In this document: piece by piece, positions 1 through 64,000 of the stretch
How positions within the stretch are numbered: the stretch's first letter is position 1
How the letters are laid out: every line of letters starts with the position of its first letter
Assembly: GCA_016789455.1 (NCBI GenBank)
Contig: JAEUQU010000002.1
Location: forward strand, 1,054,001 to 1,118,000
Length of the DNA stretch: 64,000 nucleotides
Reading direction: 5' to 3'
From: Candidatus Saccharibacteria bacterium
GTDB taxonomy: Bacteria > Patescibacteriota > Saccharimonadia > Saccharimonadales > Saccharimonadaceae
Made by a program: the position numbers and the translations under genes
Notes under the pieces: model-generated
What the model was told of the DNA's origin: nothing
Database searches by the model: none
What the model saw: only the letters and a program-made list of their open reading frames with translations

Positions 1-543
1 AAAATCATCGAGCAAGGTAGCGCGCAGGCTGCCGTTGTAGAGCGCTGCTGCCGGGTGGAACAGCGGTACGACGACTATCCGGCGTTCTCCGAATTGGATG
101 CGCTTCGGCTCGCCATGGATCTGGCTGATCTTCTGACCAGGCAGAAAATACTCCATGCTGTGCCGGCCAAGCGTGACGACGATGGCGGGCGCAATCACAT
201 CCAATTGTCGGATGAGAAACGGCCAGAAGGCCTTCTTCTCTTCCGGCAAAGGGTCACGATTGTCCGGCGGCCGGTATTTGACGATGTTGGTGATATAAAT
301 ATCCTGGCGCTCCAAGCTGACACTGGCCAGCATCTCGTCCAGAAATTTACCGGCGGCGCCGACGAACGGCAGCCCCTTCTCATCCTCGTTCTTGCCTGGC
401 GCCTCGCCGATGAAGACGATATCGGCGTCAGGATTCCCATCCCCCATTACCAGCTGCGTCGCGGTCTTGGCCAGGTCCGGGCAGACATTCTGGGCGAGAA
501 TATCTGATGCGATCTGGTCGAGAAGTTGCTGCTTGGTACTCAC
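1..543 (-). CDS. Family-4-like uracil-DNA glycosylase (C-terminus outside the window)
   Basis: Base-excision repair enzyme that removes uracil from DNA. 181 codons are visible from a GTG start at 543, and the rest lies beyond position 1. Family motifs are clear: [20 protein letters not shown] (uracil-pocket loop), [15 protein letters not shown], and FHPAA near the visible end. Thermophilic family-4 enzymes carry four cysteines for a 4Fe-4S cluster. Here the Cys after ITNIVK is Tyr, the following Cys region reads KAFWPF, and only one Cys (NVCPDL) remains near the N-terminus, so a normal cluster is unlikely. No good Shine-Dalgarno (SD) sequence precedes the GTG. A promoter lies about 110 nt upstream. 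mutM and dut in this window belong to the same uracil/oxidative repair theme. Confidence 0.85.
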
Positions 544-650
544 GTGGTCGTATAGGTGCTTTCACTGAAGGCCCGGTGGACCCTTCGTTTAACATTTAGT
601 GCTATATAACGCTTGAGGCGTTGTTAGAGACTGGTATTGAGATTACCGTC

Positions 651-679
651 ATTATAGCACAGACACCTGTGGTGCGCAA
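651..679 (-). promoter_or_regulatory. Promoter for the uracil-DNA glycosylase gene
   Basis: On the minus strand, TTGCGC (679-674) and TATAAT (656-651) are separated by exactly 17 bp. The expected transcription start is near 644, leaving a leader of about 100 nt before the GTG at 543. Confidence 0.6.
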
Positions 680-694
680 GATGGGCCCTCCAAG

Positions 695-746
695 TAGTGC
701 GCGAGGTGGGGCGCCCGATGGCTTCGGAGCCCCACCTCTTGCACTA
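695..746. terminator. Long GC-rich inverted repeat between udg and the NlpC/P60 gene
   Basis: Two 18-nt arms (695-712 and 729-746) are complementary except at two positions, with a 16-nt loop. The hairpin lies downstream of the minus-strand NlpC/P60 gene and just upstream of the udg promoter. It lacks a clear U-tract, so it could be a Rho-type or processed 3' end rather than a classical intrinsic terminator. The rest of 544-847 holds the udg leader and nothing else recognised. Confidence 0.5.
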
Positions 747-847
747 ACTCGATCTTGCCTTGCCACTTGCCTGGTTCACACCTGCCCGGCCTGTCCGGGC
801 CGCAGCACCCTCCGACGCCGCTGCGGAGCTGGGCTCACGCAGGGGCG

Positions 848-1504
848 TCAGAGACGGCGGGCGGTGTTGAATTTCTTCCAGTGCCAGGTCATGTCGACGA
901 CCTTGACGGACGACTTCCTGTTGGGCGCGTGCACCATCTTGTTGTCGCCAAGATAGATGCCGACGTGCCCGACCGGCTTGTAGAAGAACACCAGGTCGCC
1001 CGGCTGCAGGTTGCCCTTCGACACCGGCGTGCCAGTGCGGGACAGGGCCCGGGATGTCCGCGGCAGATCCTTCTTGCCGTTGGACTTGTAGGCGTAGTTG
1101 ACCAGCCCCGAGCAGTCGAAGGCCCGGGGGCCGGCCGCTCCGTAGCGGTACGGAGCACCCACCTTGCTGAGGGCCGTCTTCATGGCGGCCTTCCTGGTCG
1201 CCGAAGAGGCTACCAGCTCGATGCCCGTGCGGCTGGCGGCCGACGGCTCGGGCGGAGCTTCATCTTCGACGGGCAGGGCCTGCCACTCCTCGAGCGGGAT
1301 GTCCAGAGCCATCTCTTCCTCGTTGATGACCGGCGTGCGGTCGCTCAACTGGATGAGATCGTACTTGATGCCGACACCAAATGCCGTCAGAGCAAGCCCG
1401 ACGACGAGCACGAGAGCGTAGAGCCGCCCGGACAGAAAGTCCTTGGGCGACCGCTTGCGGCGCCGTGGAACGGTGGTGCGCTGGCTAGCTGGGCGCGGTG
1501 GCAC
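848..1504 (-). CDS. Membrane-anchored NlpC/P60 peptidoglycan hydrolase
   Basis: 218 aa. A basic N-terminus is followed by one membrane segment (about residues 26-46), a linker rich in acidic residues and proline, and a C-terminal NlpC/P60 domain. Catalytic elements are visible: nucleophile Cys in AFDCSGLVNYAYKS, His in GHVGIYLG, and a polar residue or His in MVHAPN. The family cleaves gamma-D-Glu to diamino-acid bonds in peptidoglycan stems. The start is GTG at 1504, preceded by GAGGAGG with good spacing. A long structured leader and a consensus-like promoter lie upstream, suggesting RNA-level control. In an epibiont it could remodel its own wall or act on the host wall, which is inference. 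Confidence 0.9.
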   Translation of the reverse strand: MPPRPASQRTTVPRRRKRSPKDFLSGRLYALVLVVGLALTAFGVGIKYDLIQLSDRTPVINEEEMALDIPLEEWQALPVEDEAPPEPSAASRTGIELVASSATRKAAMKTALSKVGAPYRYGAAGPRAFDCSGLVNYAYKSNGKKDLPRTSRALSRTGTPVSKGNLQPGDLVFFYKPVGHVGIYLGDNKMVHAPNRKSSVKVVDMTWHWKKFNTARRL

Positions 1505-1589
1505 AGTACCCTCCTCGGGGTAGATGCGATCGGTCCGGTGCAGCCTTGCCGGCCACCGGATGATAAAGATTGAGTTAGTGCATGAGTGA

Positions 1590-1680
1590 ACGCGTACCTG
1601 AGGGATCGCCCCGGTACCGACGCTTCACTCGCGTCCTCTTGCGGCATTGCCCGCACAGACTCGTCTCCGAGTCAAGAACA
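1590..1680 (-). promoter_or_regulatory. Structured 5' leader (candidate riboswitch) of the NlpC/P60 gene
   Basis: Four hairpins follow one another in the roughly 175-nt leader: 1658-1673 (GACTCG stem with a GAGA tetraloop), 1640-1655 (TGCGG/CCGCA), 1619-1635 (GACGC/GCGTC) and 1594-1617 (GTACC/GGTAC with an inner GGG/CCC). Actinobacterial NlpC/P60 and Rpf genes are often controlled by ydaO-type c-di-AMP riboswitches. I cannot match this leader to that consensus, so the class is unassigned. Confidence 0.45.
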
Positions 1681-1685
1681 CTAGC

Positions 1686-1714
1686 AATATACCACAACTT
1701 ACCTCTGTTGTCAA
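1686..1714 (-). promoter_or_regulatory. Strong promoter for the NlpC/P60 gene
   Basis: Minus-strand TTGACA (1714-1709), a 17-bp spacer and TATATT (1691-1686). It sits directly after the terminator that closes the pnp unit and gives a leader of about 175 nt. Confidence 0.75.
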
Positions 1715-1717
1715 CAC

Positions 1718-1746
1718 TAAAAGACAAAACGGCCGCGAACGGCCGT
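1718..1746 (-). terminator. Intrinsic terminator of the pnp unit
   Basis: Minus-strand stem ACGGCCG with a UUCG tetraloop and CGGCCGT, followed by a U-rich run (TTTTGTCTTTT). It closes the transcript carrying pnp and the small ORF at 1769-1882. Confidence 0.85.
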
Positions 1747-1768
1747 CAGTCTCTGTGGTCACCCCGCC

Positions 1769-1882
1769 CTAGTGGGCGCGGGCCCGTCGTTTCTTGATTG
1801 CCTGCCACACCTTTGGTGCAGCCCAGCGCAGAAACATCAGGAAGAGTTTTGATTTGAGAAGTCTGAGTAGCAGTACTGGCAT
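1769..1882 (-). CDS. Small 37-aa basic hydrophobic peptide downstream of pnp
   Basis: 37 codons plus TAG: MPVLLLRLLKSKLFLMFLRW, then a basic tail ending KKRRARAH. A very good SD (AGGAGGT) lies three bases before the ATG. It starts 25 bp after the pnp stop and ends just before the intrinsic terminator, so it is probably co-transcribed with pnp. The amphipathic hydrophobic helix with a positively charged C-terminus suggests a membrane-associated micropeptide. No function is recognised. Chance translation is possible, but the SD and placement argue for a real gene. Confidence 0.5.
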   Translation of the reverse strand: MPVLLLRLLKSKLFLMFLRWAAPKVWQAIKKRRARAH

Positions 1883-1907
1883 CTGACCTCCTATCACTTA
1901 CTTATGG

Positions 1908-4100
1908 TTACTTGATGGCCTCCGGCTTGGCATCCTTACCGGCACGGGCGGCATCATTCGTCCCGGCACGGGCGGCATCATCCTTAGCGGCTTCCGTCAT
2001 GCTCAGGTTCAACCGGCCCTGGTCATCAATAGCCGTCAGCTTGACCCGCACCTTATCACCCTCGCTCACCACGTCGGTCACCTTCTCCACGCGGCTTTCG
2101 GCCATGCGCGAGATGTGCACCAGGCCGTCGCGGCCAGGCATGATGTTGACGAAGGCGCCGAATTCCATGATCTTGACGACGATACCATCGTAGATGCGGC
2201 CGACTTCCGGCTCGGCAACGATGTTTTCAATCATCTGGATGGCGGCGGCGATGCTCTTCGCGTCGACCGCGGCCACCATGACCAGGCCGTCGTCGTTGAT
2301 GTCGATCTGGGCGCCGGTCTCGGCGATAATCTTGTTGATGACTTCCCCGCCCTTACCGATGACCTCGCGGATCTTTTCCGGCTTGATCATGATCTTCTCG
2401 ATCTGCGGGGCGTACGGGCTCAGCTCCGGGCGCGGTGCGGCCAGTGTTTCCAGCATGTGGGCCAGGATGTGGGCGCGGCCGGGCTTGGACTTGTGCAGTG
2501 CCTCACGCAGGACGGTGACCGGCAGGCCATGGACCTTCATGTCCATCTGGATGGCGGTGATGCCTTTCTCGGTACCGGTGACCTTGAAGTCCATGTCGCC
2601 GGCGAAGTCTTCGGCGTCGGCGATGTCGCTCAGGACGTATGGGGTATCTCCATCCATCATGAGTCCCATGGCGATACCGGAAACCGGGCGCTTCAGTGGC
2701 ACACCGGCGTCCATCAGGGCCAGGACGCTACTACAGGTGGCGGCCATGCTGGTGGAGCCGTTCTGGCTCATGATCTCGGTGACGCTGCGGATGGCGTACG
2801 GGAAGTCCTCGATGGCAGGCAGCATCGGGATAACGGCGCGCTCAGCCAGGTAGCCGTGACCGATTTCGCGGCGGCCCGGGCTACCCAGGCGCTTGACCTC
2901 GCCGACAGTGTAGCCGGGGGCGTTGTAGTGGTGCATGTAGCGGCGCTGGCCATCGTTAACCTCCATCGTGTCGACCAGCTGGGCGTAGCTGAGCGGTGCC
3001 AGCGTGACGATGTTCAAGGCCTGGGTGACGCCGCGGGTAAACAGGCTGGAACCGTGGGTGCGCGGCAGGAGGCCGACCTCGCTGCTAAGCTGGCGGACTT
3101 CATCGAGCCCCCTGCCATCCGGACGCGTACCACTTTCGACGATACCGCGACGAACGTCCTTGTGCAGGGCGCTCGTAAAGGCCTCATCGTATTCGCCATG
3201 CAGAGCCTGGTATTCTTCTTCGCCGACCTTCTCGATCATGGCGGCATGGAACTGGTCGCGCAGGTCGGCGATCAGCTCGTTGCGCTCCGGGTACGGGCGG
3301 TGCAGCGTCTTGCCCAGCTTGCCTTCGACCCATTCGTCAACGACCTTCTGGATGTCTTCGTTCGGCAGGATCAGTTCGTAGGTCTGCTCGGCCGGCTTCA
3401 GCTTGGCCACCAGTTCCTTTTGCAGGGCGATGGCTGGCTGATAGGCGGCGAAGGCCCATTCCAGGGCGTCGGCGACGACGTCTTCACTGACCTCGTCGGC
3501 ACCGGCTTCGACCATGGTGATACCACCTTCAATACCGGCGACGACCAGGTCGAGGTCGGAGGCCTCACGTTCTTCGGCCGTGGCAAAGGCCTTGAACTGG
3601 CCGTCCACGCGGGAGACGCGCAGGCCGGCGACCGGACCGTCAAACGGCGTGCCGGTCAGGCTGAGGGCGGCGCTGGCAGCGATCATGGCGACCATGTCGG
3701 GGCGGAAATCGGGGTCCATCGAGAGGACGCTGGCCACGACCTGGACTTCCTGGCGGTAACCCTTCGGGAAGAGCGGGCGGATCGGGCGGTCGATGAGGCG
3801 GCCGATCAGGATGGCTTCATCGCTTGGACGGCCTTCCCTTTTGATGAAACGGCTGCCGCTGATCTTGCCGCTTGCATAAAACTTTTCTTCGTAGTCGATG
3901 CTCAACGGGAAATAGTCCATGCCGCTGATCGGCCGGTTGCCGACCATGGTAGTGCCAAGCACGACGGTATCGCCGTAGCGCACCAGGACGCTGGCGGTGG
4001 TGCGGAAGCCGACACGGTTAACTTCGAGCGTCAGGGTACGGCCGGCCAGTTCGGTCGAGACCGAGATGATGTCTTTGCCGGTTGGGTTGATAGTTGGCAT
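1908..4100 (-). CDS. pnp: Polyribonucleotide nucleotidyltransferase
   Basis: 730 aa, normal family length. Phosphorolytic 3'-5' exoribonuclease of mRNA decay. It has two RNase PH-type cores (first about 1-220; second about 310-540, with the RPDGRG and GHGYLAERA motifs and the NGSTSMAATC region), then a KH domain (IREVIGKGGEVINKI) and an S1 domain (GRIYDGIVVKIMEFGAFVNI). The C-terminus ends in a short AARAG repeat tail. The ATG at 4100 has the SD GAGGAGG. The gene order truB-rpsO-(ATPase, Nudix)-pnp resembles the classical rpsO-pnp linkage with two genes inserted. The leader of about 140 nt would suit autoregulation as known for pnp in other bacteria, which is inference. Confidence 0.97.
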   Translation of the reverse strand: MPTINPTGKDIISVSTELAGRTLTLEVNRVGFRTTASVLVRYGDTVVLGTTMVGNRPISGMDYFPLSIDYEEKFYASGKISGSRFIKREGRPSDEAILIGRLIDRPIRPLFPKGYRQEVQVVASVLSMDPDFRPDMVAMIAASAALSLTGTPFDGPVAGLRVSRVDGQFKAFATAEEREASDLDLVVAGIEGGITMVEAGADEVSEDVVADALEWAFAAYQPAIALQKELVAKLKPAEQTYELILPNEDIQKVVDEWVEGKLGKTLHRPYPERNELIADLRDQFHAAMIEKVGEEEYQALHGEYDEAFTSALHKDVRRGIVESGTRPDGRGLDEVRQLSSEVGLLPRTHGSSLFTRGVTQALNIVTLAPLSYAQLVDTMEVNDGQRRYMHHYNAPGYTVGEVKRLGSPGRREIGHGYLAERAVIPMLPAIEDFPYAIRSVTEIMSQNGSTSMAATCSSVLALMDAGVPLKRPVSGIAMGLMMDGDTPYVLSDIADAEDFAGDMDFKVTGTEKGITAIQMDMKVHGLPVTVLREALHKSKPGRAHILAHMLETLAAPRPELSPYAPQIEKIMIKPEKIREVIGKGGEVINKIIAETGAQIDINDDGLVMVAAVDAKSIAAAIQMIENIVAEPEVGRIYDGIVVKIMEFGAFVNIMPGRDGLVHISRMAESRVEKVTDVVSEGDKVRVKLTAIDDQGRLNLSMTEAAKDDAARAGTNDAARAGKDAKPEAIK

Positions 4101-4248
4101 ACGGGGTATGTCCTCCTCATAAATTTGTTCATGTCGGACCAGCCCTCTTTTGTACGCCTCGTGATAAGTAACGGGTACAGACTTTCTGTTAAAGAATTCC
4201 TATATCCACCACTTACCGTCTTGGCGCCAGGGCGACTGTCCAGTTCTT

Positions 4249-4254
4249 ATTATA
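4249..4254 (-). promoter_or_regulatory. Possible -10 box upstream of pnp
   Basis: Minus-strand TATAAT inside CGGTATAATAAG, about 150 nt upstream of the pnp start. No convincing -35 element is present. Confidence 0.4.
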
Positions 4255-4310
4255 CCGTATGGCCAGCCCCTGCCCTACGGTCTGGGCAGTGATAATTTTT
4301 ACGCCGCGGC

Positions 4311-4850
4311 CTATTGCCACAGATCAGGGCGCTTGGACTGCAGCAGTGCCCAGGCAGCCAGCAGCGAGAAGTTCGTCACTTCGTCCTGAACAATCAACGT
4401 GTCCACCTGTTGCACCGTCAGCCAGCTTGAGGCAATATCTTCTTCAATGTCGGCGTTGAGAATGCCCGCTTCGGTGGCACCCTCTGCCACAAGGACGTGC
4501 ATCTTATCGGCGCTGCGCCGGTTGTTGGGATAGTACCAGCCGATCGGCTGGTAGGCCTCGGCCACATAGCCGGATTCTTCGCGCAGTTCGCGGACAGCGG
4601 CTTGCAAAGGCGTCTCCCCTGCTTCGATGCCGCCGCCGGGAAATTGCCAGAGCACTTCATTCATAGGATAAGAATATTCCCGTTGAAGGAGCACCCTGCC
4701 GTCCCGCACCGCAATGATGGTGACAGAGCCTCCACTGGGGCCGAAGGTCAGGTATGGGACGATCTGGCCGCTGGGCAGCTCGACTTCATCCTCAACCAAA
4801 GTGATCCGGGGATGTTTGATAATTTCTTTAGATGAGACACGTCTCCACAC
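4311..4850 (-). CDS. Nudix hydrolase (ADP-sugar pyrophosphatase type)
   Basis: 179 aa from the GTG at 4850, chosen because CGAGGAG lies six bases upstream; an in-frame start at 4877 is possible. An intact Nudix box is visible: GGIEAGETPLQAAVRELREESG (G-x5-E-x7-REUxEExG), preceded by QFPGG. The overall pattern resembles ADP-ribose/NDP-sugar pyrophosphatases, which clear nucleotide-sugar by-products. The substrate cannot be read from sequence. It lies between the ATPase and pnp on the same strand. Confidence 0.9.
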   Translation of the reverse strand: MWRRVSSKEIIKHPRITLVEDEVELPSGQIVPYLTFGPSGGSVTIIAVRDGRVLLQREYSYPMNEVLWQFPGGGIEAGETPLQAAVRELREESGYVAEAYQPIGWYYPNNRRSADKMHVLVAEGATEAGILNADIEEDIASSWLTVQQVDTLIVQDEVTNFSLLAAWALLQSKRPDLWQ

Positions 4851-4904
4851 AACACACTCCTCGCCACTTCCACCCAACAGAAGTCTTCGGCTAGATACAG
4901 AAGA

Positions 4905-6353
4905 TTATACCATATAAAAAATTGACAGGGGCAAGAATAGAATATTTGAAGTCTTATCTACACGCAATGAGGTAGCGCTCAAGACTATCCCATAATCACA
5001 TTTCACATCTCTCATCGTATTTGCAACCTGTTTGGATGTTTTGCGGCCCAACCCCACTTCAATTGCGATCCTTGCGCCCGCTTTTGTTTGAAGCATGAAA
5101 TCTGCATGCCCTTCACCTGCATTATAGGTGAAGTCAGCCAAGCGTCGAGTAGTGAATTCGCGGTACATGTACAGCCCCACCAAATCTTCAAGCAACCGCC
5201 CTTTTCGCGTCTCATCTGTTGCAGCGAGGCCGGCAATTTGATGAAAAGTAGCGCGTATCGCCGGACTCATGAATAGATACTTTTTAGGCTTTGACACTGC
5301 AATCGTCACCGTACCCCTTGACGGCACTTCTATCAATAGTTCCGTCCTCACAAGAGCATCTAGCAGCTGACCGACTAAACGGGGATCTTTTATACCATAC
5401 TGCGAGAGCGCAGCTGCCAGCTTTGATCGGCTAATCACATCGCCGTCAGCAAGCATAAAGAGCAGCGGCTTCACTGCGTTAAGCGATGTACTATCAAAGT
5501 TGTACCCTTTGGCCAGATCTTCATTAATTATTCTTTCGATTAGCGAAATAATATCGTTATATACTTGTGCCGGATTTGTCTCATTGATTAAAAAGGGTAA
5601 CGACCCTGTGTACATAAAATGTGTAAATGTCGAGACATCAATTTTAGCCTGATACGCTCTGATTGACGGCAACAATCGAATCAGCCTTCTATGTGCCTGG
5701 CTGGCGTCACGACTGAGGAAGACCGCTTCTTTAAGTGAATTTTTAAGGCCCACTTCTGGCATAACGTTGAACCGCAACATTTGATACTCGCAGTAGTTTA
5801 ATGGATAAAGAGGCTCAAAATGTGCACGACGCACCATATTGGCGTCTTTCTTCAGATAGATTGCCGAGGAACCACTGCAAACTATGAATAGTTTACGGGT
5901 ACGTTCGTGCAAAGAGAAAAGTATCTTACCCCAGTTTTCATCCTCTTGCACTTCATCCAAGAACAAAAAAGTTGGCTTTTCTAAGCGCTCTAAGCTACCG
6001 CCAATAATTAGTTCGTACTGCTCTATGGCTTGCTTCAGTGTTCCTCCCATTACATTAACCACGTCATGCAAGCTTATTCTTAATAAATTTACATCTGTCC
6101 CATACGTATCTTGAACATGCTTGTAGTACTGAGCCAATAGCGTACTTTTACCAACGCCTCTTAATCCAGGTATGATAACCCAGCGTCTAGTATTCTTGCC
6201 CGTCATATAGTCTGCGGAATACTGGCGCATTTTTACCATCATGAAACGCGAAGGGAGTGCTTTGCCATTAACATCTTTTGTCCATCCCTCTATCCAGGCA
6301 TCTGCATTCGCAATTTGTTGCTGAACATAACCATATATTGCTTGTTCTATCAT
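4905..6353 (-). CDS. AAA+ ATPase with C-terminal DUF4143/restriction-fold-like domain
   Basis: 482 aa from the ATG at 6353; five upstream in-frame codons lie inside a palindromic operator. Walker A is PGLRGVGKSTLL, Walker B is FLFLDEVQ, and a sensor region LFIVCSGSSA follows. The C-terminal part (GHADFMLQTKAGARIAIEVG) resembles the PD-(D/E)xK-like fold found after DUF4143 ATPases, but the E-x-K lysine appears to be Gly. Base composition is clearly more AT-rich than neighbours and codon use differs, so recent transfer is likely. Proteins of this class are common in Patescibacteria and archaea with no settled function. It separates rpsO from pnp. Confidence 0.8.
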   Translation of the reverse strand: MIEQAIYGYVQQQIANADAWIEGWTKDVNGKALPSRFMMVKMRQYSADYMTGKNTRRWVIIPGLRGVGKSTLLAQYYKHVQDTYGTDVNLLRISLHDVVNVMGGTLKQAIEQYELIIGGSLERLEKPTFLFLDEVQEDENWGKILFSLHERTRKLFIVCSGSSAIYLKKDANMVRRAHFEPLYPLNYCEYQMLRFNVMPEVGLKNSLKEAVFLSRDASQAHRRLIRLLPSIRAYQAKIDVSTFTHFMYTGSLPFLINETNPAQVYNDIISLIERIINEDLAKGYNFDSTSLNAVKPLLFMLADGDVISRSKLAAALSQYGIKDPRLVGQLLDALVRTELLIEVPSRGTVTIAVSKPKKYLFMSPAIRATFHQIAGLAATDETRKGRLLEDLVGLYMYREFTTRRLADFTYNAGEGHADFMLQTKAGARIAIEVGLGRKTSKQVANTMRDVKCDYGIVLSATSLRVDKTSNILFLPLSIFYMV

Positions 6354-6448
6354 GTAATGATGATACATTACAATGCATCATCATTACAATAGTTTGATAC
6401 ATTGCAATGTATCAAAACTACCATATCTTAAGACATTACAGTGCATCA
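6354..6448. promoter_or_regulatory. Three palindromic operators before the ATPase gene
   Basis: Core motif TGATACATTRCAATGYATCA. Copy B (6393-6416) is a perfect 24-bp palindrome. Copy A (6361-6380) lies in a longer imperfect palindrome (6354-6387) that touches the ATG. Copy C (6429-6448) matches at 15 of 20 positions. Spacing and symmetry suggest cooperative binding by a dimeric regulator. No regulator gene is adjacent. Confidence 0.7.
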
Positions 6449-6565
6449 GAGACAAAATAAGTTTAATACTCATCTGTTAAATACTTTTTTTAATGAACAC
6501 GCTTATGGTTGGCTTTTTGTTACTTTTAAATTAAACCGGTTAGCCAAAACAAATATACTAACTTC

Positions 6566-6596
6566 TTAAACTAAAACTGCCACCCGGAGGCGGCAG
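6566..6596 (-). terminator. Intrinsic terminator of rpsO
   Basis: Minus-strand stem CTGCCGCC-TCCG-GGTGGCAG (one G-U pair) followed by TTTTAGTTT. It isolates truB-rpsO from the ATPase gene. The AT-rich stretch 6449-6565 contains nothing else recognised. Confidence 0.8.
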
Positions 6597-6613
6597 TCTA
6601 TTAGACCATAGTC

Positions 6614-6880
6614 TTACTTGCGCAGACCAAGCTTACTGATAAGGGCAGCGTAGGCTTCGAAGTCTTTGCTCTCGAGGTAGCGCAGCAGCTTCTTGCGGCG
6701 GCCGACCATCTGGAGCAGACCGCGGCGAGCCATGAAGTCGTGCTTGTTGGCCTTGAGGTGCTCAGTCACCTCTTTGATGCGGGCGGTCAGAATAGCTACC
6801 TGCACCTGCGGCGAACCGACATCAGTCTTGTGGGTCTGGTTATCAGTGATAACCTGGTTCTTTGCTTCACTTGTAATCAT
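6614..6880 (-). CDS. rpsO: 30S ribosomal protein S15
   Basis: 88 aa from the ATG at 6880, the usual S15 length. An upstream TTG at 6919 would add an atypical N-terminal extension. The S15 signature is visible: VGSPQVQVAILTARIKEVTEHLKANKHDFMARRGLLQMVGRRKKLLRYL. It binds 16S rRNA in the platform of the small subunit. It follows truB after a short gap in the same direction and ends in its own terminator. A TTGTCA-N17-TACCAT promoter-like pair overlaps the truB/rpsO junction. Confidence 0.97.
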   Translation of the reverse strand: MITSEAKNQVITDNQTHKTDVGSPQVQVAILTARIKEVTEHLKANKHDFMARRGLLQMVGRRKKLLRYLESKDFEAYAALISKLGLRK

Positions 6881-6928
6881 ATCGAAGCCTATGGTATCAG
6901 ATGTTGAGAGGCTTGACAAGCACGGAAA

Positions 6929-7621
6929 CTATATTTTTATGGCGCTGGCGACATCATACTGGGCGATGCGCGTCCGGCGCAGCTGGCTGCAATAGGCACC
7001 AGTGCCCAGTACCTGCCCGACATCCTCGGCCAGCGTCCGGATGTACGTACCGCTGGAAACATGCGCCCGGACGGTTACTTCCGGGTATGTATAGTCCAAC
7101 AATGACAACGTGTGGATGGTGACCGTCCGGGTCGGCATCTCGACCACTTCCCCTTTGCGGGCCAGTTTATAGGCGCGCTGCCCGTTGATCTTGATCGCCG
7201 AATACGCCGGCGGCGTCTGTTGGATTTCGCCGTTGAACCTGCCAAGGGCCAGTTGGACGGCCTCGAGTGTCGGCTCGGCGTCGCTGACAGTGGTAATTTC
7301 GCCCTCCGGATCGCCGGTCGAGCTGGTCTGGCCCAGGCGGAAAGTCGCCTCATACACCTTATCGAGCTTCGAGAACGTGCCGGCGTTGCGGCACTCCTTG
7401 CCCACCACCAGGATCATCAGGCCGGTGGCAAAGGGATCAAGCGTGCCGGTGTGGCCGACTTTTACCTTCGGCCGCTTCCCCGTGCCCTGTCCGGCCGCTG
7501 TTGTCGCCGCCAGATGGTCGCCAAGCTGCCGCCGGACGCGCGCCACCACGCCAAAACTGGTCATGCCAGCGGGCTTATCCACCAGCAGGATACCGTCGGG
7601 TAATACATCAGTGATATTCAT
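6929..7621 (-). CDS. truB: tRNA pseudouridine-55 synthase
   Basis: 230 aa from the ATG at 7621. Converts U55 of the tRNA T-loop to pseudouridine. Conserved features: GILLVDKPAGMTSFGVV near the N-terminus, catalytic motif GHTGTLDPFATGLM with the essential Asp, and YEATFRLG. The N-terminal extension open to 7747 would overlap the divergent PIG-L gene and is rejected. A -10-like TACTAT sits eight bases upstream of the ATG, consistent with a leaderless transcript. Confidence 0.96.
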   Translation of the reverse strand: MNITDVLPDGILLVDKPAGMTSFGVVARVRRQLGDHLAATTAAGQGTGKRPKVKVGHTGTLDPFATGLMILVVGKECRNAGTFSKLDKVYEATFRLGQTSSTGDPEGEITTVSDAEPTLEAVQLALGRFNGEIQQTPPAYSAIKINGQRAYKLARKGEVVEMPTRTVTIHTLSLLDYTYPEVTVRAHVSSGTYIRTLAEDVGQVLGTGAYCSQLRRTRIAQYDVASAIKI

Positions 7622-7629
7622 TATCGTTA

Positions 7630-7639
7630 ATAGTACAAT
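7630..7639. promoter_or_regulatory. Back-to-back -10 boxes between truB and the PIG-L gene
   Basis: Minus-strand TACTAT (7635-7630) lies 8 nt from the truB ATG. Plus-strand TACAAT (7634-7639) lies 6 nt from the PIG-L ATG. The boxes overlap by two bases in a 24-bp intergenic gap, so there is no room for a leader on either side. Confidence 0.55.
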
Positions 7640-7645
7640 AAAATC

Positions 7646-8347
7646 ATGAAGAACATATTGTTCGGCATTTTTGCGCATCCTGATGACGAAGCCTTCGGTC
7701 CTTCGGCAACGCTGATGAAAGCGGTGGATGCCGGCACAGAACTGCACCTTATCTGCCTAACCGACGGCCAGGCCGGCGTCAACCCGGACAATGTCCCTAA
7801 CTTGGGAGCAGTGCGCCGCCACGAATGGATCAGCGCCGGGCGGGCGCTCGGCGCTACCGGGCTCTACCCCTTGGGATATCAGGACGGCCATATCTGCCAC
7901 TCGTTGTACGAAGAAATCGGCGACAAGATTGAAACACTCATAAAAGGCGTCTGCACGGCCGCCAGGGATGATGTCCACCTCAGTTTCATCACCTTTGACC
8001 AGAACGGTCTGACCGGCCATCTGGACCACATCGCCGCCAGCTTCCTGGCCACCAAGATGTTCTGCTGCATGAAGAAAGACCCGCCCGCCCGGACGGTGGT
8101 CAAAGAAATTGCTTACTACTGCCTGTCTTCCAAAATGGCGCCGACCAAGGGCGAATGGTCACACTACTATATGCCGATGGGCCGGCCGGCCGAATTCATC
8201 AACCGCCGGGTCGGCGTGCGGCCGCTGTTGCCCCGCAAGTATGCGTTGTTGCGCCACCATCACTCGCAGCGGGCCGATGCCCAGACATTGCGGTCGCTGG
8301 GCGATGAGGCCCAGGGCGTCGATAATTTTCACGTCGTCCACGCCTGA
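7646..8347 (+). CDS. PIG-L (LmbE-like) family deacetylase
   Basis: 233 aa. Zinc-dependent N-deacetylase fold. The metal motif AHPDDE is at residues 10-15 and the second metal site GHLDHIA lies near the middle. Family members deacetylate N-acetylglucosamine-containing lipids or small thiols (MshB, BshB, PIG-L). The substrate here is unknown, but a cell-envelope glycan is plausible in an organism with few sugar pathways. It is divergent from truB with 24 bp between starts and no SD. Confidence 0.9.
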   Translation: MKNILFGIFAHPDDEAFGPSATLMKAVDAGTELHLICLTDGQAGVNPDNVPNLGAVRRHEWISAGRALGATGLYPLGYQDGHICHSLYEEIGDKIETLIKGVCTAARDDVHLSFITFDQNGLTGHLDHIAASFLATKMFCCMKKDPPARTVVKEIAYYCLSSKMAPTKGEWSHYYMPMGRPAEFINRRVGVRPLLPRKYALLRHHHSQRADAQTLRSLGDEAQGVDNFHVVHA

Positions 8348-8370
8348 TAGTATCCCTCCCCGGCACTACA

Positions 8371-8400
8371 ACCGCCCCGTCAGACACGGGGCGGTTTGCT
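8371..8400. terminator. Terminator between convergent genes
   Basis: A perfect 10-bp stem (ACCGCCCCGT and ACGGGGCGGT) with a CAGAC loop lies between the plus-strand PIG-L gene and the convergent minus-strand gene ending at 8410. It can serve both directions. Confidence 0.75.
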
Positions 8401-8409
8401 GCTAAGGGG

Positions 8410-11400
8410 CTACTGTCCAGGGATGCGGTATTGACCAGGGCTTGGTGGCGCGGCCGGTGCTGGTGCCGGCATCGGCGGCGTCAGCGGCGGCATATCCTGC
8501 GGCAAGGCTGGTGGCACCCCAAGGTCCGGGGCGGCTGGCAGCGGCGAACCGAAGGCCGGTGCGCCCGGCAGTGGCGGCAGGCCGGCTGGCAGCGGCGGCG
8601 CCATCGGGTCGGGCAGCGGCGCCAGAGGCGGCTGTACGGCCGGATCTGGCAACGGCGGCACGACCGAAGGTGCCGGCATGTCCATCATAGCCGGTGCGGG
8701 CGGCATGGCCGGCGGTGGCGGTGGCGGCAGCGGTGTGGCTTCGTAATCTGCGGGCAGGTCACTGGTGGCCGGTGTGTCGAAGGATGGCGCGGGCAGCGGT
8801 GCCAGTGGAGCCAATGGCTCGTACGGCGGTGCGACATCAGCCGGCAGTTCTGCGACTGGTACCGGCGGCAGCGCAGCGGCTGCCGGGTCGACCGGCGGCA
8901 AGGCGGCCAACGGGTCGGCAGACGGTGCCGGCGGCGGCAGTGGCGCTATGACAGGCGCGGGTTGTTCCAGGGCTTCTTCCAAGGCCTGGCGAGCCGCATC
9001 AAGACTGGGGCTGGCTTCGCTGATGCTATCACTCAACGGACTGGCAACGTCTGAAGCCGGTGGTGGCGGCGGTAGTGGCGGCAGCGGCAGCGGTGCCGTC
9101 ACATCGACGCTCGGACTGACCAGGCTGTCAGCGACCGATGGCTGCTCCGGCTCTACCCTGCCCTCTGCCGGTGCGACAGGATTCGGCTCGGGCAGTGATA
9201 CCGGCGCGACCGGCCGGCTTTCGCCGCCATCATTGTGGCTCAGGATGGTGTGGTTGCGGCGGCTGGCCTCTTCCGCCTCGCGAGCCTTATCTTCGGCGGC
9301 CTGCTGGACGGTGGCGCTTAATGAGCCGCCAAGCGATGGCTCGTTCATCAGGTCGCGTGACATCCAGGACGGCTGTTCGGCCGGGATGGAGCTGTGCGGC
9401 TTCTCAATCTTAGGTTCGGAACGCGGTACGTTATCGAAATCAAGGGCAGGAGCCGGGGCCGGCGCGGGTGCCGGAACGGGCTGCTGCGGCGCGGGGTCTG
9501 CTATAGGTGCTGGTTCAGGCTCAGGTTCTGGTTCAGGCTCTGGCTGTGCTTCCACTACCGGCTCCTGGATAGCTTCAGCGGCAGGCTCGGGCACCGGCTC
9601 AATAATCGACTCCGGTTGTGGTGCTGGCACGTCCACCTGCACGGGCTCGGCTAAGGCCGCCGGTTGTGGCGCCTCGATAGGAATCTCAGGCGTGGGAATG
9701 AAGGTCGGCGGCGTCGGAATGACGGCATCATCATACTGCTCACCGTCCTTATTGTTGCGACGCCTGCGCTTACGGCCGGACTTACCCTCTTTCTGCTCTG
9801 GTCCGGGCGTCATTATCGGCGCGACCGGCGGCAACTCCGCCTGGTCACCGCCCTGGTCTGCGGGTTCGGCTATTGCCGTGTCGCCGGACTCTTGAGTGAA
9901 TGCCTGACCGGACTCAGGGCCGGCTTCAGGCTCCGGTCCGGCCTGGGTAAAATTTGGCGCGGTCTCCTGGCTGTCATCAGACACAGCGGTGGTGTCGTCA
10001 GCAGCAGCAGGCTCCTCGGCCGCCGGTGCCGGCTGGGGTGTGTCGGCGTAGGGCTGGGCCTGCTCCGTCGTCGGTTCGGCGTATGGCTCGGCGGTGTCGG
10101 CTTCGGCAGCCGTGAACTCGGCCGACGCATCAACCGGCGCATCAGCCCGATTATCAACCGGCGCATCGTCGGCCGGTATCTCGACGGCCGGCCCGGGCTG
10201 TGGCGCGGACTGCTCTTCCGCCTGCGGCTCAGCCTCTACCTGCTCATCGGTCAGCTGGCCGGCATCGGCGCCTTCCTCGGCTTCAATGTCATTCTCAATC
10301 TGTTCAGCGCTGGGGATCTGCTGGTCATCAACCGGCGGCAAGGTGGCCAGCTCGGCCTCCGCCTTGTTGATGGCTTCCTGGCGGCGCTTCTCGGCCAGGG
10401 TATCGGGGTCGAGCCCGTATTCGTCAGCGGTACCGCGCGGCACGGCGGCAGCCTGGAAGGCCGGTGGCAACGCAGCGATAGCGGCGGCATCCTCGTGGCT
10501 GATTTCAAGCTCACCGTTCGGGTTCGGTTTCTTTTTGGGTGGTTCCGGCGGTGCCGCGGGTGCGGGTGCCGGTGCGGCGGCGTCGGCAGGCTTGTCAGCA
10601 GCAGCCGGCTTGCCCTGCCCGGCCTGGTTCTTGCCAGGTGCAGCAGTATTCTTATTACGCCCGGACTGATCCTGGCCCTTCTCATCACGCAGCTGGACAA
10701 CGGTAGCATCTTCCTTATCAGACTTCTGGTCGGGGCGGCCCGGGCCGGCCGGCTTGGCAGACTGCGCGGGGCGCTCCTGCAGTTTGGAGGCGATCAACTG
10801 CTGGTTGGCACCGGCGGCCATCAGCTGGGCGGCCATGGTCATGACGCGCGGCGAGGTCTTCTGATTGCTGAAGCGGCCGGTGGCAGCGACGATACCAGTC
10901 AACAGCGCCGTGGCGATCTGCTGGTCAAGAATGCCGGGCTGCAGCGCTTCGCTCAGGCTCATCAGCATCTCGCTCAGGCTGGAGACATTGCCCTCCTGCC
11001 AGTCGATAGAACCCAGATTATTGCCTTCGTGCTTGGCACTGATGGTGATGACCGTGGCATCATGCAGGATGCGGCCGTGGGCCGAGATGGCCTTATCAAT
11101 CTCTTCGCGGCGCTCGACACCGAGGGCGACGATGGTCTCGACATTGAAGTCACCCTGGCTGAACTCCAGGTCCTTCTGGGTGATGACGGTGCGGTACGGG
11201 GTGATGAAAATGCGCACCATGTTGCCATCGACCTTGTACTTGATACGGCCGGCCTTCTGCTTGTCCAGGGCGACGATGAAATCGCGCAGACTATCAACCG
11301 TCCCTTCGAAGGTCTTCTGCGGCTCCAAAAACTGGATAGCCGGCGGCATCGTGCCGCTGAAGACCGCCGTGGCCGTCTTCTTCATCTTATTGAGCATCAG

Positions 11401-11523
11401 GGTCAGCGCCAAGGCCGCCGTCAACTCATCGACCGAGGGATTGGTGCTGACCGTCACCAATATGTTGGTCGTGTTTTTCAACTTATCGACAATCTGCTGT
11501 TTCGCTTGCTGGCCGCCGTCCAT
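8410..11523 (-). CDS. Degenerate DHH-like domain fused to a very long Pro/Ala/Glu-rich tail
   Basis: 1037 aa from the ATG at 11523 (AGAGAG upstream); the longer start at 11568 coincides with a TACAAT -10 box (11567-11572). Residues about 1-260 resemble DHH/DHHA1 phosphoesterases (nanoRNase type): TNPSVDELTAALAL in place of the metal-binding P-D-x-D-A segment, VTISAKHEGNN in place of DHHxxN, and GIVAATGRFSN resembling DHHA1. Several metal ligands are missing, so catalysis is doubtful. The remaining ~770 residues are low-complexity P/A/E/D with a basic patch (GRKRRRRNNK). The tail could be a disordered scaffold. It ends at a convergent terminator. Confidence 0.65.
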   Translation of the reverse strand: MDGGQQAKQQIVDKLKNTTNILVTVSTNPSVDELTAALALTLMLNKMKKTATAVFSGTMPPAIQFLEPQKTFEGTVDSLRDFIVALDKQKAGRIKYKVDGNMVRIFITPYRTVITQKDLEFSQGDFNVETIVALGVERREEIDKAISAHGRILHDATVITISAKHEGNNLGSIDWQEGNVSSLSEMLMSLSEALQPGILDQQIATALLTGIVAATGRFSNQKTSPRVMTMAAQLMAAGANQQLIASKLQERPAQSAKPAGPGRPDQKSDKEDATVVQLRDEKGQDQSGRNKNTAAPGKNQAGQGKPAAADKPADAAAPAPAPAAPPEPPKKKPNPNGELEISHEDAAAIAALPPAFQAAAVPRGTADEYGLDPDTLAEKRRQEAINKAEAELATLPPVDDQQIPSAEQIENDIEAEEGADAGQLTDEQVEAEPQAEEQSAPQPGPAVEIPADDAPVDNRADAPVDASAEFTAAEADTAEPYAEPTTEQAQPYADTPQPAPAAEEPAAADDTTAVSDDSQETAPNFTQAGPEPEAGPESGQAFTQESGDTAIAEPADQGGDQAELPPVAPIMTPGPEQKEGKSGRKRRRRNNKDGEQYDDAVIPTPPTFIPTPEIPIEAPQPAALAEPVQVDVPAPQPESIIEPVPEPAAEAIQEPVVEAQPEPEPEPEPEPAPIADPAPQQPVPAPAPAPAPALDFDNVPRSEPKIEKPHSSIPAEQPSWMSRDLMNEPSLGGSLSATVQQAAEDKAREAEEASRRNHTILSHNDGGESRPVAPVSLPEPNPVAPAEGRVEPEQPSVADSLVSPSVDVTAPLPLPPLPPPPPASDVASPLSDSISEASPSLDAARQALEEALEQPAPVIAPLPPPAPSADPLAALPPVDPAAAALPPVPVAELPADVAPPYEPLAPLAPLPAPSFDTPATSDLPADYEATPLPPPPPPAMPPAPAMMDMPAPSVVPPLPDPAVQPPLAPLPDPMAPPLPAGLPPLPGAPAFGSPLPAAPDLGVPPALPQDMPPLTPPMPAPAPAAPPSPGQYRIPGQ

Positions 11524-11566
11524 GGAGTCTCTCTCTTTACTCTGTTTGTTTAAAGGTATTTTTTGC

Positions 11567-11572
11567 ATTGTA
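11567..11572 (-). promoter_or_regulatory. -10 box of the DHH-like gene
   Basis: Minus-strand TACAAT, about 44 nt upstream of the chosen ATG at 11523. It overlaps the alternative start and therefore argues against it. Confidence 0.45.
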
Positions 11573-11612
11573 TCATAAGAATTTTGGAAATTGCAAATCG
11601 CTTATGGACATG

Positions 11613-11656
11613 AAAACGCCCCCTCCGCGGACGTTTCCATCGACGCGGATGAGGGC
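11613..11656 (-). terminator. Intrinsic terminator after the DUF2103-like gene
   Basis: On the minus strand a GC-rich stem (GCCCTCATCCGCG with CGCGGAGGGGGC, slightly imperfect) is followed by TTTTC. It lies between the DUF2103-like gene and the DHH-like gene. Confidence 0.65.
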
Positions 11657-11678
11657 ATGGATGCCAGTACGGGCACGG

Positions 11679-12155
11679 CTACCAATCGCCGCCGTACCCT
11701 GCCTGTCTCAGGCGTTGTTTGAGCTTATCCAGGTCGGGCCCGTGGAGCGTAATCTCCTGGGAGATCGTACCGGCGCGGAGCTGGCAGAGGATGCCGGTTT
11801 CGATTTCCCCCTTCATGGCCATCCGGGTGGCCCGGAAATTGAGGCCGCCACCGCCACGACGGCGCGGGGCGCTGCCCTTGGCAGCGGCGACGTAGACGTC
11901 TTCCGCCGCCGAGAGCGACGGCGCGTCTTTGACGCCACCATCAGGGGTAGAAACCTGGGCGCCGGCCACTTTGAGGCGCTTATTGCGCCGCCCCACGCGG
12001 CTCAGCTGCTTGAAGGGTCCGAGCCTGATGGCAGTTATCTCTTCCCAGCGCTCCAGTTCCTTCAGCAGCTTTTCGAGCTCCGGGATGTGATAGTGGTGGT
12101 TGCCACCGCTTACCTTACTGCCGTACTTGCGCTTCCTGGGCGCACTGCGTGCCAT
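11679..12155 (-). CDS. DUF2103-like predicted metal-binding protein
   Basis: 158 aa from the ATG at 12155 (GGGAG upstream); the longer frame to 12248 is unlikely. It is strongly basic. The segment SGGNHHYHIPELEKLLKELE and the end AGTISQEITLHG fit my recollection of the DUF2103 family, described as predicted metal-binding. A low-complexity insert (APRRRGGGG) lies in the middle. The His cluster NHHYH could bind metal or phosphate. Function is unknown; nucleic-acid binding is plausible from the charge. Confidence 0.55.
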   Translation of the reverse strand: MARSAPRKRKYGSKVSGGNHHYHIPELEKLLKELERWEEITAIRLGPFKQLSRVGRRNKRLKVAGAQVSTPDGGVKDAPSLSAAEDVYVAAAKGSAPRRRGGGGLNFRATRMAMKGEIETGILCQLRAGTISQEITLHGPDLDKLKQRLRQAGYGGDW

Positions 12156-12276
12156 GGTTGGCTCCCTTGTGTCGGAGTGGGTATGCTGAACAGCACCTTG
12201 AACCGTGAGGGTGTATTTATTATTATAACATATACTTTGCAGAAACACAACTAAGCCCGCTTCTCCGGCCTCACAC

Positions 12277-12305
12277 TTTACAGAGAGCGCTATATCAGTT
12301 ATAGT
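12277..12305 (+). promoter_or_regulatory. Promoter of rpsT
   Basis: TTTACA (12277-12282), a 17-bp spacer and TATAGT (12300-12305). The predicted start near 12312 leaves a leader of about 53 nt. Confidence 0.7.
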
Positions 12306-12364
12306 ATTCCCTTGAAGTTCATATAAGCTTTAATTTTAACGTGTGAGAAGGACAAAGAGACTCT

Positions 12365-12778
12365 ATGCCAATCATCAAATCCGCTATCAAGCGTATGCGC
12401 CAGACCGCAAAGCGCCGCGCCCGTAATGTCAGCCTGAAGCGTGACATCAAGGCCGCCGTCAAGAACCTGGTATCCGCCCCAAGTGCCGCCAACCTGTCGG
12501 CCGCCCAGTCCGAGATTGACACCGCCGTCAAGAAGGGCCTGCTCAAAAAGAACACCGCTGCCCGCCGCAAGGCCGTCCTGGCCAAGAACGCCAAGGCTGC
12601 CGGCCTGAGCCTCGGTGGCGCTGCCGCCGAAAAGCCAGCCAAGAAGACCGCAGCTGCAGAGCCAGCCGCCAAGAAAGCCGCACCAAAGAAAGCGGCTGCT
12701 CCAAAAAAGGAAACCGCCGCCAAGGCTCCGGCCAAGAAGCCGGCTGCCAAGAAGACCGCCGCCAAAGACGCCAAGTAG
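12365..12778 (+). CDS. rpsT: 30S ribosomal protein S20 with a long Lys/Ala/Pro tail
   Basis: 137 aa. The first ~85 residues are typical S20 (MPIIKSAIKRMRQTAKRRARN, KKGLLKKNTAARRKAVLAK). The following ~50 residues are an AKK/AAP-repeat tail resembling histone-H1-like bacterial extensions. S20 binds 16S rRNA early in assembly, and the tail could bind RNA or DNA nonspecifically. S20 usually ends near 85-90 residues, so this extension is unusual. The start is supported by a purine-rich SD region and a good promoter. Confidence 0.95.
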   Translation: MPIIKSAIKRMRQTAKRRARNVSLKRDIKAAVKNLVSAPSAANLSAAQSEIDTAVKKGLLKKNTAARRKAVLAKNAKAAGLSLGGAAAEKPAKKTAAAEPAAKKAAPKKAAAPKKETAAKAPAKKPAAKKTAAKDAK

Positions 12779-12836
12779 TCACCGGCCAGCCGTCGGCGCA
12801 GCAATGCGGGCCTCTGTCCGCCGCGCACATCTCAGC

Positions 12837-12866
12837 AATAGCCAGTCCTAGCGACTGGCTATTTTG
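12837..12866 (+). terminator. rpsT terminator overlapping the holA 3' end
   Basis: An 11-bp stem AATAGCCAGTC / GACTGGCTATT followed by TTG. The hairpin overlaps the last codons and stop of the convergent holA gene, so the two ends share sequence. Confidence 0.7.
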
Positions 12867-13786
12867 ATGAGTGTGCGCTCCAACAGCAGCCAGGGCTCGA
12901 GGCCGGTCGATTTGGTGTCATTATCGAGGTCGGCGATATCGGCGGCAATGGCAGCCATCTCAGCCGGGCTGGTACGGCGCGCCAGGGGCTGCATCTTCTT
13001 CAGCGGATATGGATGCACTTTCATATCTTTGGCGATGACATCCGGCGTCTTGCCGCGGCCGTAGACCAGCGCCGCCAGCTGCAGCACCTGCGAAGACAGC
13101 AGGCCGATCAGGCGGTACGGATCCTCGGTGGTGCGGGCAGATTGCAGCAGCGGCGCCAAGGCAGCAGGCTGGCGGTTAAGTGCAGCATCGAGCAGGGCGA
13201 AGACATTGGCCTGCGGCGTCGGCTCGACCAGCCGCTTGACGGCCGCTTCGTCGATGGTGCCATCGGGGTCATGACGGGCGCTATAGGCAATCAGCTTATC
13301 AAGCTCATTGCTCAACCGCCACTGATCCGGTCCGGCCAGGTGGACCAGGCCGCGGGCCACGACGCCGGCCAGTTTCACTCCCCGCTTGTCTGCCTCGGCC
13401 GTTACCCAGTTGACCGCCTGTGCCTCGGTCATTTCATTCAGTTCATTAACTGTTCCAAGTTTTTGCAACAACTTGAAGGTACGGGTGCGCTTATCGGGCG
13501 CCGTCTCCACCAGGCAGACATCGACACCGTCCGGCAGTTGCTCCAGACGGTCGCCCAGGGCCTCCCAGAGCGGCTTGTTGCGCCCAGCATCGCGCAGGAT
13601 GACCAGCTTTTCGGCCGCGAACAGGCTGGCGCCCTGCAGGATGTCAAGCAGCCGGGCCGGCTCGACCGCTTCGCCGTCATAACGCTCGACACCGTGCGGG
13701 CCATACCGCTGCAACGCATCATCGGCCAGGTCTTTGACCGCCTGGCGGATAGCATAGCCGTTCGTGCCGGAATAAAGAGTTATCAC
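12848..13786 (-). CDS. holA: DNA polymerase III delta subunit
   Basis: 312 aa, typical length. Subunit of the clamp loader that opens the beta clamp. Recognisable family pattern: ITLYSGTNGYAIRQAV at the start, ASLFAAEKLVILRDA (the clamp-binding region), the middle AAA-like domain, NELDKLIAYS, and PQANVFALLDAALN in the C-terminal collar domain. The start is GTG at 13786; a TATACT box ends six bases upstream, so the mRNA is probably leaderless. Convergent with rpsT. Confidence 0.9.
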   Translation of the reverse strand: MITLYSGTNGYAIRQAVKDLADDALQRYGPHGVERYDGEAVEPARLLDILQGASLFAAEKLVILRDAGRNKPLWEALGDRLEQLPDGVDVCLVETAPDKRTRTFKLLQKLGTVNELNEMTEAQAVNWVTAEADKRGVKLAGVVARGLVHLAGPDQWRLSNELDKLIAYSARHDPDGTIDEAAVKRLVEPTPQANVFALLDAALNRQPAALAPLLQSARTTEDPYRLIGLLSSQVLQLAALVYGRGKTPDVIAKDMKVHPYPLKKMQPLARRTSPAEMAAIAADIADLDNDTKSTGLEPWLLLERTLIKIASR

Positions 13787-13804
13787 CTTGTCAGTATAGG
13801 CAGT

Positions 13805-14512
13805 TTAGGCCGCTTCGCCAATGAGGTAAGCAGCTTTGACATCAGGCGTCCGCGCCACCTCGTCCTGCTGCACCGTGGCCGGATCGGGTGACGATGACGG
13901 GTATGGCACCTCGGCGGCAACGTCACCAGCCCTCACCGCCACGCGGCCGACGCCGCGGAAGACGACTACCCGCACCGGTACCGGCATCTCCTCATCCAGA
14001 GTGCGCCTGCCTTCTGCGACGACGCCGGTCACGCCGCACTCGTCGGGTTGGAGCGCCGCATCCGGCGTCCAGGCCAGTGCGTGTGGAGCCTGGTCCAGGA
14101 CGGTCGCCTGCATGGTGCGGCCCGCCGGGTCGGCTTCATTGATCGAATTATATATCGCCAACACATGACTCAGGGAGGTACGGGTCAGTGAAGGGCGCAC
14201 AAAAACCTCATTCGTGGCCGGGTCCCGTGCCGTACCCTGCAGTACCAGGAACGCCTCGCCGGGTGTCAGCAACTCTCCCCTGCCATCGGTATCAAAGTCG
14301 CAGGCGGGCAGCCCGGAAGGCACAGAGGGGCCGCCGGCCTCGGCGCTGGCCGCCGTCTGTGGCGGCGGCGCAGGTGCCGCGCCGGTACCGGTGCTACTGC
14401 TGCAGGCCGCGAGGGCCGTCACGGCCAATACGGCCGCACTGCGGCCACCCCACCGTTTCGTTCGTTCCCACCGGGTCACTGTCATCTCTGCTGCTTCGGC
14501 ATTTCGTCGCAC
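13805..14512 (-). CDS. Secreted lipoprotein of unknown function
   Basis: 235 aa from a GTG at 14512 with AAGGAGG ten bases upstream. After a basic stretch comes a hydrophobic segment ending in the lipobox ALAAC (SAAVLAVTALAACSSS), then an Ala/Pro/Gly linker and a roughly 150-residue acidic domain with DFDTDGRGELLTPGEAFLVLQG. The C-terminus has no known motif that I recognise. It is probably anchored to the outer face of the membrane by a lipidated Cys. It lies between holA and mutM on the same strand and is richer in GC than its neighbours. Confidence 0.65.
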   Translation of the reverse strand: MRRNAEAAEMTVTRWERTKRWGGRSAAVLAVTALAACSSSTGTGAAPAPPPQTAASAEAGGPSVPSGLPACDFDTDGRGELLTPGEAFLVLQGTARDPATNEVFVRPSLTRTSLSHVLAIYNSINEADPAGRTMQATVLDQAPHALAWTPDAALQPDECGVTGVVAEGRRTLDEEMPVPVRVVVFRGVGRVAVRAGDVAAEVPYPSSSPDPATVQQDEVARTPDVKAAYLIGEAA

Positions 14513-14551
14513 TGGCGCTCGTCCTCCTTATCTAAGGAGTTAGACTACAAT

Positions 14552-15427
14552 CTATTGCTGTTTTTGGCAATGCGGACAAACATGCGTGCCGCGTCCGGCG
14601 ACCCGGCTCTTCTCGATAGTGGTGCCGCAGCGCGGGCAGGGCTGGCCTTCGCGCCGGAAGACGCGGGCAAAATCGATATAACTGCCCCGCTTCCCCTCGG
14701 CGTTGACGTAGTTGCGGTCGGTGGAGCCGCCTTTCTCAATGGAGAGCAGCAGGACGGCGCGCATTTCATTAAATAACAGGGTTAACGAACTGTCCGATGT
14801 ATTTTTAACCAAAGTGACCGGGTGGATACGCGCTCCCCACAGCGATTCATCGGCATAGATATTACCGATGCCCGCCACCACCGTCTGGTCCAGCAAAGCC
14901 GCCTTGATGCTGGTGTTGGCACGGCGGCGCAGGCGCTGGGTAAACTGCTCGGGCGTAAAATCGTCAGCAAGCGGCTCCGGCCCCACCTTCTGCATAAAAT
15001 CTATGTTCGGCACTTCGAGGGTCGGCATCAGGCGCATCCAGCCGAACTTGCGCTGGTCGTTGAAAAACAAGGTGCTCCCATCGGTAAAGTGCAGGCTGAC
15101 GCGTGTGCTGCGGTCCGGCAGCTGCCCGATCAGGCTGTCATTGGGGTGCCCTGCCCCGAAGCGTTCCGCATCCGCCCCGACGAACACCAGCTGACCGGTC
15201 ATCTTCAGATGAACCACCAGGGTGTACTCAGTGCTCAGATCGATCATCAGCACTTTGGCGCGGCGCCGGACATCGGTAATAATGGCGTTGATCAAGAAAT
15301 TAGCGACATCGGCCTCAGCCGCCAAAAAGCCCTTGGCCCAGTCATGGGTCTCACGGGCAACAGTCTTGCCAATGACGAGCCGGGACAATCCCCGGCGGAC
15401 GGTCTCTACCTCAGGCAGCTCGGGCAT
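14552..15427 (-). CDS. mutM: Formamidopyrimidine-DNA glycosylase
   Basis: 291 aa from the ATG at 15427 giving MPELPEVETVRRGL; the N-terminal Pro after Met removal is the catalytic nucleophile and Glu follows. Removes oxidised purines such as 8-oxoguanine and nicks the site. Helix-two-turn-helix region VVAGIGNIYADESLW is present, and the C-terminal zinc finger is intact (CPRCGTTIEKSRVAGRGTHVCPHC). The start overlaps the 3' end of the upstream HEXXH gene by 17 bp, indicating translational coupling. Confidence 0.97.
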   Translation of the reverse strand: MPELPEVETVRRGLSRLVIGKTVARETHDWAKGFLAAEADVANFLINAIITDVRRRAKVLMIDLSTEYTLVVHLKMTGQLVFVGADAERFGAGHPNDSLIGQLPDRSTRVSLHFTDGSTLFFNDQRKFGWMRLMPTLEVPNIDFMQKVGPEPLADDFTPEQFTQRLRRRANTSIKAALLDQTVVAGIGNIYADESLWGARIHPVTLVKNTSDSSLTLLFNEMRAVLLLSIEKGGSTDRNYVNAEGKRGSYIDFARVFRREGQPCPRCGTTIEKSRVAGRGTHVCPHCQKQQ

Positions 15428-16748
15428 GGTCCTCACTTTCGGCGGTGTCGGTTATTGATGGCTGGCGCATGGAATCGATGATATCCATCTGGATGATGCG
15501 CCGGGACAGTTCGGGCACCTTATTGTCTATGTCAAGCTTATTACAGGCATCGTCAATCTCGGTTTCAGTCGCACCGTCCCTCATCATTTTAGCAGTGCGG
15601 ACGGCCATGGCGGCAGCGGCGCGGGCACCCGTTTCGCCGAGACGTTCTTCGTAATGATCCTTGTATTTGATCGCCCAGCCGACCACATCCCAACCAACGC
15701 TTTTTTTGACACGCGCTTTAAAGGCTTCCAGGTTGGCGGCGCCGCTCTCATATGGGGTGTCTCCGGTTTTGTGTGCGTACAACTGCGAAAGCTCATAGTC
15801 GTCGATGTCGGCCATGGTGCAGATATCGTCGAGCATTTCAATCTCGACTGGGTATGAATCGGGTTCCGTTTCGCGTATCAGGCCGTTCAGCTTTTCGGTC
15901 ACGGGCTCGTCAATCATATGCGCATAGAGGCTGCCGATAAGATGGAGTCGCTCATGGGCGACCGTCCCTTTGCCAGCCTCCCTCGTCAGCACGTTGGTAT
16001 TGCTTGGGCGCAAGGCATATCCTCTGTTGCCCTTGAGGTGCAGCTCATCCAGGGCACTGGCCGAATGGAGGCGGACCTGATCTGCGGTGGCATCGGCGGC
16101 GGCCAGGAGGTCGGGGTGCAGTGTGCCGCGCTTGACCGCCTCCTTCAAGCCACGGTCAAACCGTTTACGCTCCTTCTTGCCAAACTTCTTGAATTCGCGG
16201 CTCTTGGTGTAGCTGCGGGCAGCTTCGATACTGGCGGCGACAACCGTTAAAAAGGCCTCGGGGCTTGCCTCGGTGGCGAGCCATTCGGCCATACTCGTCT
16301 TGCTGCGGCGTTGTTCGCGGCGAAGCTTGCGCGGCAGCTTGACGCGGTCCGGGTGCAGGTTGCCCTCGAGACGACTGCGGCGGGTATCATCAAGGTCCGC
16401 CAGCTTTTCGCGCTCGGTCTTCATGACGTGTTCCAATTGTTCTGCACTCTTTTTAGCGGCCTGGTCGTACATCGACTCCATGCCCTCAACCTGGTTGAGC
16501 GTGGCATTTTCAAGGCGATGACGGCCGACGTATGGTTCAGGCTCGCCCGCCTCGCGCAGGGCCTGGTCGACGGCGACGCCACCCAGTCGGCGGTCGCCAT
16601 GCTCCCAAAGGTGCTCCGCCAGGTCAGCCATCTCTGCGTGGCGCTGGGCAAAATGCTCCTGGCGTCGGGTGAGGTGCAGTGAATTAGCCCCGATGGTAAG
16701 GGCTTCGTGCGGAGAAGCGTGGCGGCTGTGGAGCTCGGGAGTTTTCAT
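15411..16748 (-). CDS. Predicted HEXXH metalloprotease of unknown family
   Basis: 445 aa. The core motif GTVAHERLHLIG contains HERLH at residues 265-269, a HEXXH zinc signature, and a Glu at 281 or 285 (DEPVTE) could be the third ligand as in gluzincins. The first ~200 residues are highly charged and helical, with basic stretches (KKFGKKERKRF). No signal peptide is seen, so it is probably cytoplasmic. The start is an ATG with no SD, a TATAAT ten bases upstream and a palindrome between; expression is likely operator-controlled. It overlaps mutM by 17 bp. The family is unknown to me. Confidence 0.6.
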   Translation of the reverse strand: MKTPELHSRHASPHEALTIGANSLHLTRRQEHFAQRHAEMADLAEHLWEHGDRRLGGVAVDQALREAGEPEPYVGRHRLENATLNQVEGMESMYDQAAKKSAEQLEHVMKTEREKLADLDDTRRSRLEGNLHPDRVKLPRKLRREQRRSKTSMAEWLATEASPEAFLTVVAASIEAARSYTKSREFKKFGKKERKRFDRGLKEAVKRGTLHPDLLAAADATADQVRLHSASALDELHLKGNRGYALRPSNTNVLTREAGKGTVAHERLHLIGSLYAHMIDEPVTEKLNGLIRETEPDSYPVEIEMLDDICTMADIDDYELSQLYAHKTGDTPYESGAANLEAFKARVKKSVGWDVVGWAIKYKDHYEERLGETGARAAAAMAVRTAKMMRDGATETEIDDACNKLDIDNKVPELSRRIIQMDIIDSMRQPSITDTAESEDHARAA

Positions 16749-16752
16749 GCTT

Positions 16753-16805
16753 GTTTATATTATAGCTAATATAAACATTATAGCACAAAATTGCTTAAAA
16801 ATCAA
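16753..16805 (-). promoter_or_regulatory. Promoter with a palindromic operator for the HEXXH gene
   Basis: Minus strand: TTGATT (16805-16800), 17 bp, TATAAT (16782-16777). Directly downstream is a perfect inverted repeat, GTTTATATTA / TAATATAAAC, separated by four bases (16753-16776) and containing a second TATAAT (16764-16759). The repeat ends four bases before the ATG, a classical repressor position. Confidence 0.65.
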
Positions 16806-16842
16806 TGAGATGGGAATATTGTAGCGCTATAGGACGTCGCGT

Positions 16843-17274
16843 CTAGCGGCCGGTGCTGCCAAAACGGCCGCTTCCCCGCTCGGTATCGTCCAGCTGGTCG
16901 GTGAGCTGCCACTCAATGCGCTCACAGGGGCCGATGACGGCTTGGGCAATGCGGTCGCCGTCCTGGACGGTATATGGATCCGGACTGAGGTTGACCAGGA
17001 TGATCATCAGCTCGCCGCGGTAGTCGGCATCGATGGTGCCGGGGGCGTTCATGATGCTCAGGCCGTGGTTGGCGGCCAAGCCGCTGCGGGGACGGATCTG
17101 CAGTTCGTAGCCGGCAGGGATGGCCATGTAGAGGCCGGTGGGGATGGTGGCGCGCTGCAGCGACCCGAGAGTGACGGGCTCATCGAGACTGGCGGTGATG
17201 TCGATGGCGGCGGCGTGGGCGGTCTTGTATTCGGGGAGGGGGTGCTTGGAGCGGTTGATGACGGGTATCTGCAT
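16843..17274 (-). CDS. dut: dUTP diphosphatase
   Basis: 143 aa from the ATG at 17274, with AAAGGA in the SD position. Hydrolyses dUTP to dUMP, keeping uracil out of DNA. Five dUTPase motifs are recognisable: AAAIDITA, PRSGLA, GTIDADYRGE, GDRIAQAV and the C-terminal RGSGRFGSTGR. Trimeric dUTPase type. It starts 11 bp after the HAD gene, in the polA-HAD-dut direction, so the three are likely co-transcribed. Confidence 0.97.
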   Translation of the reverse strand: MQIPVINRSKHPLPEYKTAHAAAIDITASLDEPVTLGSLQRATIPTGLYMAIPAGYELQIRPRSGLAANHGLSIMNAPGTIDADYRGELMIILVNLSPDPYTVQDGDRIAQAVIGPCERIEWQLTDQLDDTERGSGRFGSTGR

Positions 17275-17285
17275 TGTGTTGTCCT

Positions 17286-17741
17286 TTATGCTGTTACATT
17301 TAATGAAGCGAGTGAGGTTTTTAATGAAATTAATGAAGTGTAGCGGATGGCCTGCATGCCGGTGGCGCGGGCGGCCTCGCAATACTCCCCGATGTCGTCG
17401 ACCATCAGGCACTGCACAGGCGGCACGCCAAGCTGGGCGGCGATGGCGGTGAAGGCTTCTGGCGCGGGCTTTGCATGGCCGGTTTCGCCGGAGATGGCGG
17501 TGGCGTCAAAGTACTCCCCTGCTTCGCCCTGCCGGAAGTAATAGGCCAGCAGGCCGGTATCACTGTTGCTGAGCAGCCCGGTGCGGTAGCGCGGGCGCAG
17601 CGAGGCGATGAAGCTGAGCAGTTCCCGGTCTTTGCCGAGGCCGTCCCGCTTGGCCAGATCGGCCGGCGAGACGGTGTTGGGCCGGATGACGCCATAGAAA
17701 TCGAAGATGATGGCCTGAATGGGCGGACGGGTACCGGCCAC
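17286..17741 (-). CDS. Small HAD-superfamily hydrolase
   Basis: 151 aa from a GTG at 17741, three bases after the polA stop. HAD motif I is IIFDFYGVI, in which the second Asp of DxD is Tyr; motif II is LLSNSD, motif III lies around GHAKPAPEAF, and motif IV is MVDDIGEYC. The large cap domain is missing. Loss of the general-acid Asp is compatible with weak or altered phosphatase activity. It sits between polA and dut, which suggests nucleotide or sugar-phosphate clean-up, but the substrate is unknown. Confidence 0.75.
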   Translation of the reverse strand: MAGTRPPIQAIIFDFYGVIRPNTVSPADLAKRDGLGKDRELLSFIASLRPRYRTGLLSNSDTGLLAYYFRQGEAGEYFDATAISGETGHAKPAPEAFTAIAAQLGVPPVQCLMVDDIGEYCEAARATGMQAIRYTSLISLKTSLASLNVTA

Positions 17742-17744
17742 CTG

Positions 17745-20306
17745 CTAGAGCTCGCCCCAGTTGTCACCGGTCGAGACATCAACCTTGAGCTTGACCGGCA
17801 GCTTGTAGATGTTCTCCATGGTCTCGCGCAGGACGGTGGCGACCTGCTGGGCGTTGGCACGGGGTGCTTCCACCAGGATCGAGTCGTGTATCTGCAGGAC
17901 CTGTTCGCCGAGGCCTTCAAGCTTTTGCTCCACTTCCAGCATTGCTAATTTCATTAAATCAGCTTCGGTGCCTTGGATGGGCATGTTGGCGGCGGCGCGC
18001 TTGGCAGCCTCGCGCACTACGAAGTTGCTGGACTTAAGGTCCGGCGTCGGGCGGCGGCGGCCGAAGATCGTCTCTACATAGCCGCGCTCCAGCGCCTCGG
18101 CGACGGTGCGGTCGATGTACTGGCGTACCGGGGCGCGCAGCTCGAAGTAGGCGTCGATGAAGGCCTTGGCTTCGTCACGCGTCATGCCGGTAGCCACGCT
18201 TAGGCCGTGCGGGCTCATGCCGTAGAGCACGCCGAAGTTGACGGTCTTGGCGTGGCGGCGCATGTCCTTGGTCACCTCTTCAAGCGGCACGCCATACACC
18301 TGGGCGGCGGTGGCGGTATGAATGTCGATGTCGTTGTTGAAGTCTTCGATCATCTGCTTGTCATCGGCCAGGACGGCGGCCAGGCGCAGTTCGAACTGGC
18401 TGTAGTCGGCGCTGACAAAGACATGACCGGGCGCCGGCACGAAGGCGCGGCGGATGGCCTGCCCCAATTCCGTGCGGGTGGGAATGTTCTGCAGGTTGGG
18501 ATCATGTGAGCTGAGGCGGCCGGTAGCGGCCACATCAAGCGCGAAGGTGGTGTGCAGCTTGCCGTGCTCATCCACCAGCTTGGGCAAGGCGTCGATGTAG
18601 GTGCCCTTGAGCTTGGTGTATTCACGCCAGGTGGTGATGAGGTCGGCGATGGGGTGGAGGCCGCGCAGCTTATCCAACTCCTTGGCACCGGTGGAATACC
18701 CGGTTTTTCCACGTTTTATCCCCAGGGTGGGCAGACCCATCTTCTCAAACAAGATTGTGCCCAGTTGCGAGGGTGAGCCGATGTTGAAGGTCTGGCCGGC
18801 CAGTTCATAAATCTTTTGTTCAAACTCTTCGATGCGGACGGCGAACTGCTGGCTCATGTCGGCCAGGGCGGCGCTGTCGAGGTGGATGCCGCGGTGCTCG
18901 ATGCGCGAGAGCAGCGGAATCATGGGGAATTCCATGTCATGGGCCAGACTGCGCAGCTTGGGTGCTTCTACCAGTTGGGCGGTCTGCTCCTGGTAGAGTT
19001 TCCAGATGGCGGCGATGACTGCCCCGCCGTCAGTCGGCTCGATGGCTTGGCCGGCCAGGTCGCTGAGTTCGCGGGAGCGCTGAAGGGCGTCGATTAAAAA
19101 GGCAGCTATGCGGGTGTCGTGGCCGACTTCGGCGGGAATTGATATATTGCGCGCCAGTAGTTCACGGAAGCATGTCTTTAGGTCATGACCAATAACCGGG
19201 CCGTTCTGTACAGCCATTAAATTACTGTTGAAGTCGTCTTTTGCCAAGCCATCGAGACTTAGTGCACTGTAGGCACCTGGCTTTGCACTAACCAAAAGAT
19301 GATTGTTAGCCAACTGCATTATGCGAGTCTCGCCTTTTTCAAAGTCCTGTATTCGGAAAGGTACGCGTGCAGCCTTTTCAATCGGCTCGGCCGGCGCTTC
19401 GGCTGCCTCCACCGCTTCGACGGGAACGTGCGCCTCCACCTGGCGCAACAGGGCCCGGAATTCCAGACGCTTGAACAGTTGCACCAGCTCGGGCGTCAGG
19501 CCGTCGGGCTGCAGACACTTATCAAAGTCCATGTCGAGCGGTAGGTCGACGATCAACGTCACCAGTTTTTTGCTGAGGAAGGCCATGTCGCGGTCGCGCT
19601 CCAGCTTGGCCTGCAGGGCCGGCTTTAATTCATCAAGGTGTTCATAGACACCTTCGAGTGTGTCGTATTTCTTGATGAGTTCCAGTGCGGTCTTCTCCCC
19701 GACGCCGGCGACACCCGGAATATTATCACTTGAGTCACCCTTGAGCGCTTTGACGTCGATCCACTGATGGGCACCGACGCCGTACTTGGCCTCAAATGAC
19801 TCGACGTTGAACAACTCGATGTTAGAAAAGCCCTTTTTCAAGGTGTAGATATGAGTATGTTCGTTGACCAGCTGCAGCACGTCAAGGTCACTGGTGACCA
19901 GATAGCTCTCAATGCCACGGGCGCCGGCCTGCTTGGCGAAGGCACCCATGATGTCGTCGGCCTCGTAGTCGTCAAGCTCGTAAAGCGGCCAGCCAAGCGT
20001 ATCCAGCAACTCATGCAGGATGGGCACCTGTTCATAAAAATCAGGTGGCGCCGGCTTGCGGTTAGCCTTGTACTCGGGATACAGCTCTTTGCGGGCGCGG
20101 ATGTTGGTCTTGGGCTTGTCCCAAGCGACGCAGACATAGTCCGGCTTGAGCTTGCGGACGATCTCCATAGCCATGACGGCAAAGCCGTAGACGCCGCCGG
20201 TGGGCGTGCCATCCTTAGTAGCGAGATTCGGCATGGCGTAATAACCACGGTAAAAGACTGATTTGCCGTCGATGATGACCAGACGTTTGGAATAAGTGGT
20301 AGGCAT
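17745..20306 (-). CDS. polA: DNA polymerase I
   Basis: 853 aa from the ATG at 20306. Order: 5' nuclease (about 1-290, IIDGKSVFYRGYYAM, YEADDIMGAFA), a degenerate 3'-5' exonuclease-like domain lacking the DxE motif, then the polymerase domain. Motif A is SADYSQFELRLAA (most bacterial enzymes have Ile where Phe is seen). Motif B is RRHAKTVNFGVLYG. Motif C is QIHDSILVE, so the usual Glu after the catalytic Asp is Ser. A proofreading-deficient repair/Okazaki polymerase is expected. TACAAT ends seven bases before the ATG, suggesting a leaderless mRNA. The longer frame to 20456 is unsupported. Confidence 0.96.
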   Translation of the reverse strand: MPTTYSKRLVIIDGKSVFYRGYYAMPNLATKDGTPTGGVYGFAVMAMEIVRKLKPDYVCVAWDKPKTNIRARKELYPEYKANRKPAPPDFYEQVPILHELLDTLGWPLYELDDYEADDIMGAFAKQAGARGIESYLVTSDLDVLQLVNEHTHIYTLKKGFSNIELFNVESFEAKYGVGAHQWIDVKALKGDSSDNIPGVAGVGEKTALELIKKYDTLEGVYEHLDELKPALQAKLERDRDMAFLSKKLVTLIVDLPLDMDFDKCLQPDGLTPELVQLFKRLEFRALLRQVEAHVPVEAVEAAEAPAEPIEKAARVPFRIQDFEKGETRIMQLANNHLLVSAKPGAYSALSLDGLAKDDFNSNLMAVQNGPVIGHDLKTCFRELLARNISIPAEVGHDTRIAAFLIDALQRSRELSDLAGQAIEPTDGGAVIAAIWKLYQEQTAQLVEAPKLRSLAHDMEFPMIPLLSRIEHRGIHLDSAALADMSQQFAVRIEEFEQKIYELAGQTFNIGSPSQLGTILFEKMGLPTLGIKRGKTGYSTGAKELDKLRGLHPIADLITTWREYTKLKGTYIDALPKLVDEHGKLHTTFALDVAATGRLSSHDPNLQNIPTRTELGQAIRRAFVPAPGHVFVSADYSQFELRLAAVLADDKQMIEDFNNDIDIHTATAAQVYGVPLEEVTKDMRRHAKTVNFGVLYGMSPHGLSVATGMTRDEAKAFIDAYFELRAPVRQYIDRTVAEALERGYVETIFGRRRPTPDLKSSNFVVREAAKRAAANMPIQGTEADLMKLAMLEVEQKLEGLGEQVLQIHDSILVEAPRANAQQVATVLRETMENIYKLPVKLKVDVSTGDNWGEL

Positions 20307-20319
20307 ATCCCCTATTGTA

Positions 20320-22362
20320 TCAGGCATCTGTAGCAGGCGCCCCGCCCAGGCCGCGTAGTTTCGACAGTGCACGGTGCTTGGTAACGCGCAATGTTCCGGG
20401 CGTCGGAAGGTTTTTTGACAGGCCGAGCCGGTGCAGTTCGATCGCAGCCTCCTCATAACTTAAGCCGTCCAGCTCAGTAAGGACGATGAGCGTCCGCTGC
20501 ATCACCGGCAGACTCTGCAGCGCCTGGACAAGCCAGGGACTGAGCTGATCTGCCACTACGGTTTTTTCGGGTATAAAGGACGAGCTTGCAGGTAATGATT
20601 GGGTTGCCATGTCAACCACTGTCACTCCCCGCCTTTTTACCGCTCTATACGCGTCGGCTTCCTTATTACGAAATATTTTTACCAGGTACGCCGTAAAATT
20701 ACTTGCTTGACCGGCGCGGAGTGGATCATACGTACGCACTGCCCTTATAAGCGCTTCGGTCATCTCGCCATCAACCAGCACGCCACCGCTGCCCGTAATC
20801 TCATCAGACACACCACTGCGTGCCACCCGCCGGAGACGCGGCAGGTAATGCCCGCACAGCAGGTTTTCGGCATATGCCGAGCGCTGGGCATAGTATCGTT
20901 TGGCGATGCCATTGCCATTCTCGTCCTCTGAAAGCAGGGTCGCCAAAGAAGCACGGCTTTGCCGGTTCACTGCCAGCAGCATCATTACATCATCTTCCGA
21001 CAACCTTGGCGGCGACGTGGCCGGACTGACGGCGGCATCCCCGAAACGATCACGCAGTTCGGTGGTAGTCGGCAGGCCGTCGATAGCACCAGCAGCCAAT
21101 TCAAAGGCGGCCAAGCCCATCCGCCGGCGCATCACTTGCTGGCGGTCAGAGATAGTGAGAGCCTCCGGTGCCACCTGTTCAGGAGTCTTATTTTCAGTGG
21201 CTGCAACGCGCGATGTGCCGACGCCCCGAAGGGCGCGGCGTTTGATTTTTTTGCGAGCGCTCCACTTGGCATTACGCAGTCCCAGAGGTGTGGCATCAGG
21301 CCATATGCCATGCCACCTCATGTATGCGGCGGCCTGTGGAGCGGTCATGCCCTCCATGCCGGTCAACACTAGTGTCGCGACCTCCTGGGCGGTCAGTCCT
21401 TTCAGCAACACAATCAGCCGTTTGTCGCCGTCGATACGGTCGATGAGCGCGTCTTCAGTACCAGGTGATAGCACCATATCAGCAAGCAGTGCCGGATTCC
21501 GCGATACTACCTCGGGGTGCCGGAGCGACCGGACCATGTAGCGCACCCTTTCACGGAGACCTTGGCGTATACGCTTGAGGTGGTCCTTGTCGTAGCGTTC
21601 ATTGTGAGGATCATAGCGTCGTATGGCAGATGAAAGATACTCCAAGGCATCTGCTTCAATCAACTCAATATCACTCGACTCCCGGTCTTCCGGTTCAATG
21701 AAAGTCGACACTGCCGGACGCCAAGCCGCCAACAATATACGCTCGGCATACTCCGCCCGGCGCCTGTGCAGGGCGGTTGCGGCGTCATCATCGCGCTCTT
21801 CCGCCGCCAAAGCCTCTGTGCGGCCGTGCCATGCGACGCGCAAGAGTAAAGGATAGTCATTTTCGGCCAACAACGCCTGGTCGCCGGTGGGCGCCAGACG
21901 CCATTCATCGTGGCCAAACGTCTGTAACAGGCGATCAAAGTCCCACTCGTCAAGCTCATGGATAAAGGACAACCGGTCGAAGTATGCCACCGGTGCCTGC
22001 ACGGGGATGCCAAGAGCCTGCTGCAGCGCCAGCCTGGCAAGCTTTGCACGTCGGCTGACCGTGGCAGCACTCACGCCAAGCTCCACGCCTGCTTCACGCA
22101 CCGTCCTGAACCTGATCGCGCAGTACTCTAGGATTTGGCGCTGGCGAGCGTCCAGGCCGCTGTAGGCTTCCGCCAATTGTTCGTCCGAAAAATCAAGCGT
22201 ATCGTCAGTTTGCGGCGAATCCGCCAGTGGCGCGTCAGCTTCATCTCCAGAGACGTCCAAGTAGTGCCGGAGGGCACGAGCCAATACCGCTGTTTCATAA
22301 GGCCGCCCGGCATCAGGCAATTTCCCGTTCTCCATTCCTTGCACAACTTTCTTGGCGTCCAT
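20320..22362 (-). CDS. Large protein with two sigma-70-like modules
   Basis: About 680 aa if started at the ATG at 22362; an in-frame ATG at 22443 overlaps the divergent gene. N-terminal HTH resembling region 4 (LDARQRQILEYCAIRFRTVREAGVELGVSAATVSRRAK). The middle has a region-2-like helical part (AEYAERILLAAWRP to RHPEVVSRN) and another region-4-like segment (DGDKRLIVLLKGLTAQEVATLVL). The C-terminus has region 2 (ALIRAVRTYDPLRAGQASNFTAYLVKIFRNKEADAYRAVKRR) and region 4 (SLPVMQRTLIVLTELDGLSYEEAAIEL). Single sigma factors are far shorter. It could be an anti-sigma-like or dual-promoter regulator. It lies just downstream of the other sigma genes. Confidence 0.65.
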   Translation of the reverse strand: MDAKKVVQGMENGKLPDAGRPYETAVLARALRHYLDVSGDEADAPLADSPQTDDTLDFSDEQLAEAYSGLDARQRQILEYCAIRFRTVREAGVELGVSAATVSRRAKLARLALQQALGIPVQAPVAYFDRLSFIHELDEWDFDRLLQTFGHDEWRLAPTGDQALLAENDYPLLLRVAWHGRTEALAAEERDDDAATALHRRRAEYAERILLAAWRPAVSTFIEPEDRESSDIELIEADALEYLSSAIRRYDPHNERYDKDHLKRIRQGLRERVRYMVRSLRHPEVVSRNPALLADMVLSPGTEDALIDRIDGDKRLIVLLKGLTAQEVATLVLTGMEGMTAPQAAAYMRWHGIWPDATPLGLRNAKWSARKKIKRRALRGVGTSRVAATENKTPEQVAPEALTISDRQQVMRRRMGLAAFELAAGAIDGLPTTTELRDRFGDAAVSPATSPPRLSEDDVMMLLAVNRQSRASLATLLSEDENGNGIAKRYYAQRSAYAENLLCGHYLPRLRRVARSGVSDEITGSGGVLVDGEMTEALIRAVRTYDPLRAGQASNFTAYLVKIFRNKEADAYRAVKRRGVTVVDMATQSLPASSSFIPEKTVVADQLSPWLVQALQSLPVMQRTLIVLTELDGLSYEEAAIELHRLGLSKNLPTPGTLRVTKHRALSKLRGLGGAPATDA

Positions 22363-22443
22363 TATGTCTAGCGCCGCATTGTTACTTTTTATAACACAAA
22401 ACTGCAATATGTATAGCATACAAGTATGGTATAGTGTTGCCAT

Positions 22444-23043
22444 ATGAAACCTTTATCACCTGAGCCGCCCATCATCCTCGCCTTCGTCGGCATGCCCGGC
22501 TCCGGCAAGGGTACCTGCACCGATTTCTTAGAGGCCGAGTACCACTTTCCGGTCGTCCATTTCGGCTCCATGGTGTATGAGGAAGTCCAGCGCCGCGGCC
22601 TTGATAACGTGGAGGACGAAAAGTTCGTCCGCGAGGACATGCGCGCCAAGGAAGGTCCGGCCACCCTGGCCATGCGCAGCGCCCGGAAGGCTGAGGACTA
22701 TTTTGCTGAAGGCCACGCCGTGGTCGTCTTTGACGGCCTTTATAGCTGGAGCGAGTTCAAATATCTTGATGAGAAGTATGGCGACCGCCTGATTACCATC
22801 GCGCTGGCCGCCGCCCGCGCCGAGCGTCACCGCCGCGTCGTCGAACGGAAGGACGGACACCGCCGCTACACCTACGAACAGGTGCGGGCCCGCGATATCA
22901 ACGAGATTGAACACCTGGAAAAAGGCGGCCCGATCGCCTACGCCGACTTCACTATCGTCAACAGTCTGGACCAGGCGGATCTGCGGAACCAGCTTGCAGC
23001 GCTACTAGCCCAGTTGGGTATTCACAAGCCGGTTACCGAGTAG
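22444..23043 (+). CDS. UPF0200-like P-loop nucleotide kinase
   Basis: 199 aa. Walker A FVGMPGSGKGT is followed by VVHFGSMVYEEVQRRG, FDGLYSWSEFKYL, a lid-like RRVVERKDGHRRYTYEQVRARD, and YADFTIVNS near the end. This order matches archaeal UPF0200/dephospho-CoA-kinase-like proteins. Substrate unknown. No SD; TATAGT (22430-22435) lies eight bases upstream of the ATG. It is flanked by minus-strand sigma genes and its 3' end overlaps the next gene by 11 bp in a convergent arrangement. Confidence 0.75.
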   Translation: MKPLSPEPPIILAFVGMPGSGKGTCTDFLEAEYHFPVVHFGSMVYEEVQRRGLDNVEDEKFVREDMRAKEGPATLAMRSARKAEDYFAEGHAVVVFDGLYSWSEFKYLDEKYGDRLITIALAAARAERHRRVVERKDGHRRYTYEQVRARDINEIEHLEKGGPIAYADFTIVNSLDQADLRNQLAALLAQLGIHKPVTE

Positions 23044-24490
23044 CCGATCGCAGGTCAGTGATGACCGTCGCGGGATGCAACGACCAGACATGGGTATATT
23101 TGTGGCGCCGGCTCATGACTATCGGGGTCTGCCGCAGGGCTGGACACACCTTCTGTAGCCGCTCGACAACCTCCATCATCGTCCGCCGCCGCCTGGCACT
23201 GACAAGCTGCTTTAATTGGGAATCACTCATGGTTTCGTCAGGCGCAAGCCGCATCAAGGCGTTAAGTACCAGGACGGCGATACCGGCATCACCCTTGTCG
23301 TCGAGCTCATCAAGGCGGATGGTACGGATGGCCTCGCCGTTCTCCGGAATACCGCTCTGAATAGTACCGTCGTCTATAAAGCGGATGAACGGCCTGCCGG
23401 GGCGTTCAGGGCCCACGAAGCGCTCCGGAGGTGTCTTGAAGGCCGGGCCGGCGGCTTTCTTCTTGAGTGGAGCGGCCACAGGTGCTTCTGGCGGGACGGC
23501 ACCGACTTCGGCGGCTGATGGTGCGAATGGAGACTTCTGGTGCTCATCCGCGGATAGCACCTCCGCGCCCGGCTCGTCACGCAGCCGGCGAATCGGCTCG
23601 CCGCTCTCCAACGCTGCCCTCAAACGATGGACCGCCCGGTGGAATCTGCCCCTGAGGGTGCCCTCTTTCACCCCTGTGACAGCGGCAGCTTCCGCGTAAG
23701 TCATGCCCTCATGGCCGACCAGTCTGATAATCTCCCGTAGCTCATCCGGCAGCTGTGCGACCAGTACAGTCAACCTCGCCAGCTCTTCACGGGCAATAAC
23801 CTGCCGTTCAGGATCAGAAAATGTTACCTGCCCGGTCGTACCCTCTGCTATATCGCCACCGTAGCCGTACCCGTACTTTTCGCCACGGCGCCTGTCGCGG
23901 ATAGCATCAATGACCGCACGCCTGATGATGCGCAGTGACCATGCCCGAAAGGTAAAATCAGCGTACCTGCCCGCCATATCCAGGGTGCTGATGGTTCCGT
24001 CCAGTCGATGCATAGCGTCAGAGACGGCATTGGCCCACACTTCGGAACGGTAGCCATATTGCGGCCCGAGCATAGTCTGTGCGGTCGCCTCGACGAATGG
24101 CAGAAGGGATGACAGCAAGATGGCGCGCGCCATATCGCTCCGCCGGTCTGACTCTGACTGGCTTCCCTGCTGTGCTATGAGGATAAGTGCAATCTGCTCG
24201 TCATTGCTCAGGTGTAGCCTTTCTGCTCCTACCCGCGCCCTGATTCCATAGCCGTACCGCTCGGTCAGTTCCGCCTCATCAATATGACTGACATCGGGAA
24301 GCGAAAGCCTTTCTTGTACCACCACAGACTCAGCGGATTCGTCAGCGTCATGCTCCTCACTGTTCACCATCTCGGCAGTCAACGCCGCAGCCATACCGCC
24401 CATGAACTGCCGGCTTACGGGGTCGGCTTCGCGGCCGGCCAGTACGGCCTCCGTCTTTTCGGGGTGTGCTGCGGTGTCGCTCTTGTCCAT
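23033..24490 (-). CDS. ECF-like sigma factor with an extra C-terminal domain
   Basis: 485 aa. After an acidic N-terminus comes sigma region 2 (AMHRLDGTISTLDMAGRYADFTFRAWSLRIIRRAVIDAIRDRRRG), then region 4 (LPDELREIIRLVGHEGMTYAEAAAVTGVKEGTLRGRFHRAVHRL), a Pro/Ala linker and a C-terminal domain of ~130 residues (IAVLVLNALMRLAPDETMSDSQLKQLVSARRRRTMMEVVERLQKV) resembling a winged helix. A palindrome overlaps the start codon, so autoregulation is plausible. It lies between the tandem sigma-like gene and rpoD. Confidence 0.75.
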   Translation of the reverse strand: MDKSDTAAHPEKTEAVLAGREADPVSRQFMGGMAAALTAEMVNSEEHDADESAESVVVQERLSLPDVSHIDEAELTERYGYGIRARVGAERLHLSNDEQIALILIAQQGSQSESDRRSDMARAILLSSLLPFVEATAQTMLGPQYGYRSEVWANAVSDAMHRLDGTISTLDMAGRYADFTFRAWSLRIIRRAVIDAIRDRRRGEKYGYGYGGDIAEGTTGQVTFSDPERQVIAREELARLTVLVAQLPDELREIIRLVGHEGMTYAEAAAVTGVKEGTLRGRFHRAVHRLRAALESGEPIRRLRDEPGAEVLSADEHQKSPFAPSAAEVGAVPPEAPVAAPLKKKAAGPAFKTPPERFVGPERPGRPFIRFIDDGTIQSGIPENGEAIRTIRLDELDDKGDAGIAVLVLNALMRLAPDETMSDSQLKQLVSARRRRTMMEVVERLQKVCPALRQTPIVMSRRHKYTHVWSLHPATVITDLRSATR

Positions 24491-24511
24491 ACTCTATCTA
24501 GAAAGAGTATA
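24489..24511 (-). promoter_or_regulatory. Operator and -10 box at the ECF-like sigma gene start
   Basis: A 22-bp near-perfect palindrome (ATACTCT arms around TCTAGA, one mismatch; 24489-24510) overlaps both the ATG and a TATACT -10 box (24511-24506). This leaves a leader of only about 10 nt. Confidence 0.5.
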
Positions 24512-24534
24512 GTACCACATATTTTACAGGCCGG

Positions 24535-25623
24535 CTATTTCAGATATTCGTACAGCTTGCGAGCGTCCTTGTGCTTACGCAGCTTGGCCAAGGCCTTCGC
24601 CTCGATCTGGCGGATGCGCTCACGGGTGACGGAGAACTCCTGCCCCACTTCTTCGAGCGTGTGGCTCTTGCCGTCTTCCAGGCCGAAGCGCATCTTGAGA
24701 ATCTTCTGCTCGCGCTCGGTCAACGCACCCAGGATGCCTTGGACCTGCTCGCGCAGCAGCTGCTTGGTGGCTGATTCCTCGGGGTTTTCGGCATCTTCGT
24801 CCTCGATGAAGTCACCCAGCACCGAGTCTTCGTCGTCGTTACCGACGGTGGCGTCAAGGCTGGAGATGTCCTGCTTGATCTTCATGACGTACTCGACCTT
24901 GTCGACTTCGATCTCCATGGCGGCGGCGATTTCTTCGTTGGTCGGTTCGCGGTTCAGCTCCTGCGTCAGGCGGCGCTGGGTGCGCAGCAACTTGTTGATG
25001 GTCTCCACCATGTGGACCGGAATACGGATGACGCGGGCCTGGTCGGCGATGGCACGGGTGATGGCCTGGCGGATCCACCAGGTAGCGTACGTGGAAAACT
25101 TAAAGCCCTTGTCCGGGTCGAACTTCTCGACGGCGCGCAACAGGCCGGTGTTGCCTTCCTGGATCAGGTCGAGGAAATCGAGGCCGCGGCCGCTGTAGCG
25201 CTTGGCGATAGAGACGACCAGGCGCATGTTGGCCTCAGCCATCTTGTCTTTGGCGTCCTTGTCACCTTCCTTGACCTTGTAGGCCAGGTCGAGTTCTTCC
25301 TGCGGGGTCAGCAGCGGAATCTTACCGATTTCGCGCAGGTAGAGGCGGACGGAGTCATCGGAGATGTCATCGAGGTAGCTGGTGTTGGCCAGGGCGTCCT
25401 CTTCACTCCATTCCTCTTCGTCGACTTCGGCCAGGTCGTCCTCGATCGGCTCGATACCTTCGAGCGGCTCGATGGTGCCGAGCGAGTCGTCGCTGATGTC
25501 AGCCACAAAGTCATCCACCTGGGCGGCGTCGTCGGCCGGCAACTGCTGGACGTGCGGCTGGTCGGCGGCGTTGTCGCCGGCTGGTGCGTCAGTCCGGGGT
25601 GCGTCCTTAGTTTTTTTCGCCAT
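24535..25623 (-). CDS. rpoD: Primary sigma factor (sigma-70/SigA)
   Basis: 362 aa from the ATG at 25623 (AGAGG in SD position). Acidic N-terminus in place of a long region 1.1; region 1.2 [20 protein letters not shown]; region 2 [57 protein letters not shown], which reads the -10 box; region 3; region 4 [45 protein letters not shown], which reads -35. It follows dnaG after 32 bp, the common dnaG-rpoD arrangement. Confidence 0.98.
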
Positions 25624-25655
25624 CTTCAAAACCTCTTTCTCATTACTCTTCTAGA

Positions 25656-27440
25656 CTACTTCAATCTGACGAGCCGTTGCTGCAACTGCTGGTACTGCAA
25701 GGCAAGCTGCGTCCGTGACGCCTCATCACCTGCTTCATAAGCCTGCTGCATCTGCTCGCGGATGTTTTGGAGTTTCATTTTGATTGTCTCGGCATTGATA
25801 AGGCTGGCTAATTGCAGTGCTTCTTCATAAAGGCTCTGTGCGTCCCACTGCTGGCCACCATAGCGTTCTTCCGCTTGTAACAGTATTATTTTGCCATAGG
25901 TTTCGTTCTCACGCAACATATCAGGGGTGAACGGTTGCTGGCCGAGGGTGCTGAGCACGTCGTGAAGCTGCTGGCGGCGCCCCTCGTGCAGATCCTCACT
26001 TTTCACGTGAAGCAGGCTCTCACGGGCGGCGGGCAGCATGGCGTTGATAGCCAGGAAGGTGTCTTCCCGGGCAAAGGGGTCGCGGCCGGCAGGCTTGGCC
26101 TTGATAGTCTTCTGTTCGGCTGGCCGTGCAGGCTGGGCGCCGGCGCGGGCGGCGGGCGACGTATCGGACGCCAGGCGGGCCAGTTTGGCGAGCAGCGGTG
26201 CCGTCGGGATTGAGAGCTTCCCTGCCAGGTAATCAACGTAATGCTGGACCTGCACCGGATCGTCAACCTGACGGATCAGCGCCAGGGCCTGCGAGGAGAT
26301 GGCAGCCTTGCCGGCGGCCGTTGCCGGATCGCTGCGGCGGACATACTCATCAATCACCCACTCCACTGCGTCACGCGTCTGTGCTATCGCCGCAAGCCAG
26401 GCATCGACGCCCTGGGCCTGGATCAGCTCGTCCGGATCCTTGGCGCCTTCCGGCAGCACGATGACACTCAAACTGACACCGGCCGTCTTGCCCAGCGGGA
26501 TGACGCGCTCGGTAGCAGCGATACCGGCCTTGTCACCATCAAAACAGAGGCGGATGTTGCGGCTGAAACGGGCAATGGTCTTGAGGTGGTGCTCGGTCAT
26601 GGCCGTGCCGGCAGTAGCCACTACCTGCCCGACACCGGCCTGGTGGCTGCTGACGACATCGAGGTTGCCTTCGACGACGACCGCGTAATCACTGCGCCGG
26701 ATCGGCTCTTTGGCCAGCTCCAGACCGAAGACATGGTGGCTTTTGTCATAGAGCGGCGTGGCCGGAGTATTTAGGTATTTGGGCGCCTTGATGGATTCAT
26801 CAATCAACCGGCCGGTGAAGCCGATCGTCCTGCCCTGCGGATCGCGCAGCGGCACCATCATGCGGCCGCGGAAGAGGTCGCCCAGGCCGGAGCGGCGGCG
26901 GGTACTGAGGCCGGCATCCACCAGTTCGCGCTCGCTGTAGCCGCGCTGCATCAGCAGGCGGGTCAGGCCGGTGTGGTTGTCAGGGGCATACCCAAGGGCG
27001 AAATTCTGGACAACTTCCTTGCTCAAACGCCGCCGTTCAAAGATATAATCCTGCGCAACTTTGCTTTGGATCATGGCCTGCTGGAAATATCGGGTGGCCA
27101 GGGCGATCAGGCCGTAGAGGCGTTCACGGCGGCGGGCAGCAGCACCATCACCCTTCTGGTAATCGGTCAGCTCGACGCCGGCCTTGCGGGCCAGCATAGA
27201 CAGCGCTTCCTTAAAATCGACACCTTCCACCTCCATGACGAAGGCGAAGATGTCACCGCCCTTGTTGGTGCTGAAACAGTGCCATATCTGTTTGTCGGGA
27301 CTGACGAAGAAGCTCGGCGTCTTTTCCTGCGTAAAAGGACTGAGGCCGCGATAACTGCGCCCCGCCCTCTGCAGCGTGACATATTCACCTATCACGTCCA
27401 CAATGTTGAGGCGTGCGCGAACTTCTTCTTTGGCATCCAT
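25656..27440 (-). CDS. dnaG: DNA primase with degenerate zinc-binding domain
   Basis: 594 aa. Synthesises RNA primers for replication. TOPRIM motifs are intact (YAVVVEGNLDVVSSHQAG, LCFDGDKAGIAA), and a C-terminal helicase-binding region is present. The N-terminal CHC2 zinc finger, normally C-P-F-H plus H-C-F-x-C-x, reads LSPFTQEKTPSF and WHCFSTNKGGD: three of the four zinc ligands are Ser or Thr. The fold motif (EKTPSF, GGDI) is kept, so the domain probably folds without metal. No SD: TATAAT ends six bases before the ATG, suggesting a leaderless mRNA. The divergent neighbour starts 49 bp away. Confidence 0.96.
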   Translation of the reverse strand: MDAKEEVRARLNIVDVIGEYVTLQRAGRSYRGLSPFTQEKTPSFFVSPDKQIWHCFSTNKGGDIFAFVMEVEGVDFKEALSMLARKAGVELTDYQKGDGAAARRRERLYGLIALATRYFQQAMIQSKVAQDYIFERRRLSKEVVQNFALGYAPDNHTGLTRLLMQRGYSERELVDAGLSTRRRSGLGDLFRGRMMVPLRDPQGRTIGFTGRLIDESIKAPKYLNTPATPLYDKSHHVFGLELAKEPIRRSDYAVVVEGNLDVVSSHQAGVGQVVATAGTAMTEHHLKTIARFSRNIRLCFDGDKAGIAATERVIPLGKTAGVSLSVIVLPEGAKDPDELIQAQGVDAWLAAIAQTRDAVEWVIDEYVRRSDPATAAGKAAISSQALALIRQVDDPVQVQHYVDYLAGKLSIPTAPLLAKLARLASDTSPAARAGAQPARPAEQKTIKAKPAGRDPFAREDTFLAINAMLPAARESLLHVKSEDLHEGRRQQLHDVLSTLGQQPFTPDMLRENETYGKIILLQAEERYGGQQWDAQSLYEEALQLASLINAETIKMKLQNIREQMQQAYEAGDEASRTQLALQYQQLQQRLVRLK

Positions 27441-27446
27441 ACCCTG

Positions 27447-27483
27447 ATTATAGACTACTAGGGGTGCCGGCGGGTGCTATACT
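27447..27483. promoter_or_regulatory. Divergent leaderless-type promoters (dnaG / 27490 gene)
   Basis: Minus-strand TATAAT (27452-27447) is six bases from the dnaG ATG. Plus-strand TATACT (27478-27483) is six bases from the ATG at 27490. Neither side has an SD or room for one. Confidence 0.6.
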
Positions 27484-27489
27484 ACAGAT

Positions 27490-28101
27490 ATGTCACCAGA
27501 AAAATTCACAGAAATCGTAAAAAACAACAAAAAAGGCATTTTTATCGGGCTCGCGGTGTTCCTCGTGCTGTTCATCGGGCTGCCGCTGACGCTCGACAGC
27601 CTCAAGGACAGGACGCCGGGCCGCGTCGCCGCCTACCAGGCGCGGCTGCAGGGCATCGCCGACCTGGCGGACGATCAGGACCGCTGGATCAATGACGAGC
27701 GGCTCGAGAACGAGAACACCAACATGAAGGTATTGCTTGGCGGTTCCGCCACCCAGATCGGCAGCTATATCGCTTCGCGCTGGGGCAAGGCCGACCCCGA
27801 GGGCGCACGCGTGGCCGCCCAGGCCAAGACGTTGGCCGAGATTGAGACCAGCCTGCAGGAATCCCGCCTCAGCAACACCTACGAGCGGACCTACCGCGAA
27901 CTGATGACCATGGAGCTGGCCTCTATGTACGAAGAGGCCACCGTCCTCTCCACCAAGACCGGCGCCAAGGGCAAGGAGCTGTTCAGCGGTATCTCCGAAC
28001 AGATCGAAGCCGCCTACAAAGGCTTCGTCGCGCTGGACGAGACACCAGCCGAAGAGCCGGCCGAGGAAGATGCCGCGCAGGAATCAGGCACCGAACGATA
28101 G
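27490..28101 (+). CDS. Single-pass membrane protein of unknown function
   Basis: 203 aa. A short basic N-terminus (SPEKFTEIVKNNKKG) precedes one membrane helix (about residues 17-34, IFIGLAVFLVLFIGLPLTL), then a mostly helical, charged domain (YQARLQGIADLADDQDRW ... ELASMYEEATVLSTKTGAKGKEL) and an acidic Glu/Ala tail. The topology is probably a cytoplasmic N-terminus with an extracellular domain. No known domain recognised. Divergent from dnaG; ends at a strong terminator. Confidence 0.7.
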   Translation: MSPEKFTEIVKNNKKGIFIGLAVFLVLFIGLPLTLDSLKDRTPGRVAAYQARLQGIADLADDQDRWINDERLENENTNMKVLLGGSATQIGSYIASRWGKADPEGARVAAQAKTLAEIETSLQESRLSNTYERTYRELMTMELASMYEEATVLSTKTGAKGKELFSGISEQIEAAYKGFVALDETPAEEPAEEDAAQESGTER

Positions 28102-28114
28102 CGCCACCCGTCAA

Positions 28115-28142
28115 AAAAGAGACGCCCGAGAGCGTCTCTTTT
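28115..28142. terminator. Bidirectional intrinsic terminator
   Basis: An 11-bp perfect stem (AAAAGAGACGC / GCGTCTCTTTT, six-base loop) lies between convergent genes and has A- and T-tracts on both sides. Confidence 0.9.
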
Positions 28143-28155
28143 CATATCTGACCGC

Positions 28156-28491
28156 TTATGATGCTTTGACCAGCTCGTAGGAGTGCCTGATAAGGTCACG
28201 GATCTCATCATTGCTCAGCTGGCCGCTGCAGATGATAGTGTTCCAGTGCTTCTTGTTGAGGTGGTAACCCGGCAGTACTGTCTCGTAGCGCTCACGCAGG
28301 GTCAGGGCCAGCTGCGGGTCGCACTTCATGCTGATGCGCAGCGGGTCGGAATCTTCGGCGATGATGACGAAGAGCTTGCCCTTCCCCTCGTCGTCGCGGC
28401 CGTACTTGTAGACGGCGGCGTCTTTGCCGAACGGATAATCGAGCCAGGTATCTGGCAGGCTGAAGATGAAAGTTTCGAATTCTTTGTGCAT
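28156..28491 (-). CDS. MmcQ/YjbR family protein
   Basis: 111 aa from the ATG at 28491; upstream in-frame codons lie in the promoter region. Pattern of the YjbR/CyaY-like DNA-binding fold: LDYPFGKDAAVYKYG near the start, GKLFVIIAEDSDPLRISMKCDP in the middle, and VLPGYHLNKKHWNTIIC followed by ISYELV-type helices at the end. The biochemical role of the family is not settled; single-domain members are thought to bind DNA. A TATAAT at 28531-28536 gives a short leader. Confidence 0.85.
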   Translation of the reverse strand: MHKEFETFIFSLPDTWLDYPFGKDAAVYKYGRDDEGKGKLFVIIAEDSDPLRISMKCDPQLALTLRERYETVLPGYHLNKKHWNTIICSGQLSNDEIRDLIRHSYELVKAS

Positions 28492-28542
28492 AATTACTCG
28501 AGACGGACGACGAGCCCGTAAACGAGTGTTATTATAACATAT

Positions 28543-29370
28543 ATGAATCGAGAACGCATTTACCCCGATCACCTCTATGAACCGTCCCGTGTAGCACTGG
28601 CGCAGCAAATATTGCAAAAGGAACTTCGCAAGCTATTTCCCGAGCTGTCGCCAGAGAACCGAGGACAGCTCGATATTGCCGTGACCGGCTGGGCGCAGCG
28701 TCCCTCTGAGTATCATTTGGACGAAATGGAGCTGCGCGACTTCTGGAACATCTTTGCAGCCATGATGGAAAGCGTAAAGCTGAAACCAAAATTCGTAACA
28801 CTTCTCACGGCCGGCAACTACCATTGGCGACGCGAGCAGCTCGTAGTGGCGGACATCGGCATGTCATCGCCATTCGATCAGTTACAACAACTCCCTGGGC
28901 TAAAAGCCCGGCCGGGCACGACATTTGCAGATATAGGCAAGGCGCTGTCAGACAAACCCGATCTTATAGCGGAGCATCGTCGCATAGTAGAATCTCACAG
29001 CACCGATGCCGAACAGAATACCTACCCCATCATCGTACGCGAACAGGACGGCAGACTGCAGGTGATGGACGGAAACCGTCGCGCCTTGCTGGCTTTTATG
29101 CATGGGCAACGGCTGATTGATGCATGGGTTTACCGTTCGGACGGCGAGGCGCCTAAGGACTTCTGGGTTCCGGTCAATGACCTATACCAGATAGTAGCCA
29201 TGTATAAAATTGCCAAAGAAACCGGTCGCGCCGAGCAGGACGGTCCAGTGCTCAGGCGCATGCTAGACATACACTTCAGTCAAAGTGCCGTTGCCGCTAT
29301 CAGCTTTGAAGATCGCATTCTTTCACGGGACGACACGGCCCGGGAGCTGTACGGCATACTCCCTGCTTAG
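28543..29370 (+). CDS. Protein with a ParB/sulfiredoxin-like fold segment
   Basis: 275 aa. The segment TYPIIVREQDGRLQVMDGNRRALLAFMHG (about residues 160-190) matches the pattern of the ParB N-terminal/Srx fold, including the G-N-R-R box that binds nucleotide in ParB-like CTPases. No ParB-type HTH is evident downstream, so it is not a standard chromosome-segregation ParB. The N-terminal half is helical and unknown. TATTAT lies seven bases upstream of the ATG and no SD is seen. It converges on orn, overlapping by four bases. Confidence 0.5.
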   Translation: MNRERIYPDHLYEPSRVALAQQILQKELRKLFPELSPENRGQLDIAVTGWAQRPSEYHLDEMELRDFWNIFAAMMESVKLKPKFVTLLTAGNYHWRREQLVVADIGMSSPFDQLQQLPGLKARPGTTFADIGKALSDKPDLIAEHRRIVESHSTDAEQNTYPIIVREQDGRLQVMDGNRRALLAFMHGQRLIDAWVYRSDGEAPKDFWVPVNDLYQIVAMYKIAKETGRAEQDGPVLRRMLDIHFSQSAVAAISFEDRILSRDDTARELYGILPA

Positions 29371-29903
29371 CCCTGCTTTACCTTGGCAATATAGTGCTGC
29401 AGCTCCTCAATCGAGCCGCGGATGTCTTCCAGCGCCCGGTGCTTCTCCGGCTTGACGTACTTGGCGGCCCGGAACTTGCCCTCAAAGACGACCTTCCAGG
29501 CGCTGACATCGAGCATGCGGTAGTGCAGCTTGGCATCCAGGGTTGGCCAATACTGACGGATGAAGCGGCGGTCCTGGTGGATAGAGTTGCCGGCCAGGAT
29601 GACGCGCTCGCCCGATTTGAAGTGGGCGTCGACGAAAGCGACCAGTGCCGCTTCAGCCTGCTCCTCAGTAGTGCCGCTGGCCCGGCAGGCTTCAGTCAGG
29701 CCGGAGGCGCCGTGCTGCTTATGGCTGAACTCTTCCATGTTGTCCAGCACGGTATCGGGCTGGTGGATGATGGCTTCGTAACTGGCGTATTCGGTGAAAT
29801 TCCAATCAGTCGCGATGGCAGCGACTTCAAGGATACGGTCTTTGGCAGGATCGAGGCCGGTCATTTCCAGATCGACCCATAGGAGGGTGGCGTGTTTGGT
29901 CAT
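29367..29903 (-). CDS. orn: Oligoribonuclease
   Basis: 178 aa, standard length. DEDDh 3'-5' exoribonuclease that degrades dinucleotides and short RNAs left by PNPase and similar enzymes. Exo I is LLWVDLEMTGLDP, Exo II is ILAGNSIHQDRRFI, and Exo III is HRALEDIRGSIEEL with the catalytic His. It follows msrB by a few bases in the same direction. With pnp in the same window the RNA-decay endpoint is covered. Confidence 0.96.
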   Translation of the reverse strand: MTKHATLLWVDLEMTGLDPAKDRILEVAAIATDWNFTEYASYEAIIHQPDTVLDNMEEFSHKQHGASGLTEACRASGTTEEQAEAALVAFVDAHFKSGERVILAGNSIHQDRRFIRQYWPTLDAKLHYRMLDVSAWKVVFEGKFRAAKYVKPEKHRALEDIRGSIEELQHYIAKVKQG

Positions 29904-29906
29904 GGC

Positions 29907-30337
29907 TTATAGTATACCTGATTCATCGGCAGCCGGCGCATTTTCATCAGGGGTGAATGCCAGGCTGGCCGAATTGACGCAATAACGCTGGTCGGTCGGC
30001 GTGTCGTACCCCTCCCCTTCGAAGACATGACCCAGATGGCCAGCGCACCGGGCGCGCTGATATCGATGCGGTGCATGCCGTGGCTGAAGTCATGCTGGTA
30101 ATCAACCGCTCCGTCGCGGGCATCATAAAAAGTGGGCCAACCACAGTGGCTTTGGAACTTGGTTCCGGCATCGAACAAGATATTGCCACAGGCCGCACAG
30201 GCGTAGATGCCCGGCCGGCTTTCATATAGATATTCGCCGGTGAACGGTGCTTCGGTAGCCCGCTGGCGCAGGCTAGCGAATTGTTCGGGTGTCAGCTGGC
30301 GGCGCCACTCATCCTCGGACTTGTGGATGGCGGGCAT
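29907..30337 (-). pseudogene. msrB: Methionine-R-sulfoxide reductase B interrupted by a one-base frameshift
   Basis: Reading from the ATG at 30337, the first ~95 residues are typical MsrB ([42 protein letters not shown]). The frame then breaks near position 30060. Shifting by one base restores the family C-terminus ([20 protein letters not shown], then [12 protein letters not shown]) and a TAA at 29907. Adding one base inside AGCGCGCC would restore a CARC zinc pair and give 143 aa. The intact protein would repair methionine-R-sulfoxides. A sequencing or assembly error is as likely as a real mutation. It starts right after the mscL stop. Confidence 0.85.
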
Positions 30338-30341
30338 GGCC

Positions 30342-30782
30342 TTACTCTTCTTTCTTTTTGTCGAGCTTATCGAGTTTAAGGCCAAGGACGATGAAGTAGA
30401 TGACCGCCGAAAGGGCGATGAACTTTATAAGGGCATCGATCAGCGCGCCCAGGTCGTACTCGGCGCTGCGGCCCCAGAACGCAACCGGTATCACCAGGTC
30501 TTTGAGGCCGTCCGCACCCAGGATCAGGACAACAGTCGGGGTGATGACCGAACTGACAATCTGATTTACCAGTCCTGTGGCCGCCGTACCGATAGCCAGA
30601 CCGATGGCCAGTCCGACCACGCCTTTTTCGCGGACGAATTGGACAAAGCCAGCCAGCTGATTAGTGGTGGCGCCGGCGATCGCCTTGCCCGCCAGAGCGG
30701 CCTTAACCTGCGGTCCGGTCGCCTTGCTGGTCTCCACTTCTTCGTTATCTTCGGTTTTTTTGGCATCGGTCATCTTTAACAT
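30342..30782 (-). CDS. mscL: Large-conductance mechanosensitive channel
   Basis: 146 aa. Opens under membrane tension to release solutes. Two membrane helices: TM1 about residues 53-80 (EKGVVGLAIGLAIGTAATGLVNQIVSSVITP) and TM2 about 108-130 (YDLGALIDALIKFIALSAVIYFIVLGL), with a basic C-terminal helix (KLDKLDKKKEE). The N-terminal extension of ~45 residues is longer than in E. coli MscL and is charged. GAGGAG lies six bases before the ATG at 30782. Likely co-transcribed with msrB and orn. Confidence 0.9.
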   Translation of the reverse strand: MLKMTDAKKTEDNEEVETSKATGPQVKAALAGKAIAGATTNQLAGFVQFVREKGVVGLAIGLAIGTAATGLVNQIVSSVITPTVVLILGADGLKDLVIPVAFWGRSAEYDLGALIDALIKFIALSAVIYFIVLGLKLDKLDKKKEE

Positions 30783-30840
30783 GACAGTCTCCTCTGTTCA
30801 GACTTACTATACACCGTTGCCAGTGGCGTGACGGTGAAAA

Positions 30841-30854
30841 ATTTCACGTGAAAT
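30841..30854. promoter_or_regulatory. parS-like palindrome (argS-mscL gap)
   Basis: Perfect 14-bp palindrome ATTTCACGTGAAAT. Its inner 12 bases equal the core of the ParB-binding parS site (TGTTTCACGTGAAACA). One of about 15 related sites in the window. Confidence 0.6.
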
Positions 30855-30861
30855 AGTGCCG

Positions 30862-32544
30862 CTACAGGCGCTCGGGCGCGGTGATGCCGAGCAGCTGCAA
30901 GCCGCGGCGCAAAGTATCTGCATAGACCGTGACCAGCGCCAACCGCTCGGCTTGGCGCGGATCTCCGATGACCCGGCTCTTCTCGTAGAAGCGGTTGAAG
31001 GCCTGGGTCAGCTCGTAGAGATAGGTGCAGATCAGGTGCGGCAACAGCTCGACGATGGCGCGGTCGAGGACTTCGGCATATTCGGTCAGTTTGAGGGCTA
31101 GGATGCGCTCCTCTTCGTCCAGCGTCAGCGCAGAGACAGCCGGGAGCTCGCCGTCATGTTTGGAAAGAATGCTGCAGGCCCGGGCGTGAGCATACTGCAG
31201 GTACGGTCCGGAGTTCCCTTCCAGGCTGACCGATTCCTGTGGATCATAAATTATGTCGCCACCGATGCGCTGTTTCAAAAGTGAATATTTGATGGCGCCA
31301 AGGATGACGTCGTAGTCCGTGCCGCGGCCATCATTCATCTGGGAACCGGCCTCAGTGGCGGCGTCCAAGACATCCTGGGCCAGCAGGCCGTTGCCCTTTC
31401 GGCTGCTCATCTTGACGCCGCCTGGCAGCTTGATCAGGCCGTGGGTGATGTGCAGGCTGCGTTCGGCGACTTCGGGATGGAAGTGCCCAAGCACTTTGAG
31501 TACCACCTTCATGTATTCAACTATGTCGTTGGCGGTGATGATGATACCTTTATCGAACTGGTAATCGCGCCATTTGATGGCGGCCAGGCCAAGATCCTTG
31601 GCCTCATAGGTAGGGATGCCAGCCGAGGTCATGAAGACGCGGGTGTGTAAGCCCTGCTCTTCCCCTTTGTAGACGATAGCGCCGTCGGATTCACTCAGCA
31701 CACCTTCGGCCAGGCCGCGATGCACAAGGTCGACGCCGACCGGGGCGCATTCGCTTTCTGGCAGGTAGCGCGCGAACGGCGAGACCTGTAGTTGTTCATA
31801 GAGCTTTTCAAAGCCTTCGTAGCTCCACTGGCGGCAGGTCCAATAAATGTGTGCGAATGGAGTATCGCGATCGCCACTTTCAAATAGTGCATACACTTTT
31901 TTATTAATGGCAATTATTTCGGCCTTGGCCGCCTCATTTTCTTCATAGGCGGCGGTGCCTTCGACGTAGCGGCGGGTCACCCAGACGGCGCGTTCGGCCT
32001 CTGGGATATCCTGTAGTTTCTCGGGGTGTTCCCCACCGAGCGTCTGGATGATGCCCCACATGGCCCTGCCGACATGCAGACCGACGTCACCGCCGAAGTT
32101 GACCCGCTGCACCGTGGCACCGGCCACTTCATGCAGCCGGGCAATAACGTCTCCCACCAGAGTGGTGTAGAGATGACCGGCGTGCAGCACCTTGAACGGA
32201 TTGGGGTCTGAGTATTCTGCAACGACCGTCTTGCCGGCATAGTGTTGAGGTACCTCTGACAGACGGGCCAGCTGGCCGGCCAGCGCCTGGTCGTTGACAC
32301 GCAGGTTGAGAAAGCCGGGGCCAGCTACCGAGACTTCGGTGAAGAAGGGCTGCTCGCGCAGGTGGCCGGCGAGCTGCTCGGCAATCTGACGCGGCGGACG
32401 GCCCAGCTCGCGCGTCAGCTGCATGGCTACGTTGCTTGCGAAATCACCGAACTGCGGATCGGGCCGGCTGAGTTCGGGGACGACAGCACTGTCAAACAGC
32501 TGTTTGACGGCGTTGGTCAGGATGGTGGTTGCCTCTTGTTTCAT
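30862..32544 (-). CDS. argS: Arginyl-tRNA synthetase
   Basis: 560 aa from the ATG at 32544. Class I synthetase charging tRNA-Arg. The HIGH-type motif is FKVLHAGHLYTT, the KMSKS-like motif is GGVKMSSRKGN, the N-terminal Add-1 domain is short, and a DALR anticodon-binding domain closes the protein (AHARACSIL to RFYEKSRVIGDP). An ATG three codons upstream sits inside TATAAT, so the downstream ATG, seven bases after the -10 box, is the probable leaderless start. A tRNA-Arg(GCG) gene lies in the same window. Confidence 0.96.
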   Translation of the reverse strand: MKQEATTILTNAVKQLFDSAVVPELSRPDPQFGDFASNVAMQLTRELGRPPRQIAEQLAGHLREQPFFTEVSVAGPGFLNLRVNDQALAGQLARLSEVPQHYAGKTVVAEYSDPNPFKVLHAGHLYTTLVGDVIARLHEVAGATVQRVNFGGDVGLHVGRAMWGIIQTLGGEHPEKLQDIPEAERAVWVTRRYVEGTAAYEENEAAKAEIIAINKKVYALFESGDRDTPFAHIYWTCRQWSYEGFEKLYEQLQVSPFARYLPESECAPVGVDLVHRGLAEGVLSESDGAIVYKGEEQGLHTRVFMTSAGIPTYEAKDLGLAAIKWRDYQFDKGIIITANDIVEYMKVVLKVLGHFHPEVAERSLHITHGLIKLPGGVKMSSRKGNGLLAQDVLDAATEAGSQMNDGRGTDYDVILGAIKYSLLKQRIGGDIIYDPQESVSLEGNSGPYLQYAHARACSILSKHDGELPAVSALTLDEEERILALKLTEYAEVLDRAIVELLPHLICTYLYELTQAFNRFYEKSRVIGDPRQAERLALVTVYADTLRRGLQLLGITAPERL

Positions 32545-32635
32545 CGTGTGCATTATAACAGAGGTGTGGGCATTATTAATAATTGTACAGATATGCTAAT
32601 GGCTACTCTATATCCAAAACTCAAGTGCACGTTAG

Positions 32636-32893
32636 CTAAGAGTGTCTCTTCTTTGCAACAGAAGAACGCCACGGCTGACGAGATGCCAGTGCAAAAGAGA
32701 TGATACTGAATACTGCCCACATAATCCATGCGGGGTGCCGCTCGTCAAAGAAAAAAATGTACGCCGCAAATAACAAGTACCCAAGGCTGACAAGCAACCA
32801 CTCCAAGCGTTTACTCTTGAATATAAAGTGACCTATCGTCAGCAGCACTACAAAGATTGCAAAGCCAGTGAGAAAAATACTTACTTCGTTCAT
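32636..32893 (-). CDS. Small three-helix membrane protein
   Basis: 85 aa with three hydrophobic segments (about 4-24, 31-50, 54-71) and a basic C-terminal tail (RQPWRSSVAKKRHS). No family recognised. A TATTAT box lies nine bases upstream of the ATG. It stands alone between argS and the secreted-protein gene. Confidence 0.55.
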   Translation of the reverse strand: MNEVSIFLTGFAIFVVLLTIGHFIFKSKRLEWLLVSLGYLLFAAYIFFFDERHPAWIMWAVFSIISFALASRQPWRSSVAKKRHS

Positions 32894-32917
32894 TACAGAC
32901 TAATAATAGCAGTAGTT

Positions 32918-32948
32918 GGGCAACGGAAGGAATTTCCCTCCGTTGCCC
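32918..32948. terminator. Inverted repeat after the secreted-protein gene
   Basis: GGGCAACGGA / TCCGTTGCCC-type arms around a short A/T loop, directly downstream of the gene ending at 32954. Strong stem, no long U-tract. Confidence 0.55.
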
Positions 32949-32953
32949 ACGCC

Positions 32954-33358
32954 TTACCCCTTGTAGCAACCCTCTAGGTACCACCACCACGACTTGGGAG
33001 CCAGCATGGTTCGGCCACCAGGGCCCTGCACCACCCGTGTCGGCTGGTTGAGCGGCGTAGCCACGGTCAGACACATGTCGTCGCGGTGCCCGGCGAACCC
33101 GATGCCGACACCGATCACGCCAGCCGCCGCTTGTCCGACAAGCCCGACAAGCCCAGCACCGACCGTCAGCGCACCCCCTGCCCACGCAATGGATGCCGTG
33201 TTGTCATTGGTGAAGTGCGTGTAGCGCACCCCCTTCCAGTCCTCGTAGTGATTCCCGAACGCGTCGTGGCCTTCGGCCGCAGCTGCGACTCCCGACGTGC
33301 CAAGGGCGAACCCGATGGCAACAAGCACGACAACCAGCGCAGAGCGCAGTCGTCTCAT
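32954..33358 (-). CDS. Small secreted protein with a glycine-rich hydrophobic core
   Basis: 134 aa from the ATG at 33358 (AAGGAAAGG upstream). A signal peptide (RRLRSALVVVLVAIGFALGTSGVAAAA) is followed by a hydrophilic segment (FGNHYEDWKGVRYTHFTND), a ~32-residue Gly/Ala/Val stretch (WAGGALTVGAGLVGLVGQ ... GVGIGFAG) and a C-terminal part rich in Trp with Cys residues (SWWWYLEGCYKG). The Gly-rich amphipathic or membrane-inserting core resembles pore-forming bacteriocin-like peptides, but no known family is recognised. A strong TTGACA promoter and an SD set it apart from the leaderless housekeeping genes. Confidence 0.6.
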   Translation of the reverse strand: MRRLRSALVVVLVAIGFALGTSGVAAAAEGHDAFGNHYEDWKGVRYTHFTNDNTASIAWAGGALTVGAGLVGLVGQAAAGVIGVGIGFAGHRDDMCLTVATPLNQPTRVVQGPGGRTMLAPKSWWWYLEGCYKG

Positions 33359-33404
33359 GGCACCTTTCCTTGGGTGAGGCGTCCGCATGATAGAGCGGAA
33401 TTTT

Positions 33405-33433
33405 AGTCTATAAACTTAGTGACATACTGTCAA
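33405..33433 (-). promoter_or_regulatory. Promoter of the Gly-rich secreted protein
   Basis: Minus strand: TTGACA (33433-33428), 17-bp spacer, TAGACT (33410-33405). Predicted leader about 40 nt with an SD. Confidence 0.7.
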
Positions 33434-33475
33434 CAATAAATTTATGCATATTTTAAAAAACGCAAAACAGTTTTT

Positions 33476-33495
33476 AGTGCCTACTGGGAGGCACT
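33476..33495. repeat. Small hairpin downstream of pyrG
   Basis: AGTGCCT / AGGCACT with a six-base loop, about 30 bp after the pyrG stop. It probably marks the pyrG transcript end, although the U-rich side faces the opposite strand. Confidence 0.45.
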
Positions 33496-33525
33496 TATTT
33501 ATTAAATGTCAATGAGGAACAGGTG

Positions 33526-35133
33526 CTATGTCTTAGCTGCCGCCTTGGCCGCCCGGATCAGACCGGTGAACAACGGATGCGGCACCGTCGGCCGCGACTT
33601 GAACTCCGGATGCGCCTGGGTGGCGATGAAGTACGGATGGTCGACAGCCTCGACCATCTCGACCAGCCGGCCGTCGGCGGAGGCGCCGCTGACCCGCAGG
33701 CCACCCTCGTTCATCAGCTGCTCAAAGGCGCGGTTGACCTCATAGCGGTGACGGTGGCGCTCGACGATATGGCGGCTGCCATAGACCCGTTCGGCCAGGG
33801 AGCCTTCGGCGATTTCACAGGGATAGTCACCTAAGCGCATAGTGCCGCCGGTGGCCTCCTTGCCCTTCTGGTCTTCCATGATGTAGATGGCATTGTGTTC
33901 AGTGCCAGGCGTGAATTCTTCGCTGGTTGCCCGCGTTTCACCGCCGCGGCGGACGGCGGCGATGACCGCCACCTGCATGCCCAGGCAGATGCCAAGGTAC
34001 GGCACGCCGGCCTCCAGCGCGTAGCTGGCCGCAGCGATCTTACCCTCGGTGCCACGTGAGCCGAAGCCGCCCGGCACCAACAGACCGTCATATTTATCAA
34101 TCAGTTCCTGGCCATGTGTCTCGAAGGCTTCGGCGCTGACCCATTCATACTCAAGTGAGGTGGATTCGTTCCAGGCGGCAGCCTTGAGGGCCTCCAGGAC
34201 TGAGATGTAAGTATCTTCGTTATCGAGATATTTGGCCACGACGCCGATCCTGACCTTATCGTCGTACTGGGTCGTCGCCTTCTTGACGGCGTCTTCCCAA
34301 GCAGACATATCCGCTTCCGGGGCTTCGATGTGGAAGTTTGACAGCAGCAGATCATCAACGCCCTTCTCGCGGATGGTCAACGGCACGCGATAGACGGTGT
34401 CGGCGTTGCTGAGCACGATGACGGCATTCTCACGGACACCCCCGAACATACTGAGCTTACGGACTATACCATCGGTGACCGGCCGCTCGGTACGGGCCAC
34501 GATGACATCGGGGATGATGCCGTATTGCCGCAGGTCGCGCATGGCGTTCTGGGCAGGCTTGGTCTTGAATTCCTTGCTAGCAGAGAGGTATGGCACGTAG
34601 ACGACATTGACGAACTGGCAGTGGTCGCGGCCGACCTTGGCGGCCAGTTCGCGGATAGCCTCCAGGAACGGCGCACCCTCGATATCGCCGGCCGTGCCAC
34701 CGATCTCAACGATGTGCACGTCGGATCCCTCACCCGCTGCCACGATGGCCTCCTGCAACGCATTAGTGAAGTGCGGCACCAGCTGGACCGTCTTGCCCAA
34801 AAACTTACCGTTACGCTCGTCCTGGATAAGGTTGCGCAGCACAAAACCGGACAAAGTAATGCTGCGGCGCGTCATGTCCTCATTCAAAAAACGCTCGTAG
34901 TGTCCGAGGTCGAGGTCCGTTTCGGCGCCGTCGCGCGTGACGAAACATTCGCCATGTTCGGCCGGGTTGAGCGTGCCAGCATCGACATTAAGATATGGGT
35001 CGCACTTCTGCATCGTCACCTTAAGGCCACGGGCTTTTAAAACGGCGCCGATAGATGACGCCGTGATGCCCTTGCCGACACCGGAGAGCACGCCCCCTGT
35101 CACAAACAGATAACGGGTGGGGGATGTATTCAT
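33526..35133 (-). CDS. pyrG: CTP synthase
   Basis: 535 aa. Makes CTP from UTP using glutamine. The N-terminal synthetase domain has YLFVTGGVLSGVGKGITASSIG and KCDPYLNVDAGTLNP. The C-terminal class I amidotransferase has the oxyanion strand GGFGSRGTEGK, nucleophile Cys in YLGICLGMQ, and the His-Glu pair in TQAHPEFKSRP. TATAAT lies eight bases before the ATG at 35133 and no SD is visible. It is one of the few nucleotide-synthesis genes in the window. Confidence 0.98.
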   Translation of the reverse strand: MNTSPTRYLFVTGGVLSGVGKGITASSIGAVLKARGLKVTMQKCDPYLNVDAGTLNPAEHGECFVTRDGAETDLDLGHYERFLNEDMTRRSITLSGFVLRNLIQDERNGKFLGKTVQLVPHFTNALQEAIVAAGEGSDVHIVEIGGTAGDIEGAPFLEAIRELAAKVGRDHCQFVNVVYVPYLSASKEFKTKPAQNAMRDLRQYGIIPDVIVARTERPVTDGIVRKLSMFGGVRENAVIVLSNADTVYRVPLTIREKGVDDLLLSNFHIEAPEADMSAWEDAVKKATTQYDDKVRIGVVAKYLDNEDTYISVLEALKAAAWNESTSLEYEWVSAEAFETHGQELIDKYDGLLVPGGFGSRGTEGKIAAASYALEAGVPYLGICLGMQVAVIAAVRRGGETRATSEEFTPGTEHNAIYIMEDQKGKEATGGTMRLGDYPCEIAEGSLAERVYGSRHIVERHRHRYEVNRAFEQLMNEGGLRVSGASADGRLVEMVEAVDHPYFIATQAHPEFKSRPTVPHPLFTGLIRAAKAAAKT

Positions 35134-35187
35134 GTTTCGTAATTATACCAGAGACTTCGCGGAAGCTGAAAGCCTTACTTTGACAAC

Positions 35188-35212
35188 GAAAAACGACGGC
35201 GCGGGCCGTCGT
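35188..35212 (-). terminator. Terminator of tRNA-Ser(GGA)
   Basis: 8-bp stem ACGACGGC / GCCGTCGT followed on the minus strand by TTTTTCG. Confidence 0.85.
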
Positions 35213-35230
35213 CTTCATCGTAAATCAACC

Positions 35231-35320
35231 TGGCGGAGAGAACAGGATTCGAACCTGCGATAGCATTGCTGCCATACACGCTTTCCAAGCGTGCGCCTTC
35301 AACCACTCGGCCACCTCTCC
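35231..35320 (-). tRNA. tRNA-Ser(GGA)
   Basis: 90 nt including an encoded CCA. Acceptor GGAGAGG, D-arm GCCGAGTGGTTGAAGGC, anticodon loop CTTGGAAAG (GGA), a long variable arm typical of serine tRNAs, T-arm GGTTCGAATCC. It has its own terminator. Confidence 0.95.
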
Positions 35321-35417
35321 GTATCGCCTACAGTGTACAGCATAACGGCACCAGGGACAAAATGACCGCCGCTGTGTTAATGACATGCGCCAGCCGCGTG
35401 CTATATACTGATGCCCT

Positions 35418-35783
35418 ATGCGTCGCGCTTATGGCTTTGCTATCGTCGAACTGCTGATCGTGACGGTCGTCATCGGTATCCTGGCGGTAATCGCCTATGC
35501 GACCTACCGCGATGGCCAGGAGAGGGATATGGTCACAAACCGCCCGCAGCCCCCTATCGGGCAATACATGAAGCGCGAAGACTCTCAGATCCGGGGCGGC
35601 CCACTACACTACGACAACGATGGCGACGTGCAGGCCGCCAACTGCACCGGCACCCAGCAGTACTTCACGATCGACCGCGATTCCATCATCGGCAACTACG
35701 GGGTGCGGCCAGCTATTACCACAAGCAGTTTGACATTTGGCAAAAGCAGTTGTACTAAATACTTCCTTTTCCCTGTTGTTTAG
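35418..35783 (+). CDS. Type IV pilin-like protein
   Basis: 121 aa. Short basic leader (MRRAYG) then FAIVELLIVTVVIGILAVIAYATY: the prepilin peptidase site G/F with Glu at +5 and a ~20-residue hydrophobic helix. The small globular part has two cysteines (AANCTG, KSSCTK) as in a D-region disulfide. Probably a minor pilin of a type IV pilus used for attachment or DNA uptake. TATACT lies eight bases upstream of the ATG. Confidence 0.85.
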   Translation: MRRAYGFAIVELLIVTVVIGILAVIAYATYRDGQERDMVTNRPQPPIGQYMKREDSQIRGGPLHYDNDGDVQAANCTGTQQYFTIDRDSIIGNYGVRPAITTSSLTFGKSSCTKYFLFPVV

Positions 35784-35808
35784 TGACGTGCTTACTCTCT
35801 ATAATTAA

Positions 35809-36609
35809 ATGACTGTCAGCATTAAAGCAAAGCCCAAGACAGACATTTTTTATATGAGAAGCCACCCAGTCATTGAACTCACCAACCTTAGCAAGATGTT
35901 CGGCTACGGCGACGCCACCACCGTCGCTCTGGACAGTATTTCCCTCAGCATTAAAAAGGGTGAATTCGTGGCCATCATGGGGCCCAGCGGCTCGGGCAAG
36001 ACGACGCTTATGAACATCCTTGGCCTGCTCGACACCCCGACCCACGGCGACTACGCCTTGAGCGGCCAGATCGTCGGCCGGCTCAGCAGCCGCAAGCGCG
36101 CCAAGATCCGGCGCACCAAGATCGGCTTCGTCTTCCAGAGTTTCAACCTGCTGGGCCGCATGAACGTGCTCGATAACGTCTCCCTACCCTTGATGTACAG
36201 CGGCAAGTCAAAACTCAGCCGCATCCATGCCGCCAGCCGCCTGCTCAAGACGTTCGGGTTACAGGAGCGCGAATATTATATGCCGCACCAGCTCTCCGGC
36301 GGCCAGCTGCAGCGCGTCGCCATCGCCCGGGCGCTGGTCAACCGGCCGTCCATCATCCTGGCCGATGAACCCACCGGCAACCTCGACTCCCGCGCCAGCG
36401 AAATCATCATGCACGAGTTCCGCGAGATCCATAAGCGTGGCAATACCATCGTCATGGTCACCCACAACCCCGCCCTGACCGTCTACGCCGACCGCGTCAT
36501 CCAGATGGTCGACGGCCGCATCGCCAGCGACAGCAGCGAGCGCAAGGCCGCCCGCCGTGCCAGCAACCGACCGGTCGCCAGCACCGCTCCGAAAGGCCGT
36601 GCCTCATGA
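35809..36609 (+). CDS. ABC transporter ATPase (MacB/LolD-type)
   Basis: 266 aa (or 251 from an ATG at 35854, since TATAAT ends only three bases before the first ATG). Walker [17 protein letters not shown]-loop [10 protein letters not shown], signature [15 protein letters not shown], Walker [15 protein letters not shown]-loop VTHNP. This subfamily powers tripartite or lipoprotein-type exporters together with a FtsX/MacB permease, which is the next gene (four-base overlap). A TTGTTT-N18-TATAAT promoter is present. The C-terminus is basic and Ala-rich. Confidence 0.93.
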
Positions 36610-37832
36610 TGTGGCTGGCAGACATCCGCATCGCCGTCGCCAGCCTGCGGGCCACGCGCGTCAGAACCTTTTTGACCGTCTTCGGCATCATCATCGGCGT
36701 CGCGGCCGTCACGCTGGTGCTGGCACTGGGCGAAGGGGCCAAGTCGGCCATCCAGAACCAGGTCTCGCTCTTCGGCGGTGACGTAGCTACCGTCCGCCCC
36801 GGCAAATTGTCACGCGATGCCAGTGGCAACATCATCGGCTACGACCTGCTGGCCAACTTCAATGCCAGCACCCTGACGGAATACGACGTGGAGCTGGTAG
36901 CCAGCACGCCCGGCGTGGCCGGCGCCTCGCCAGTGATGGGACTGCGCAGCTCGGTGGTGGCCGGTCCGCGCAGCATCGATGAGACCCAGGTGGTGGCCAC
37001 CAATCAGCAGTTCCCCGAGATATTGGCCCAGCGGGTCAAGACCGGCGAATTCGTCAGCCCCGAGATCAACCGCAATACGGTCGTACTGGGCAACACCCTG
37101 GCCAATCGCCTCCTTGACAGCGACCAGACCCTTGGGCAGCGCGTCAGCATCCGTGGCGAAGAATACACCGTCATCGGCATCCTCGGCCACACCCAGACAC
37201 CACTGGCACTCAACGGCCTCTTTGACAGCAACATGGCCGCCTACGTCAGCCTTGATGCCGGCAAGGCCATGAACCAGGGCATCGCCCAGATCCAGACCAT
37301 CAACTTCCGGGTGCCCAAGGGTGGCGACATGGAGAAGGTCAAGGCCGAAGTCTACCGGCGGCTGGCCGAAGCGCACCACTCTGACGATATTGCCGTCATC
37401 AGCTCCAAAGAAGCCTTCAGCATCACCGAGGATATCTTCACCACCATCACCAAGTACACTGCCGGCGTGGCAGCTATCTCGTTGCTTGTGGGCGGCATCG
37501 GCGTCATGAACATCATGCTGGTCGCCGTCACCGAGCGCACCCGCGAAATCGGTATCCGCAAAGCCGTCGGTGCCACCAACGGCCAGGTCTTGCGTCAATT
37601 CCTGATCGAAGCCATCATCATGAGCCTGACCGGCGGCATCCTGGGAGTGGGCCTGGCAGCACTGATATGCCTGCTTCTCTCCTTCGGCCTGTCATTTACC
37701 CCGATCATCACCTGGGCCATCTTCGGTTCGGCCATCGGCGTATCGCTGCTGGTGGGGGTGCTATTCGGTATTTTCCCGGCCGTACGGGCCGCCCGCAAGG
37801 ATCCCATCGTCGCCCTGCGGCAGCTGCAGTAG
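36606..37832 (+). CDS. MacB/FtsX-type ABC permease
   Basis: 408 aa. A first membrane helix near the N-terminus (VRTFLTVFGIIIGVAAVTLVLALG), a large extracytoplasmic MacB_PCD domain (about 50-270), then three C-terminal helices (VAAISLLVGGIGVMNIMLVAV, FLIEAIIMSLTGGILGVGLA, IFGSAIGVSLLVGVLFGIFPA). Conserved TERTREIGIRKAVGA coupling region. Exports peptides or lipoprotein-like substrates with the overlapping ATPase gene; substrate unknown. No membrane-fusion partner is adjacent, as is common in single-membrane bacteria. Confidence 0.93.
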   Translation: MMWLADIRIAVASLRATRVRTFLTVFGIIIGVAAVTLVLALGEGAKSAIQNQVSLFGGDVATVRPGKLSRDASGNIIGYDLLANFNASTLTEYDVELVASTPGVAGASPVMGLRSSVVAGPRSIDETQVVATNQQFPEILAQRVKTGEFVSPEINRNTVVLGNTLANRLLDSDQTLGQRVSIRGEEYTVIGILGHTQTPLALNGLFDSNMAAYVSLDAGKAMNQGIAQIQTINFRVPKGGDMEKVKAEVYRRLAEAHHSDDIAVISSKEAFSITEDIFTTITKYTAGVAAISLLVGGIGVMNIMLVAVTERTREIGIRKAVGATNGQVLRQFLIEAIIMSLTGGILGVGLAALICLLLSFGLSFTPIITWAIFGSAIGVSLLVGVLFGIFPAVRAARKDPIVALRQLQ

Positions 37833-37935
37833 CGCAGTAACAGGGGTCACAAACGTCGCACTTTCATGTTTGCCTTAAGCATGATATGCGATATAATGAG
37901 ACCAAAGTACGAGATATGTGTAAAAAGGGGCGGCA

Positions 37936-38571
37936 ATGAACAACACGGGACCACAGAACCAAGCTATAAGCGATGACCAGGAACTCGCGAGCGTATTGAA
38001 GGGCATGCAACAGCAGAACCACGCGCTTTCCACTACTCCTGGCGTCAGCGACCAGGCATCATCGTTTGAAGAGACACCGCTGCCGACCGCTGCCACGCCA
38101 GCCGGCCCGGCCATCTCCATTCCCTCCCTGCCACCGCTGCCGGCACCAGCTGCCGAGCCGGCCGCAGCCGAACCTGCTGCCGTTGAAACACCGGCAGCTC
38201 CGGCCGTCGATCCGGCACCAGCCGCTGCTCCAGCCGAACCGGCTGCCGAGCCAGTCGCCGCACCGGCTGTCACGGAAACACCAGCTCCAGTCGCCGCACC
38301 TGCCGCAGCTGAGCCCGCCCCAGAGCGTGGCGGTGAGCTCGACACCATCAAGCGCGAGGCCCTGGAAGAACTGCGCCCACTGGTTGGCAAGCTGAACCTG
38401 CCACCCAAGGAAAAGTTCGACACCATGCTCCTGATCATCCGCTCGACCGATGACAAGAGCCTGCTCGACCCGGCCCACGAAGCCGCCCGCGCCATCACCG
38501 ACGAGGAAGAGCGCGCCCAGGCCCTGCTCGATATCATCAAGGAAATCGACTACTTCTCTTCGCAGCAGTAA
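37936..38571 (+). CDS. Pro/Ala-rich protein with a small helical C-terminal domain
   Basis: 211 aa. A short N-terminal helix, a disordered ~90-residue stretch of Ala/Pro/Glu, and a C-terminal helical domain of ~75 residues (ELDTIKREALEELRPLVGKLNLPPKEKFDTMLLIIRSTDDKSLLDPAHEAARAI). AAGGGG stands in the SD position. No membrane segment. The architecture (disordered linker plus small domain) recalls the tail of the gene at 8410. Function unknown. Confidence 0.65.
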   Translation: MNNTGPQNQAISDDQELASVLKGMQQQNHALSTTPGVSDQASSFEETPLPTAATPAGPAISIPSLPPLPAPAAEPAAAEPAAVETPAAPAVDPAPAAAPAEPAAEPVAAPAVTETPAPVAAPAAAEPAPERGGELDTIKREALEELRPLVGKLNLPPKEKFDTMLLIIRSTDDKSLLDPAHEAARAITDEEERAQALLDIIKEIDYFSSQQ

Positions 38572-38589
38572 AAGAAAAACAATGGAACG

Positions 38590-38611
38590 CCCCGGCCAGT
38601 CCGGGGTTTTT
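38590..38611 (+). terminator. Intrinsic terminator of the 37936 gene
   Basis: CCCCGG-CCAGT-CCGGGG followed by TTTTTC. Confidence 0.9.
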
Positions 38612-38660
38612 CATGTGCATCACTGTTATCCAGTGCCCATTTACCCTTGAAACGAGAATG

Positions 38661-38691
38661 CCCCGCGTCCATTTGTCATGGATGCGGGGCG
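38661..38691. repeat. GC-rich inverted repeat near the 38800 gene 3' end
   Basis: GCCCCGC-(G)-TCCAT / ATGGA-(T)-GCGGGGC with a TTGTC loop. It may end the minus-strand gene at 38800. The rest of 38612-38799 contains further short GC-rich stems but no gene that I recognise. Confidence 0.45.
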
Positions 38692-38799
38692 TGTGCCTCG
38701 GCCAGCCCTGAGGCTGACGGGTGGCACCGAGGTGCCGGAAAGACGGTGCGGCCGCCATTGGTGGTGGCGCGGCCATGTGTTGGACTGATCTGCGGCTCC

Positions 38800-39129
38800 T
38801 TACCCCGCAGCCTTGAGGCCCGTCGCCTGTTCAGACGTTCGCAGCCGGATGCGGGTGGTACGTCGGAAGTGGGCGATGCCCGCCGGGGTCAGCCGGAGTA
38901 CGCGGCGGCCTCGCCGCTCGCTCCGGGTGTTCTGACTCAGCATGGCGAGTCGGAGGAACGTCAGCTGGCCGATGGCCGCCTGAGCGTCACTCGGACTGCG
39001 GAGCCCCCGGACGGCGCGGACGAGCCGCTTGTACAGCTGCGTGTCGCTGCCGTCGAAGGTGAACTCACCGTCTTCCTGCGACAGCAGGAATTGGGCGAGG
39101 GCGCTAGTGTGTCGCGAGATGCCTGCCAC
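38800..39129 (-). CDS. Small basic protein with a winged-helix-like C-terminus
   Basis: 109 aa from a GTG at 39129 (purine-rich AGAAAGAG upstream). The C-terminal half (SDAQAAIGQLTFLRLAMLSQNTRSERRGRRVLRLTPAGIAHFRRT) resembles the recognition helix and wing of small transcription factors, and the net charge is strongly positive. Very GC-rich, with codon use like Actinobacteria. A TTTACT-N17-TATAAT promoter (39212-39184) is present. A DNA-binding role is inference. Confidence 0.5.
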   Translation of the reverse strand: MAGISRHTSALAQFLLSQEDGEFTFDGSDTQLYKRLVRAVRGLRSPSDAQAAIGQLTFLRLAMLSQNTRSERRGRRVLRLTPAGIAHFRRTTRIRLRTSEQATGLKAAG

Positions 39130-39183
39130 GTGTCATCACTCTTTCTCGTGCTTGAGGGTAGGTGGTGTCTTCCTGGCTTATAT

Positions 39184-39212
39184 ATTATAGCACGAAAATG
39201 AAAATAAGTAAA
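39184..39212 (-). promoter_or_regulatory. Promoter of the 38800 gene
   Basis: Minus-strand TTTACT (39212-39207), 17 bp, TATAAT (39189-39184). Leader about 47 nt. Confidence 0.6.
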
Positions 39213-39296
39213 TAGTGTGGCGTTTTTTGTTAGTTTTTGGCGTCTTCATTAAGTTTTAATGAACTGAGGCGACGGCACAGCTGTAGCCCCGGCATG

Positions 39297-39328
39297 ACAA
39301 AAAAGCCGGCCCTCAAGTGGAGCCGGCT
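39297..39328 (-). terminator. Terminator of groESL
   Basis: Minus-strand AGCCGGC / GCCGGCT stem with a TTTTTTG tail directly after groEL. Confidence 0.85.
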
Positions 39329-39356
39329 CCTGCCCTGCCCTACGCTGCCGCAGGGA

Positions 39357-41000
39357 TTACATCATACCCATGCCGCCCGGCATACCGCCGGCAGCTGGCG
39401 CTTCCTTCTCTGGGATTTCTACGACCAAGGCACCCATGGTCATAGCCGTAGCGGCGATAGAAACAGCGTTCTGTACAGCCTCCTTGGTAACACGGACCGG
39501 ATCGACGACACCCTTGGCTTTCATGTCGACCAGCTTATCCTCGGCGTCATTGACATTGAAGCCCATGCCGTCTTTGGATTCCAGCAGCTTGGCCAGCAGT
39601 GCTGCCGAGTTCTTGCCGGCATTGTCCATCAGCTGGATGAACGGGGCCTGCAGTGCGCTCTTGACCAAGCCGCGGCCAGCCTCGTACGAAGAGGTGTTGT
39701 CAGTCTTGAGCTTACCGGCCAGGTTGACCAGGGTGACGCCACCACCGGCGACGATACCTTCGGCCAGCGCGGCCTTCGTGGCGGCGACGGCGTCATCAAC
39801 GCGGAACTTCTTCTCTTCAATCTCGGTCTCAGTAGCACCACCGACCTTGATGACGGCAACCTTGCCACCCAGGGCAGCGGCGCGCTTCTCCAATTGTTCC
39901 TTGTCGTATTCACTAGTGGCGTTGGCGGCCTGCGCCTTGATCTGGGTGACGCGGGCGTCAAGATCCTTGCTCTTGCCAGCGCCTTCGATGATAGTAGTCT
40001 CGTCTTTGCGGACAATCACCTTGCGGGCCGTACCGACCACACCAAGGTCGGCGTTTTCAAAAGTGATGCCCTGGTCATCGGTGATGACCGTCGCACCGGT
40101 CAGCACAGCCAGGTCCTGCAGCACTTCCTTGCGGCGGTCACCGAAGGCAGGCGCCTTGATGGCCACCGTATTGAAGACACCCTTGAGGCGGTTCAGTACC
40201 AGCGTACCAAGTGCTTCACCCTCGACGTCCTCGGCGATCAGGACCAGGTCCTTCTTGCCGGCCTGGGCCAGCTTCTCGAGAATCGGCAGGAAGTCCTGGA
40301 TGCTGGCTACCTTCTTGTCAGTAATGACGATGGCCGGCTTGTCGTAGACGGCTTCCATGCGGTTGGAGTCGGTCACCATATAGGCGCTGATGAAACCGCG
40401 GTCCATGGTAAAGCCTTCCACCACCTCGGCTTCCATCTTCAGGCTCTGGCCTTCCTCAACCGTTACCACACCTTCTTTACCGACTTTGGCGATGACGTCG
40501 GCGATTAACTCACCGATTTCAGCGTCACCGGCCGAAATCGTTGCAACTTCCGCAACACGTCCCTTCTTGCTGCCGATGTCTTCAGCCAGCTTCTCCAAGG
40601 CGCTCAGCACCTCGGCACCGGCAGCCTCGACGCCCTTGCGCAGCTCCATCGGGTTGTGGCCGGCGGCAATCAGGCGGTTGGCTTCATTTAAAATATTATA
40701 GGTCAGAACCGTGACAGTGGTCGTGCCGTCGCCGGCGACGTCGTTCATCTTATTGGCGGCCTGCTTGATCAGCTCGGCGCCCACTTTGTAGCCCAGGGTC
40801 TCGTCATCGTCCTCGGGCAGGTCGACACCTTTGGCGACCGTCACGCCGTCATGGGTGACCGTCGGGTTGCCGTAGCTCTTGCTGATGACGACGTTGCGGC
40901 CGCGCGGGCCCATCGTCACCTTGACGGCGTCATACAGTGCCTTGGCTCCGCCGAGTACGCGGCGGCGGGCCTCATCGTCATAAAATACTTTCTTTGCCAT
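39357..41000 (-). CDS. groEL: Chaperonin GroEL (60 kDa)
   Basis: 547 aa, full length. ATP-driven protein-folding chamber. Recognisable: VTMGPRGRNVVISKSYGNPTVTHDGVTVAK, the GDGTTTVTVL nucleotide loop, the apical segment, VAGGGVTLVNLAGKL, and the typical Gly/Met-rich tail (GGMPGGMGMM). It follows groES by 68 bp and shares its CIRCE-controlled promoter. Confidence 0.99.
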   Translation of the reverse strand: MAKKVFYDDEARRRVLGGAKALYDAVKVTMGPRGRNVVISKSYGNPTVTHDGVTVAKGVDLPEDDDETLGYKVGAELIKQAANKMNDVAGDGTTTVTVLTYNILNEANRLIAAGHNPMELRKGVEAAGAEVLSALEKLAEDIGSKKGRVAEVATISAGDAEIGELIADVIAKVGKEGVVTVEEGQSLKMEAEVVEGFTMDRGFISAYMVTDSNRMEAVYDKPAIVITDKKVASIQDFLPILEKLAQAGKKDLVLIAEDVEGEALGTLVLNRLKGVFNTVAIKAPAFGDRRKEVLQDLAVLTGATVITDDQGITFENADLGVVGTARKVIVRKDETTIIEGAGKSKDLDARVTQIKAQAANATSEYDKEQLEKRAAALGGKVAVIKVGGATETEIEEKKFRVDDAVAATKAALAEGIVAGGGVTLVNLAGKLKTDNTSSYEAGRGLVKSALQAPFIQLMDNAGKNSAALLAKLLESKDGMGFNVNDAEDKLVDMKAKGVVDPVRVTKEAVQNAVSIAATAMTMGALVVEIPEKEAPAAGGMPGGMGMM

Positions 41001-41068
41001 AAGTATACGTTCTCCTCTGTTACGTGCGTCTTATAATCGTTTAGCTACACTTACTTTGTCAAAAGCGG

Positions 41069-41332
41069 CTAGGCGGTCGCCAGGACGTCTTCTTCCTTGA
41101 CAATCAGGTATTCGGTTCCGTTGACCTTCAGCTCCGTGACGCTGTATTCTTTAAAAACTATCTTGTCGCCGACCTTGATCTCCTTGACATCAGGACCGAC
41201 AGCCTGAACAACCGCCAATGTCGACTTTTCTTTGGCGCTATCAGGCAGCAGCAGACCGGCGGCAGTCTTGCTTTTTACTTCTTCCTTGACTGCGACAACC
41301 CTGTCGGCAAGCGGTTTGAGTGGTACGCTCAT
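41069..41332 (-). CDS. groES: Co-chaperonin GroES (10 kDa)
   Basis: 87 aa. Lid of the GroEL chamber: VPLKPLADRVVAVKEEVKSKTAAGLLLPDSAKEKSTLAVVQAVG with the mobile loop, and GDKIVFKEYSVTELKVNGTEYLIVKEEDVLA. The SD AAGGAGG lies seven bases before the ATG. First gene of the groESL unit. Confidence 0.98.
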   Translation of the reverse strand: MSVPLKPLADRVVAVKEEVKSKTAAGLLLPDSAKEKSTLAVVQAVGPDVKEIKVGDKIVFKEYSVTELKVNGTEYLIVKEEDVLATA

Positions 41333-41410
41333 ATGAAAGAACCTCCTTAAGTATGGTCATTAGTTGTCCCCTGCGCGGCATTTTTGGCAAAGCCACGAGG
41401 TGTCGTTCCC

Positions 41411-41440
41411 ATATTAGCACTCTACCTGCATGAGTGCCAA
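41411..41440 (-). promoter_or_regulatory. CIRCE operator overlapping the groESL promoter
   Basis: TTAGCACTC-N9-GAGTGCCAA (41414-41440) is a CIRCE element, the HrcA binding site, with one change in the right arm. On the minus strand TTGGCA (41440-41435), 18 bp and TAATAT (41416-41411) form the promoter, so HrcA binding would block it. This implies an hrcA gene elsewhere in the genome. Confidence 0.9.
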
Positions 41441-41462
41441 GTGCTTACGCTGTACTTTTTAT

Positions 41463-41476
41463 TTTTCACATGAAAA
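41463..41476. promoter_or_regulatory. parS-like site upstream of groESL
   Basis: TTTTCACATGAAAA, 23 bp upstream of the CIRCE element. Confidence 0.5.
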
Positions 41477-41496
41477 GCGCCGTCTGCATACCCCAA

Positions 41497-41564
41497 AAAT
41501 AAAGAGAGTCCGCCGGAGCGGTAATCGAGCTGCCCGGGCGGGCGGTTCGACACTCTCTTTACGG
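41497..41564 (-). terminator. Terminator of the 41590 gene
   Basis: Outer stem AAAGAGAGT / ACTCTCTTT enclosing a GC-rich inner structure and followed by ATTTTTGG on the minus strand. Confidence 0.7.
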
Positions 41565-41589
41565 CGGACGGGTGGATGGTTGTTGGGTC

Positions 41590-41844
41590 TCAGCAGTCAC
41601 CGATACCCAGGAGGTGCCTCATGCTCATCTTCCAGAGCGCGACATCGAGCGCACTGAGGCCCGAGACGGGCAGGCTCGTGAGCAGCCTCAGGATGCGCCG
41701 GGCGTCCTCCTTCATGGTCGCCCCGGCCAGCTCGGCCGCGATGGTCGGGTGCGACGCCTGCAGCTGGGTTGCCTGGGCCGTCGCCTCGCTGGGCCAGGTG
41801 GCGTGTACCGAGGTATATCCCTCGGTGGCACCAACCATGGTCAT
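41590..41844 (-). CDS. Small accessory protein of unknown function
   Basis: 84 aa from the ATG at 41844 (GGGAGAAGG upstream); the frame open to 41952 begins in the promoter. Sequence MTMVGATEGYTSVHATWPSE is followed by a helical part (AGATMKEDARRILRLLTSLPVSGLSALDVALWKMSMRHLLGIG). No membrane segment and no family recognised. A TTGCAA-N16-TAGTAT promoter (41921-41894) and terminator frame it as an independent gene. Its composition resembles the other GC-rich accessory genes. Confidence 0.5.
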   Translation of the reverse strand: MTMVGATEGYTSVHATWPSEATAQATQLQASHPTIAAELAGATMKEDARRILRLLTSLPVSGLSALDVALWKMSMRHLLGIGDC

Positions 41845-41955
41845 GATAACCTTCTCCCTGCACCAGTGGTGCGTAGTGGATTTATCCAGAATAATACTAC
41901 CTCTTTTTGATGGTTTTGCAAGCATAAAAACGTTGCGAGAATGGCAATGCATATA

Positions 41956-41990
41956 TTGACATCTTGTAACGTTTATGATGATAATAAACG
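41956..41990 (+). promoter_or_regulatory. Promoter with an inverted repeat before the 42039 gene
   Basis: TTGACA (41956-41961), 18 bp, GATAAT (41980-41985). A perfect CGTTTAT / ATAAACG repeat spaced by seven bases (41970-41990) overlaps the -10 box and could be an operator. Confidence 0.6.
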
Positions 41991-42038
41991 GTCATATCCT
42001 CGCCGGCACACGCCGGCCAGACGAAAGCGACAAATGAC

Positions 42039-42299
42039 ATGGCCAGCAGACGCCAACAGCGCCGCCGCCAGGACGGACACGGGCGCGAGCCCCGCTTCGA
42101 CCGGCGCAACCCGCTCCATAAGGGCGACGTGCGGATCGACGAGGTGACCGGGCGCCCCGCCCTGGCACCCGTCCGCCCAGCGCCGTTGCAGCACAGCTCC
42201 CTGGGAGAACAGCTGCAGCGGCTACTGGGTACGGTCACCACCCGCCTCGCCCACGAAGGAGACGACGCGCTCCCGGACCGTGCTCTCGACGGCGGATAA
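42039..42299 (+). CDS. Small Arg-rich protein of unknown function
   Basis: 86 aa. Highly basic N-terminus (MASRRQQRRRQDGHGREPRF), then a Pro-rich middle and an acidic end. Support comes mainly from the well-placed promoter about 50 nt upstream; the SD is weak. An antisense frame at 41897-42355 is Cys/Arg-rich and judged spurious. Confidence 0.4.
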   Translation: MASRRQQRRRQDGHGREPRFDRRNPLHKGDVRIDEVTGRPALAPVRPAPLQHSSLGEQLQRLLGTVTTRLAHEGDDALPDRALDGG

Positions 42300-42352
42300 A
42301 CCAACCGCGCCCGACATACACCGGATACCCACCCATCAGTATCCATGTCATA

Positions 42353-42386
42353 CAAAAAGGCGGCCCCGTGGTGTACGGAGGCCGCC
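42353..42386 (-). terminator. Terminator of the phosphomannomutase gene
   Basis: Minus-strand GGCGGCC / GGCCGCC stem with a TTTTTGT tail. Confidence 0.8.
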
Positions 42387-42407
42387 GTTTCAATTGCAAA
42401 CGCTTGT

Positions 42408-43751
42408 CTACGCGGTAATTATCGCCTTCACCCGCTCCACCAGCTCCTGCAGCGTGGCTTCATCCTTCGCTTCGGCGTTGAGGCGCAGCAGCGGCTCAGT
42501 GTTGCTGGCGCGGACATTAAACCAGCTGTCGGCGTAGTTGACCGTCAGGCCGTCAAGGTCATCCTGCTCGCCGTCGTTGAACTGACCCTTTAGGCGGGCA
42601 ATCGTCCCCTCTTTGTCCGTTACTTCAAAGTTCGTCTCGTTGATAGAGACGTAGGTCTGGAACTCAGATACCAGCTCGCTCAACTTCTTGCCGCTTTCCG
42701 TCAGTACCTGCACGGCCACCAGGGCGGCAATCAGGCCGGAGTCGGCTGAAAAATTATCGCGGAAGTAGTAGTGCCCTGAGTGCTCGCCGGCAAAGACGGC
42801 GTCGTGCTTGCGCATTTCAGCCTTGATGTAGCTGTGGCCGACCTTGGTGCGGTGGCCCTGGCCGCCACCCTGCGCAATCGTCTCGCCGACGATGCGGCCG
42901 CAGATAGCGTTGTAGAGAATACTGGCGCCGGGGTTCTTGACCAGGAAATACTTGGCCAGGATAGCCGTCATGACCGTGCCGCTGATAGGCGCGCCGGTCT
43001 CGTCAATCAGGACAGCCCGGTCACCATCGCCATCGAAGGCGATACCGAAGTCCAGGCCATCCGCGCGGATCTTGGCCTGCAGGTCTACCAGCGTCCGCTC
43101 GTCCAGCGGGTTGGCCAGGTGGTTCGGGAAAGTGCCGTCCAGTTCCCAGTACATCGCCTCGACCGACAGGTGCTCCGGCAGGTGCTTCACCAGATGCGGC
43201 ATGACCGCACCGGCCATGCCGTTGCCGGCATCGACGGCGATCTTGTAGGCAGGCCAGTCGGCAACGTTCACGAAGCCCAGAGCGTGTTTGACCCAGTCTT
43301 CCATGACGTCCTTCTCAGTCAGGCTGGCCTTATCGAGCGACGGGGCGAAATCATTGGCGATGGCCAGGTCACGGATCTCTGCCAGGCCGGTCTCGATGCC
43401 GACCCCGCGGGCCTGCTCGCGGCAGAACTTAATACCGTTATACTCGCCCGGGTTGTGGCTGGCCGTAATCATGGCGCCGCCGGCCAGGTTAAAGTGACCG
43501 ACCGTGAAATAGAGCATGTCGCTGGCGACCTGGCCGATAGACCAGACTTCGCGGCCTTGCAGACGCAGGCCTTCGCTGACCGCTTCGGCCAGCTGGCGGG
43601 AATCCGGGCGCATGTCGTAGCCGACCGCCACGACACCTTCCGTCGGCAGCCAGTCGGCAAAGGCTTTGCCGATGCGCTCACAGCTGTCGGCGTTCAGCTC
43701 TGATCCCACCTTGCCGCGGACATCATAGGCTTTAAAGATTGCTTCATTCAT
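42408..43751 (-). CDS. Phosphomannomutase/phosphoglucomutase
   Basis: 447 aa. Alpha-D-phosphohexomutase: interconverts hexose-1- and hexose-6-phosphates for nucleotide-sugar and envelope glycan supply. Active-site phosphoserine loop ITASHNPGEYNGIKF, metal loop FDGDGDRAV, sugar-binding loop GEHSGHYYFRD, and phosphate-binding RASNTEPLLRLNAE. AAGGAGT lies upstream of the ATG. The substrate (mannose versus glucose) cannot be fixed from sequence. Confidence 0.95.
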   Translation of the reverse strand: MNEAIFKAYDVRGKVGSELNADSCERIGKAFADWLPTEGVVAVGYDMRPDSRQLAEAVSEGLRLQGREVWSIGQVASDMLYFTVGHFNLAGGAMITASHNPGEYNGIKFCREQARGVGIETGLAEIRDLAIANDFAPSLDKASLTEKDVMEDWVKHALGFVNVADWPAYKIAVDAGNGMAGAVMPHLVKHLPEHLSVEAMYWELDGTFPNHLANPLDERTLVDLQAKIRADGLDFGIAFDGDGDRAVLIDETGAPISGTVMTAILAKYFLVKNPGASILYNAICGRIVGETIAQGGGQGHRTKVGHSYIKAEMRKHDAVFAGEHSGHYYFRDNFSADSGLIAALVAVQVLTESGKKLSELVSEFQTYVSINETNFEVTDKEGTIARLKGQFNDGEQDDLDGLTVNYADSWFNVRASNTEPLLRLNAEAKDEATLQELVERVKAIITA

Positions 43752-43877
43752 AACTGTACTACTCCTTATGGGTTAAGTAGGTAAACGTATAGGAGGCCTA
43801 TTCTGTTGCATTATACATGTCAAGACAAGCCCCCGGCTAGCATCGGCCGGGCCACATCCACCGTGCTATATTAAGAA

Positions 43878-44834
43878 ATGATGAATCCCCACTTCCTCCA
43901 GACCAGCGCCTGGAAACACTTTCAGGAGGCACTCGGCCGCACCACCTTCGAGGCCAGCGGTGATGGCTGGCATTATATGGCCGTGCTTGAGCCGGGCCGT
44001 TTCAGCCGGCTCTACTGCCCGTACGGCCCTACCGCCGACAGCGCCGCCAGCTTCAAGGCTGCCCTTGCCTCCCTCAAGGTGCTTGCCAAGAAACAAGGCG
44101 TCCATTTTATCCGCATCGAGCCGATGGCACCGCTCAGCCCGGCTGCATTGCGGCGTTTTGGCGCCGTCCGTGCCCGGCACTCCATCCAGCCGCAGCACAC
44201 CTGGTGCGTCGACCTGACCATCAACGAAGAAGACCTGCTGAAGAACATGAACGGCAACACCCGCCGTTTCTGGCAGCGCGGCAAAGAAAAGTACGACATC
44301 AGTTTCCGCAGCAGCGACGACCCGGCCGATATCGAGATATTCCTGGACTGCATCCGCGAAGTCGCCGATCGTACCGGCATGCGCCCGCATGACGATGATT
44401 ACTTCCGCCTGCAGGCGCGTACCCTGCTGCCCCTTGGCGCCGCCCGCCTGTTCATCACCAGCGTCGATGGCCGGCCGGCCGCCGCCATCCTGGCCTACGA
44501 CACCCCCACCACCCGTTATTACGCACATGCCGCCGCCCACTATGAGTTCCATGTGCAGAACGTGGCAACCGTCGGTATCATCTTTGCCATGCTGGAAGCC
44601 AAGCGCGAGGGCAAGACCACCTTCGACCTGTACGGCGTCGCCCCGCCCGACGCTCCGGCCGACCATCCCTGGCAGGGTTTTTCGCGTTTCAAGCGGACCT
44701 TCGGAGGCGCCGGCGTCGATTATCTTGGCGCCTGGGAGATACCCGTCAAGCCGTACTGGCACCGGGCATACCGGCTGGCTGGCAAGGCAGTCGCCGCCAA
44801 GCAGGCGCTACGCAGAAAACTGCGCCGTTCGTAA
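43878..44834 (+). CDS. FemABX-type peptidyltransferase
   Basis: 318 aa. Double GNAT-fold enzyme that adds amino acids from aminoacyl-tRNA to the peptidoglycan stem peptide to build cross-bridges. Typical order: N-terminal DFLQTSAWKHFQEA-like start, LLKNMNGNTRRFWQRGKEKYDISF, and the C-terminal GNAT half with KTTFDLYGVAPPDAPADHPWQGFSRFKRTFGG. TATATT ends five bases before the first ATG, with a second ATG three bases on. Neighbour of a Mur ligase, supporting a cell-wall role. Confidence 0.9.
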   Translation: MMNPHFLQTSAWKHFQEALGRTTFEASGDGWHYMAVLEPGRFSRLYCPYGPTADSAASFKAALASLKVLAKKQGVHFIRIEPMAPLSPAALRRFGAVRARHSIQPQHTWCVDLTINEEDLLKNMNGNTRRFWQRGKEKYDISFRSSDDPADIEIFLDCIREVADRTGMRPHDDDYFRLQARTLLPLGAARLFITSVDGRPAAAILAYDTPTTRYYAHAAAHYEFHVQNVATVGIIFAMLEAKREGKTTFDLYGVAPPDAPADHPWQGFSRFKRTFGGAGVDYLGAWEIPVKPYWHRAYRLAGKAVAAKQALRRKLRRS

Positions 44835-44846
44835 CCGGCGCGCATT

Positions 44847-44862
44847 TGTTTCACATGAAAAC
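44847..44862. promoter_or_regulatory. parS-like site next to the FemAB/Mur terminator
   Basis: TGTTTCACATGAAAAC: 13 of 16 positions match the parS consensus. It abuts the terminator at 44861. Confidence 0.5.
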
Positions 44863-44886
44863 CGGGCTTCTTTTGCCCGGTTTTTC
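44861..44886. terminator. Bidirectional terminator (FemAB / Mur ligase)
   Basis: ACCGGGC / GCCCGGT stem followed by TTTTCG between convergent genes. Confidence 0.85.
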
Positions 44887-44889
44887 GTC

Positions 44890-46173
44890 TTACTTTTCGA
44901 GTAGCTCCCGTACGACATCCGCATCGTTCCACGGCACCTTCTCGCCGTTGATGATACGGAACTGTTCGTGCCCCATGCCGGTAATAACCACCATGTCGCC
45001 ACGGCGGGCAGTAGCCAGGGCGGCAGCGATAGCTTCGCGCCGGTCTGGAATTTCCTGCGTGCGCTCCTCTGCCCCGGCCTTGCTGATGCCCTCCATGACC
45101 ATAGTGCGGATAGTGGCGGCATCTTCCGTGTAGTTTTCTTCGTCCGTCAGGTACAACCTGTCGGCGTATTCGGCGGCGATGCCACCCATGATGGCGCGCT
45201 TCGTCTTGTCTCGGTCGCCAGTGGCGCCGAAGACCAGATGGATCTTTTTCTTATTCAGCTGGCGGAGAGAACCGAGGAGCTGGGTGAAAGCATCCGGGGT
45301 GTGCGCATAATCGATGATGACCTCGAACGGCTGGCCGGCCTCCACCTTCTGCTGGCGGCCCGGTACGCCTTCGATGGCCTCAATGCCCGCTTCGATGTCT
45401 TTGGTTTTCACGTGAAGGACATAGGCGGCGCTGGCGGCAGCAAGGGCATTATAGACATTAAACTTGCCCGGCATATGCAACACCAGATCCAATTTGTTCG
45501 TGTGGTCAATCTCGACACTGGCGCGACTCCCCTGCCGGTGCATGCGGGCACCGACCAGGCGGGCGTCGGCATCGGGGTGCGTGCCATAGGTGATCGTCTG
45601 TTCGCCCGGCGGGAACTGGTCGTAATAATCAAACCATTCATCGTCGTGGTTCAGGACAATGAAGCGGGGCTTGCGCTTAAAGAGCTTGGCTTTGGCGGCG
45701 GCGTACTTCTCCATTGAGCCGTGATAATCCAGGTGATCCTGCGTCAGGTTCGTCATGATGGCCACCTCACAGGGGATGCCCCAGACGCGGTATTGCATCA
45801 GGGCGTGGCTGGTAACTTCCAGAATCAGTACGTCGATGCCGTGCTTCTTCATCTCGGCCAGTTTCTGCTGCAACAGCATCGGGTGGATGGCTGTGGCGTT
45901 CTGGTCGTTGATAAACTGCTTGCCGTTGATTTCAAAGAAGGCGGTGCTGATGACGCCGACCTTCAGCCCGGCCGCGCGCAGAATGCTGGCCAGCATGGCG
46001 GCCGTGGTCGTCTTGCCGTTGGTGCCGGTGATCATGACCACCTTCATGCCCTTGGAGGGCTGACCATAGCGAACATTAGCCGCGACCGCCACTCCCAGAT
46101 GATACAGATTGCCCACCCGCTGCTTAGCGCTGCCCGGCAGGACTTTCTTGGCAACGCGTTTAGCTTTTTCCAT
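44890..46173 (-). CDS. MurE-like Mur ligase without the N-terminal UDP-binding domain
   Basis: 427 aa. Mur ligase central ATPase domain with MITGTNGKTTTAAMLASIL, EVTSHALMQYRV, NLTQDHLDYHGSMEKYAAAKAKLF, and the C-terminal domain IIDYAHTPDAFTQLL, FGATGDRDKTKRAIMGG. MurE proteins are usually ~490 aa; here the first ~80-90 residues are missing and a basic helix replaces them. The residue-3 selectivity segment reads TDEENYTED instead of DNPR, so the added amino acid is not obviously diaminopimelate. TAGAAT lies six bases upstream of the ATG, a leaderless-type start. Close to femAB. Confidence 0.9.
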   Translation of the reverse strand: MEKAKRVAKKVLPGSAKQRVGNLYHLGVAVAANVRYGQPSKGMKVVMITGTNGKTTTAAMLASILRAAGLKVGVISTAFFEINGKQFINDQNATAIHPMLLQQKLAEMKKHGIDVLILEVTSHALMQYRVWGIPCEVAIMTNLTQDHLDYHGSMEKYAAAKAKLFKRKPRFIVLNHDDEWFDYYDQFPPGEQTITYGTHPDADARLVGARMHRQGSRASVEIDHTNKLDLVLHMPGKFNVYNALAAASAAYVLHVKTKDIEAGIEAIEGVPGRQQKVEAGQPFEVIIDYAHTPDAFTQLLGSLRQLNKKKIHLVFGATGDRDKTKRAIMGGIAAEYADRLYLTDEENYTEDAATIRTMVMEGISKAGAEERTQEIPDRREAIAAALATARRGDMVVITGMGHEQFRIINGEKVPWNDADVVRELLEK

Positions 46174-46221
46174 ATAGCTATTCTACTACACGGCTGGCGG
46201 CGCCATAGCGCTGATGTTTAA

Positions 46222-46250
46222 TTGACTATTCATGTGACATATGATATAAA
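46222..46250 (+). promoter_or_regulatory. Promoter of the first DUF2690 gene
   Basis: TTGACT (46222-46227), 17 bp ending ATGA, TATAAA (46245-46250). Confidence 0.8.
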
Positions 46251-46287
46251 AATCCGGCTAGTCCCTCCGACAAGAAGGATGTGTGTG

Positions 46288-46875
46288 ATGAACATGCAGT
46301 ATACGGGCAGCCTGGCGCTCCGGACGGCCGGGGTGCTCGTTTCGGTACTGGGCATGGTGCTGGCACTGGCCGCCGGCGCCTCGGCCGCCGAACTCGGTAC
46401 TACGCATAATGGGATCGCCGGCGCCGCCTTCATGGTCCGCGCCAATGCTCCCGCCTGCCATGGTGCCGGGTGCGACGGGCTGAGCCCCGAGGCGACCGGC
46501 TGCGGCCGTGACGCCGTCACCCTGCGGGCCGGACACGCCAGGATATTCCGGGCAGGTGGCACCGGCCTGTCCATGGGTACCGTCGTCGGGGCCGTTGAGC
46601 TGCGCAGCTCGGCTGCGTGCGGGACGTACTGGGCCCGCTTCAGGATCAATGGCGTCGCACCCTGCAAGGGCGTCGACGTGCGCCTGATCGCCTACCCTAG
46701 CGGCGCCCAGCCCCGTCGAGAACAGGTATTGCGTCTGACCGGCCATCAGGTCGGGCATGGCACCGGTGGCTGGCGCTACACCGCCATGCTTCACAGTCCC
46801 GGCAGCGTGGTCAATGCGCATGCCGATGGCGTGGATGATGTGGTTGAGGGCGTTACTGAAGTGGTAGGTATCTAG
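46288..46875 (+). CDS. Secreted DUF2690 protein (first copy)
   Basis: 195 aa from the ATG at 46288, which has AGAAGG nine bases upstream. Signal peptide (LRTAGVLVSVLGMVLALAAGASA) then a DUF2690-type domain with conserved Cys pairs (ACHGAGCDG, TGCGRDA, AACGTYWARFRI) and VVGAVELRSS. The family is known mainly from Actinobacteria; function unknown. Paralogue of the next gene, with the same promoter layout. Confidence 0.75.
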   Translation: MNMQYTGSLALRTAGVLVSVLGMVLALAAGASAAELGTTHNGIAGAAFMVRANAPACHGAGCDGLSPEATGCGRDAVTLRAGHARIFRAGGTGLSMGTVVGAVELRSSAACGTYWARFRINGVAPCKGVDVRLIAYPSGAQPRREQVLRLTGHQVGHGTGGWRYTAMLHSPGSVVNAHADGVDDVVEGVTEVVGI

Positions 46876-46888
46876 ACGACAGGGGGTA

Positions 46889-46917
46889 TTGACTTTTCGA
46901 TAACAAAATGATATAAA
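46889..46917 (+). promoter_or_regulatory. Promoter of the second DUF2690 gene
   Basis: TTGACT (46889-46894), 17 bp ending ATGA, TATAAA (46912-46917): the same hexamers and spacing as the first copy. Confidence 0.8.
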
Positions 46918-46956
46918 CGTTTAGTCAACCCCACCCCTCAATGTGATGAGGATGAT

Positions 46957-47562
46957 ATGATCGCCACGATCACCGCCCTGGTGCGCGCCTGCCGCGGACC
47001 GCTGCTCACCCTGGTCCTCGCGCTGGGTATGAGCCTGCTGGGAGGCATGCCAGCCTCCGCCAGCACCGACGGCAACGTGCCGCAGACCGAGAAGGCCAGC
47101 TTCCCGCTGGCCCAGAACCACCAGGTGGTGGCCAGCTCGGTCTCGGTCAACGACGCCGGCTGCAGCGGTCACGACTGCACCGGGCTCGATCCCGAGAAGA
47201 CCGGCTGCGCCAGTGATGCCGTCACGCAGGCCTCCGGGCCGGTGCGGACGGTGAACCCCCAGCCCGGCGGGCCGGCCGTCGTCGTCGGCACCGTCGAGCT
47301 GCGCCACTCGCCCGGCTGCGACGCCTCCTGGGCCCGTCTCCGACTGGACGGCGGGGCGCCCAAGTGGGCCATCCACCTGCGCATTCACGCCTACTCGCCC
47401 AACAGCACGTGGGCGACCGAGAAGGAGCTGGTGATCGCCGCGGCGGACGTCGCCCGGGGCGGCAACTGGTACACCGTGATGCTGCACACGGACGGCGCGA
47501 CCGTCTACGGCCACGCCGACGGCCGGGCCAACCGGATCGGCGGCACCACCAGCAGCGGCTGA
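46957..47562 (+). CDS. Secreted DUF2690 protein (second copy)
   Basis: 201 aa, GAGGAT before the ATG. Signal peptide (LLTLVLALGMSLLGGMPASAS) then CSGHDCTGLDPEKTGC, VVGTVELRHSPGCDASWARLRL, matching the first copy's Cys pattern. Very GC-rich, more so than its paralogue. Probably exported and disulfide-stabilised. Actinobacterial-like composition suggests exchange with a host, which is inference. Confidence 0.75.
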   Translation: MIATITALVRACRGPLLTLVLALGMSLLGGMPASASTDGNVPQTEKASFPLAQNHQVVASSVSVNDAGCSGHDCTGLDPEKTGCASDAVTQASGPVRTVNPQPGGPAVVVGTVELRHSPGCDASWARLRLDGGAPKWAIHLRIHAYSPNSTWATEKELVIAAADVARGGNWYTVMLHTDGATVYGHADGRANRIGGTTSSG

Positions 47563-47666
47563 GCCGCGGGCCGTGCGCCCGCCATGCCGCCCGGGACGCG
47601 CGCCACCGCACCGAGCGGGCCCCGCGCCCGCAGCACCAAGCGGATCTCCGTATCCACAGCACTACA

Positions 47667-47695
47667 CCCCGGCGACGGCCAGTCGCCGGGGTTTT
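47667..47695 (+). terminator. Terminator of the DUF2690 gene
   Basis: Perfect 10-bp stem CCCCGGCGAC / GTCGCCGGGG with a TTTT tail. Confidence 0.9.
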
Positions 47696-47805
47696 CCTAT
47701 GTACCATGCTTTTCAGGGGTGATACAATCAGCTGAAAGAGTTGAGGTGGCAGTGCAGACCGCGCTTTATCGCGCCGATGTCCGCGCGTCCCAGGAGATTA
47801 TTCAC

Positions 47806-48873
47806 GTGAAAATACTAGGAATCGAAACCAGCTGCGACGAAACATCCGCCGCCATCGTCGAGGATGGCCGCCGGCTGCTGTGCAATGTCGTCAATACGCA
47901 GATTGATATTCATAAGGTGTATGGCGGCGTTGTGCCAGAGATTGCTGCCCGCTCGCATTTGGAAGTGATGATCCCGGTGGTCGAAGAGGCCTTTTCACGT
48001 GCAAACTGCAGCTGGGACGACATCGATGCCATCGCCATCACCTATGCGCCCGGCCTGATCGGCAGCCTGTTGGTAGGCACCCTGACCGCGCGCCTGCTGG
48101 CCATCACCAAGCAAAAGCCGCTCTTCCCCATCCATCATGTGGAGGCGCATGTCTATGCCAATTACCTGGTGGAGACCAGTGGCGAATCAGTGGCGGATTA
48201 CAAGCTGCCCGCAGAACAGCCCCGCTTCCCCATGCTGGCGCTCATCGTCAGCGGCGGCCACTCCCAGCTGGCCCTCTTCCGCGACCACGGCGACTACACC
48301 CTGCTGGGTCAGACCCAGGACGACGCCGTCGGCGAAGCCTTTGACAAAGTTGCCAAGATCATCGGGCTCCCCTACCCCGGCGGCCCTTCCATTGCCAAAG
48401 CGGCAACGCTTGGCGACCCGTACGCTTTCAAGCTTCCCAAGGCCAAGCTGCAAGGCGCATACGATTTTAGCTTCTCAGGCCTCAAGACAGCCGTTCTCAG
48501 GGCGATTCAGGCGCATGTGGGCGTCGGGTACGATTTTCCCTCCTTCCAGCTCGCAGAGCGCTTAGATGAGGCCACACGCCACAATATGGCCGCCAGCTTC
48601 CAACGGATTGCCGTGGAGACGCTGGTTGATAAGGCGTTCAAAGCTTACCAGGACTACTCGCCCGCCTCAGTGGTGATTGCCGGTGGCGTAGCCGCCAACC
48701 AGGAGTTGCGGCGGCAGTTGGCCGAACGCCTACCCATCCCTATCGAGTATCCCGATATCCGGCTCTGCACCGATAATGCCGCCATGATTGCTACGCTGGG
48801 ATATTACCGGGCGCAGCGGCAACAGCCGGTAGATCCGTTGGTGCTGGAGGTGGCGCCAAGCCTCTCAATGTAG
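47806..48873 (+). CDS. tsaD: tRNA N6-threonylcarbamoyladenosine transferase TsaD
   Basis: 355 aa from the GTG at 47806 (AGGAG nine bases upstream). Final enzyme of t6A37 synthesis in tRNA. ASKHA-fold motifs: LGIETSCDETSAAIVEDG, metal-binding HHVEAH, LIVSGGHSQLALF, DDAVGEAFDKVAKIIGLPYPGGP, and VIAGGVAANQELR. The start codon lies inside a parS-like motif (ATTCACGTGAAA). The long upstream frame is not coding. TsaB/E partners are not in the window. Confidence 0.96.
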   Translation: MKILGIETSCDETSAAIVEDGRRLLCNVVNTQIDIHKVYGGVVPEIAARSHLEVMIPVVEEAFSRANCSWDDIDAIAITYAPGLIGSLLVGTLTARLLAITKQKPLFPIHHVEAHVYANYLVETSGESVADYKLPAEQPRFPMLALIVSGGHSQLALFRDHGDYTLLGQTQDDAVGEAFDKVAKIIGLPYPGGPSIAKAATLGDPYAFKLPKAKLQGAYDFSFSGLKTAVLRAIQAHVGVGYDFPSFQLAERLDEATRHNMAASFQRIAVETLVDKAFKAYQDYSPASVVIAGGVAANQELRRQLAERLPIPIEYPDIRLCTDNAAMIATLGYYRAQRQQPVDPLVLEVAPSLSM

Positions 48874-49264
48874 TTCGCTGATGGCGCGGTCCCACCCGCG
48901 TGCTTCATGTGAAAACAGATTGTTCTTGTGTCCGGTCTTCATGTGAAACATGCAAGTTTTCACACTTTATCTTCATGTGAAAAGTGCCCTGCCCTGTATT
49001 GTTTTCACAGCTTTGCATCGCGCCGTTTTCGCGGCGAGTCCGGCAGGAGCGCTTTACCCTAGCCCTCCCCTGTCGCCTACGGTATACTGGATGTATCGCA
49101 ACGCCGGCATTAGCCGGCTGTGTGGAGCGAGGTGTCTGACGGTTACCCATCTCTCTGGTGTCCGGCGTGCGTCCGGCCTCTGTTCTGCCGTCAGTCCCCT
49201 GTCATACTTTTCACGTGAAAAGTCGCCGCTCCCCTAAGCAAACCTAAGCCAGGGAAGACCAGTC
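48874..49264 (+). promoter_or_regulatory. tsaD-valS intergenic region with four parS-like sites and a structured leader
   Basis: No gene is seen. Three CTTCATGTGAAA copies lie at 48903, 48937 and 48971, spaced by 34 bp, and an 18-bp perfect palindrome is at 49206. TATACT (49083-49088) may start a valS leader of about 170 nt, which holds hairpins GCCGGC-ATTA-GCCGGC (49103-49118) and CTGACGG / CCGTCAG. I find no T-box signature. Confidence 0.55.
49206..49223. promoter_or_regulatory. 18-bp perfect parS-like palindrome upstream of valS
   Basis: ACTTTTCACGTGAAAAGT is fully self-complementary. Its core is identical to the inner 12 bp of parS. It lies 42 bp before the valS ATG. Confidence 0.65.
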
Positions 49265-51826
49265 ATGAAATTACCAAGCGCCTACGAGCCACAGCAGTAC
49301 GAAGAAACCATTTACGCCTTATGGGAGACCTCGGGCGCATTCCGGCCGCAACCGTCGCGGACAGGGGAGCACTACAGCATCGTCATGCCGCCGCCCAACG
49401 CCAACGGCAACCTGCACATCGGCCACGCCTTGACCACCGGCCTGCAGGACGTTGCTATCCGTTACCACCGCATGAAAGGGGACTCGACCGTCTACATCCC
49501 TGGCGCCGACCATGCCGGCTTTGAGACCTGGGTGGTCTTTGAGAAGCAGCTGGAGAAAGAAGGGAAGAGCCGCTTCGACTTTTCACGGGAAGAAATTTAC
49601 TCGCAGGTTTGGGATTTCGTCGAGAAAAACAGGGGTAACATGGAAGTTCAGCTGCGCGAACTCGGTGCCAGCTGCGACTGGGACCACCTGGTTTTCACGC
49701 TCGATTCTCCGGTCATCAAGACCGCCTACGCCACCTTCCGCAAGCTCTGGGAGGATGATCTGATCTACCGTGGCAAGCGTATCGTCAACTACTGCACCAA
49801 GCACAAGACCAGCTTTGCCGACATCGAGGTGGAACACCGCGAAGAGAAGGGAAGCCTGTGGCACATCCGTTACGCCCTGACTGACGGCGACGAAGTGGTC
49901 GTCGCTACTACCCGGCCCGAAACACTGCTGGGCGACACCGCCATCGCCGTCCATCCGGATGACCCCCGTTTCAAGCACCTGGTAGGGAAGACGGCCATCG
50001 TGCCGATCGTCCACCGCGAGATTCCGATTGTCGGCGACGACGCCATCGATATCGAGATGGGCACCGGCGCCGTCAAAGTGACCCCTGCCCATGACCCGAC
50101 TGACTTTGAAATAGGGGGGCGGCACCAGCTCGACACCATCGAAATCATCGATGCCAACGGCCTGCTCAACGAGCACGCCCCGATGCCGTACCGCGGCATG
50201 ACGGTACTGGCAGCCCGTGCCAAAGTAGTGGAAACCTTGGAAGCTTCACGTGAAATCGTGAAAGAGGACGCCTATATACACAGCGTGGGCGTCTGCTATA
50301 AGTGCGGCACGGTCATCGAGCCGCTGCTGCGCGAGCAGTGGTTCATCCGCATGCAACCGCTGGCCGAACGGGCCATCAAAGCGCTGAAGGCCAAAAAAAT
50401 AAAGTTTTATCCGCAGAGCAAGGCCGAGGAGCTCATCCACTACCTTGGCCAGCTGCGCGACTGGAACCTGAGCCGCCAGATTCCGTGGGGCATTCCGATC
50501 CCGGCTTTCCAAAACGAGACTGACGACAGCGACTGGGTGTTTGACGAGCGGGTGGACCAGCCGGTCATCACGGTTAATGGCATCAGCTACCGCCGGGATG
50601 AAGACACCTTTGACACCTGGTTCAGTTCGGGGCAATGGCCATACATTGTCACGCGTGACGCTCACAACGGCGAGCTGCACGACTTTTTCCCGACCAGCCT
50701 GATGGAGACGGGGGTGGACCTGCTGCGCCAGTGGGTCGGCCGCATGATCATGCTGAGCCTTTACGCCACGGACGAAGTACCATTCCGTGAAGTCTACATG
50801 CACGGCATGGTCCTGGACGAGCAAGGCAAGAAGATGAGCAAGAGTAAGGGCAACGTCATCAACCCGCAGGACATCATCCGGGAGTATGGCTCGGACGCGC
50901 TGCGCTTTGGCCTGCTCAGCGCCCGGAGCGCGGGACAGCACCAGGCATTCGGTATCAGCAAAGTGACCGCGGCCCGCAACTTCTGCAACAAGCTTTGGAA
51001 TATTGCCCGCTATGTCGAGAGCAAGACAGGGGAGCCGTACCAGCCGCTGGCCAACGGCGCGCCGGTGCCAGGTTCGAGTGCCGATCACTGGATTATCCGC
51101 CAGCTCAACCACGCCGGCAAGACCCTGGGCAAGCTGCTTGACCGCCACCAATACGCCGAGGCAGGGGAGTTTATCTACCATCTCATTTGGAATGACGTAG
51201 CCGATTGGTACATCGAGGCCAGCAAACAGCAGGACAACGTGGACATGCTGGCCTGGGTGCTGGAAACCTCTTTGAAACTGGCGCACCCGTTCCTGCCGTT
51301 TGCCACGGAGACGGTCTGGCAGAAGCTGGGCTGGCACAAGAGTCTGCTAATCAACGAACCCTGGCCGACACCGGAGCCTTTTGATGAGGCTGCCGCCAAG
51401 TCATTCGAGCAGGTCCAGAGCCTGGTCAGTGAGATCCGCGTCGTCACCAGCGAGCTAGGGAAGCACAAGCAGAACCTGCTGTTCATGGATGACGTGCTGA
51501 TTGCCGAGAATAGCACGCTTATCAGCTGGCTTGGCCGGCTGGAGCAGGTACGGGAGATATCCGAACCATCCGGTCTGCGCTTGGCCGTACCCGGCAGGCA
51601 GGCGTGGCTGGATATGGACGCCGACACGCTGTATGAACATCAATCGAAGTTGGAGGTACGATTGGTCGAGGCCCGCGAGCGGGCAGCCAACCTGCAGCGC
51701 CGGCTCGACAACAAGACGTATGTCAGCCAGGCGCCGCCGCGTATCGTCGAGGAAACACGGCACCAGCTGGCGGAGCAGCAATCGTTGGTGGAGCGTTTGC
51801 AGAAGGAACTTGAGGTTATCGGGTAG
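49265..51826 (+). CDS. valS: Valyl-tRNA synthetase
   Basis: 853 aa. Class I synthetase charging tRNA-Val. HIGH motif PPPNANGNLHIGHALTTGLQD, KMSKS motif GKKMSKSKGNVINP, editing CP1 domain (about 170-340, with the ATTRPETLLGDTAIAVHP start), anticodon-binding domain and a C-terminal coiled coil (LVEARERAANLQRRLDNKTYVSQAP ... LVERLQKEL). Full-length. Two further parS-like motifs lie inside the coding sequence (49581, weak; 50244). Confidence 0.98.
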   Translation: MKLPSAYEPQQYEETIYALWETSGAFRPQPSRTGEHYSIVMPPPNANGNLHIGHALTTGLQDVAIRYHRMKGDSTVYIPGADHAGFETWVVFEKQLEKEGKSRFDFSREEIYSQVWDFVEKNRGNMEVQLRELGASCDWDHLVFTLDSPVIKTAYATFRKLWEDDLIYRGKRIVNYCTKHKTSFADIEVEHREEKGSLWHIRYALTDGDEVVVATTRPETLLGDTAIAVHPDDPRFKHLVGKTAIVPIVHREIPIVGDDAIDIEMGTGAVKVTPAHDPTDFEIGGRHQLDTIEIIDANGLLNEHAPMPYRGMTVLAARAKVVETLEASREIVKEDAYIHSVGVCYKCGTVIEPLLREQWFIRMQPLAERAIKALKAKKIKFYPQSKAEELIHYLGQLRDWNLSRQIPWGIPIPAFQNETDDSDWVFDERVDQPVITVNGISYRRDEDTFDTWFSSGQWPYIVTRDAHNGELHDFFPTSLMETGVDLLRQWVGRMIMLSLYATDEVPFREVYMHGMVLDEQGKKMSKSKGNVINPQDIIREYGSDALRFGLLSARSAGQHQAFGISKVTAARNFCNKLWNIARYVESKTGEPYQPLANGAPVPGSSADHWIIRQLNHAGKTLGKLLDRHQYAEAGEFIYHLIWNDVADWYIEASKQQDNVDMLAWVLETSLKLAHPFLPFATETVWQKLGWHKSLLINEPWPTPEPFDEAAAKSFEQVQSLVSEIRVVTSELGKHKQNLLFMDDVLIAENSTLISWLGRLEQVREISEPSGLRLAVPGRQAWLDMDADTLYEHQSKLEVRLVEARERAANLQRRLDNKTYVSQAPPRIVEETRHQLAEQQSLVERLQKELEVIG

Positions 51827-51842
51827 GGCGCGCCGGCGCAGT

Positions 51843-51854
51843 TTTCCCGTGAAA
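51843..51854. promoter_or_regulatory. parS-like site after valS (imperfect)
   Basis: TTTCCCGTGAAA, one base from the core, ten bases before the valS terminator. Confidence 0.4.
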
Positions 51855-51863
51855 ATACGTGAC

Positions 51864-51905
51864 ACTAAAAAGGCACGGCTTCCGCAAAGGGCCGCGCTTT
51901 TTAGT
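51864..51905. terminator. Bidirectional terminator (valS / 51919 gene)
   Basis: ACTAAAAAGGC-CGGC / GCCG-GCTTTTTAGT stem with A and T tracts on both sides, between convergent genes. Confidence 0.85.
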
Positions 51906-51917
51906 TTCACATGAAAC
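51904..51917. promoter_or_regulatory. parS-like site after the valS terminator
   Basis: GTTTCACATGAAAC touches the terminator and ends just before the stop of the 51919 gene. Confidence 0.5.
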
Positions 51918-51918
51918 G

Positions 51919-52269
51919 TTATAGCATCAGTTTGGCGGCTACCAGGCGTAACCACAGGCCGAAAGCGACTTCGAACTCCAGGCGCAGCTGGCGTGGGGCA
52001 GAACTGGCTTCGCGCAGCAGGCGCAGCGAACGGCCGTCGGTCTGCTGGCCGTCACCCTGGTGCATCATGTTCTTGACGGTCTGCTTATCGATGTGATTGT
52101 GCAGGTCGGCCAGAGACTTGGCCATGACGTCGTCGGCATGAATCTTTACCAGATCCTTGGCGGGAAACAGTTGCGGCTTGACGATATCCTTGGCATGGAA
52201 AGCATTGAGCAGTACCGCCACGAGCAGGAACGTACTTTGCAGGGTAGTGATAATTAGTTTTGACTTCAT
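51919..52269 (-). CDS. Small N-terminally anchored protein of unknown function
   Basis: 116 aa from the ATG at 52269. N-terminal hydrophobic segment (LIITTLQSTFLLVAVLLNAF) then a polar domain with KDIVKPQLFPAKDLVKIHADDVMAKSLADLHNHIDKQTVKNM and a hydrophobic end. Probably exported or membrane-anchored. A strong TTGACA-N17-TAATGT promoter precedes it. No family recognised. Confidence 0.6.
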   Translation of the reverse strand: MKSKLIITTLQSTFLLVAVLLNAFHAKDIVKPQLFPAKDLVKIHADDVMAKSLADLHNHIDKQTVKNMMHQGDGQQTDGRSLRLLREASSAPRQLRLEFEVAFGLWLRLVAAKLML

Positions 52270-52298
52270 GTACTTTTTGTTTTTAAGTATTTGAATTA

Positions 52299-52327
52299 AC
52301 ATTAGCACAATATTTACATTGTGTCAA
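52299..52327 (-). promoter_or_regulatory. Promoter of the 51919 gene
   Basis: Minus-strand TTGACA (52327-52322), 17 bp, TAATGT (52304-52299). Short leader of about 23 nt. Confidence 0.7.
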
Positions 52328-52349
52328 CTATATATCAGATGTCGGAGTA

Positions 52350-52745
52350 CTATTCCAAGCGCAGGCGTTCGGCCATGCGGGCCAGCGCCTGATGGTCGGG
52401 CTCACCGGCGGCCGGCAGGGCGCGGAAGTCTTCGGCGGTGTCGATGGGGAACAGCTTGACGTGGACATGCGGCACGTCGAGGCCTTCGACCTGGACGGCG
52501 ATGCGGCGGCGATCAGGGAACTCCGCCCGGAGCCTCGCAGCCACTTTGCGGACGGTGCGCCACAGGGCATCGTAATCGGACTCGTCAAGATCGAGCAGGG
52601 TTTCGGCCGGCGTGCGGCTGACGACCAGCACCATGCCGGGCTGGACAGGGTGGATATCCAGGAAGGCATAGGTCTTGTCATCCTCGTATACCTTGTGGCT
52701 GGGAATGTCACCGTTGATGATGCGGGTGAAGATGGTCGGTTCCAT
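52350..52745 (-). CDS. HIT-family nucleotide hydrolase/transferase
   Basis: 131 aa. Histidine-triad fold: FTRIINGDIPSHKVYEDDKTYAFLDIHPVQPGMVLVVSRTPAETLLDLD and the triad VPHVHVKLFP, where the third His of HxHxH is Lys while the central catalytic His is kept. The family hydrolyses nucleoside phosphoramidates or dinucleotides. AAGGAGG precedes the ATG. Confidence 0.9.
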   Translation of the reverse strand: MEPTIFTRIINGDIPSHKVYEDDKTYAFLDIHPVQPGMVLVVSRTPAETLLDLDESDYDALWRTVRKVAARLRAEFPDRRRIAVQVEGLDVPHVHVKLFPIDTAEDFRALPAAGEPDHQALARMAERLRLE

Positions 52746-52810
52746 AGAATCCTCCTTGAGCGAATAGCTGAGTAGTAAAAGTATTATGCAACCGCGCCAG
52801 CGTCATGCGG

Positions 52811-54370
52811 CTACTCGGCGAGCACCTTGGACATATAGTACTCGACGGGGGCGTAGTTGTCAGTCAGGATGGTGTGCGATGACAAGTCGATGCCGGATAG
52901 ATCCAGCTGGTGTTGCTGGAGGGTCTGCATCTCGGCTAAGGGGCTATCTTTGAAGACGGGGGAGCCGAAATCGACAGGCGTCTTACTGTTTACGCCGACC
53001 AGGATGATATTCTGGGCGCTCTTTTGCTCTGGGGAACCGACGGCAAAGACGTGAACCTGGGGGTACACCGATTGGATGGTCTTAATCTCGGACAAGATGA
53101 ATGACGGCGTCGTCTGCTCGACTGAGCCGATGAGATTAGCGATGAAGACGCCGCCGGGCTGCAGGCGGTCACGGGTGAGCTGCATGAACTCACGGGTGGT
53201 GAAGTGGGCGGGGATGGAGTAGAGCGAGTAGTAGACGTCGCTGAAGATGACGTCATAGCGTTTGTCGGTGGTGGCCAGCAGACGGCGGCCGTCGATTATC
53301 TGGTTGTTGAGACGGGGGCTGGGCTGGAGGCGGAAGTATTGCTGGGCCAGTTCGTACAGCGAAGGTTCTATTTCGGCGATATCGACCTTCATGGCGGGCG
53401 AATCGGCGAGCAGAGCTTTGGGAATTGAGTAAGCCGCGCCGCCCAACACCAGGGAGCGGGAGGCATCGGGCTTGATGCCTTTGTAGAGTGCGTAGTAGCG
53501 GGTGTATGGAAATGCCAGTTCATCGGAATCGAGGTACATGGCACTGGAGTTACTGCGGTCCTGCAGCATGAAACGGGCTGGCTGACCGAGGGAGTAGGGC
53601 TCATCGGTATCGTCGAATATTTTTATCCGCTCATAGATGCCGTCTTTGGTATAGATCGCATTCTCCCGGGCAGAAGCGATAAGCAGTGAGTTGGAAGTGG
53701 CCATGGCGACAGCGGCGAATAGCAATAACAACAGTTTATTGTGCCGGAGCAGACGCCTGCTGACGAGTGGCACGCCGCCCAACAACGACAAGAAGATAGC
53801 AGTACCGAGGATGGTGGCATTGAGGCCGAACAGTGGCACCAGGACAAACCCTGTCAGCAGACTGCCTGCGATACTGCCAAGCGTTGACCAGAAGAAAACT
53901 TCGCCGGCGATAGTGCCAGTGCCGCTTTCCGGAAAACGCAGCGACTGCAACTTGATGGCAAAAGGGGATAACATACCGAGCGCAACGCCCGGCAACAGGA
54001 ACATGAACAGTGAGCTGATGAGCGGACCGGTGGTGATGGGCAGATCGTAGCCGATAAACGGCAGAAATACCAGGGAGAAGAACTGAAGGGCGAAGGTCAG
54101 CAGGCCGCCCGATAAGATGATGGCATAAAACAGGTTCCTGCTTGGGCGCTTATCGGCCAGACGGCCACCCAGATAGTACCCAAGGCTCAAGGCCCCCAGG
54201 ATGACGCCCAATACGCTGGATGTCGCATAGAGCGTATTGCCGAAGTACGGAGAAAGGATGCGCATGGCTGCGACCTCGATGACAAGCACACAGGCACCGG
54301 TCAGGAAAACGGTTACGGGTAGCACCAACTTAACCAGACGGTTGTCTGCGGCATGCGTCTCCTGCTTCAT
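52811..54370 (-). CDS. Spermidine-synthase-like methyltransferase-fold domain fused to a multi-pass membrane domain
   Basis: 519 aa. The N-terminal ~230 residues form about seven hydrophobic helices (e.g. LVLPVTVFLTGACVLVIEVAAMRILSPYFG, SLGYYLGGRLADKRP). The C-terminal half is a Rossmann domain of the spermidine synthase type: SLVLGGAAYSIPKALL, VDIAEIEPSLYELAQQYF, RYDVIFSDVYYSLYSIPAH, FMQLTRDRLQPGGVFIANL. Such fusions are widespread with unproven substrates; the motif I Gly-rich loop is degenerate (LGGAAY). AAGGAG precedes the ATG. Confidence 0.85.
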   Translation of the reverse strand: MKQETHAADNRLVKLVLPVTVFLTGACVLVIEVAAMRILSPYFGNTLYATSSVLGVILGALSLGYYLGGRLADKRPSRNLFYAIILSGGLLTFALQFFSLVFLPFIGYDLPITTGPLISSLFMFLLPGVALGMLSPFAIKLQSLRFPESGTGTIAGEVFFWSTLGSIAGSLLTGFVLVPLFGLNATILGTAIFLSLLGGVPLVSRRLLRHNKLLLLLFAAVAMATSNSLLIASARENAIYTKDGIYERIKIFDDTDEPYSLGQPARFMLQDRSNSSAMYLDSDELAFPYTRYYALYKGIKPDASRSLVLGGAAYSIPKALLADSPAMKVDIAEIEPSLYELAQQYFRLQPSPRLNNQIIDGRRLLATTDKRYDVIFSDVYYSLYSIPAHFTTREFMQLTRDRLQPGGVFIANLIGSVEQTTPSFILSEIKTIQSVYPQVHVFAVGSPEQKSAQNIILVGVNSKTPVDFGSPVFKDSPLAEMQTLQQHQLDLSGIDLSSHTILTDNYAPVEYYMSKVLAE

Positions 54371-54426
54371 ACACTCCTTTTAGAGGCCCTGGGATCGCTC
54401 ACCCCAGGATATTAAAGTAGCTAAAC

Positions 54427-54520
<94 letters not shown>

Positions 54521-54657
54521 ATTTCAGTACGTCATTAGTATAGGATATCAGTGGCCGTCAGTCTAATAATCATGAAGAATTCATTATATATGGGTTATAA
54601 CGCCCGCTTATCAGCCGTCCTATTTGCCGAACTGACAAGTGGGTATATCATTAGGAT

Positions 54658-55182
54658 ATGGAGCATGGAACCTACCAAGTGGATGTACTCGATGGAAAAG
54701 GCTCTGTTATTGGTTCCAAGGCACGGCGCGATATCAATAAAGAGGCGGACATCTACCATGCCATCTACGTCTTTATCATCACGCCCGAGCGGGAGCTGCT
54801 ACTAAGCGTCATTCCACCGCGGGAAGATCTGCCCAATCTGTACGTACGCCAATACGGCGCCACGATGGCGACCATCCGGCGCAGCGGGGAAACGGCTCAC
54901 GATGCTGCGGTCAGGGGCATTTCCCGCGAATTGTTCATCGATGATGCGGAGCCAGTACTGGTCAGTCAGGGCATGGAACAGACCGACGACGGCAGGCGCG
55001 TCCTGGCCAGCGTATTCTACATGGAAGGGCCGGTGCCGGATTCGTACAGTGTGATCGATATCGGACAGCTGGAATCGATGAGCCGGGCCAAGCTTGACGG
55101 GTTGCTATCGGTGCGGCCGGAACGGGTATCGCCGACCTTGCGCCTGCTCTGGAAAAAATACTCATCTAAATTACCGCTATAG
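54658..55182 (+). CDS. Nudix-fold protein with a degenerate Nudix box (first copy)
   Basis: 174 aa. Begins YQVDVLDGKGSVIGSKARRDINKEADIYHAIYVFIITPERELLLSVIPPRED, the usual Nudix start. The Nudix box region is GATMATIRRSGETAHDAAVRGISRELFIDD: the REUxEE core reads RGISRE, so at least one metal-binding Glu is lost. It may bind rather than hydrolyse nucleotides. Tandem paralogue of the next gene, nine bases apart. Confidence 0.75.
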   Translation: MEHGTYQVDVLDGKGSVIGSKARRDINKEADIYHAIYVFIITPERELLLSVIPPREDLPNLYVRQYGATMATIRRSGETAHDAAVRGISRELFIDDAEPVLVSQGMEQTDDGRRVLASVFYMEGPVPDSYSVIDIGQLESMSRAKLDGLLSVRPERVSPTLRLLWKKYSSKLPL

Positions 55183-55190
55183 GAACTGTT

Positions 55191-55721
55191 ATGAAACACG
55201 CCGATTATCCTGTTGACCTGCTGGACGAAACTGGAAAGAAAGTCGGGCAGAAGCCGCGTATCGATATCATCAAGCCGAAAGACATTTATCATACCGCCCA
55301 CGTCATATTGATATCACCGCGGGGCGAGCTTGTACTGAGCACCATCCCGGTGCGCGAAGACCTGCCGAACCTGTACGCCAATAAGATCGGCACGACGATG
55401 GCAACCATCAAGCGCTCCACCGAGACCGGCCGGGAAGCAGCATTGCGCGGCGTCTCGCGCGAGCTGTTCATCGATGACATGCCGCTCGTCGAGCTGGGCT
55501 CGCAGATGCACACGCTGCCAGACGGCTCAAAGAATTTCATCAGTGCGTTTTATGGCATAGCCGACCCGCCCGGGTCGTACAGTGTCATCGATATCGAAAG
55601 CCTGCTGTTGATGACTCCTTCACAGCTGGATGCGCTGATGCAGGAAGAGGACCGGCTTGAGAATCTGGCGGCCAGCCTGATCACGGTTTGGGAAACATAC
55701 CGCGATAAATTTCCGGTCTAG
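55191..55721 (+). CDS. Nudix-fold protein with a degenerate Nudix box (second copy)
   Basis: 176 aa, clear paralogue: YPVDLLDETGKKVGQKPRIDIIKPKDIYHTAHVILISPRGELVLSTIPVREDLPNLYANKIGTTMATIKRSTETGREAALRGVSRELFIDD. The same box deviation is kept in both copies, so it is old and probably functional. AGGAA precedes the ATG. Convergent with the beta-helix gene. Confidence 0.75.
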   Translation: MKHADYPVDLLDETGKKVGQKPRIDIIKPKDIYHTAHVILISPRGELVLSTIPVREDLPNLYANKIGTTMATIKRSTETGREAALRGVSRELFIDDMPLVELGSQMHTLPDGSKNFISAFYGIADPPGSYSVIDIESLLLMTPSQLDALMQEEDRLENLAASLITVWETYRDKFPV

Positions 55722-55724
55722 TCT

Positions 55725-56987
55725 CTAGCACTGCGAATCATCGATGGTGTTGTCGCGGTTGACGGTATTGGTGCCGCCGACGACGATGAATTGGCCGCTT
55801 TTGCAAGCGGTGTTATGCGTGACCGTGATATTGGAGAGCGCGCCTTCAAAGGTAACGGCGTCTCCGTTATTGTTATGGAAGATGTTGCCTTTGCCGGGTG
55901 CGCCGCCAATGACGATGTTATCCGAGCTGCCAGCCTCGCCGTAGGTACCGGTGTGGATACCTTCCGGTGATTGTTTGAACTCGTTATTCTGGATGGTGAG
56001 GTTGTAGATGCGGTCGCCGGCAGCCGTATACGCCAGTTGCATGCCGGCGCCATGCACACCGCCGCGGACGGTGTTGCCGATGTAGGCGATGTCATGCACT
56101 TCGCCGTTGAAGGGGTGGGCAACCAGGCCGTCGTCGCCATCCTGGCCGCCGGACTGTTGGTCGACGGTGTTGCCGATGACATCACCGAAGGATGAGTTGA
56201 GGATGTGGATACCATCAAGCTGGTCGTACTTGCCGGAAGTGGAAATCTGCGTGCTGCTGCCGCGTATGCAGAATTTGGTGGAGTCGGCGGCGACGATGGA
56301 GTAGGTGAAGGGGTTGCGGGTATGGACTCGGTCGACGATGACATTGGTGGAGAAGCGGATATCTATCAAGTACTCATTCAACCGATTGATTGAATTACCA
56401 TCTAGTACATCGCCGCTCTGGTCGGCAGTGAAATTGACGAGGGAGACGTTGTTGGCACCATCGGTAGTGATGAGCGGACTGCCGCCATGTGGGCCGGGAG
56501 TAGCCAAAAAGTTGGCGCCGGCTTTGATGATGGTGTCCGCGCCAGCACCCTGCAGGCGGACGTCCGACTTAAGGATGAGCGGGGCATCAATAGTGTGGGT
56601 GCCGGCAGGGAGGGCAACGGTGCCACCGCCAGCAGCGGAGGCCTGGTTGATGGCTTGCTGGATGGCGGCGTGGGCGTCGGCTGCGTTGGCAGCCACCGAA
56701 ATGGCGTCGCCACCCGTCGCGCCCGTAGCGCTACTGACCGCACAGGTCAGCGGGGTGCCTGGAGCTGGAACAGTCTGGCTGAACTGAATGTAGCCGCTTT
56801 GGCTGGCGGTGTTGTCACTAAGGACGGCAAGGCCGGGGCCCGGAATGGCGCTTTCGGCTTCGGTACTGGCGGCGGGGCCGGCAGCGAGAGTGGCGGAGAT
56901 GAGGCAGAGGCCGGTGAGGGTGATGGCGGTCATGACTGATAGGCCGACGGCGCGGTTGAAAGAGTGTTTTTGTTTATAGTGAGCCAT
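55725..56987 (-). CDS. Secreted right-handed beta-helix protein (pectate-lyase-like fold)
   Basis: 420 aa. Signal segment (VGLSVMTAITLTGLCLISATLAAG) then a Pectate_lyase_3-like start (HAAIQQAINQASAAGGGTVALPAGTHTIDAPLILKSDVRLQGAGADTIIKAG) and repeating N-rich beta-helix coils (NVSLVNFTADQS, IHILNSSFGDVIGNTVDQQ, IYNLTIQNNEFKQSPEGIHTG). Likely binds or cleaves an extracellular polysaccharide; no catalytic residues are assignable. TATAAT lies eight bases before the ATG. Confidence 0.85.
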   Translation of the reverse strand: MAHYKQKHSFNRAVGLSVMTAITLTGLCLISATLAAGPAASTEAESAIPGPGLAVLSDNTASQSGYIQFSQTVPAPGTPLTCAVSSATGATGGDAISVAANAADAHAAIQQAINQASAAGGGTVALPAGTHTIDAPLILKSDVRLQGAGADTIIKAGANFLATPGPHGGSPLITTDGANNVSLVNFTADQSGDVLDGNSINRLNEYLIDIRFSTNVIVDRVHTRNPFTYSIVAADSTKFCIRGSSTQISTSGKYDQLDGIHILNSSFGDVIGNTVDQQSGGQDGDDGLVAHPFNGEVHDIAYIGNTVRGGVHGAGMQLAYTAAGDRIYNLTIQNNEFKQSPEGIHTGTYGEAGSSDNIVIGGAPGKGNIFHNNNGDAVTFEGALSNITVTHNTACKSGQFIVVGGTNTVNRDNTIDDSQC

Positions 56988-57026
56988 TGTTGCTTATTAT
57001 AGACTAATGCTGCGCCGGTGCAGTAC

Positions 57027-57192
57027 CACCCGGCAAGATAAATCGCTCGCGGGCTCGCTCATGCTAACCTGCCAACACTCGTTGGCAGGGCAACGCCCGA
57101 ACTTTCTTTGAAAGTTCGGATCTTGACGAGTCAGACCAAGAAAAATATCCCTTCTTTCGAAGGGATATTTTTCTTGGTACACCCGGCAAGAT
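57027..57192. mobile_element. tRNA-3'-end element 1 (at tRNA-Arg)
   Basis: A 13-bp direct repeat of the tRNA-Arg 3' end (CACCCGGCAAGAT) occurs at 57027-57039 and inside the tRNA at 57180-57192. Between them: a 19-bp perfect hairpin (57136-57177) that includes the tRNA CCA, a CCGAACTTTC / GAAAGTTCGG hairpin, and the conserved core 57061-57101 (ATGCTAACC, GCCAAC / GTTGGC hairpin, GGGCAACGCCCGAA). Shares this layout with element 2. No protein is encoded. Confidence 0.6.
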
Positions 57193-57251
57193 TCGAACTT
57201 ACGACCTTTGGCTCCGCAAGCCAACGCTCTATCCAGCTGAGCTACGGGTGC
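57175..57251 (-). tRNA. tRNA-Arg(GCG)
   Basis: 77 nt including CCA. Acceptor GCACCCG / CGGGTGT, D-arm TAGCTCAGCTGGATAGAGC, anticodon loop TTGCGGA (GCG), T-arm AGTTCGAATCT. Its 3' end is duplicated 153 bp away. Confidence 0.95.
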
Positions 57252-57380
57252 ATAGTGGCTTTGTCTCCGACTCCTTCAAGAAGCAATCTTCGACTCAGCC
57301 ACGTCGCTAATAACAGAAGGTGCTTCCCGCTTAGAGCAGAACAGGGGTAATTATAACACACCCAATTGCAATATGTATAG

Positions 57381-58043
57381 CTAAAATCGCAAACGGCGCA
57401 TTATTCGGTCGATGAGGTCTTCGTGGAACTCTTCCATGGGCAGTACTGAACCGAGAATATCGACAATCTGTTCGCCTTCTGCATCTGAAAAACGGATGGA
57501 TATACCGGGGGCGACCTTCTTGACAGGGCGAAAGATGGCCAAGTACATATCTTCGTCCGGCAGAATGCCGAATGAGCGGTAGCGGTGCAGGTCGAAGAGC
57601 TTATCGCCCACCTGCACGGTCGTGGGCGTCAGGCGGTAACTGATCCGGCGGGGCGGGTGGGCCGCAAAGAAACCCAAGGTAACGCCCATAATGACCAACA
57701 GGACGGCAAAGAGGTACTGTTGCAGGACGACGGCACCGATTGTCAGCACCAGCGTGACGGCGCCAAGCACCATGAACCAAGCCGGTCCTTTGGAGTGATA
57801 GGCATATTCCTCGGCATCCCAGACGAATGCGCCGTCTTCTGCGATAGTGCCACCTGCCTGACCGGTTATGACCTGAGGCTCCTCTGGCTCGGGGACCGGC
57901 TGTAGAGCATCAGTCTGCTGCGGTTGCGGTGCGGCGGCCGGTTGTGGTACCTGCTGCACCGAAGGCAAAGCCTGCGGGCCTGCCGGTGCCGGGGCGGGTT
58001 GGTCGGGCTGCGGTGGCAGGGGGGTGGGTGCTTGCGGGTTCAT
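57381..58043 (-). CDS. Two-helix membrane protein with a Pro/Gln-rich N-terminus
   Basis: 220 aa. Disordered N-terminal ~65 residues (PQAPTPLPPQPDQPAPAPAG...), then two membrane helices (WFMVLGAVTLVLTIGAVVLQQYLFAVLLVIMGVTLGFFAAH) and a C-terminal PH-like cytoplasmic part (RRISYRLTPTTVQVGDKLFDLHRYRSFGIL ... IVDILGSVLPMEEFHEDLIDRIMRRLRF). Resembles conserved CPR membrane proteins without assigned function. TATAAT lies ten bases upstream of the ATG. Confidence 0.65.
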   Translation of the reverse strand: MNPQAPTPLPPQPDQPAPAPAGPQALPSVQQVPQPAAAPQPQQTDALQPVPEPEEPQVITGQAGGTIAEDGAFVWDAEEYAYHSKGPAWFMVLGAVTLVLTIGAVVLQQYLFAVLLVIMGVTLGFFAAHPPRRISYRLTPTTVQVGDKLFDLHRYRSFGILPDEDMYLAIFRPVKKVAPGISIRFSDAEGEQIVDILGSVLPMEEFHEDLIDRIMRRLRF

Positions 58044-58118
58044 ACTGGATTTTATTATAGCATTGGTTTGGCTTAAACGTTTTGGGATGGGGAGAGATTT
58101 TAGGACATTACACTAGCA

Positions 58119-58314
58119 GGAGGAGGGGAGATGTTACGCTTCGCGGTGCGAAGCGTATGCTAACCCCGCCAACTCTTGTTGGCGGGGCAACGCCCGAAAT
58201 CCCGCGCGTGCGGCTGGCGCCGCATTGGCGCGGGAGTTCAGATCTTTAATCCGAGGCAAGAAAATAGAGTAGGTTTGAATACCTACTCTATTTTCTTGGC
58301 GGAGGAGGGGAGAT
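58119..58314. mobile_element. tRNA-3'-end element 2 (at tRNA-Ser(GCU))
   Basis: Direct repeat GGAGGAGGGGAGAT of the tRNA-Ser 3' end at 58119-58132 and 58301-58314. In between: an 18-bp perfect hairpin (58257-58298) ending at the tRNA CCA, a long GC-rich hairpin (around 58196-58240), the conserved core 58157-58198, and a TACGCTTCGC / GCGAAGCGTA hairpin next to the outer repeat. Core stem pairs differ from element 1 by compensatory changes. Confidence 0.6.
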
Positions 58315-58389
58315 TCGAACTCCCGCGCCAGGTCGCCCCAGCCTAACGATTTAGCAAACCGTCCCCTTCAGCCACTTGGGTACTCCTCC
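58297..58389 (-). tRNA. tRNA-Ser(GCU)
   Basis: 93 nt with CCA. Acceptor GGAGGAG, anticodon loop TTTGCTAAA (GCT), long variable arm, T-arm GAGTTCGAATCTC. Its 3' end is duplicated 182 bp away. Confidence 0.95.
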
Positions 58390-58474
58390 GTACGCTCCGG
58401 CAATTGTAGCATATGACAGAGGCGGAGACTAGTGTTATTGCCGCGAAAGTACAGCACCGCCAAAGACCCGTCCG

Positions 58475-59287
58475 TTACCGCGAATAGGTAAATGCCGACG
58501 CAGGAATATTAACCTGCGTTCCAGCGGGCGGTGTCCAGTCGAGCGCGGCCGCCGCGCTGCCCGCATTTTCATACATCTCGTAGACGATAGGGTATTGCTG
58601 GCCGGCATTCAGGCTGATGGTGCCTGTACGGGTAGCATGCTGATCAATCCATTGGTTGATGATGAGCGTGCCGTTGACCCAGACCCGCACTCCATCATCA
58701 GTGAAAGCATGGAAAGTGTAGCTGCCGGTCGACGGTGCCGTCACCAGCCCGGTCCAGCGGACTGAATAGCCATCAAGCGGAATACCTGGCGCAGCGACGT
58801 AGGCATTGCCCCAGTCATAACTGATACTGGGTTCGATACGCGAAACAGTCGGCGTGCCAGAAAGGGTCATATTGGTGTAGTACTGAGCAACCAGCCCAGC
58901 ACCCTGACAAACACCTTCGGCGGCCCCTGCATTATGCTTAATATAATATTGCAACGATCCGAGTGTGTAGTCGAGGCAATAGGAGGGCGGACTGACGGTA
59001 TTGTTGGGCACGTAGTTGACGGTCGCGCCCTGCGTGACGGTTACGCCGCGACCTCCGTTCGAAGCAGCTAGTGTCGCAGGATATGTTTCTCCGGTAGCCA
59101 GATCGGAGGCGAGCTGCTTGGCGGCACTTTTCAGATCACTGATAAGCGCGTTTCGACGGGCCTGGTCTTGAGCACGTGCGAAAGAAGATATGGCGATGAC
59201 CGCCAAAATGCCAATGACGACAATGACGATCAGCAGCTCGACGATAGTGAAACCCCTGGCCTTACGGTACCGTGGAAAAGTTTTCAA
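58475..59287 (-). CDS. Type IV pilin fused to a PA14 domain
   Basis: 270 aa from a TTG at 59287 (GAGGTGG upstream). Prepilin leader MKTFPRYRKARG cleaved before FTIVELLIVIVVIGILAVIAISSF with Glu5. A pilin body of ~110 residues is followed by a PA14-like beta domain (GLVAQYYTNMTLSG ... YSVRWTGLVTAPSTGSYTFHAFTDDGVRVWVNGTLIINQW ... YEMYENAGSAAAALDWTPP). PA14 domains bind carbohydrates in many adhesins. A surface adhesin for host recognition is plausible. Confidence 0.88.
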   Translation of the reverse strand: MKTFPRYRKARGFTIVELLIVIVVIGILAVIAISSFARAQDQARRNALISDLKSAAKQLASDLATGETYPATLAASNGGRGVTVTQGATVNYVPNNTVSPPSYCLDYTLGSLQYYIKHNAGAAEGVCQGAGLVAQYYTNMTLSGTPTVSRIEPSISYDWGNAYVAAPGIPLDGYSVRWTGLVTAPSTGSYTFHAFTDDGVRVWVNGTLIINQWIDQHATRTGTISLNAGQQYPIVYEMYENAGSAAAALDWTPPAGTQVNIPASAFTYSR

Positions 59288-59317
59288 TGGAGTCCCACCT
59301 CATACTTATTGCTTTCT

Positions 59318-59323
59318 ATTATA
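59318..59323 (-). promoter_or_regulatory. -10 box of the pilin-PA14 gene
   Basis: Minus-strand TATAAT, about 30 nt upstream of the TTG start. Confidence 0.5.
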
Positions 59324-59364
59324 TGGCGCGGTGCCCGTTCAGTACAATATGCTTATGCATAGAT

Positions 59365-59390
59365 AGCAAAAAACAGCCCGGCGGCTGTTT
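59365..59390 (-). terminator. Terminator of tRNA-Ser(UGA)
   Basis: AAACAGCC / GGCTGTTT stem followed by TTTTTTGC on the minus strand. Confidence 0.8.
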
Positions 59391-59395
59391 CATCC

Positions 59396-59485
59396 TGGCG
59401 GAGAGAGTGGGATTCGAACCCACGGTACCATTGCTGGCACGACGGTTTTCAAGACCGTTACCTTCAACCACTCGGTCATCTCTCC
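59396..59485 (-). tRNA. tRNA-Ser(UGA)
   Basis: 90 nt with CCA. Acceptor GGAGAGA, anticodon loop CTTGAAAAC (TGA), long variable arm, T-arm GGGTTCGAATCCC. Three serine tRNAs besides this one (GGA, CGA, GCU) are in the window. Confidence 0.95.
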
Positions 59486-59543
59486 GTATACCTGTGTAAC
59501 TTTGCAGATTATACCATATGCCGGACAGGGAGGCGAGTGAGCG

Positions 59544-60242
59544 CTACGCGGCAGGCACCGAGTCTTTGCGGGCGATGACCACGCCCGTCACACTGCCGGC
59601 ACCGGCGTCGCGCAATAGCCTGGCGCAGCGGAACATACTGGCGCCGGTGGTGAAGACGTCATCAAACAAGAGGACGTCACGGCCAGCCAGCTGCACACCA
59701 CGCCGAGCAGAGAACATGGTCTCAGCCTGGGCAAACCGGCCATTGCGGTCGGCACCAACCTGACGGATATTGCCATTCCTGCGCAGGAACGAATGGTGAG
59801 CCAGCCCTGTCTGGCTGGCAAAGGCCTTAGCAAAGAGACCTGCCTGATCATAGCTGCGCTGGCGCTCACGTCTATTGGTGGTGGGGACGTGGGTGACGAG
59901 CGGAGGAAGCGATTCTGTCGCCACTGCCACCTGACGGCGCAGGGCGGCGGCAGCGTCTTCCGCGAACTGACGGGTGCCGTGATATTTCAGCCCTTTGACC
60001 AGTTTGGTGAGCGGCGCCTGGTAGCTGCCGAGCGCATATAATCCGGTCAGCGCACTGTCCGCCGCGCAGTCTTTGCAGGGCAGGTACTTCTGGCTGTCGC
60101 GTCCGCACACAAAACACTGCGATCCGTACGCCTGATTCAGGCTTATTGCACATGTTTCGCAGAGCAAATTGTTTTCATTACTACACATGACACAGCGGTG
60201 TGGAGCAATGATGTTTATGATTTTCTCGAGTGTTGTTGTCAT
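59544..60242 (-). CDS. comF: ComF-family phosphoribosyltransferase-fold protein
   Basis: 232 aa. N-terminal Cys-rich zinc ribbon (CVMCSNENNLLCETC, CFVCGRDSQKYLPCKDC) then a PRTase domain with VPTTNRRERQRSYDQAGLFAKAFA and the PRPP motif VLLFDDVFTTGAS. Needed for DNA uptake in transformable bacteria. TATAAC ends six bases before the ATG and no SD is visible. Competence fits an organism that must import nucleotides. Confidence 0.92.
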   Translation of the reverse strand: MTTTLEKIINIIAPHRCVMCSNENNLLCETCAISLNQAYGSQCFVCGRDSQKYLPCKDCAADSALTGLYALGSYQAPLTKLVKGLKYHGTRQFAEDAAAALRRQVAVATESLPPLVTHVPTTNRRERQRSYDQAGLFAKAFASQTGLAHHSFLRRNGNIRQVGADRNGRFAQAETMFSARRGVQLAGRDVLLFDDVFTTGASMFRCARLLRDAGAGSVTGVVIARKDSVPAA

Positions 60243-60265
60243 ATTTACGTTATAAAACTATAACC

Positions 60266-60295
60266 TTGCAATAGTTTAGCAAATATAGCTATAAT
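60266..60295 (+). promoter_or_regulatory. Promoter of hsp20
   Basis: TTGCAA (60266-60271), 18 bp, TATAAT (60290-60295). Leader about 42 nt. Confidence 0.6.
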
Positions 60296-60343
60296 TGTGC
60301 CAGTAGGCTCCTGGCGAGCCAAACATCAAATGTGGAGGAACAC

Positions 60344-60823
60344 ATGGCAAGAGGACAAAAAGCGTCAAACGACGAATTGCTGATGGATAGCGACCTGGCC
60401 GCCGCATTTTTAAATGATGACGACGGAAGTGTGGGGGATGCCCCTGCGCCCGCTCCTATTGACGATCAAGGATGGGATGAAGACGGTGCGAACGACATGC
60501 CAGGCCAACTGGCAGTTGACGTTTATGAGACCGTCGACAAGTTGTACGTCAAAGCACGTACTGCCGGCGTCAACAAGCAGGACCTGGACGTCAGTATTTC
60601 TGACGGCGTACTGACTATCAGTGGTACGCTTTCAGCCGGCGACGAAGGCGAAGTAGAGCAGTGGCACATCCAGGAATGTTACTGGGGTGACTTTTCGCGG
60701 ACCATCGCACTGCCGATTCCTGTCAAGGAAGAGGAAGTCGAAGCAATGCTTAAAGATGGCGTACTGACCATCGGCTTTACGAAGATCAAGCAGGAACAAG
60801 CTCGCAAGATCGAAATTCTGTAG
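60344..60823 (+). CDS. Small heat-shock protein (Hsp20/alpha-crystallin)
   Basis: 159 aa from the ATG at 60344 (GGAGG five bases upstream). Acidic N-terminus, then the alpha-crystallin domain QLAVDVYETVDKLYVKARTAGVNKQDLDVSISDGVLTISGTL, ECYWGDFSRTIALPIPV, and KDGVLTIGFTKIK, ending with a IEIL-type tail (I-x-I anchor). ATP-independent holdase that keeps aggregating proteins soluble. Confidence 0.93.
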   Translation: MARGQKASNDELLMDSDLAAAFLNDDDGSVGDAPAPAPIDDQGWDEDGANDMPGQLAVDVYETVDKLYVKARTAGVNKQDLDVSISDGVLTISGTLSAGDEGEVEQWHIQECYWGDFSRTIALPIPVKEEEVEAMLKDGVLTIGFTKIKQEQARKIEIL

Positions 60824-60835
60824 GTTGATCGTAGT

Positions 60836-60872
60836 TATAAAAATACCTGGAATAGTCCGGGTATTTTTATTT
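60836..60872 (+). terminator. Terminator of hsp20
   Basis: AAAAATACC-(T)-GG / CC-(G)-GGTATTTTT stem with a T-rich tail. Confidence 0.85.
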
Positions 60873-60900
60873 ACCAGAGAGAGCACTCCAGGCCTCGGCA

Positions 60901-60933
60901 CAAAAAACACCCGCATTTGTAGCGGGTGTTTTT
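60901..60933 (-). terminator. Terminator of the mini-pilin array
   Basis: AAACACCCGC / GCGGGTGTTT stem with a T-tract on the minus strand, just after the last array gene. Confidence 0.85.
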
Positions 60934-60953
60934 ACTATTTGCGATAGTACCGT

Positions 60954-61370
60954 TTAGCCAGCAGCGTTCGTCAGCTGTGTCGTCACGAAGTTGACGACGG
61001 CGAAGGCCATGAAGGCAACGACAAGACCGATGATGGCGTAGAGAATCGTGTTCTTGGCGGCCGTAACGGCAGACTGGTCACCACCAGAGACGGCGTAGCG
61101 GATACCACCGATGATCAGCATGATCACGGCGATAAGACCGACCAGGAAGATAAGGATGTTGGCAACCGTGGTGAAGATACCACCGTCACCGATCAGCTCT
61201 TCCGGCGTACCGTCAGCACGGCCACAACCGACACCGTTGGCCAGCGGGTTGCCGTTGACGTCAGCGGTACAGGCAGCGAGCACTGGCGTAGCGAACGACA
61301 CGGTGGCGACGAAAGCCAGAGTGGCAATAGCCGTCGAGGCTGCAGCAATTTTTTTGAACAGCTTGTTCAT
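60954..61370 (-). CDS. VirB2/TrbC-like mini-pilin 1
   Basis: 138 aa. Signal peptide ending PVLAA, two membrane helices: IFTTVANILIFLVGLIAVIMLIIGG and TILYAIIGLVVAFMAFAVVNFV, joined by the array-wide loop RYAVSGGDQSAVTAAKN. This pattern matches VirB2/TrbC major pilin subunits of type IV secretion systems. Last and most downstream gene of the six. The C-terminus ends TTQLTNAAG. Confidence 0.8.
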   Translation of the reverse strand: MNKLFKKIAAASTAIATLAFVATVSFATPVLAACTADVNGNPLANGVGCGRADGTPEELIGDGGIFTTVANILIFLVGLIAVIMLIIGGIRYAVSGGDQSAVTAAKNTILYAIIGLVVAFMAFAVVNFVTTQLTNAAG

Positions 61371-61447
61371 TGTTATTATTCTCCTTATGGTGCTTATTAC
61401 TGAAGGTATTGTAACTTTTAACGTGTTGTTTGTGAAGATGCTGGCCG

Positions 61448-61798
61448 TTATTTGAACTGCGTAATCACGAAGTTGACGATGGCATATGACATCAACGCGA
61501 CGATAATCCCGACGATGGCATAGAGAATGGTGTTCTTGGCTGCCGTTACGGAGCTTTGGTCGCCACCGCTGGTGGTGTATTTGAAGCCGCCGACGATAAG
61601 CATGATGACCGCTACGACACCGACGAAGAAGATGATGATATTTGAGATTACGGCGATGGCATTGGGTACGGTGGTGGTGACCGTGGTGGAGGTACCCGTC
61701 TTGATATCATCCTTCATGCTGGCGCCGGCCAAGGGCGTCGCCAGCAGGCTAAGAGCCATTACGGCCAGACCGGCAACCACTAGTTTGATCTTGTTCAT
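61448..61798 (-). CDS. VirB2/TrbC-like mini-pilin 2
   Basis: 116 aa from the ATG at 61798 (GAGG upstream); the ORF extends to 61828 but overlaps gene 3. Signal peptide (VVAGLAVMALSLLATPLAGAS), helices NIIIFFVGVVAVIMLIVGGFKY and TILYAIVGIIVALMSYAIVNFV, and the loop TTSGGDQSSVTAAKN, near-identical to copy 1. Subunits this similar probably arose by duplication. Confidence 0.8.
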   Translation of the reverse strand: MNKIKLVVAGLAVMALSLLATPLAGASMKDDIKTGTSTTVTTTVPNAIAVISNIIIFFVGVVAVIMLIVGGFKYTTSGGDQSSVTAAKNTILYAIVGIIVALMSYAIVNFVITQFK

Positions 61799-61824
61799 TG
61801 CGTCATTCCTCTTACTTTCTTGCA

Positions 61825-62220
61825 TCATAGGGCATCTACCACGAAGGTGACGATACCGGCGGCCATTATCGCTACGATGATGCCGACGATGGCGTAGAAA
61901 ATCGTATTCTTCGCAGCCGTGATGGCACTCTGGTCGCCACCGCTCGCCACGTAGCGGAAGCCGCCATACAGCAGCATGATGACCGCGGCGGCACCGATCA
62001 GGAAGGTGATGGCCTTGAGGACGTTGCTCCAGATGCTGCCCTGGCCGAACAGACGGTCGCCGCTACCGCCACATATAGCGGAGTCGACCGGCGCTTCGCC
62101 ACAGGCAGGCTCAAAGACATTCAAGGCCTGTACTGGCGCCTGGACCGCGACTGCGGCCACCAGTGACACTACCGCCAATGCGGCGGCACTTACTGCGATC
62201 TTCTTAATAAGCGTGTTCAT
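61825..62220 (-). CDS. VirB2/TrbC-like mini-pilin 3
   Basis: 131 aa. Signal peptide, a Cys pair in the exposed part (PACGEAPVDSAICGG), helices SNVLKAITFLIGAAAVIMLLYGGFRY and TIFYAIVGIIVAIMAAGIVTFV, loop VASGGDQSAITAAKN. AAGGAACC lies upstream of the ATG. Starts three bases after gene 4 ends. Confidence 0.8.
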   Translation of the reverse strand: MNTLIKKIAVSAAALAVVSLVAAVAVQAPVQALNVFEPACGEAPVDSAICGGSGDRLFGQGSIWSNVLKAITFLIGAAAVIMLLYGGFRYVASGGDQSAITAAKNTIFYAIVGIIVAIMAAGIVTFVVDAL

Positions 62221-62222
62221 GA

Positions 62223-62519
62223 TTACGAGGTTCCTTGTACAGTGTTGCCGAAAAACGCGATGATGGCCGTGGCGCTCATGGCGACGGCTATGCCGATGAC
62301 CGCGTAGAGGATGGTGCGCTTGGCCTGGGCAATCTGCGACTGGTCGCCGCCGCTGGTGATGTAGCGCAGGCCGCCGACCATCAGGAAGAGGGTGGCCAGC
62401 GCGCCCACTACCACGAAAGTGGCACTCAGGACGCTTTGGAAAGTGCCGGTGGTGGCCTGGACGGTCGGGATGCCAAAGTCACTCATTGACAAGGCTACGT
62501 TTTGCAGATGCTTTTCCAT
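62223..62519 (-). CDS. VirB2/TrbC-like mini-pilin 4 (no signal peptide)
   Basis: 98 aa from the ATG at 62519 (AGGAG nine bases upstream). Unlike its neighbours there is no cleavable leader: MEKHLQNVALSMSDFGIP precedes the helices SVLSATFVVVGALATLFLMVGGLRY and TILYAVIGIAVAMSATAIIAFF with the loop ITSGGDQSQIAQAKR. It may insert without signal-peptidase processing. Confidence 0.75.
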   Translation of the reverse strand: MEKHLQNVALSMSDFGIPTVQATTGTFQSVLSATFVVVGALATLFLMVGGLRYITSGGDQSQIAQAKRTILYAVIGIAVAMSATAIIAFFGNTVQGTS

Positions 62520-62520
62520 A

Positions 62521-62943
62521 TCAGAATACTCCTGACACAAAGTTGACGATTGCCACCGAGGAGATGGTGATGCCAAGACCGATCAAAGCTTCAAGAATCG
62601 TGTTCTTGGCCTCGGCAATCGCCCCGGTCTCTCCATCGGCTTTAATATATTTTATACCACCCCATATTACCATGGCTAGTGCAATATAAGCGGCAACTTT
62701 CAACAAGGAGTCAGCCACCCAGAAGACCAGGCCGGTAATTTCCTTGAAGCTGGTGACGGACGGCCCGACTCCTTCTTTGCACGGCAGATATGTCGTCCAG
62801 GGCTGCAGCATGAAGAACGGGACGCCGCCACTACATTCACCGGCGGCGTGCGCCGTCGGGACAGGGGAGACGAAGGCAGCACCAAAGAAGCCTAAGATGG
62901 CAACAAGGCTGACTTTGGTGACAAAATATTGAATCGTGCTCAT
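62521..62943 (-). CDS. VirB2/TrbC-like mini-pilin 5 (divergent)
   Basis: 140 aa, AAGGAG before the ATG. Signal peptide to AHAAG, a Cys-containing exposed segment (GECSGG, YLPCKEG), then helices VADSLLKVAAYIALAMVIWGGIKYI and TILEALIGLGITISSVAIVNFV with a changed loop (KADGETGAIAEAKN). Function in the pilus may differ, for example as a tip or minor subunit. Confidence 0.75.
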   Translation of the reverse strand: MSTIQYFVTKVSLVAILGFFGAAFVSPVPTAHAAGECSGGVPFFMLQPWTTYLPCKEGVGPSVTSFKEITGLVFWVADSLLKVAAYIALAMVIWGGIKYIKADGETGAIAEAKNTILEALIGLGITISSVAIVNFVSGVF

Positions 62944-62952
62944 AATTTCTCC

Positions 62953-63342
62953 TTATCCAAAGATTCCGGGTATAAAGAACTGCAGGATGGCACCCATGAA
63001 GATATAGAGGATAAGACCGATGACGGCGTTACGGATGATCTCGATAGCTTTTTGGACCTGTGATTGGCTACCGCGAGCGGTCGAGTACATGATGCCACCG
63101 GCAATGATGGCAGATATTACCAGGACGCCGACCATGACGGAGAGGACGGTGGTAATGCCGGCAATATAGCCGATGATCGGATTGTCACTGCCTCGGCAGC
63201 CGGGGTCGATCGCGACGGGTACGTTACCGCAAGTAGCCGCCGCATAGACTGCCAACGGTTTGACTGCCAACACGGCAGCGCCCACCATACCTACACCGGC
63301 GCTTATCGTTTTATGAGCACGGAGTCTGGTTGCTAATTTCAT
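62953..63342 (-). CDS. VirB2/TrbC-like mini-pilin 6 (most divergent, first gene)
   Basis: 129 aa. Long basic leader (RLRAHKTISAGVGMVGAAVLAVKPLAVYAAA), two Cys in the exposed part, helices YIAGITTVLSVMVGVLVISAIIAGGIMY and NAVIGLILYIFMGAILQFFIPG, and the loop STARGSQSQVQKAIEIIR in place of SGGDQS. AAGGG is very close to the ATG. First gene of the minus-strand array. Confidence 0.75.
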   Translation of the reverse strand: MKLATRLRAHKTISAGVGMVGAAVLAVKPLAVYAAATCGNVPVAIDPGCRGSDNPIIGYIAGITTVLSVMVGVLVISAIIAGGIMYSTARGSQSQVQKAIEIIRNAVIGLILYIFMGAILQFFIPGIFG

Positions 63343-63424
63343 AAGCCCTTATAACTTTACGATATTAGTTTATCTGTATCTCTTCAGCCTTCACTATAGC
63401 ATGGCCAGCAAGCATTTTAGGCAA

Positions 63425-63453
63425 TTGTAGAATACCGTGCGATGCATTACACT
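63425..63453 (+). promoter_or_regulatory. Promoter of the partial secreted-protein gene
   Basis: TTGTAG (63425-63430), 17 bp, TACACT (63448-63453), ten bases before the ATG. Confidence 0.5.
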
Positions 63454-63463
63454 AAGAATTATC

Positions 63464-64000
63464 ATGCATTCTTTGCAGAGTAGAGTTCTTTGGGTGGGTG
63501 GCTTCCTTGGTGTCTTGTGTGCGATGTTGCTGGCTGCGTTCGGGCCAACACCAGTTGCCCATGCGACGGGGGAGGTATTCACGTATGGTCCGCCGAGTTC
63601 AACGCCGGGCCTGACTTCGGACACCATAACGGTATCCGGGGGTAATACCAACCTGCCGCCTATCACGCTGCAGGTGCAGCCGGGCACTAATAACTACGAG
63701 GGGTCGATAGAGGGCACCGCCAACGACAGCATCAAGTTTGGCTGCCGTCTTGAAGTAACCGTCGACGTGACCGACGGCACGCCTGGCACCGGTGAGGTGA
63801 CCTACCGGGCCGCTCAGTCCAGAGGTTCGCCATGTACCGGACTGCCACGAGGTGTCAGCAGTGGTAACATCACCATCGCAGCCGCTCCTGCGCCACCAGC
63901 TGGCGGTGCAGCCGCCGGCCCGACCTGCGATCCCGTCCAGAACGTACAGGGCACCTACAACCAGGCTGATAATAATTGTACCTATCCTCAGAACGCCTTT
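63464..64000 (+). CDS. Secreted protein, partial (runs off the window end)
   Basis: 179 codons visible from the ATG at 63464, open to position 64000. Signal peptide (VLWVGGFLGVLCAMLLAAFGPTPVAHA), then a Thr/Gly-rich extracellular part with PPITLQVQPGTNNYEG, Cys pairs (FGCRLEV, SPCTGLP) and a Pro/Ala-rich stretch before TCDPVQNVQGTYNQADNNC. Divergent from the mini-pilin array, which suggests a linked surface structure. Function unknown. Confidence 0.7.
   Translation, partial: MHSLQSRVLWVGGFLGVLCAMLLAAFGPTPVAHATGEVFTYGPPSSTPGLTSDTITVSGGNTNLPPITLQVQPGTNNYEGSIEGTANDSIKFGCRLEVTVDVTDGTPGTGEVTYRAAQSRGSPCTGLPRGVSSGNITIAAAPAPPAGGAAAGPTCDPVQNVQGTYNQADNNCTYPQNAF

Follow-up and report, generated by a model that had tools for sequence, protein, structure and literature searches.

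Mobile DNA classically inserts at tRNA genes, and the genomic islands integrated at them use tyrosine integrases, with the T-loop as a sublocation of the insertion. To our knowledge, the mobile elements described at tRNA genes depend on a defined integrase, either their own or a borrowed one, and retain a single core. Tiny, palindromic and protein-less mobile DNA is also a known kind. Rickettsia palindromic elements are bacterial palindromic repeats within functional genes, mostly in-frame in protein genes; we know of no tRNA-derived copies in them. Nor do we know of a description of elements that occupy the loops of tRNA sequence and carry both direct and inverted copies derived from their target, and a search of the literature found no report matching such elements. 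In the parts of the literature available to us, REP/REPIN sequences are short, protein-less, hairpin-bearing and present in many copies, and are thought to be moved in trans by RAYT (Y1) transposases (PMC3116915, PMC6006769). The GC clusters of yeast mitochondria, according to the available part of their account, have flanking repeats of 2-3 bases and are mostly intergenic (PMC4478555).

Two units that differ from all of these lie in the window, a stretch of 64,000 nucleotides from a Candidatus Saccharibacteria genome of 1.44 Mb (G000). In the preliminary description, the neighbouring genes for tRNA-Arg(GCG) and tRNA-Ser(GCT) had each been reported to be followed by a short element with the same order of motifs, closed by a copy of that tRNA's own 3' end (13 and 14 bp, respectively). 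The sequence and ARAGORN predictions bear this out: the repeat-to-repeat spacings of 153 bp (Arg) and 182 bp (Ser) are correct, and at both loci the direct copy starts at the ATC immediately 3' of TTCGA. A 14-mer is common to both units (57088-57101 and 58185-58198), as are the GCCAAC/GTTGGC hairpin and ATGCTAACC. The exact 14-mer occurs twice genome-wide, both times in the window units, and is absent from all 100 relatives searched. The only ORFs that overlap the units (~150-180 bp) are short (at most 80 aa), and no integrase gene was found within the units.

Two components extend this picture: in its middle, each unit has the 3' half of its own tRNA in inverted copy (D'), and what closes the unit is the latter part of a direct copy that is split in the T-loop. 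Read in the sense of the tRNA, the intact tRNA is followed by a hairpin (hp1), by D' and by the direct copy, which is interrupted in its T-loop by a core of ~60 nt in the window units and of ~60-95 nt across the three core families (A, B and C) treated below (Table 1). For the Ser unit, the split copy reads GCGCGGGATTTCG / core / ATCTCCCCTCCTCC, and the uninterrupted tRNA sequence reads GCGCGGGAGTTCGAATCTCCCCTCCTCC. Since hp1, which starts at the CCA and includes a T-run, differs at each locus and appears to be terminator-like, it is not the signature of the element; a terminator scan did not flag hp1 of the Arg unit, presumably because its T-run lies inside the stem.

Table 1. Components of the Arg and Ser units, in window coordinates
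Feature	Position	Strand	Remarks
Intact tRNA-Arg(GCG)	57175-57251	-	ARAGORN; Rfam tRNA, 67 bits
hp1, Arg unit	57136-57177	-	Long perfect hairpin from the CCA, with T-run
D', Arg unit	57112-57135	-	Inverted, partly decayed copy of the tRNA-Arg T-arm/3' half; score 30.5 for own tRNA vs maximum 22.5 for other tRNAs
Split direct copy, 5' part, Arg unit	57098-57104	-	AAGTTCG; seven bases, weak taken alone; also the 3' arm of hairpin P2 (57097-57119)
Family A core, Arg unit	57040-57097	-	Hairpin P4 at 57070-57087
Split direct copy, 3' part, Arg unit	57027-57039	-	tRNA nt 59-71; ATCTTGCCGGGTG, present inside tRNA-Arg(GCG) at 57180-57192
Intact tRNA-Ser(GCU)	58297-58389	-	ARAGORN
hp1, Ser unit	58257-58298	-	
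D', Ser unit	58226-58247	-	Inverted copy of the tRNA-Ser T-arm region, AAAGATCTGAACTCCCGCGCCA; score 33 for own tRNA vs maximum 20 for other tRNAs
Split direct copy, 5' part, Ser unit	58195-58207	-	GCGCGGGATTTCG; in the tRNA GCGCGGGAGTTCG
Family A core, Ser unit	58133-58194	-	P4 at 58166-58185 and terminal hairpin
Split direct copy, 3' part, Ser unit	58119-58132	-	tRNA nt 59-72; ATCTCCCCTCCTCC, present inside tRNA-Ser(GCT) at 58301-58314

The association of such copies with their own tRNA was quantified across the genome. When the last 22 nt of each tRNA were compared with the 320 nt downstream, own-tail direct copies of at least 13 nt were found at 6 of the 44 tRNAs, versus a mean of 0.075 (maximum 1) after tails had been swapped between tRNAs; upstream of the 44 tRNAs, the number of such copies was zero. 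Inverted own copies scored best, among the tRNAs compared, at 8 of the 44 tRNAs, with ~1 expected. Across 26 downstream elements, the own tRNA is the best match of D' in 18, among the tRNAs compared, and the match peaks over nt 53-61, a peak that is partly due to T-loop sequence shared by every tRNA. Compared with dinucleotide shuffles, folded units show greater stability, with MFE z-scores of -4.0 to -6.6 (Arg unit, -4.0 and -4.2 on the two strands; Ser unit, -5.3 on the plus strand).

Pattern and model searches revealed further copies of the core, besides those at Arg-GCG and Ser-GCT, at Val-GAC, at Asp-GTC and, as a remnant, at Arg-CCG; cores of this family A at different tRNAs are 68-87% identical in pairwise comparison. 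The core downstream of tRNA-Val(GAC) is accompanied by a 16-bp own copy. A core at 946.7 kb of contig C2 has as its left repeat 18 bp of tRNA-Asp(GTC), which lies 9.4 kb off; tRNA-Asp is separated from its downstream unit by a mobile element that encodes a 516-aa large serine recombinase (C2:946849-956231), inside which a diverged family A core (E4) is found. The left repeat being the tRNA-Asp 3' end, with a serine-recombinase element lying in between, we reject gene cassettes as an explanation for the copies at C2:946-948 kb. All cores lie at tRNAs except the one inside the mobile element; an abundance of non-tRNA sites, which the preliminary description had named as speaking against its reading, was not found. 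A second core family, B, is represented at Gln-CTG, Gln-TTG and Tyr-GTA, and by a truncated copy at Leu-TAA. Local template switching at the terminator and T-arm hairpins, with cores as by-products and nothing mobile, has in its favour that fold-back synthesis is expected to leave a direct-inverted-direct pattern and that hp1 is locus-specific, and it is extremely improbable given that homologous, structured cores occur at unlinked tRNAs as well as across many genomes.

Several further observations concern the same genome. The serine-recombinase element on C2 is composed of two modules in tandem whose att-like ends are related, and one module has a Schlafen/AlbA_2 gene. A sixth, weak match to the family A model (24.6 bits) is located at C2:949535-949579, after a 325-aa ORF and near tRNA-like sequence. 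Own-tRNA direct or inverted copies are found downstream of tRNA-Phe and tRNA-Trp, with cores unlike those of families A and B. At C1:69794-75271, a reverse transcriptase domain is present in a 450-aa ORF less than 6 kb from a large serine recombinase and tRNA-Pro(TGG).

Many of the genomes compared are fragmented, and a subset of their tRNA loci was read; one relative provides empty sites. The 16S sequences of two members of the taxonomic family contain TM7-specific primer sites, and the group is therefore assigned to Saccharibacteria. In one genome of the same genus (G001), the Arg-GCG and Ser-GCT loci are syntenic and carry no element; the situation in which every tRNA-Arg(GCG) ortholog has the same downstream sequence and no repeat, which would have spoken against insertion, was not encountered. 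The sole element of G001 is a family B unit at a Trp tRNA, with a 23-bp own copy. Strong matches to the family A core model are confined to G000 among 295 genomes of the taxonomic family, and the covariation of family A on its own is weak. Exact family A and B patterns gave only unrelated matches and G001 when searched in IMG/VR and GTDB contigs, a collection that, for GTDB, may omit the genome of the window. In G016, which belongs to another genus, units are present at 8 of 42 tRNAs (own-tail direct copies; swapped-tail mean, 0.25). Its tRNA-Glu(CTC) is followed by two units in tandem, of which the distal one recurs at Glu-TTC with 97% identity, and the terminator beyond the tandem resembles that of the empty Glu-TTC tRNA in G000; this arrangement fits insertion between the tRNA body and its original 3' flank. 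Elsewhere in G016 (L135, 1-551), a copy of tRNA-Gln(CTG) interrupted in both the anticodon loop and the T-loop immediately precedes the intact gene; copy and gene both have a TATAAT-like box.

A third core family, C, with three hairpins, was defined on cores of G016 and G112, and its covariance model has matches in 116 of the 393 genomes of the order, some of which hold at least 10 scored copies. Both sides change in 20 of 33 base pairs among five sequences and in 30 of 33 among 44 sequences, the latter count coming from an alignment fitted to the model itself. Among the top-scoring loci, on which the context was read, most copies adjoin an intact tRNA: those on its downstream side occupy a split copy of the 3' half, those on its upstream side a partial 5' copy; at a few loci, a tRNA-like flank stands alone, with no intact tRNA within the stretch examined. 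Mapping of the flanks places the insertions mostly in the T-loop; further ones map to the D-arm/26 junction, the D-loop or the anticodon loop. Wobble and A-C combinations are equally rare in the variable pairs (24 and 23 cells), so that RNA and DNA routes are not separated; the tRNA control for this comparison is invalid, as ARAGORN brackets list no A-C pair. No match to family C was found in plasmids, phages or IMG/VR, and the model (R2) has none in G000, the best family B element reaching 15 bits (E 0.16). Families A, B and C share a common architecture and one hairpin motif, with no covariance model joining them, and could have arisen by convergence. One family C element, in G112 (L074, ~1632-1790), interrupts the T-loop of an incomplete tRNA-Val copy that is located between the 16S and 23S genes of an rRNA operon.

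The strong structure conservation of family C, together with the TATAAT-like box upstream of an interrupted copy, would also suit tRNA-linked non-coding RNAs that had been domesticated, serving for example as decoys or regulators made from an interrupted tRNA copy, after recombination had spread them and a host function had led to their retention. The patchy presence among tRNAs and genomes, the decayed copies at Arg-CCG and Leu-TAA and the complete set of intact tRNAs alongside make such a role decidedly unlikely.

The preliminary description had taken the units for a tiny, protein-less family moved in trans to tRNA 3' ends, and their ATC for the core position of a tyrosine integrase. A family of tiny, protein-less elements at tRNA 3' ends is supported by the own-tRNA sequence, the extra copies, the empty sites and the tandem accretion; conservative insertion by a tyrosine integrase is not. 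Were the units minimal attP elements integrated at the T-loop with the tRNA 3' end as core, direct repeats from the T-loop to the CCA and tandem units upstream of a distal terminator would be accounted for, and an Xer-like recombinase is available in every genome tested. A direct repeat of the tRNA 3' end is indeed present at both ends, as in tyrosine-integrase elements; there is, however, no single fixed core per family, since family A carries Arg, Ser, Val and Asp sequences. Similar cores lie at 4-5 tRNAs with different acceptor stems, most of which a fixed-core integrase would break, and neither the inverted own-tRNA copy nor the split T-arm is predicted by the att model. Family C, moreover, also occurs at the anticodon loop, the D-loop and the D-arm junction. 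The search for a matching tyrosine recombinase returned a single protein in G000, which matches the phage-integrase family and looks Xer-like, and neither G000 nor G112 has any other besides the single Xer-like one. Conservative integration by such an enzyme is therefore unlikely.

It is established that the units share an architecture, recur at different tRNAs, have empty counterparts in a relative and can stand in tandem, and that base pairs covary in family C. The units are probably protein-less mobile elements that reside in unpaired stretches of tRNA sequence, mostly the T-loop, and are moved in trans with copying of the target. Their mobility is deduced from the comparison of genomes, with the empty sites coming from a single same-genus genome. 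Like cores at tRNAs with different acceptor ends, each accompanied by own-tRNA copies, argue for target copying rather than fixed-core exchange, and the unpaired cloverleaf targets suggest insertion into a folded strand. Insertion might proceed as follows: A folded single strand, DNA or RNA, would be moved in trans by a separate factor and targeted to the loops of folded tRNA sequence. The target sequence would be copied during insertion, whereby each new unit would gain direct and inverted copies of its own tRNA, and the intact tRNA would end up next to an interrupted, partial copy of itself and an inverted T-arm copy.

As an alternative, reverse transcription of a chimeric RNA of tRNA and element, self-primed from the terminator hairpin or tRNA-primed and followed by recombination at the tRNA locus, could be envisaged: direct copies of family A start at nt 59 and the longest extend to the CCA, inverted copies directly follow the terminator-like hairpin, and the insertions are in loops of the folded tRNA. 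This route is highly unlikely, and a reverse transcriptase as the common factor is ruled out, because no reverse transcriptase domain was detected in two element-bearing genomes, G001 and G112. It is conceivable, if quite unlikely, that the inverted T-arm copy is a working part: complementary, across the point of insertion, to the tRNA target without interruption, and able to pair with either half of the split copy, it would act as a target-derived guide or splint that directs homing into tRNA loops and is renewed with each insertion; the units would then be guided mobile elements encoding no protein.

Compared with the described systems, the units resemble REP/REPIN sequences in being short, protein-less, hairpin-bearing and present in many copies, and differ in that they lie in tRNA sequence with tRNA-derived flanks, whereas REPs are dispersed repeats; on reading the family A cores, no GTAG/GGAG foot was seen, and family C has GTGA. 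With the GC clusters of mitochondria and with double-hairpin or repetitive hairpin elements they share, as far as the available parts of these accounts go, the character of tiny, GC-rich, palindromic, protein-less and structurally constrained mobile elements (PMC4478555, PMC2800124), but tRNA-specific direct and inverted copies as found here are not described for GC clusters in the part of their account available (PMC4478555). Insertion of palindromic repeats into functional genes recalls the elements of Rickettsia, and the direct repeat from the T-loop to the 3' end and the tandem accretion recall tRNA-integrated islands, from which the units differ in lacking an integrase and cargo, in the inverted target copy and in the presence of one core family at different tRNAs. 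As for the features by which MITEs are recognised, namely terminal inverted repeats of a transposase and a target duplication of fixed length, the inverted repeats of the units derive from the tRNA and the direct copies vary in length. A reading as integron attC sites seems unlikely, as by eye the boxes do not fit. In the window and its relatives, only tRNA and rRNA reached gathering scores in Rfam (cmscan, E up to 1), and no group I or II intron was found.

The units thus appear as tiny structured elements in unpaired parts of the cloverleaf, at many different tRNAs, in the reduced genomes of Saccharibacteria. If their mobility is confirmed, they would (i) offer a case in which insertion into folded tRNA sequence can be tested, (ii) add a widely distributed structured family to RNA databases and (iii) explain the tRNA fragments found near tRNA genes in Saccharibacteria.

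Between tRNA-Ser(TGA) and tRNA-Ser(GCT), the window also contains a gene whose N-terminus resembles that of a type IV pilin (58475-59287); the same tRNAs are adjacent in G001.
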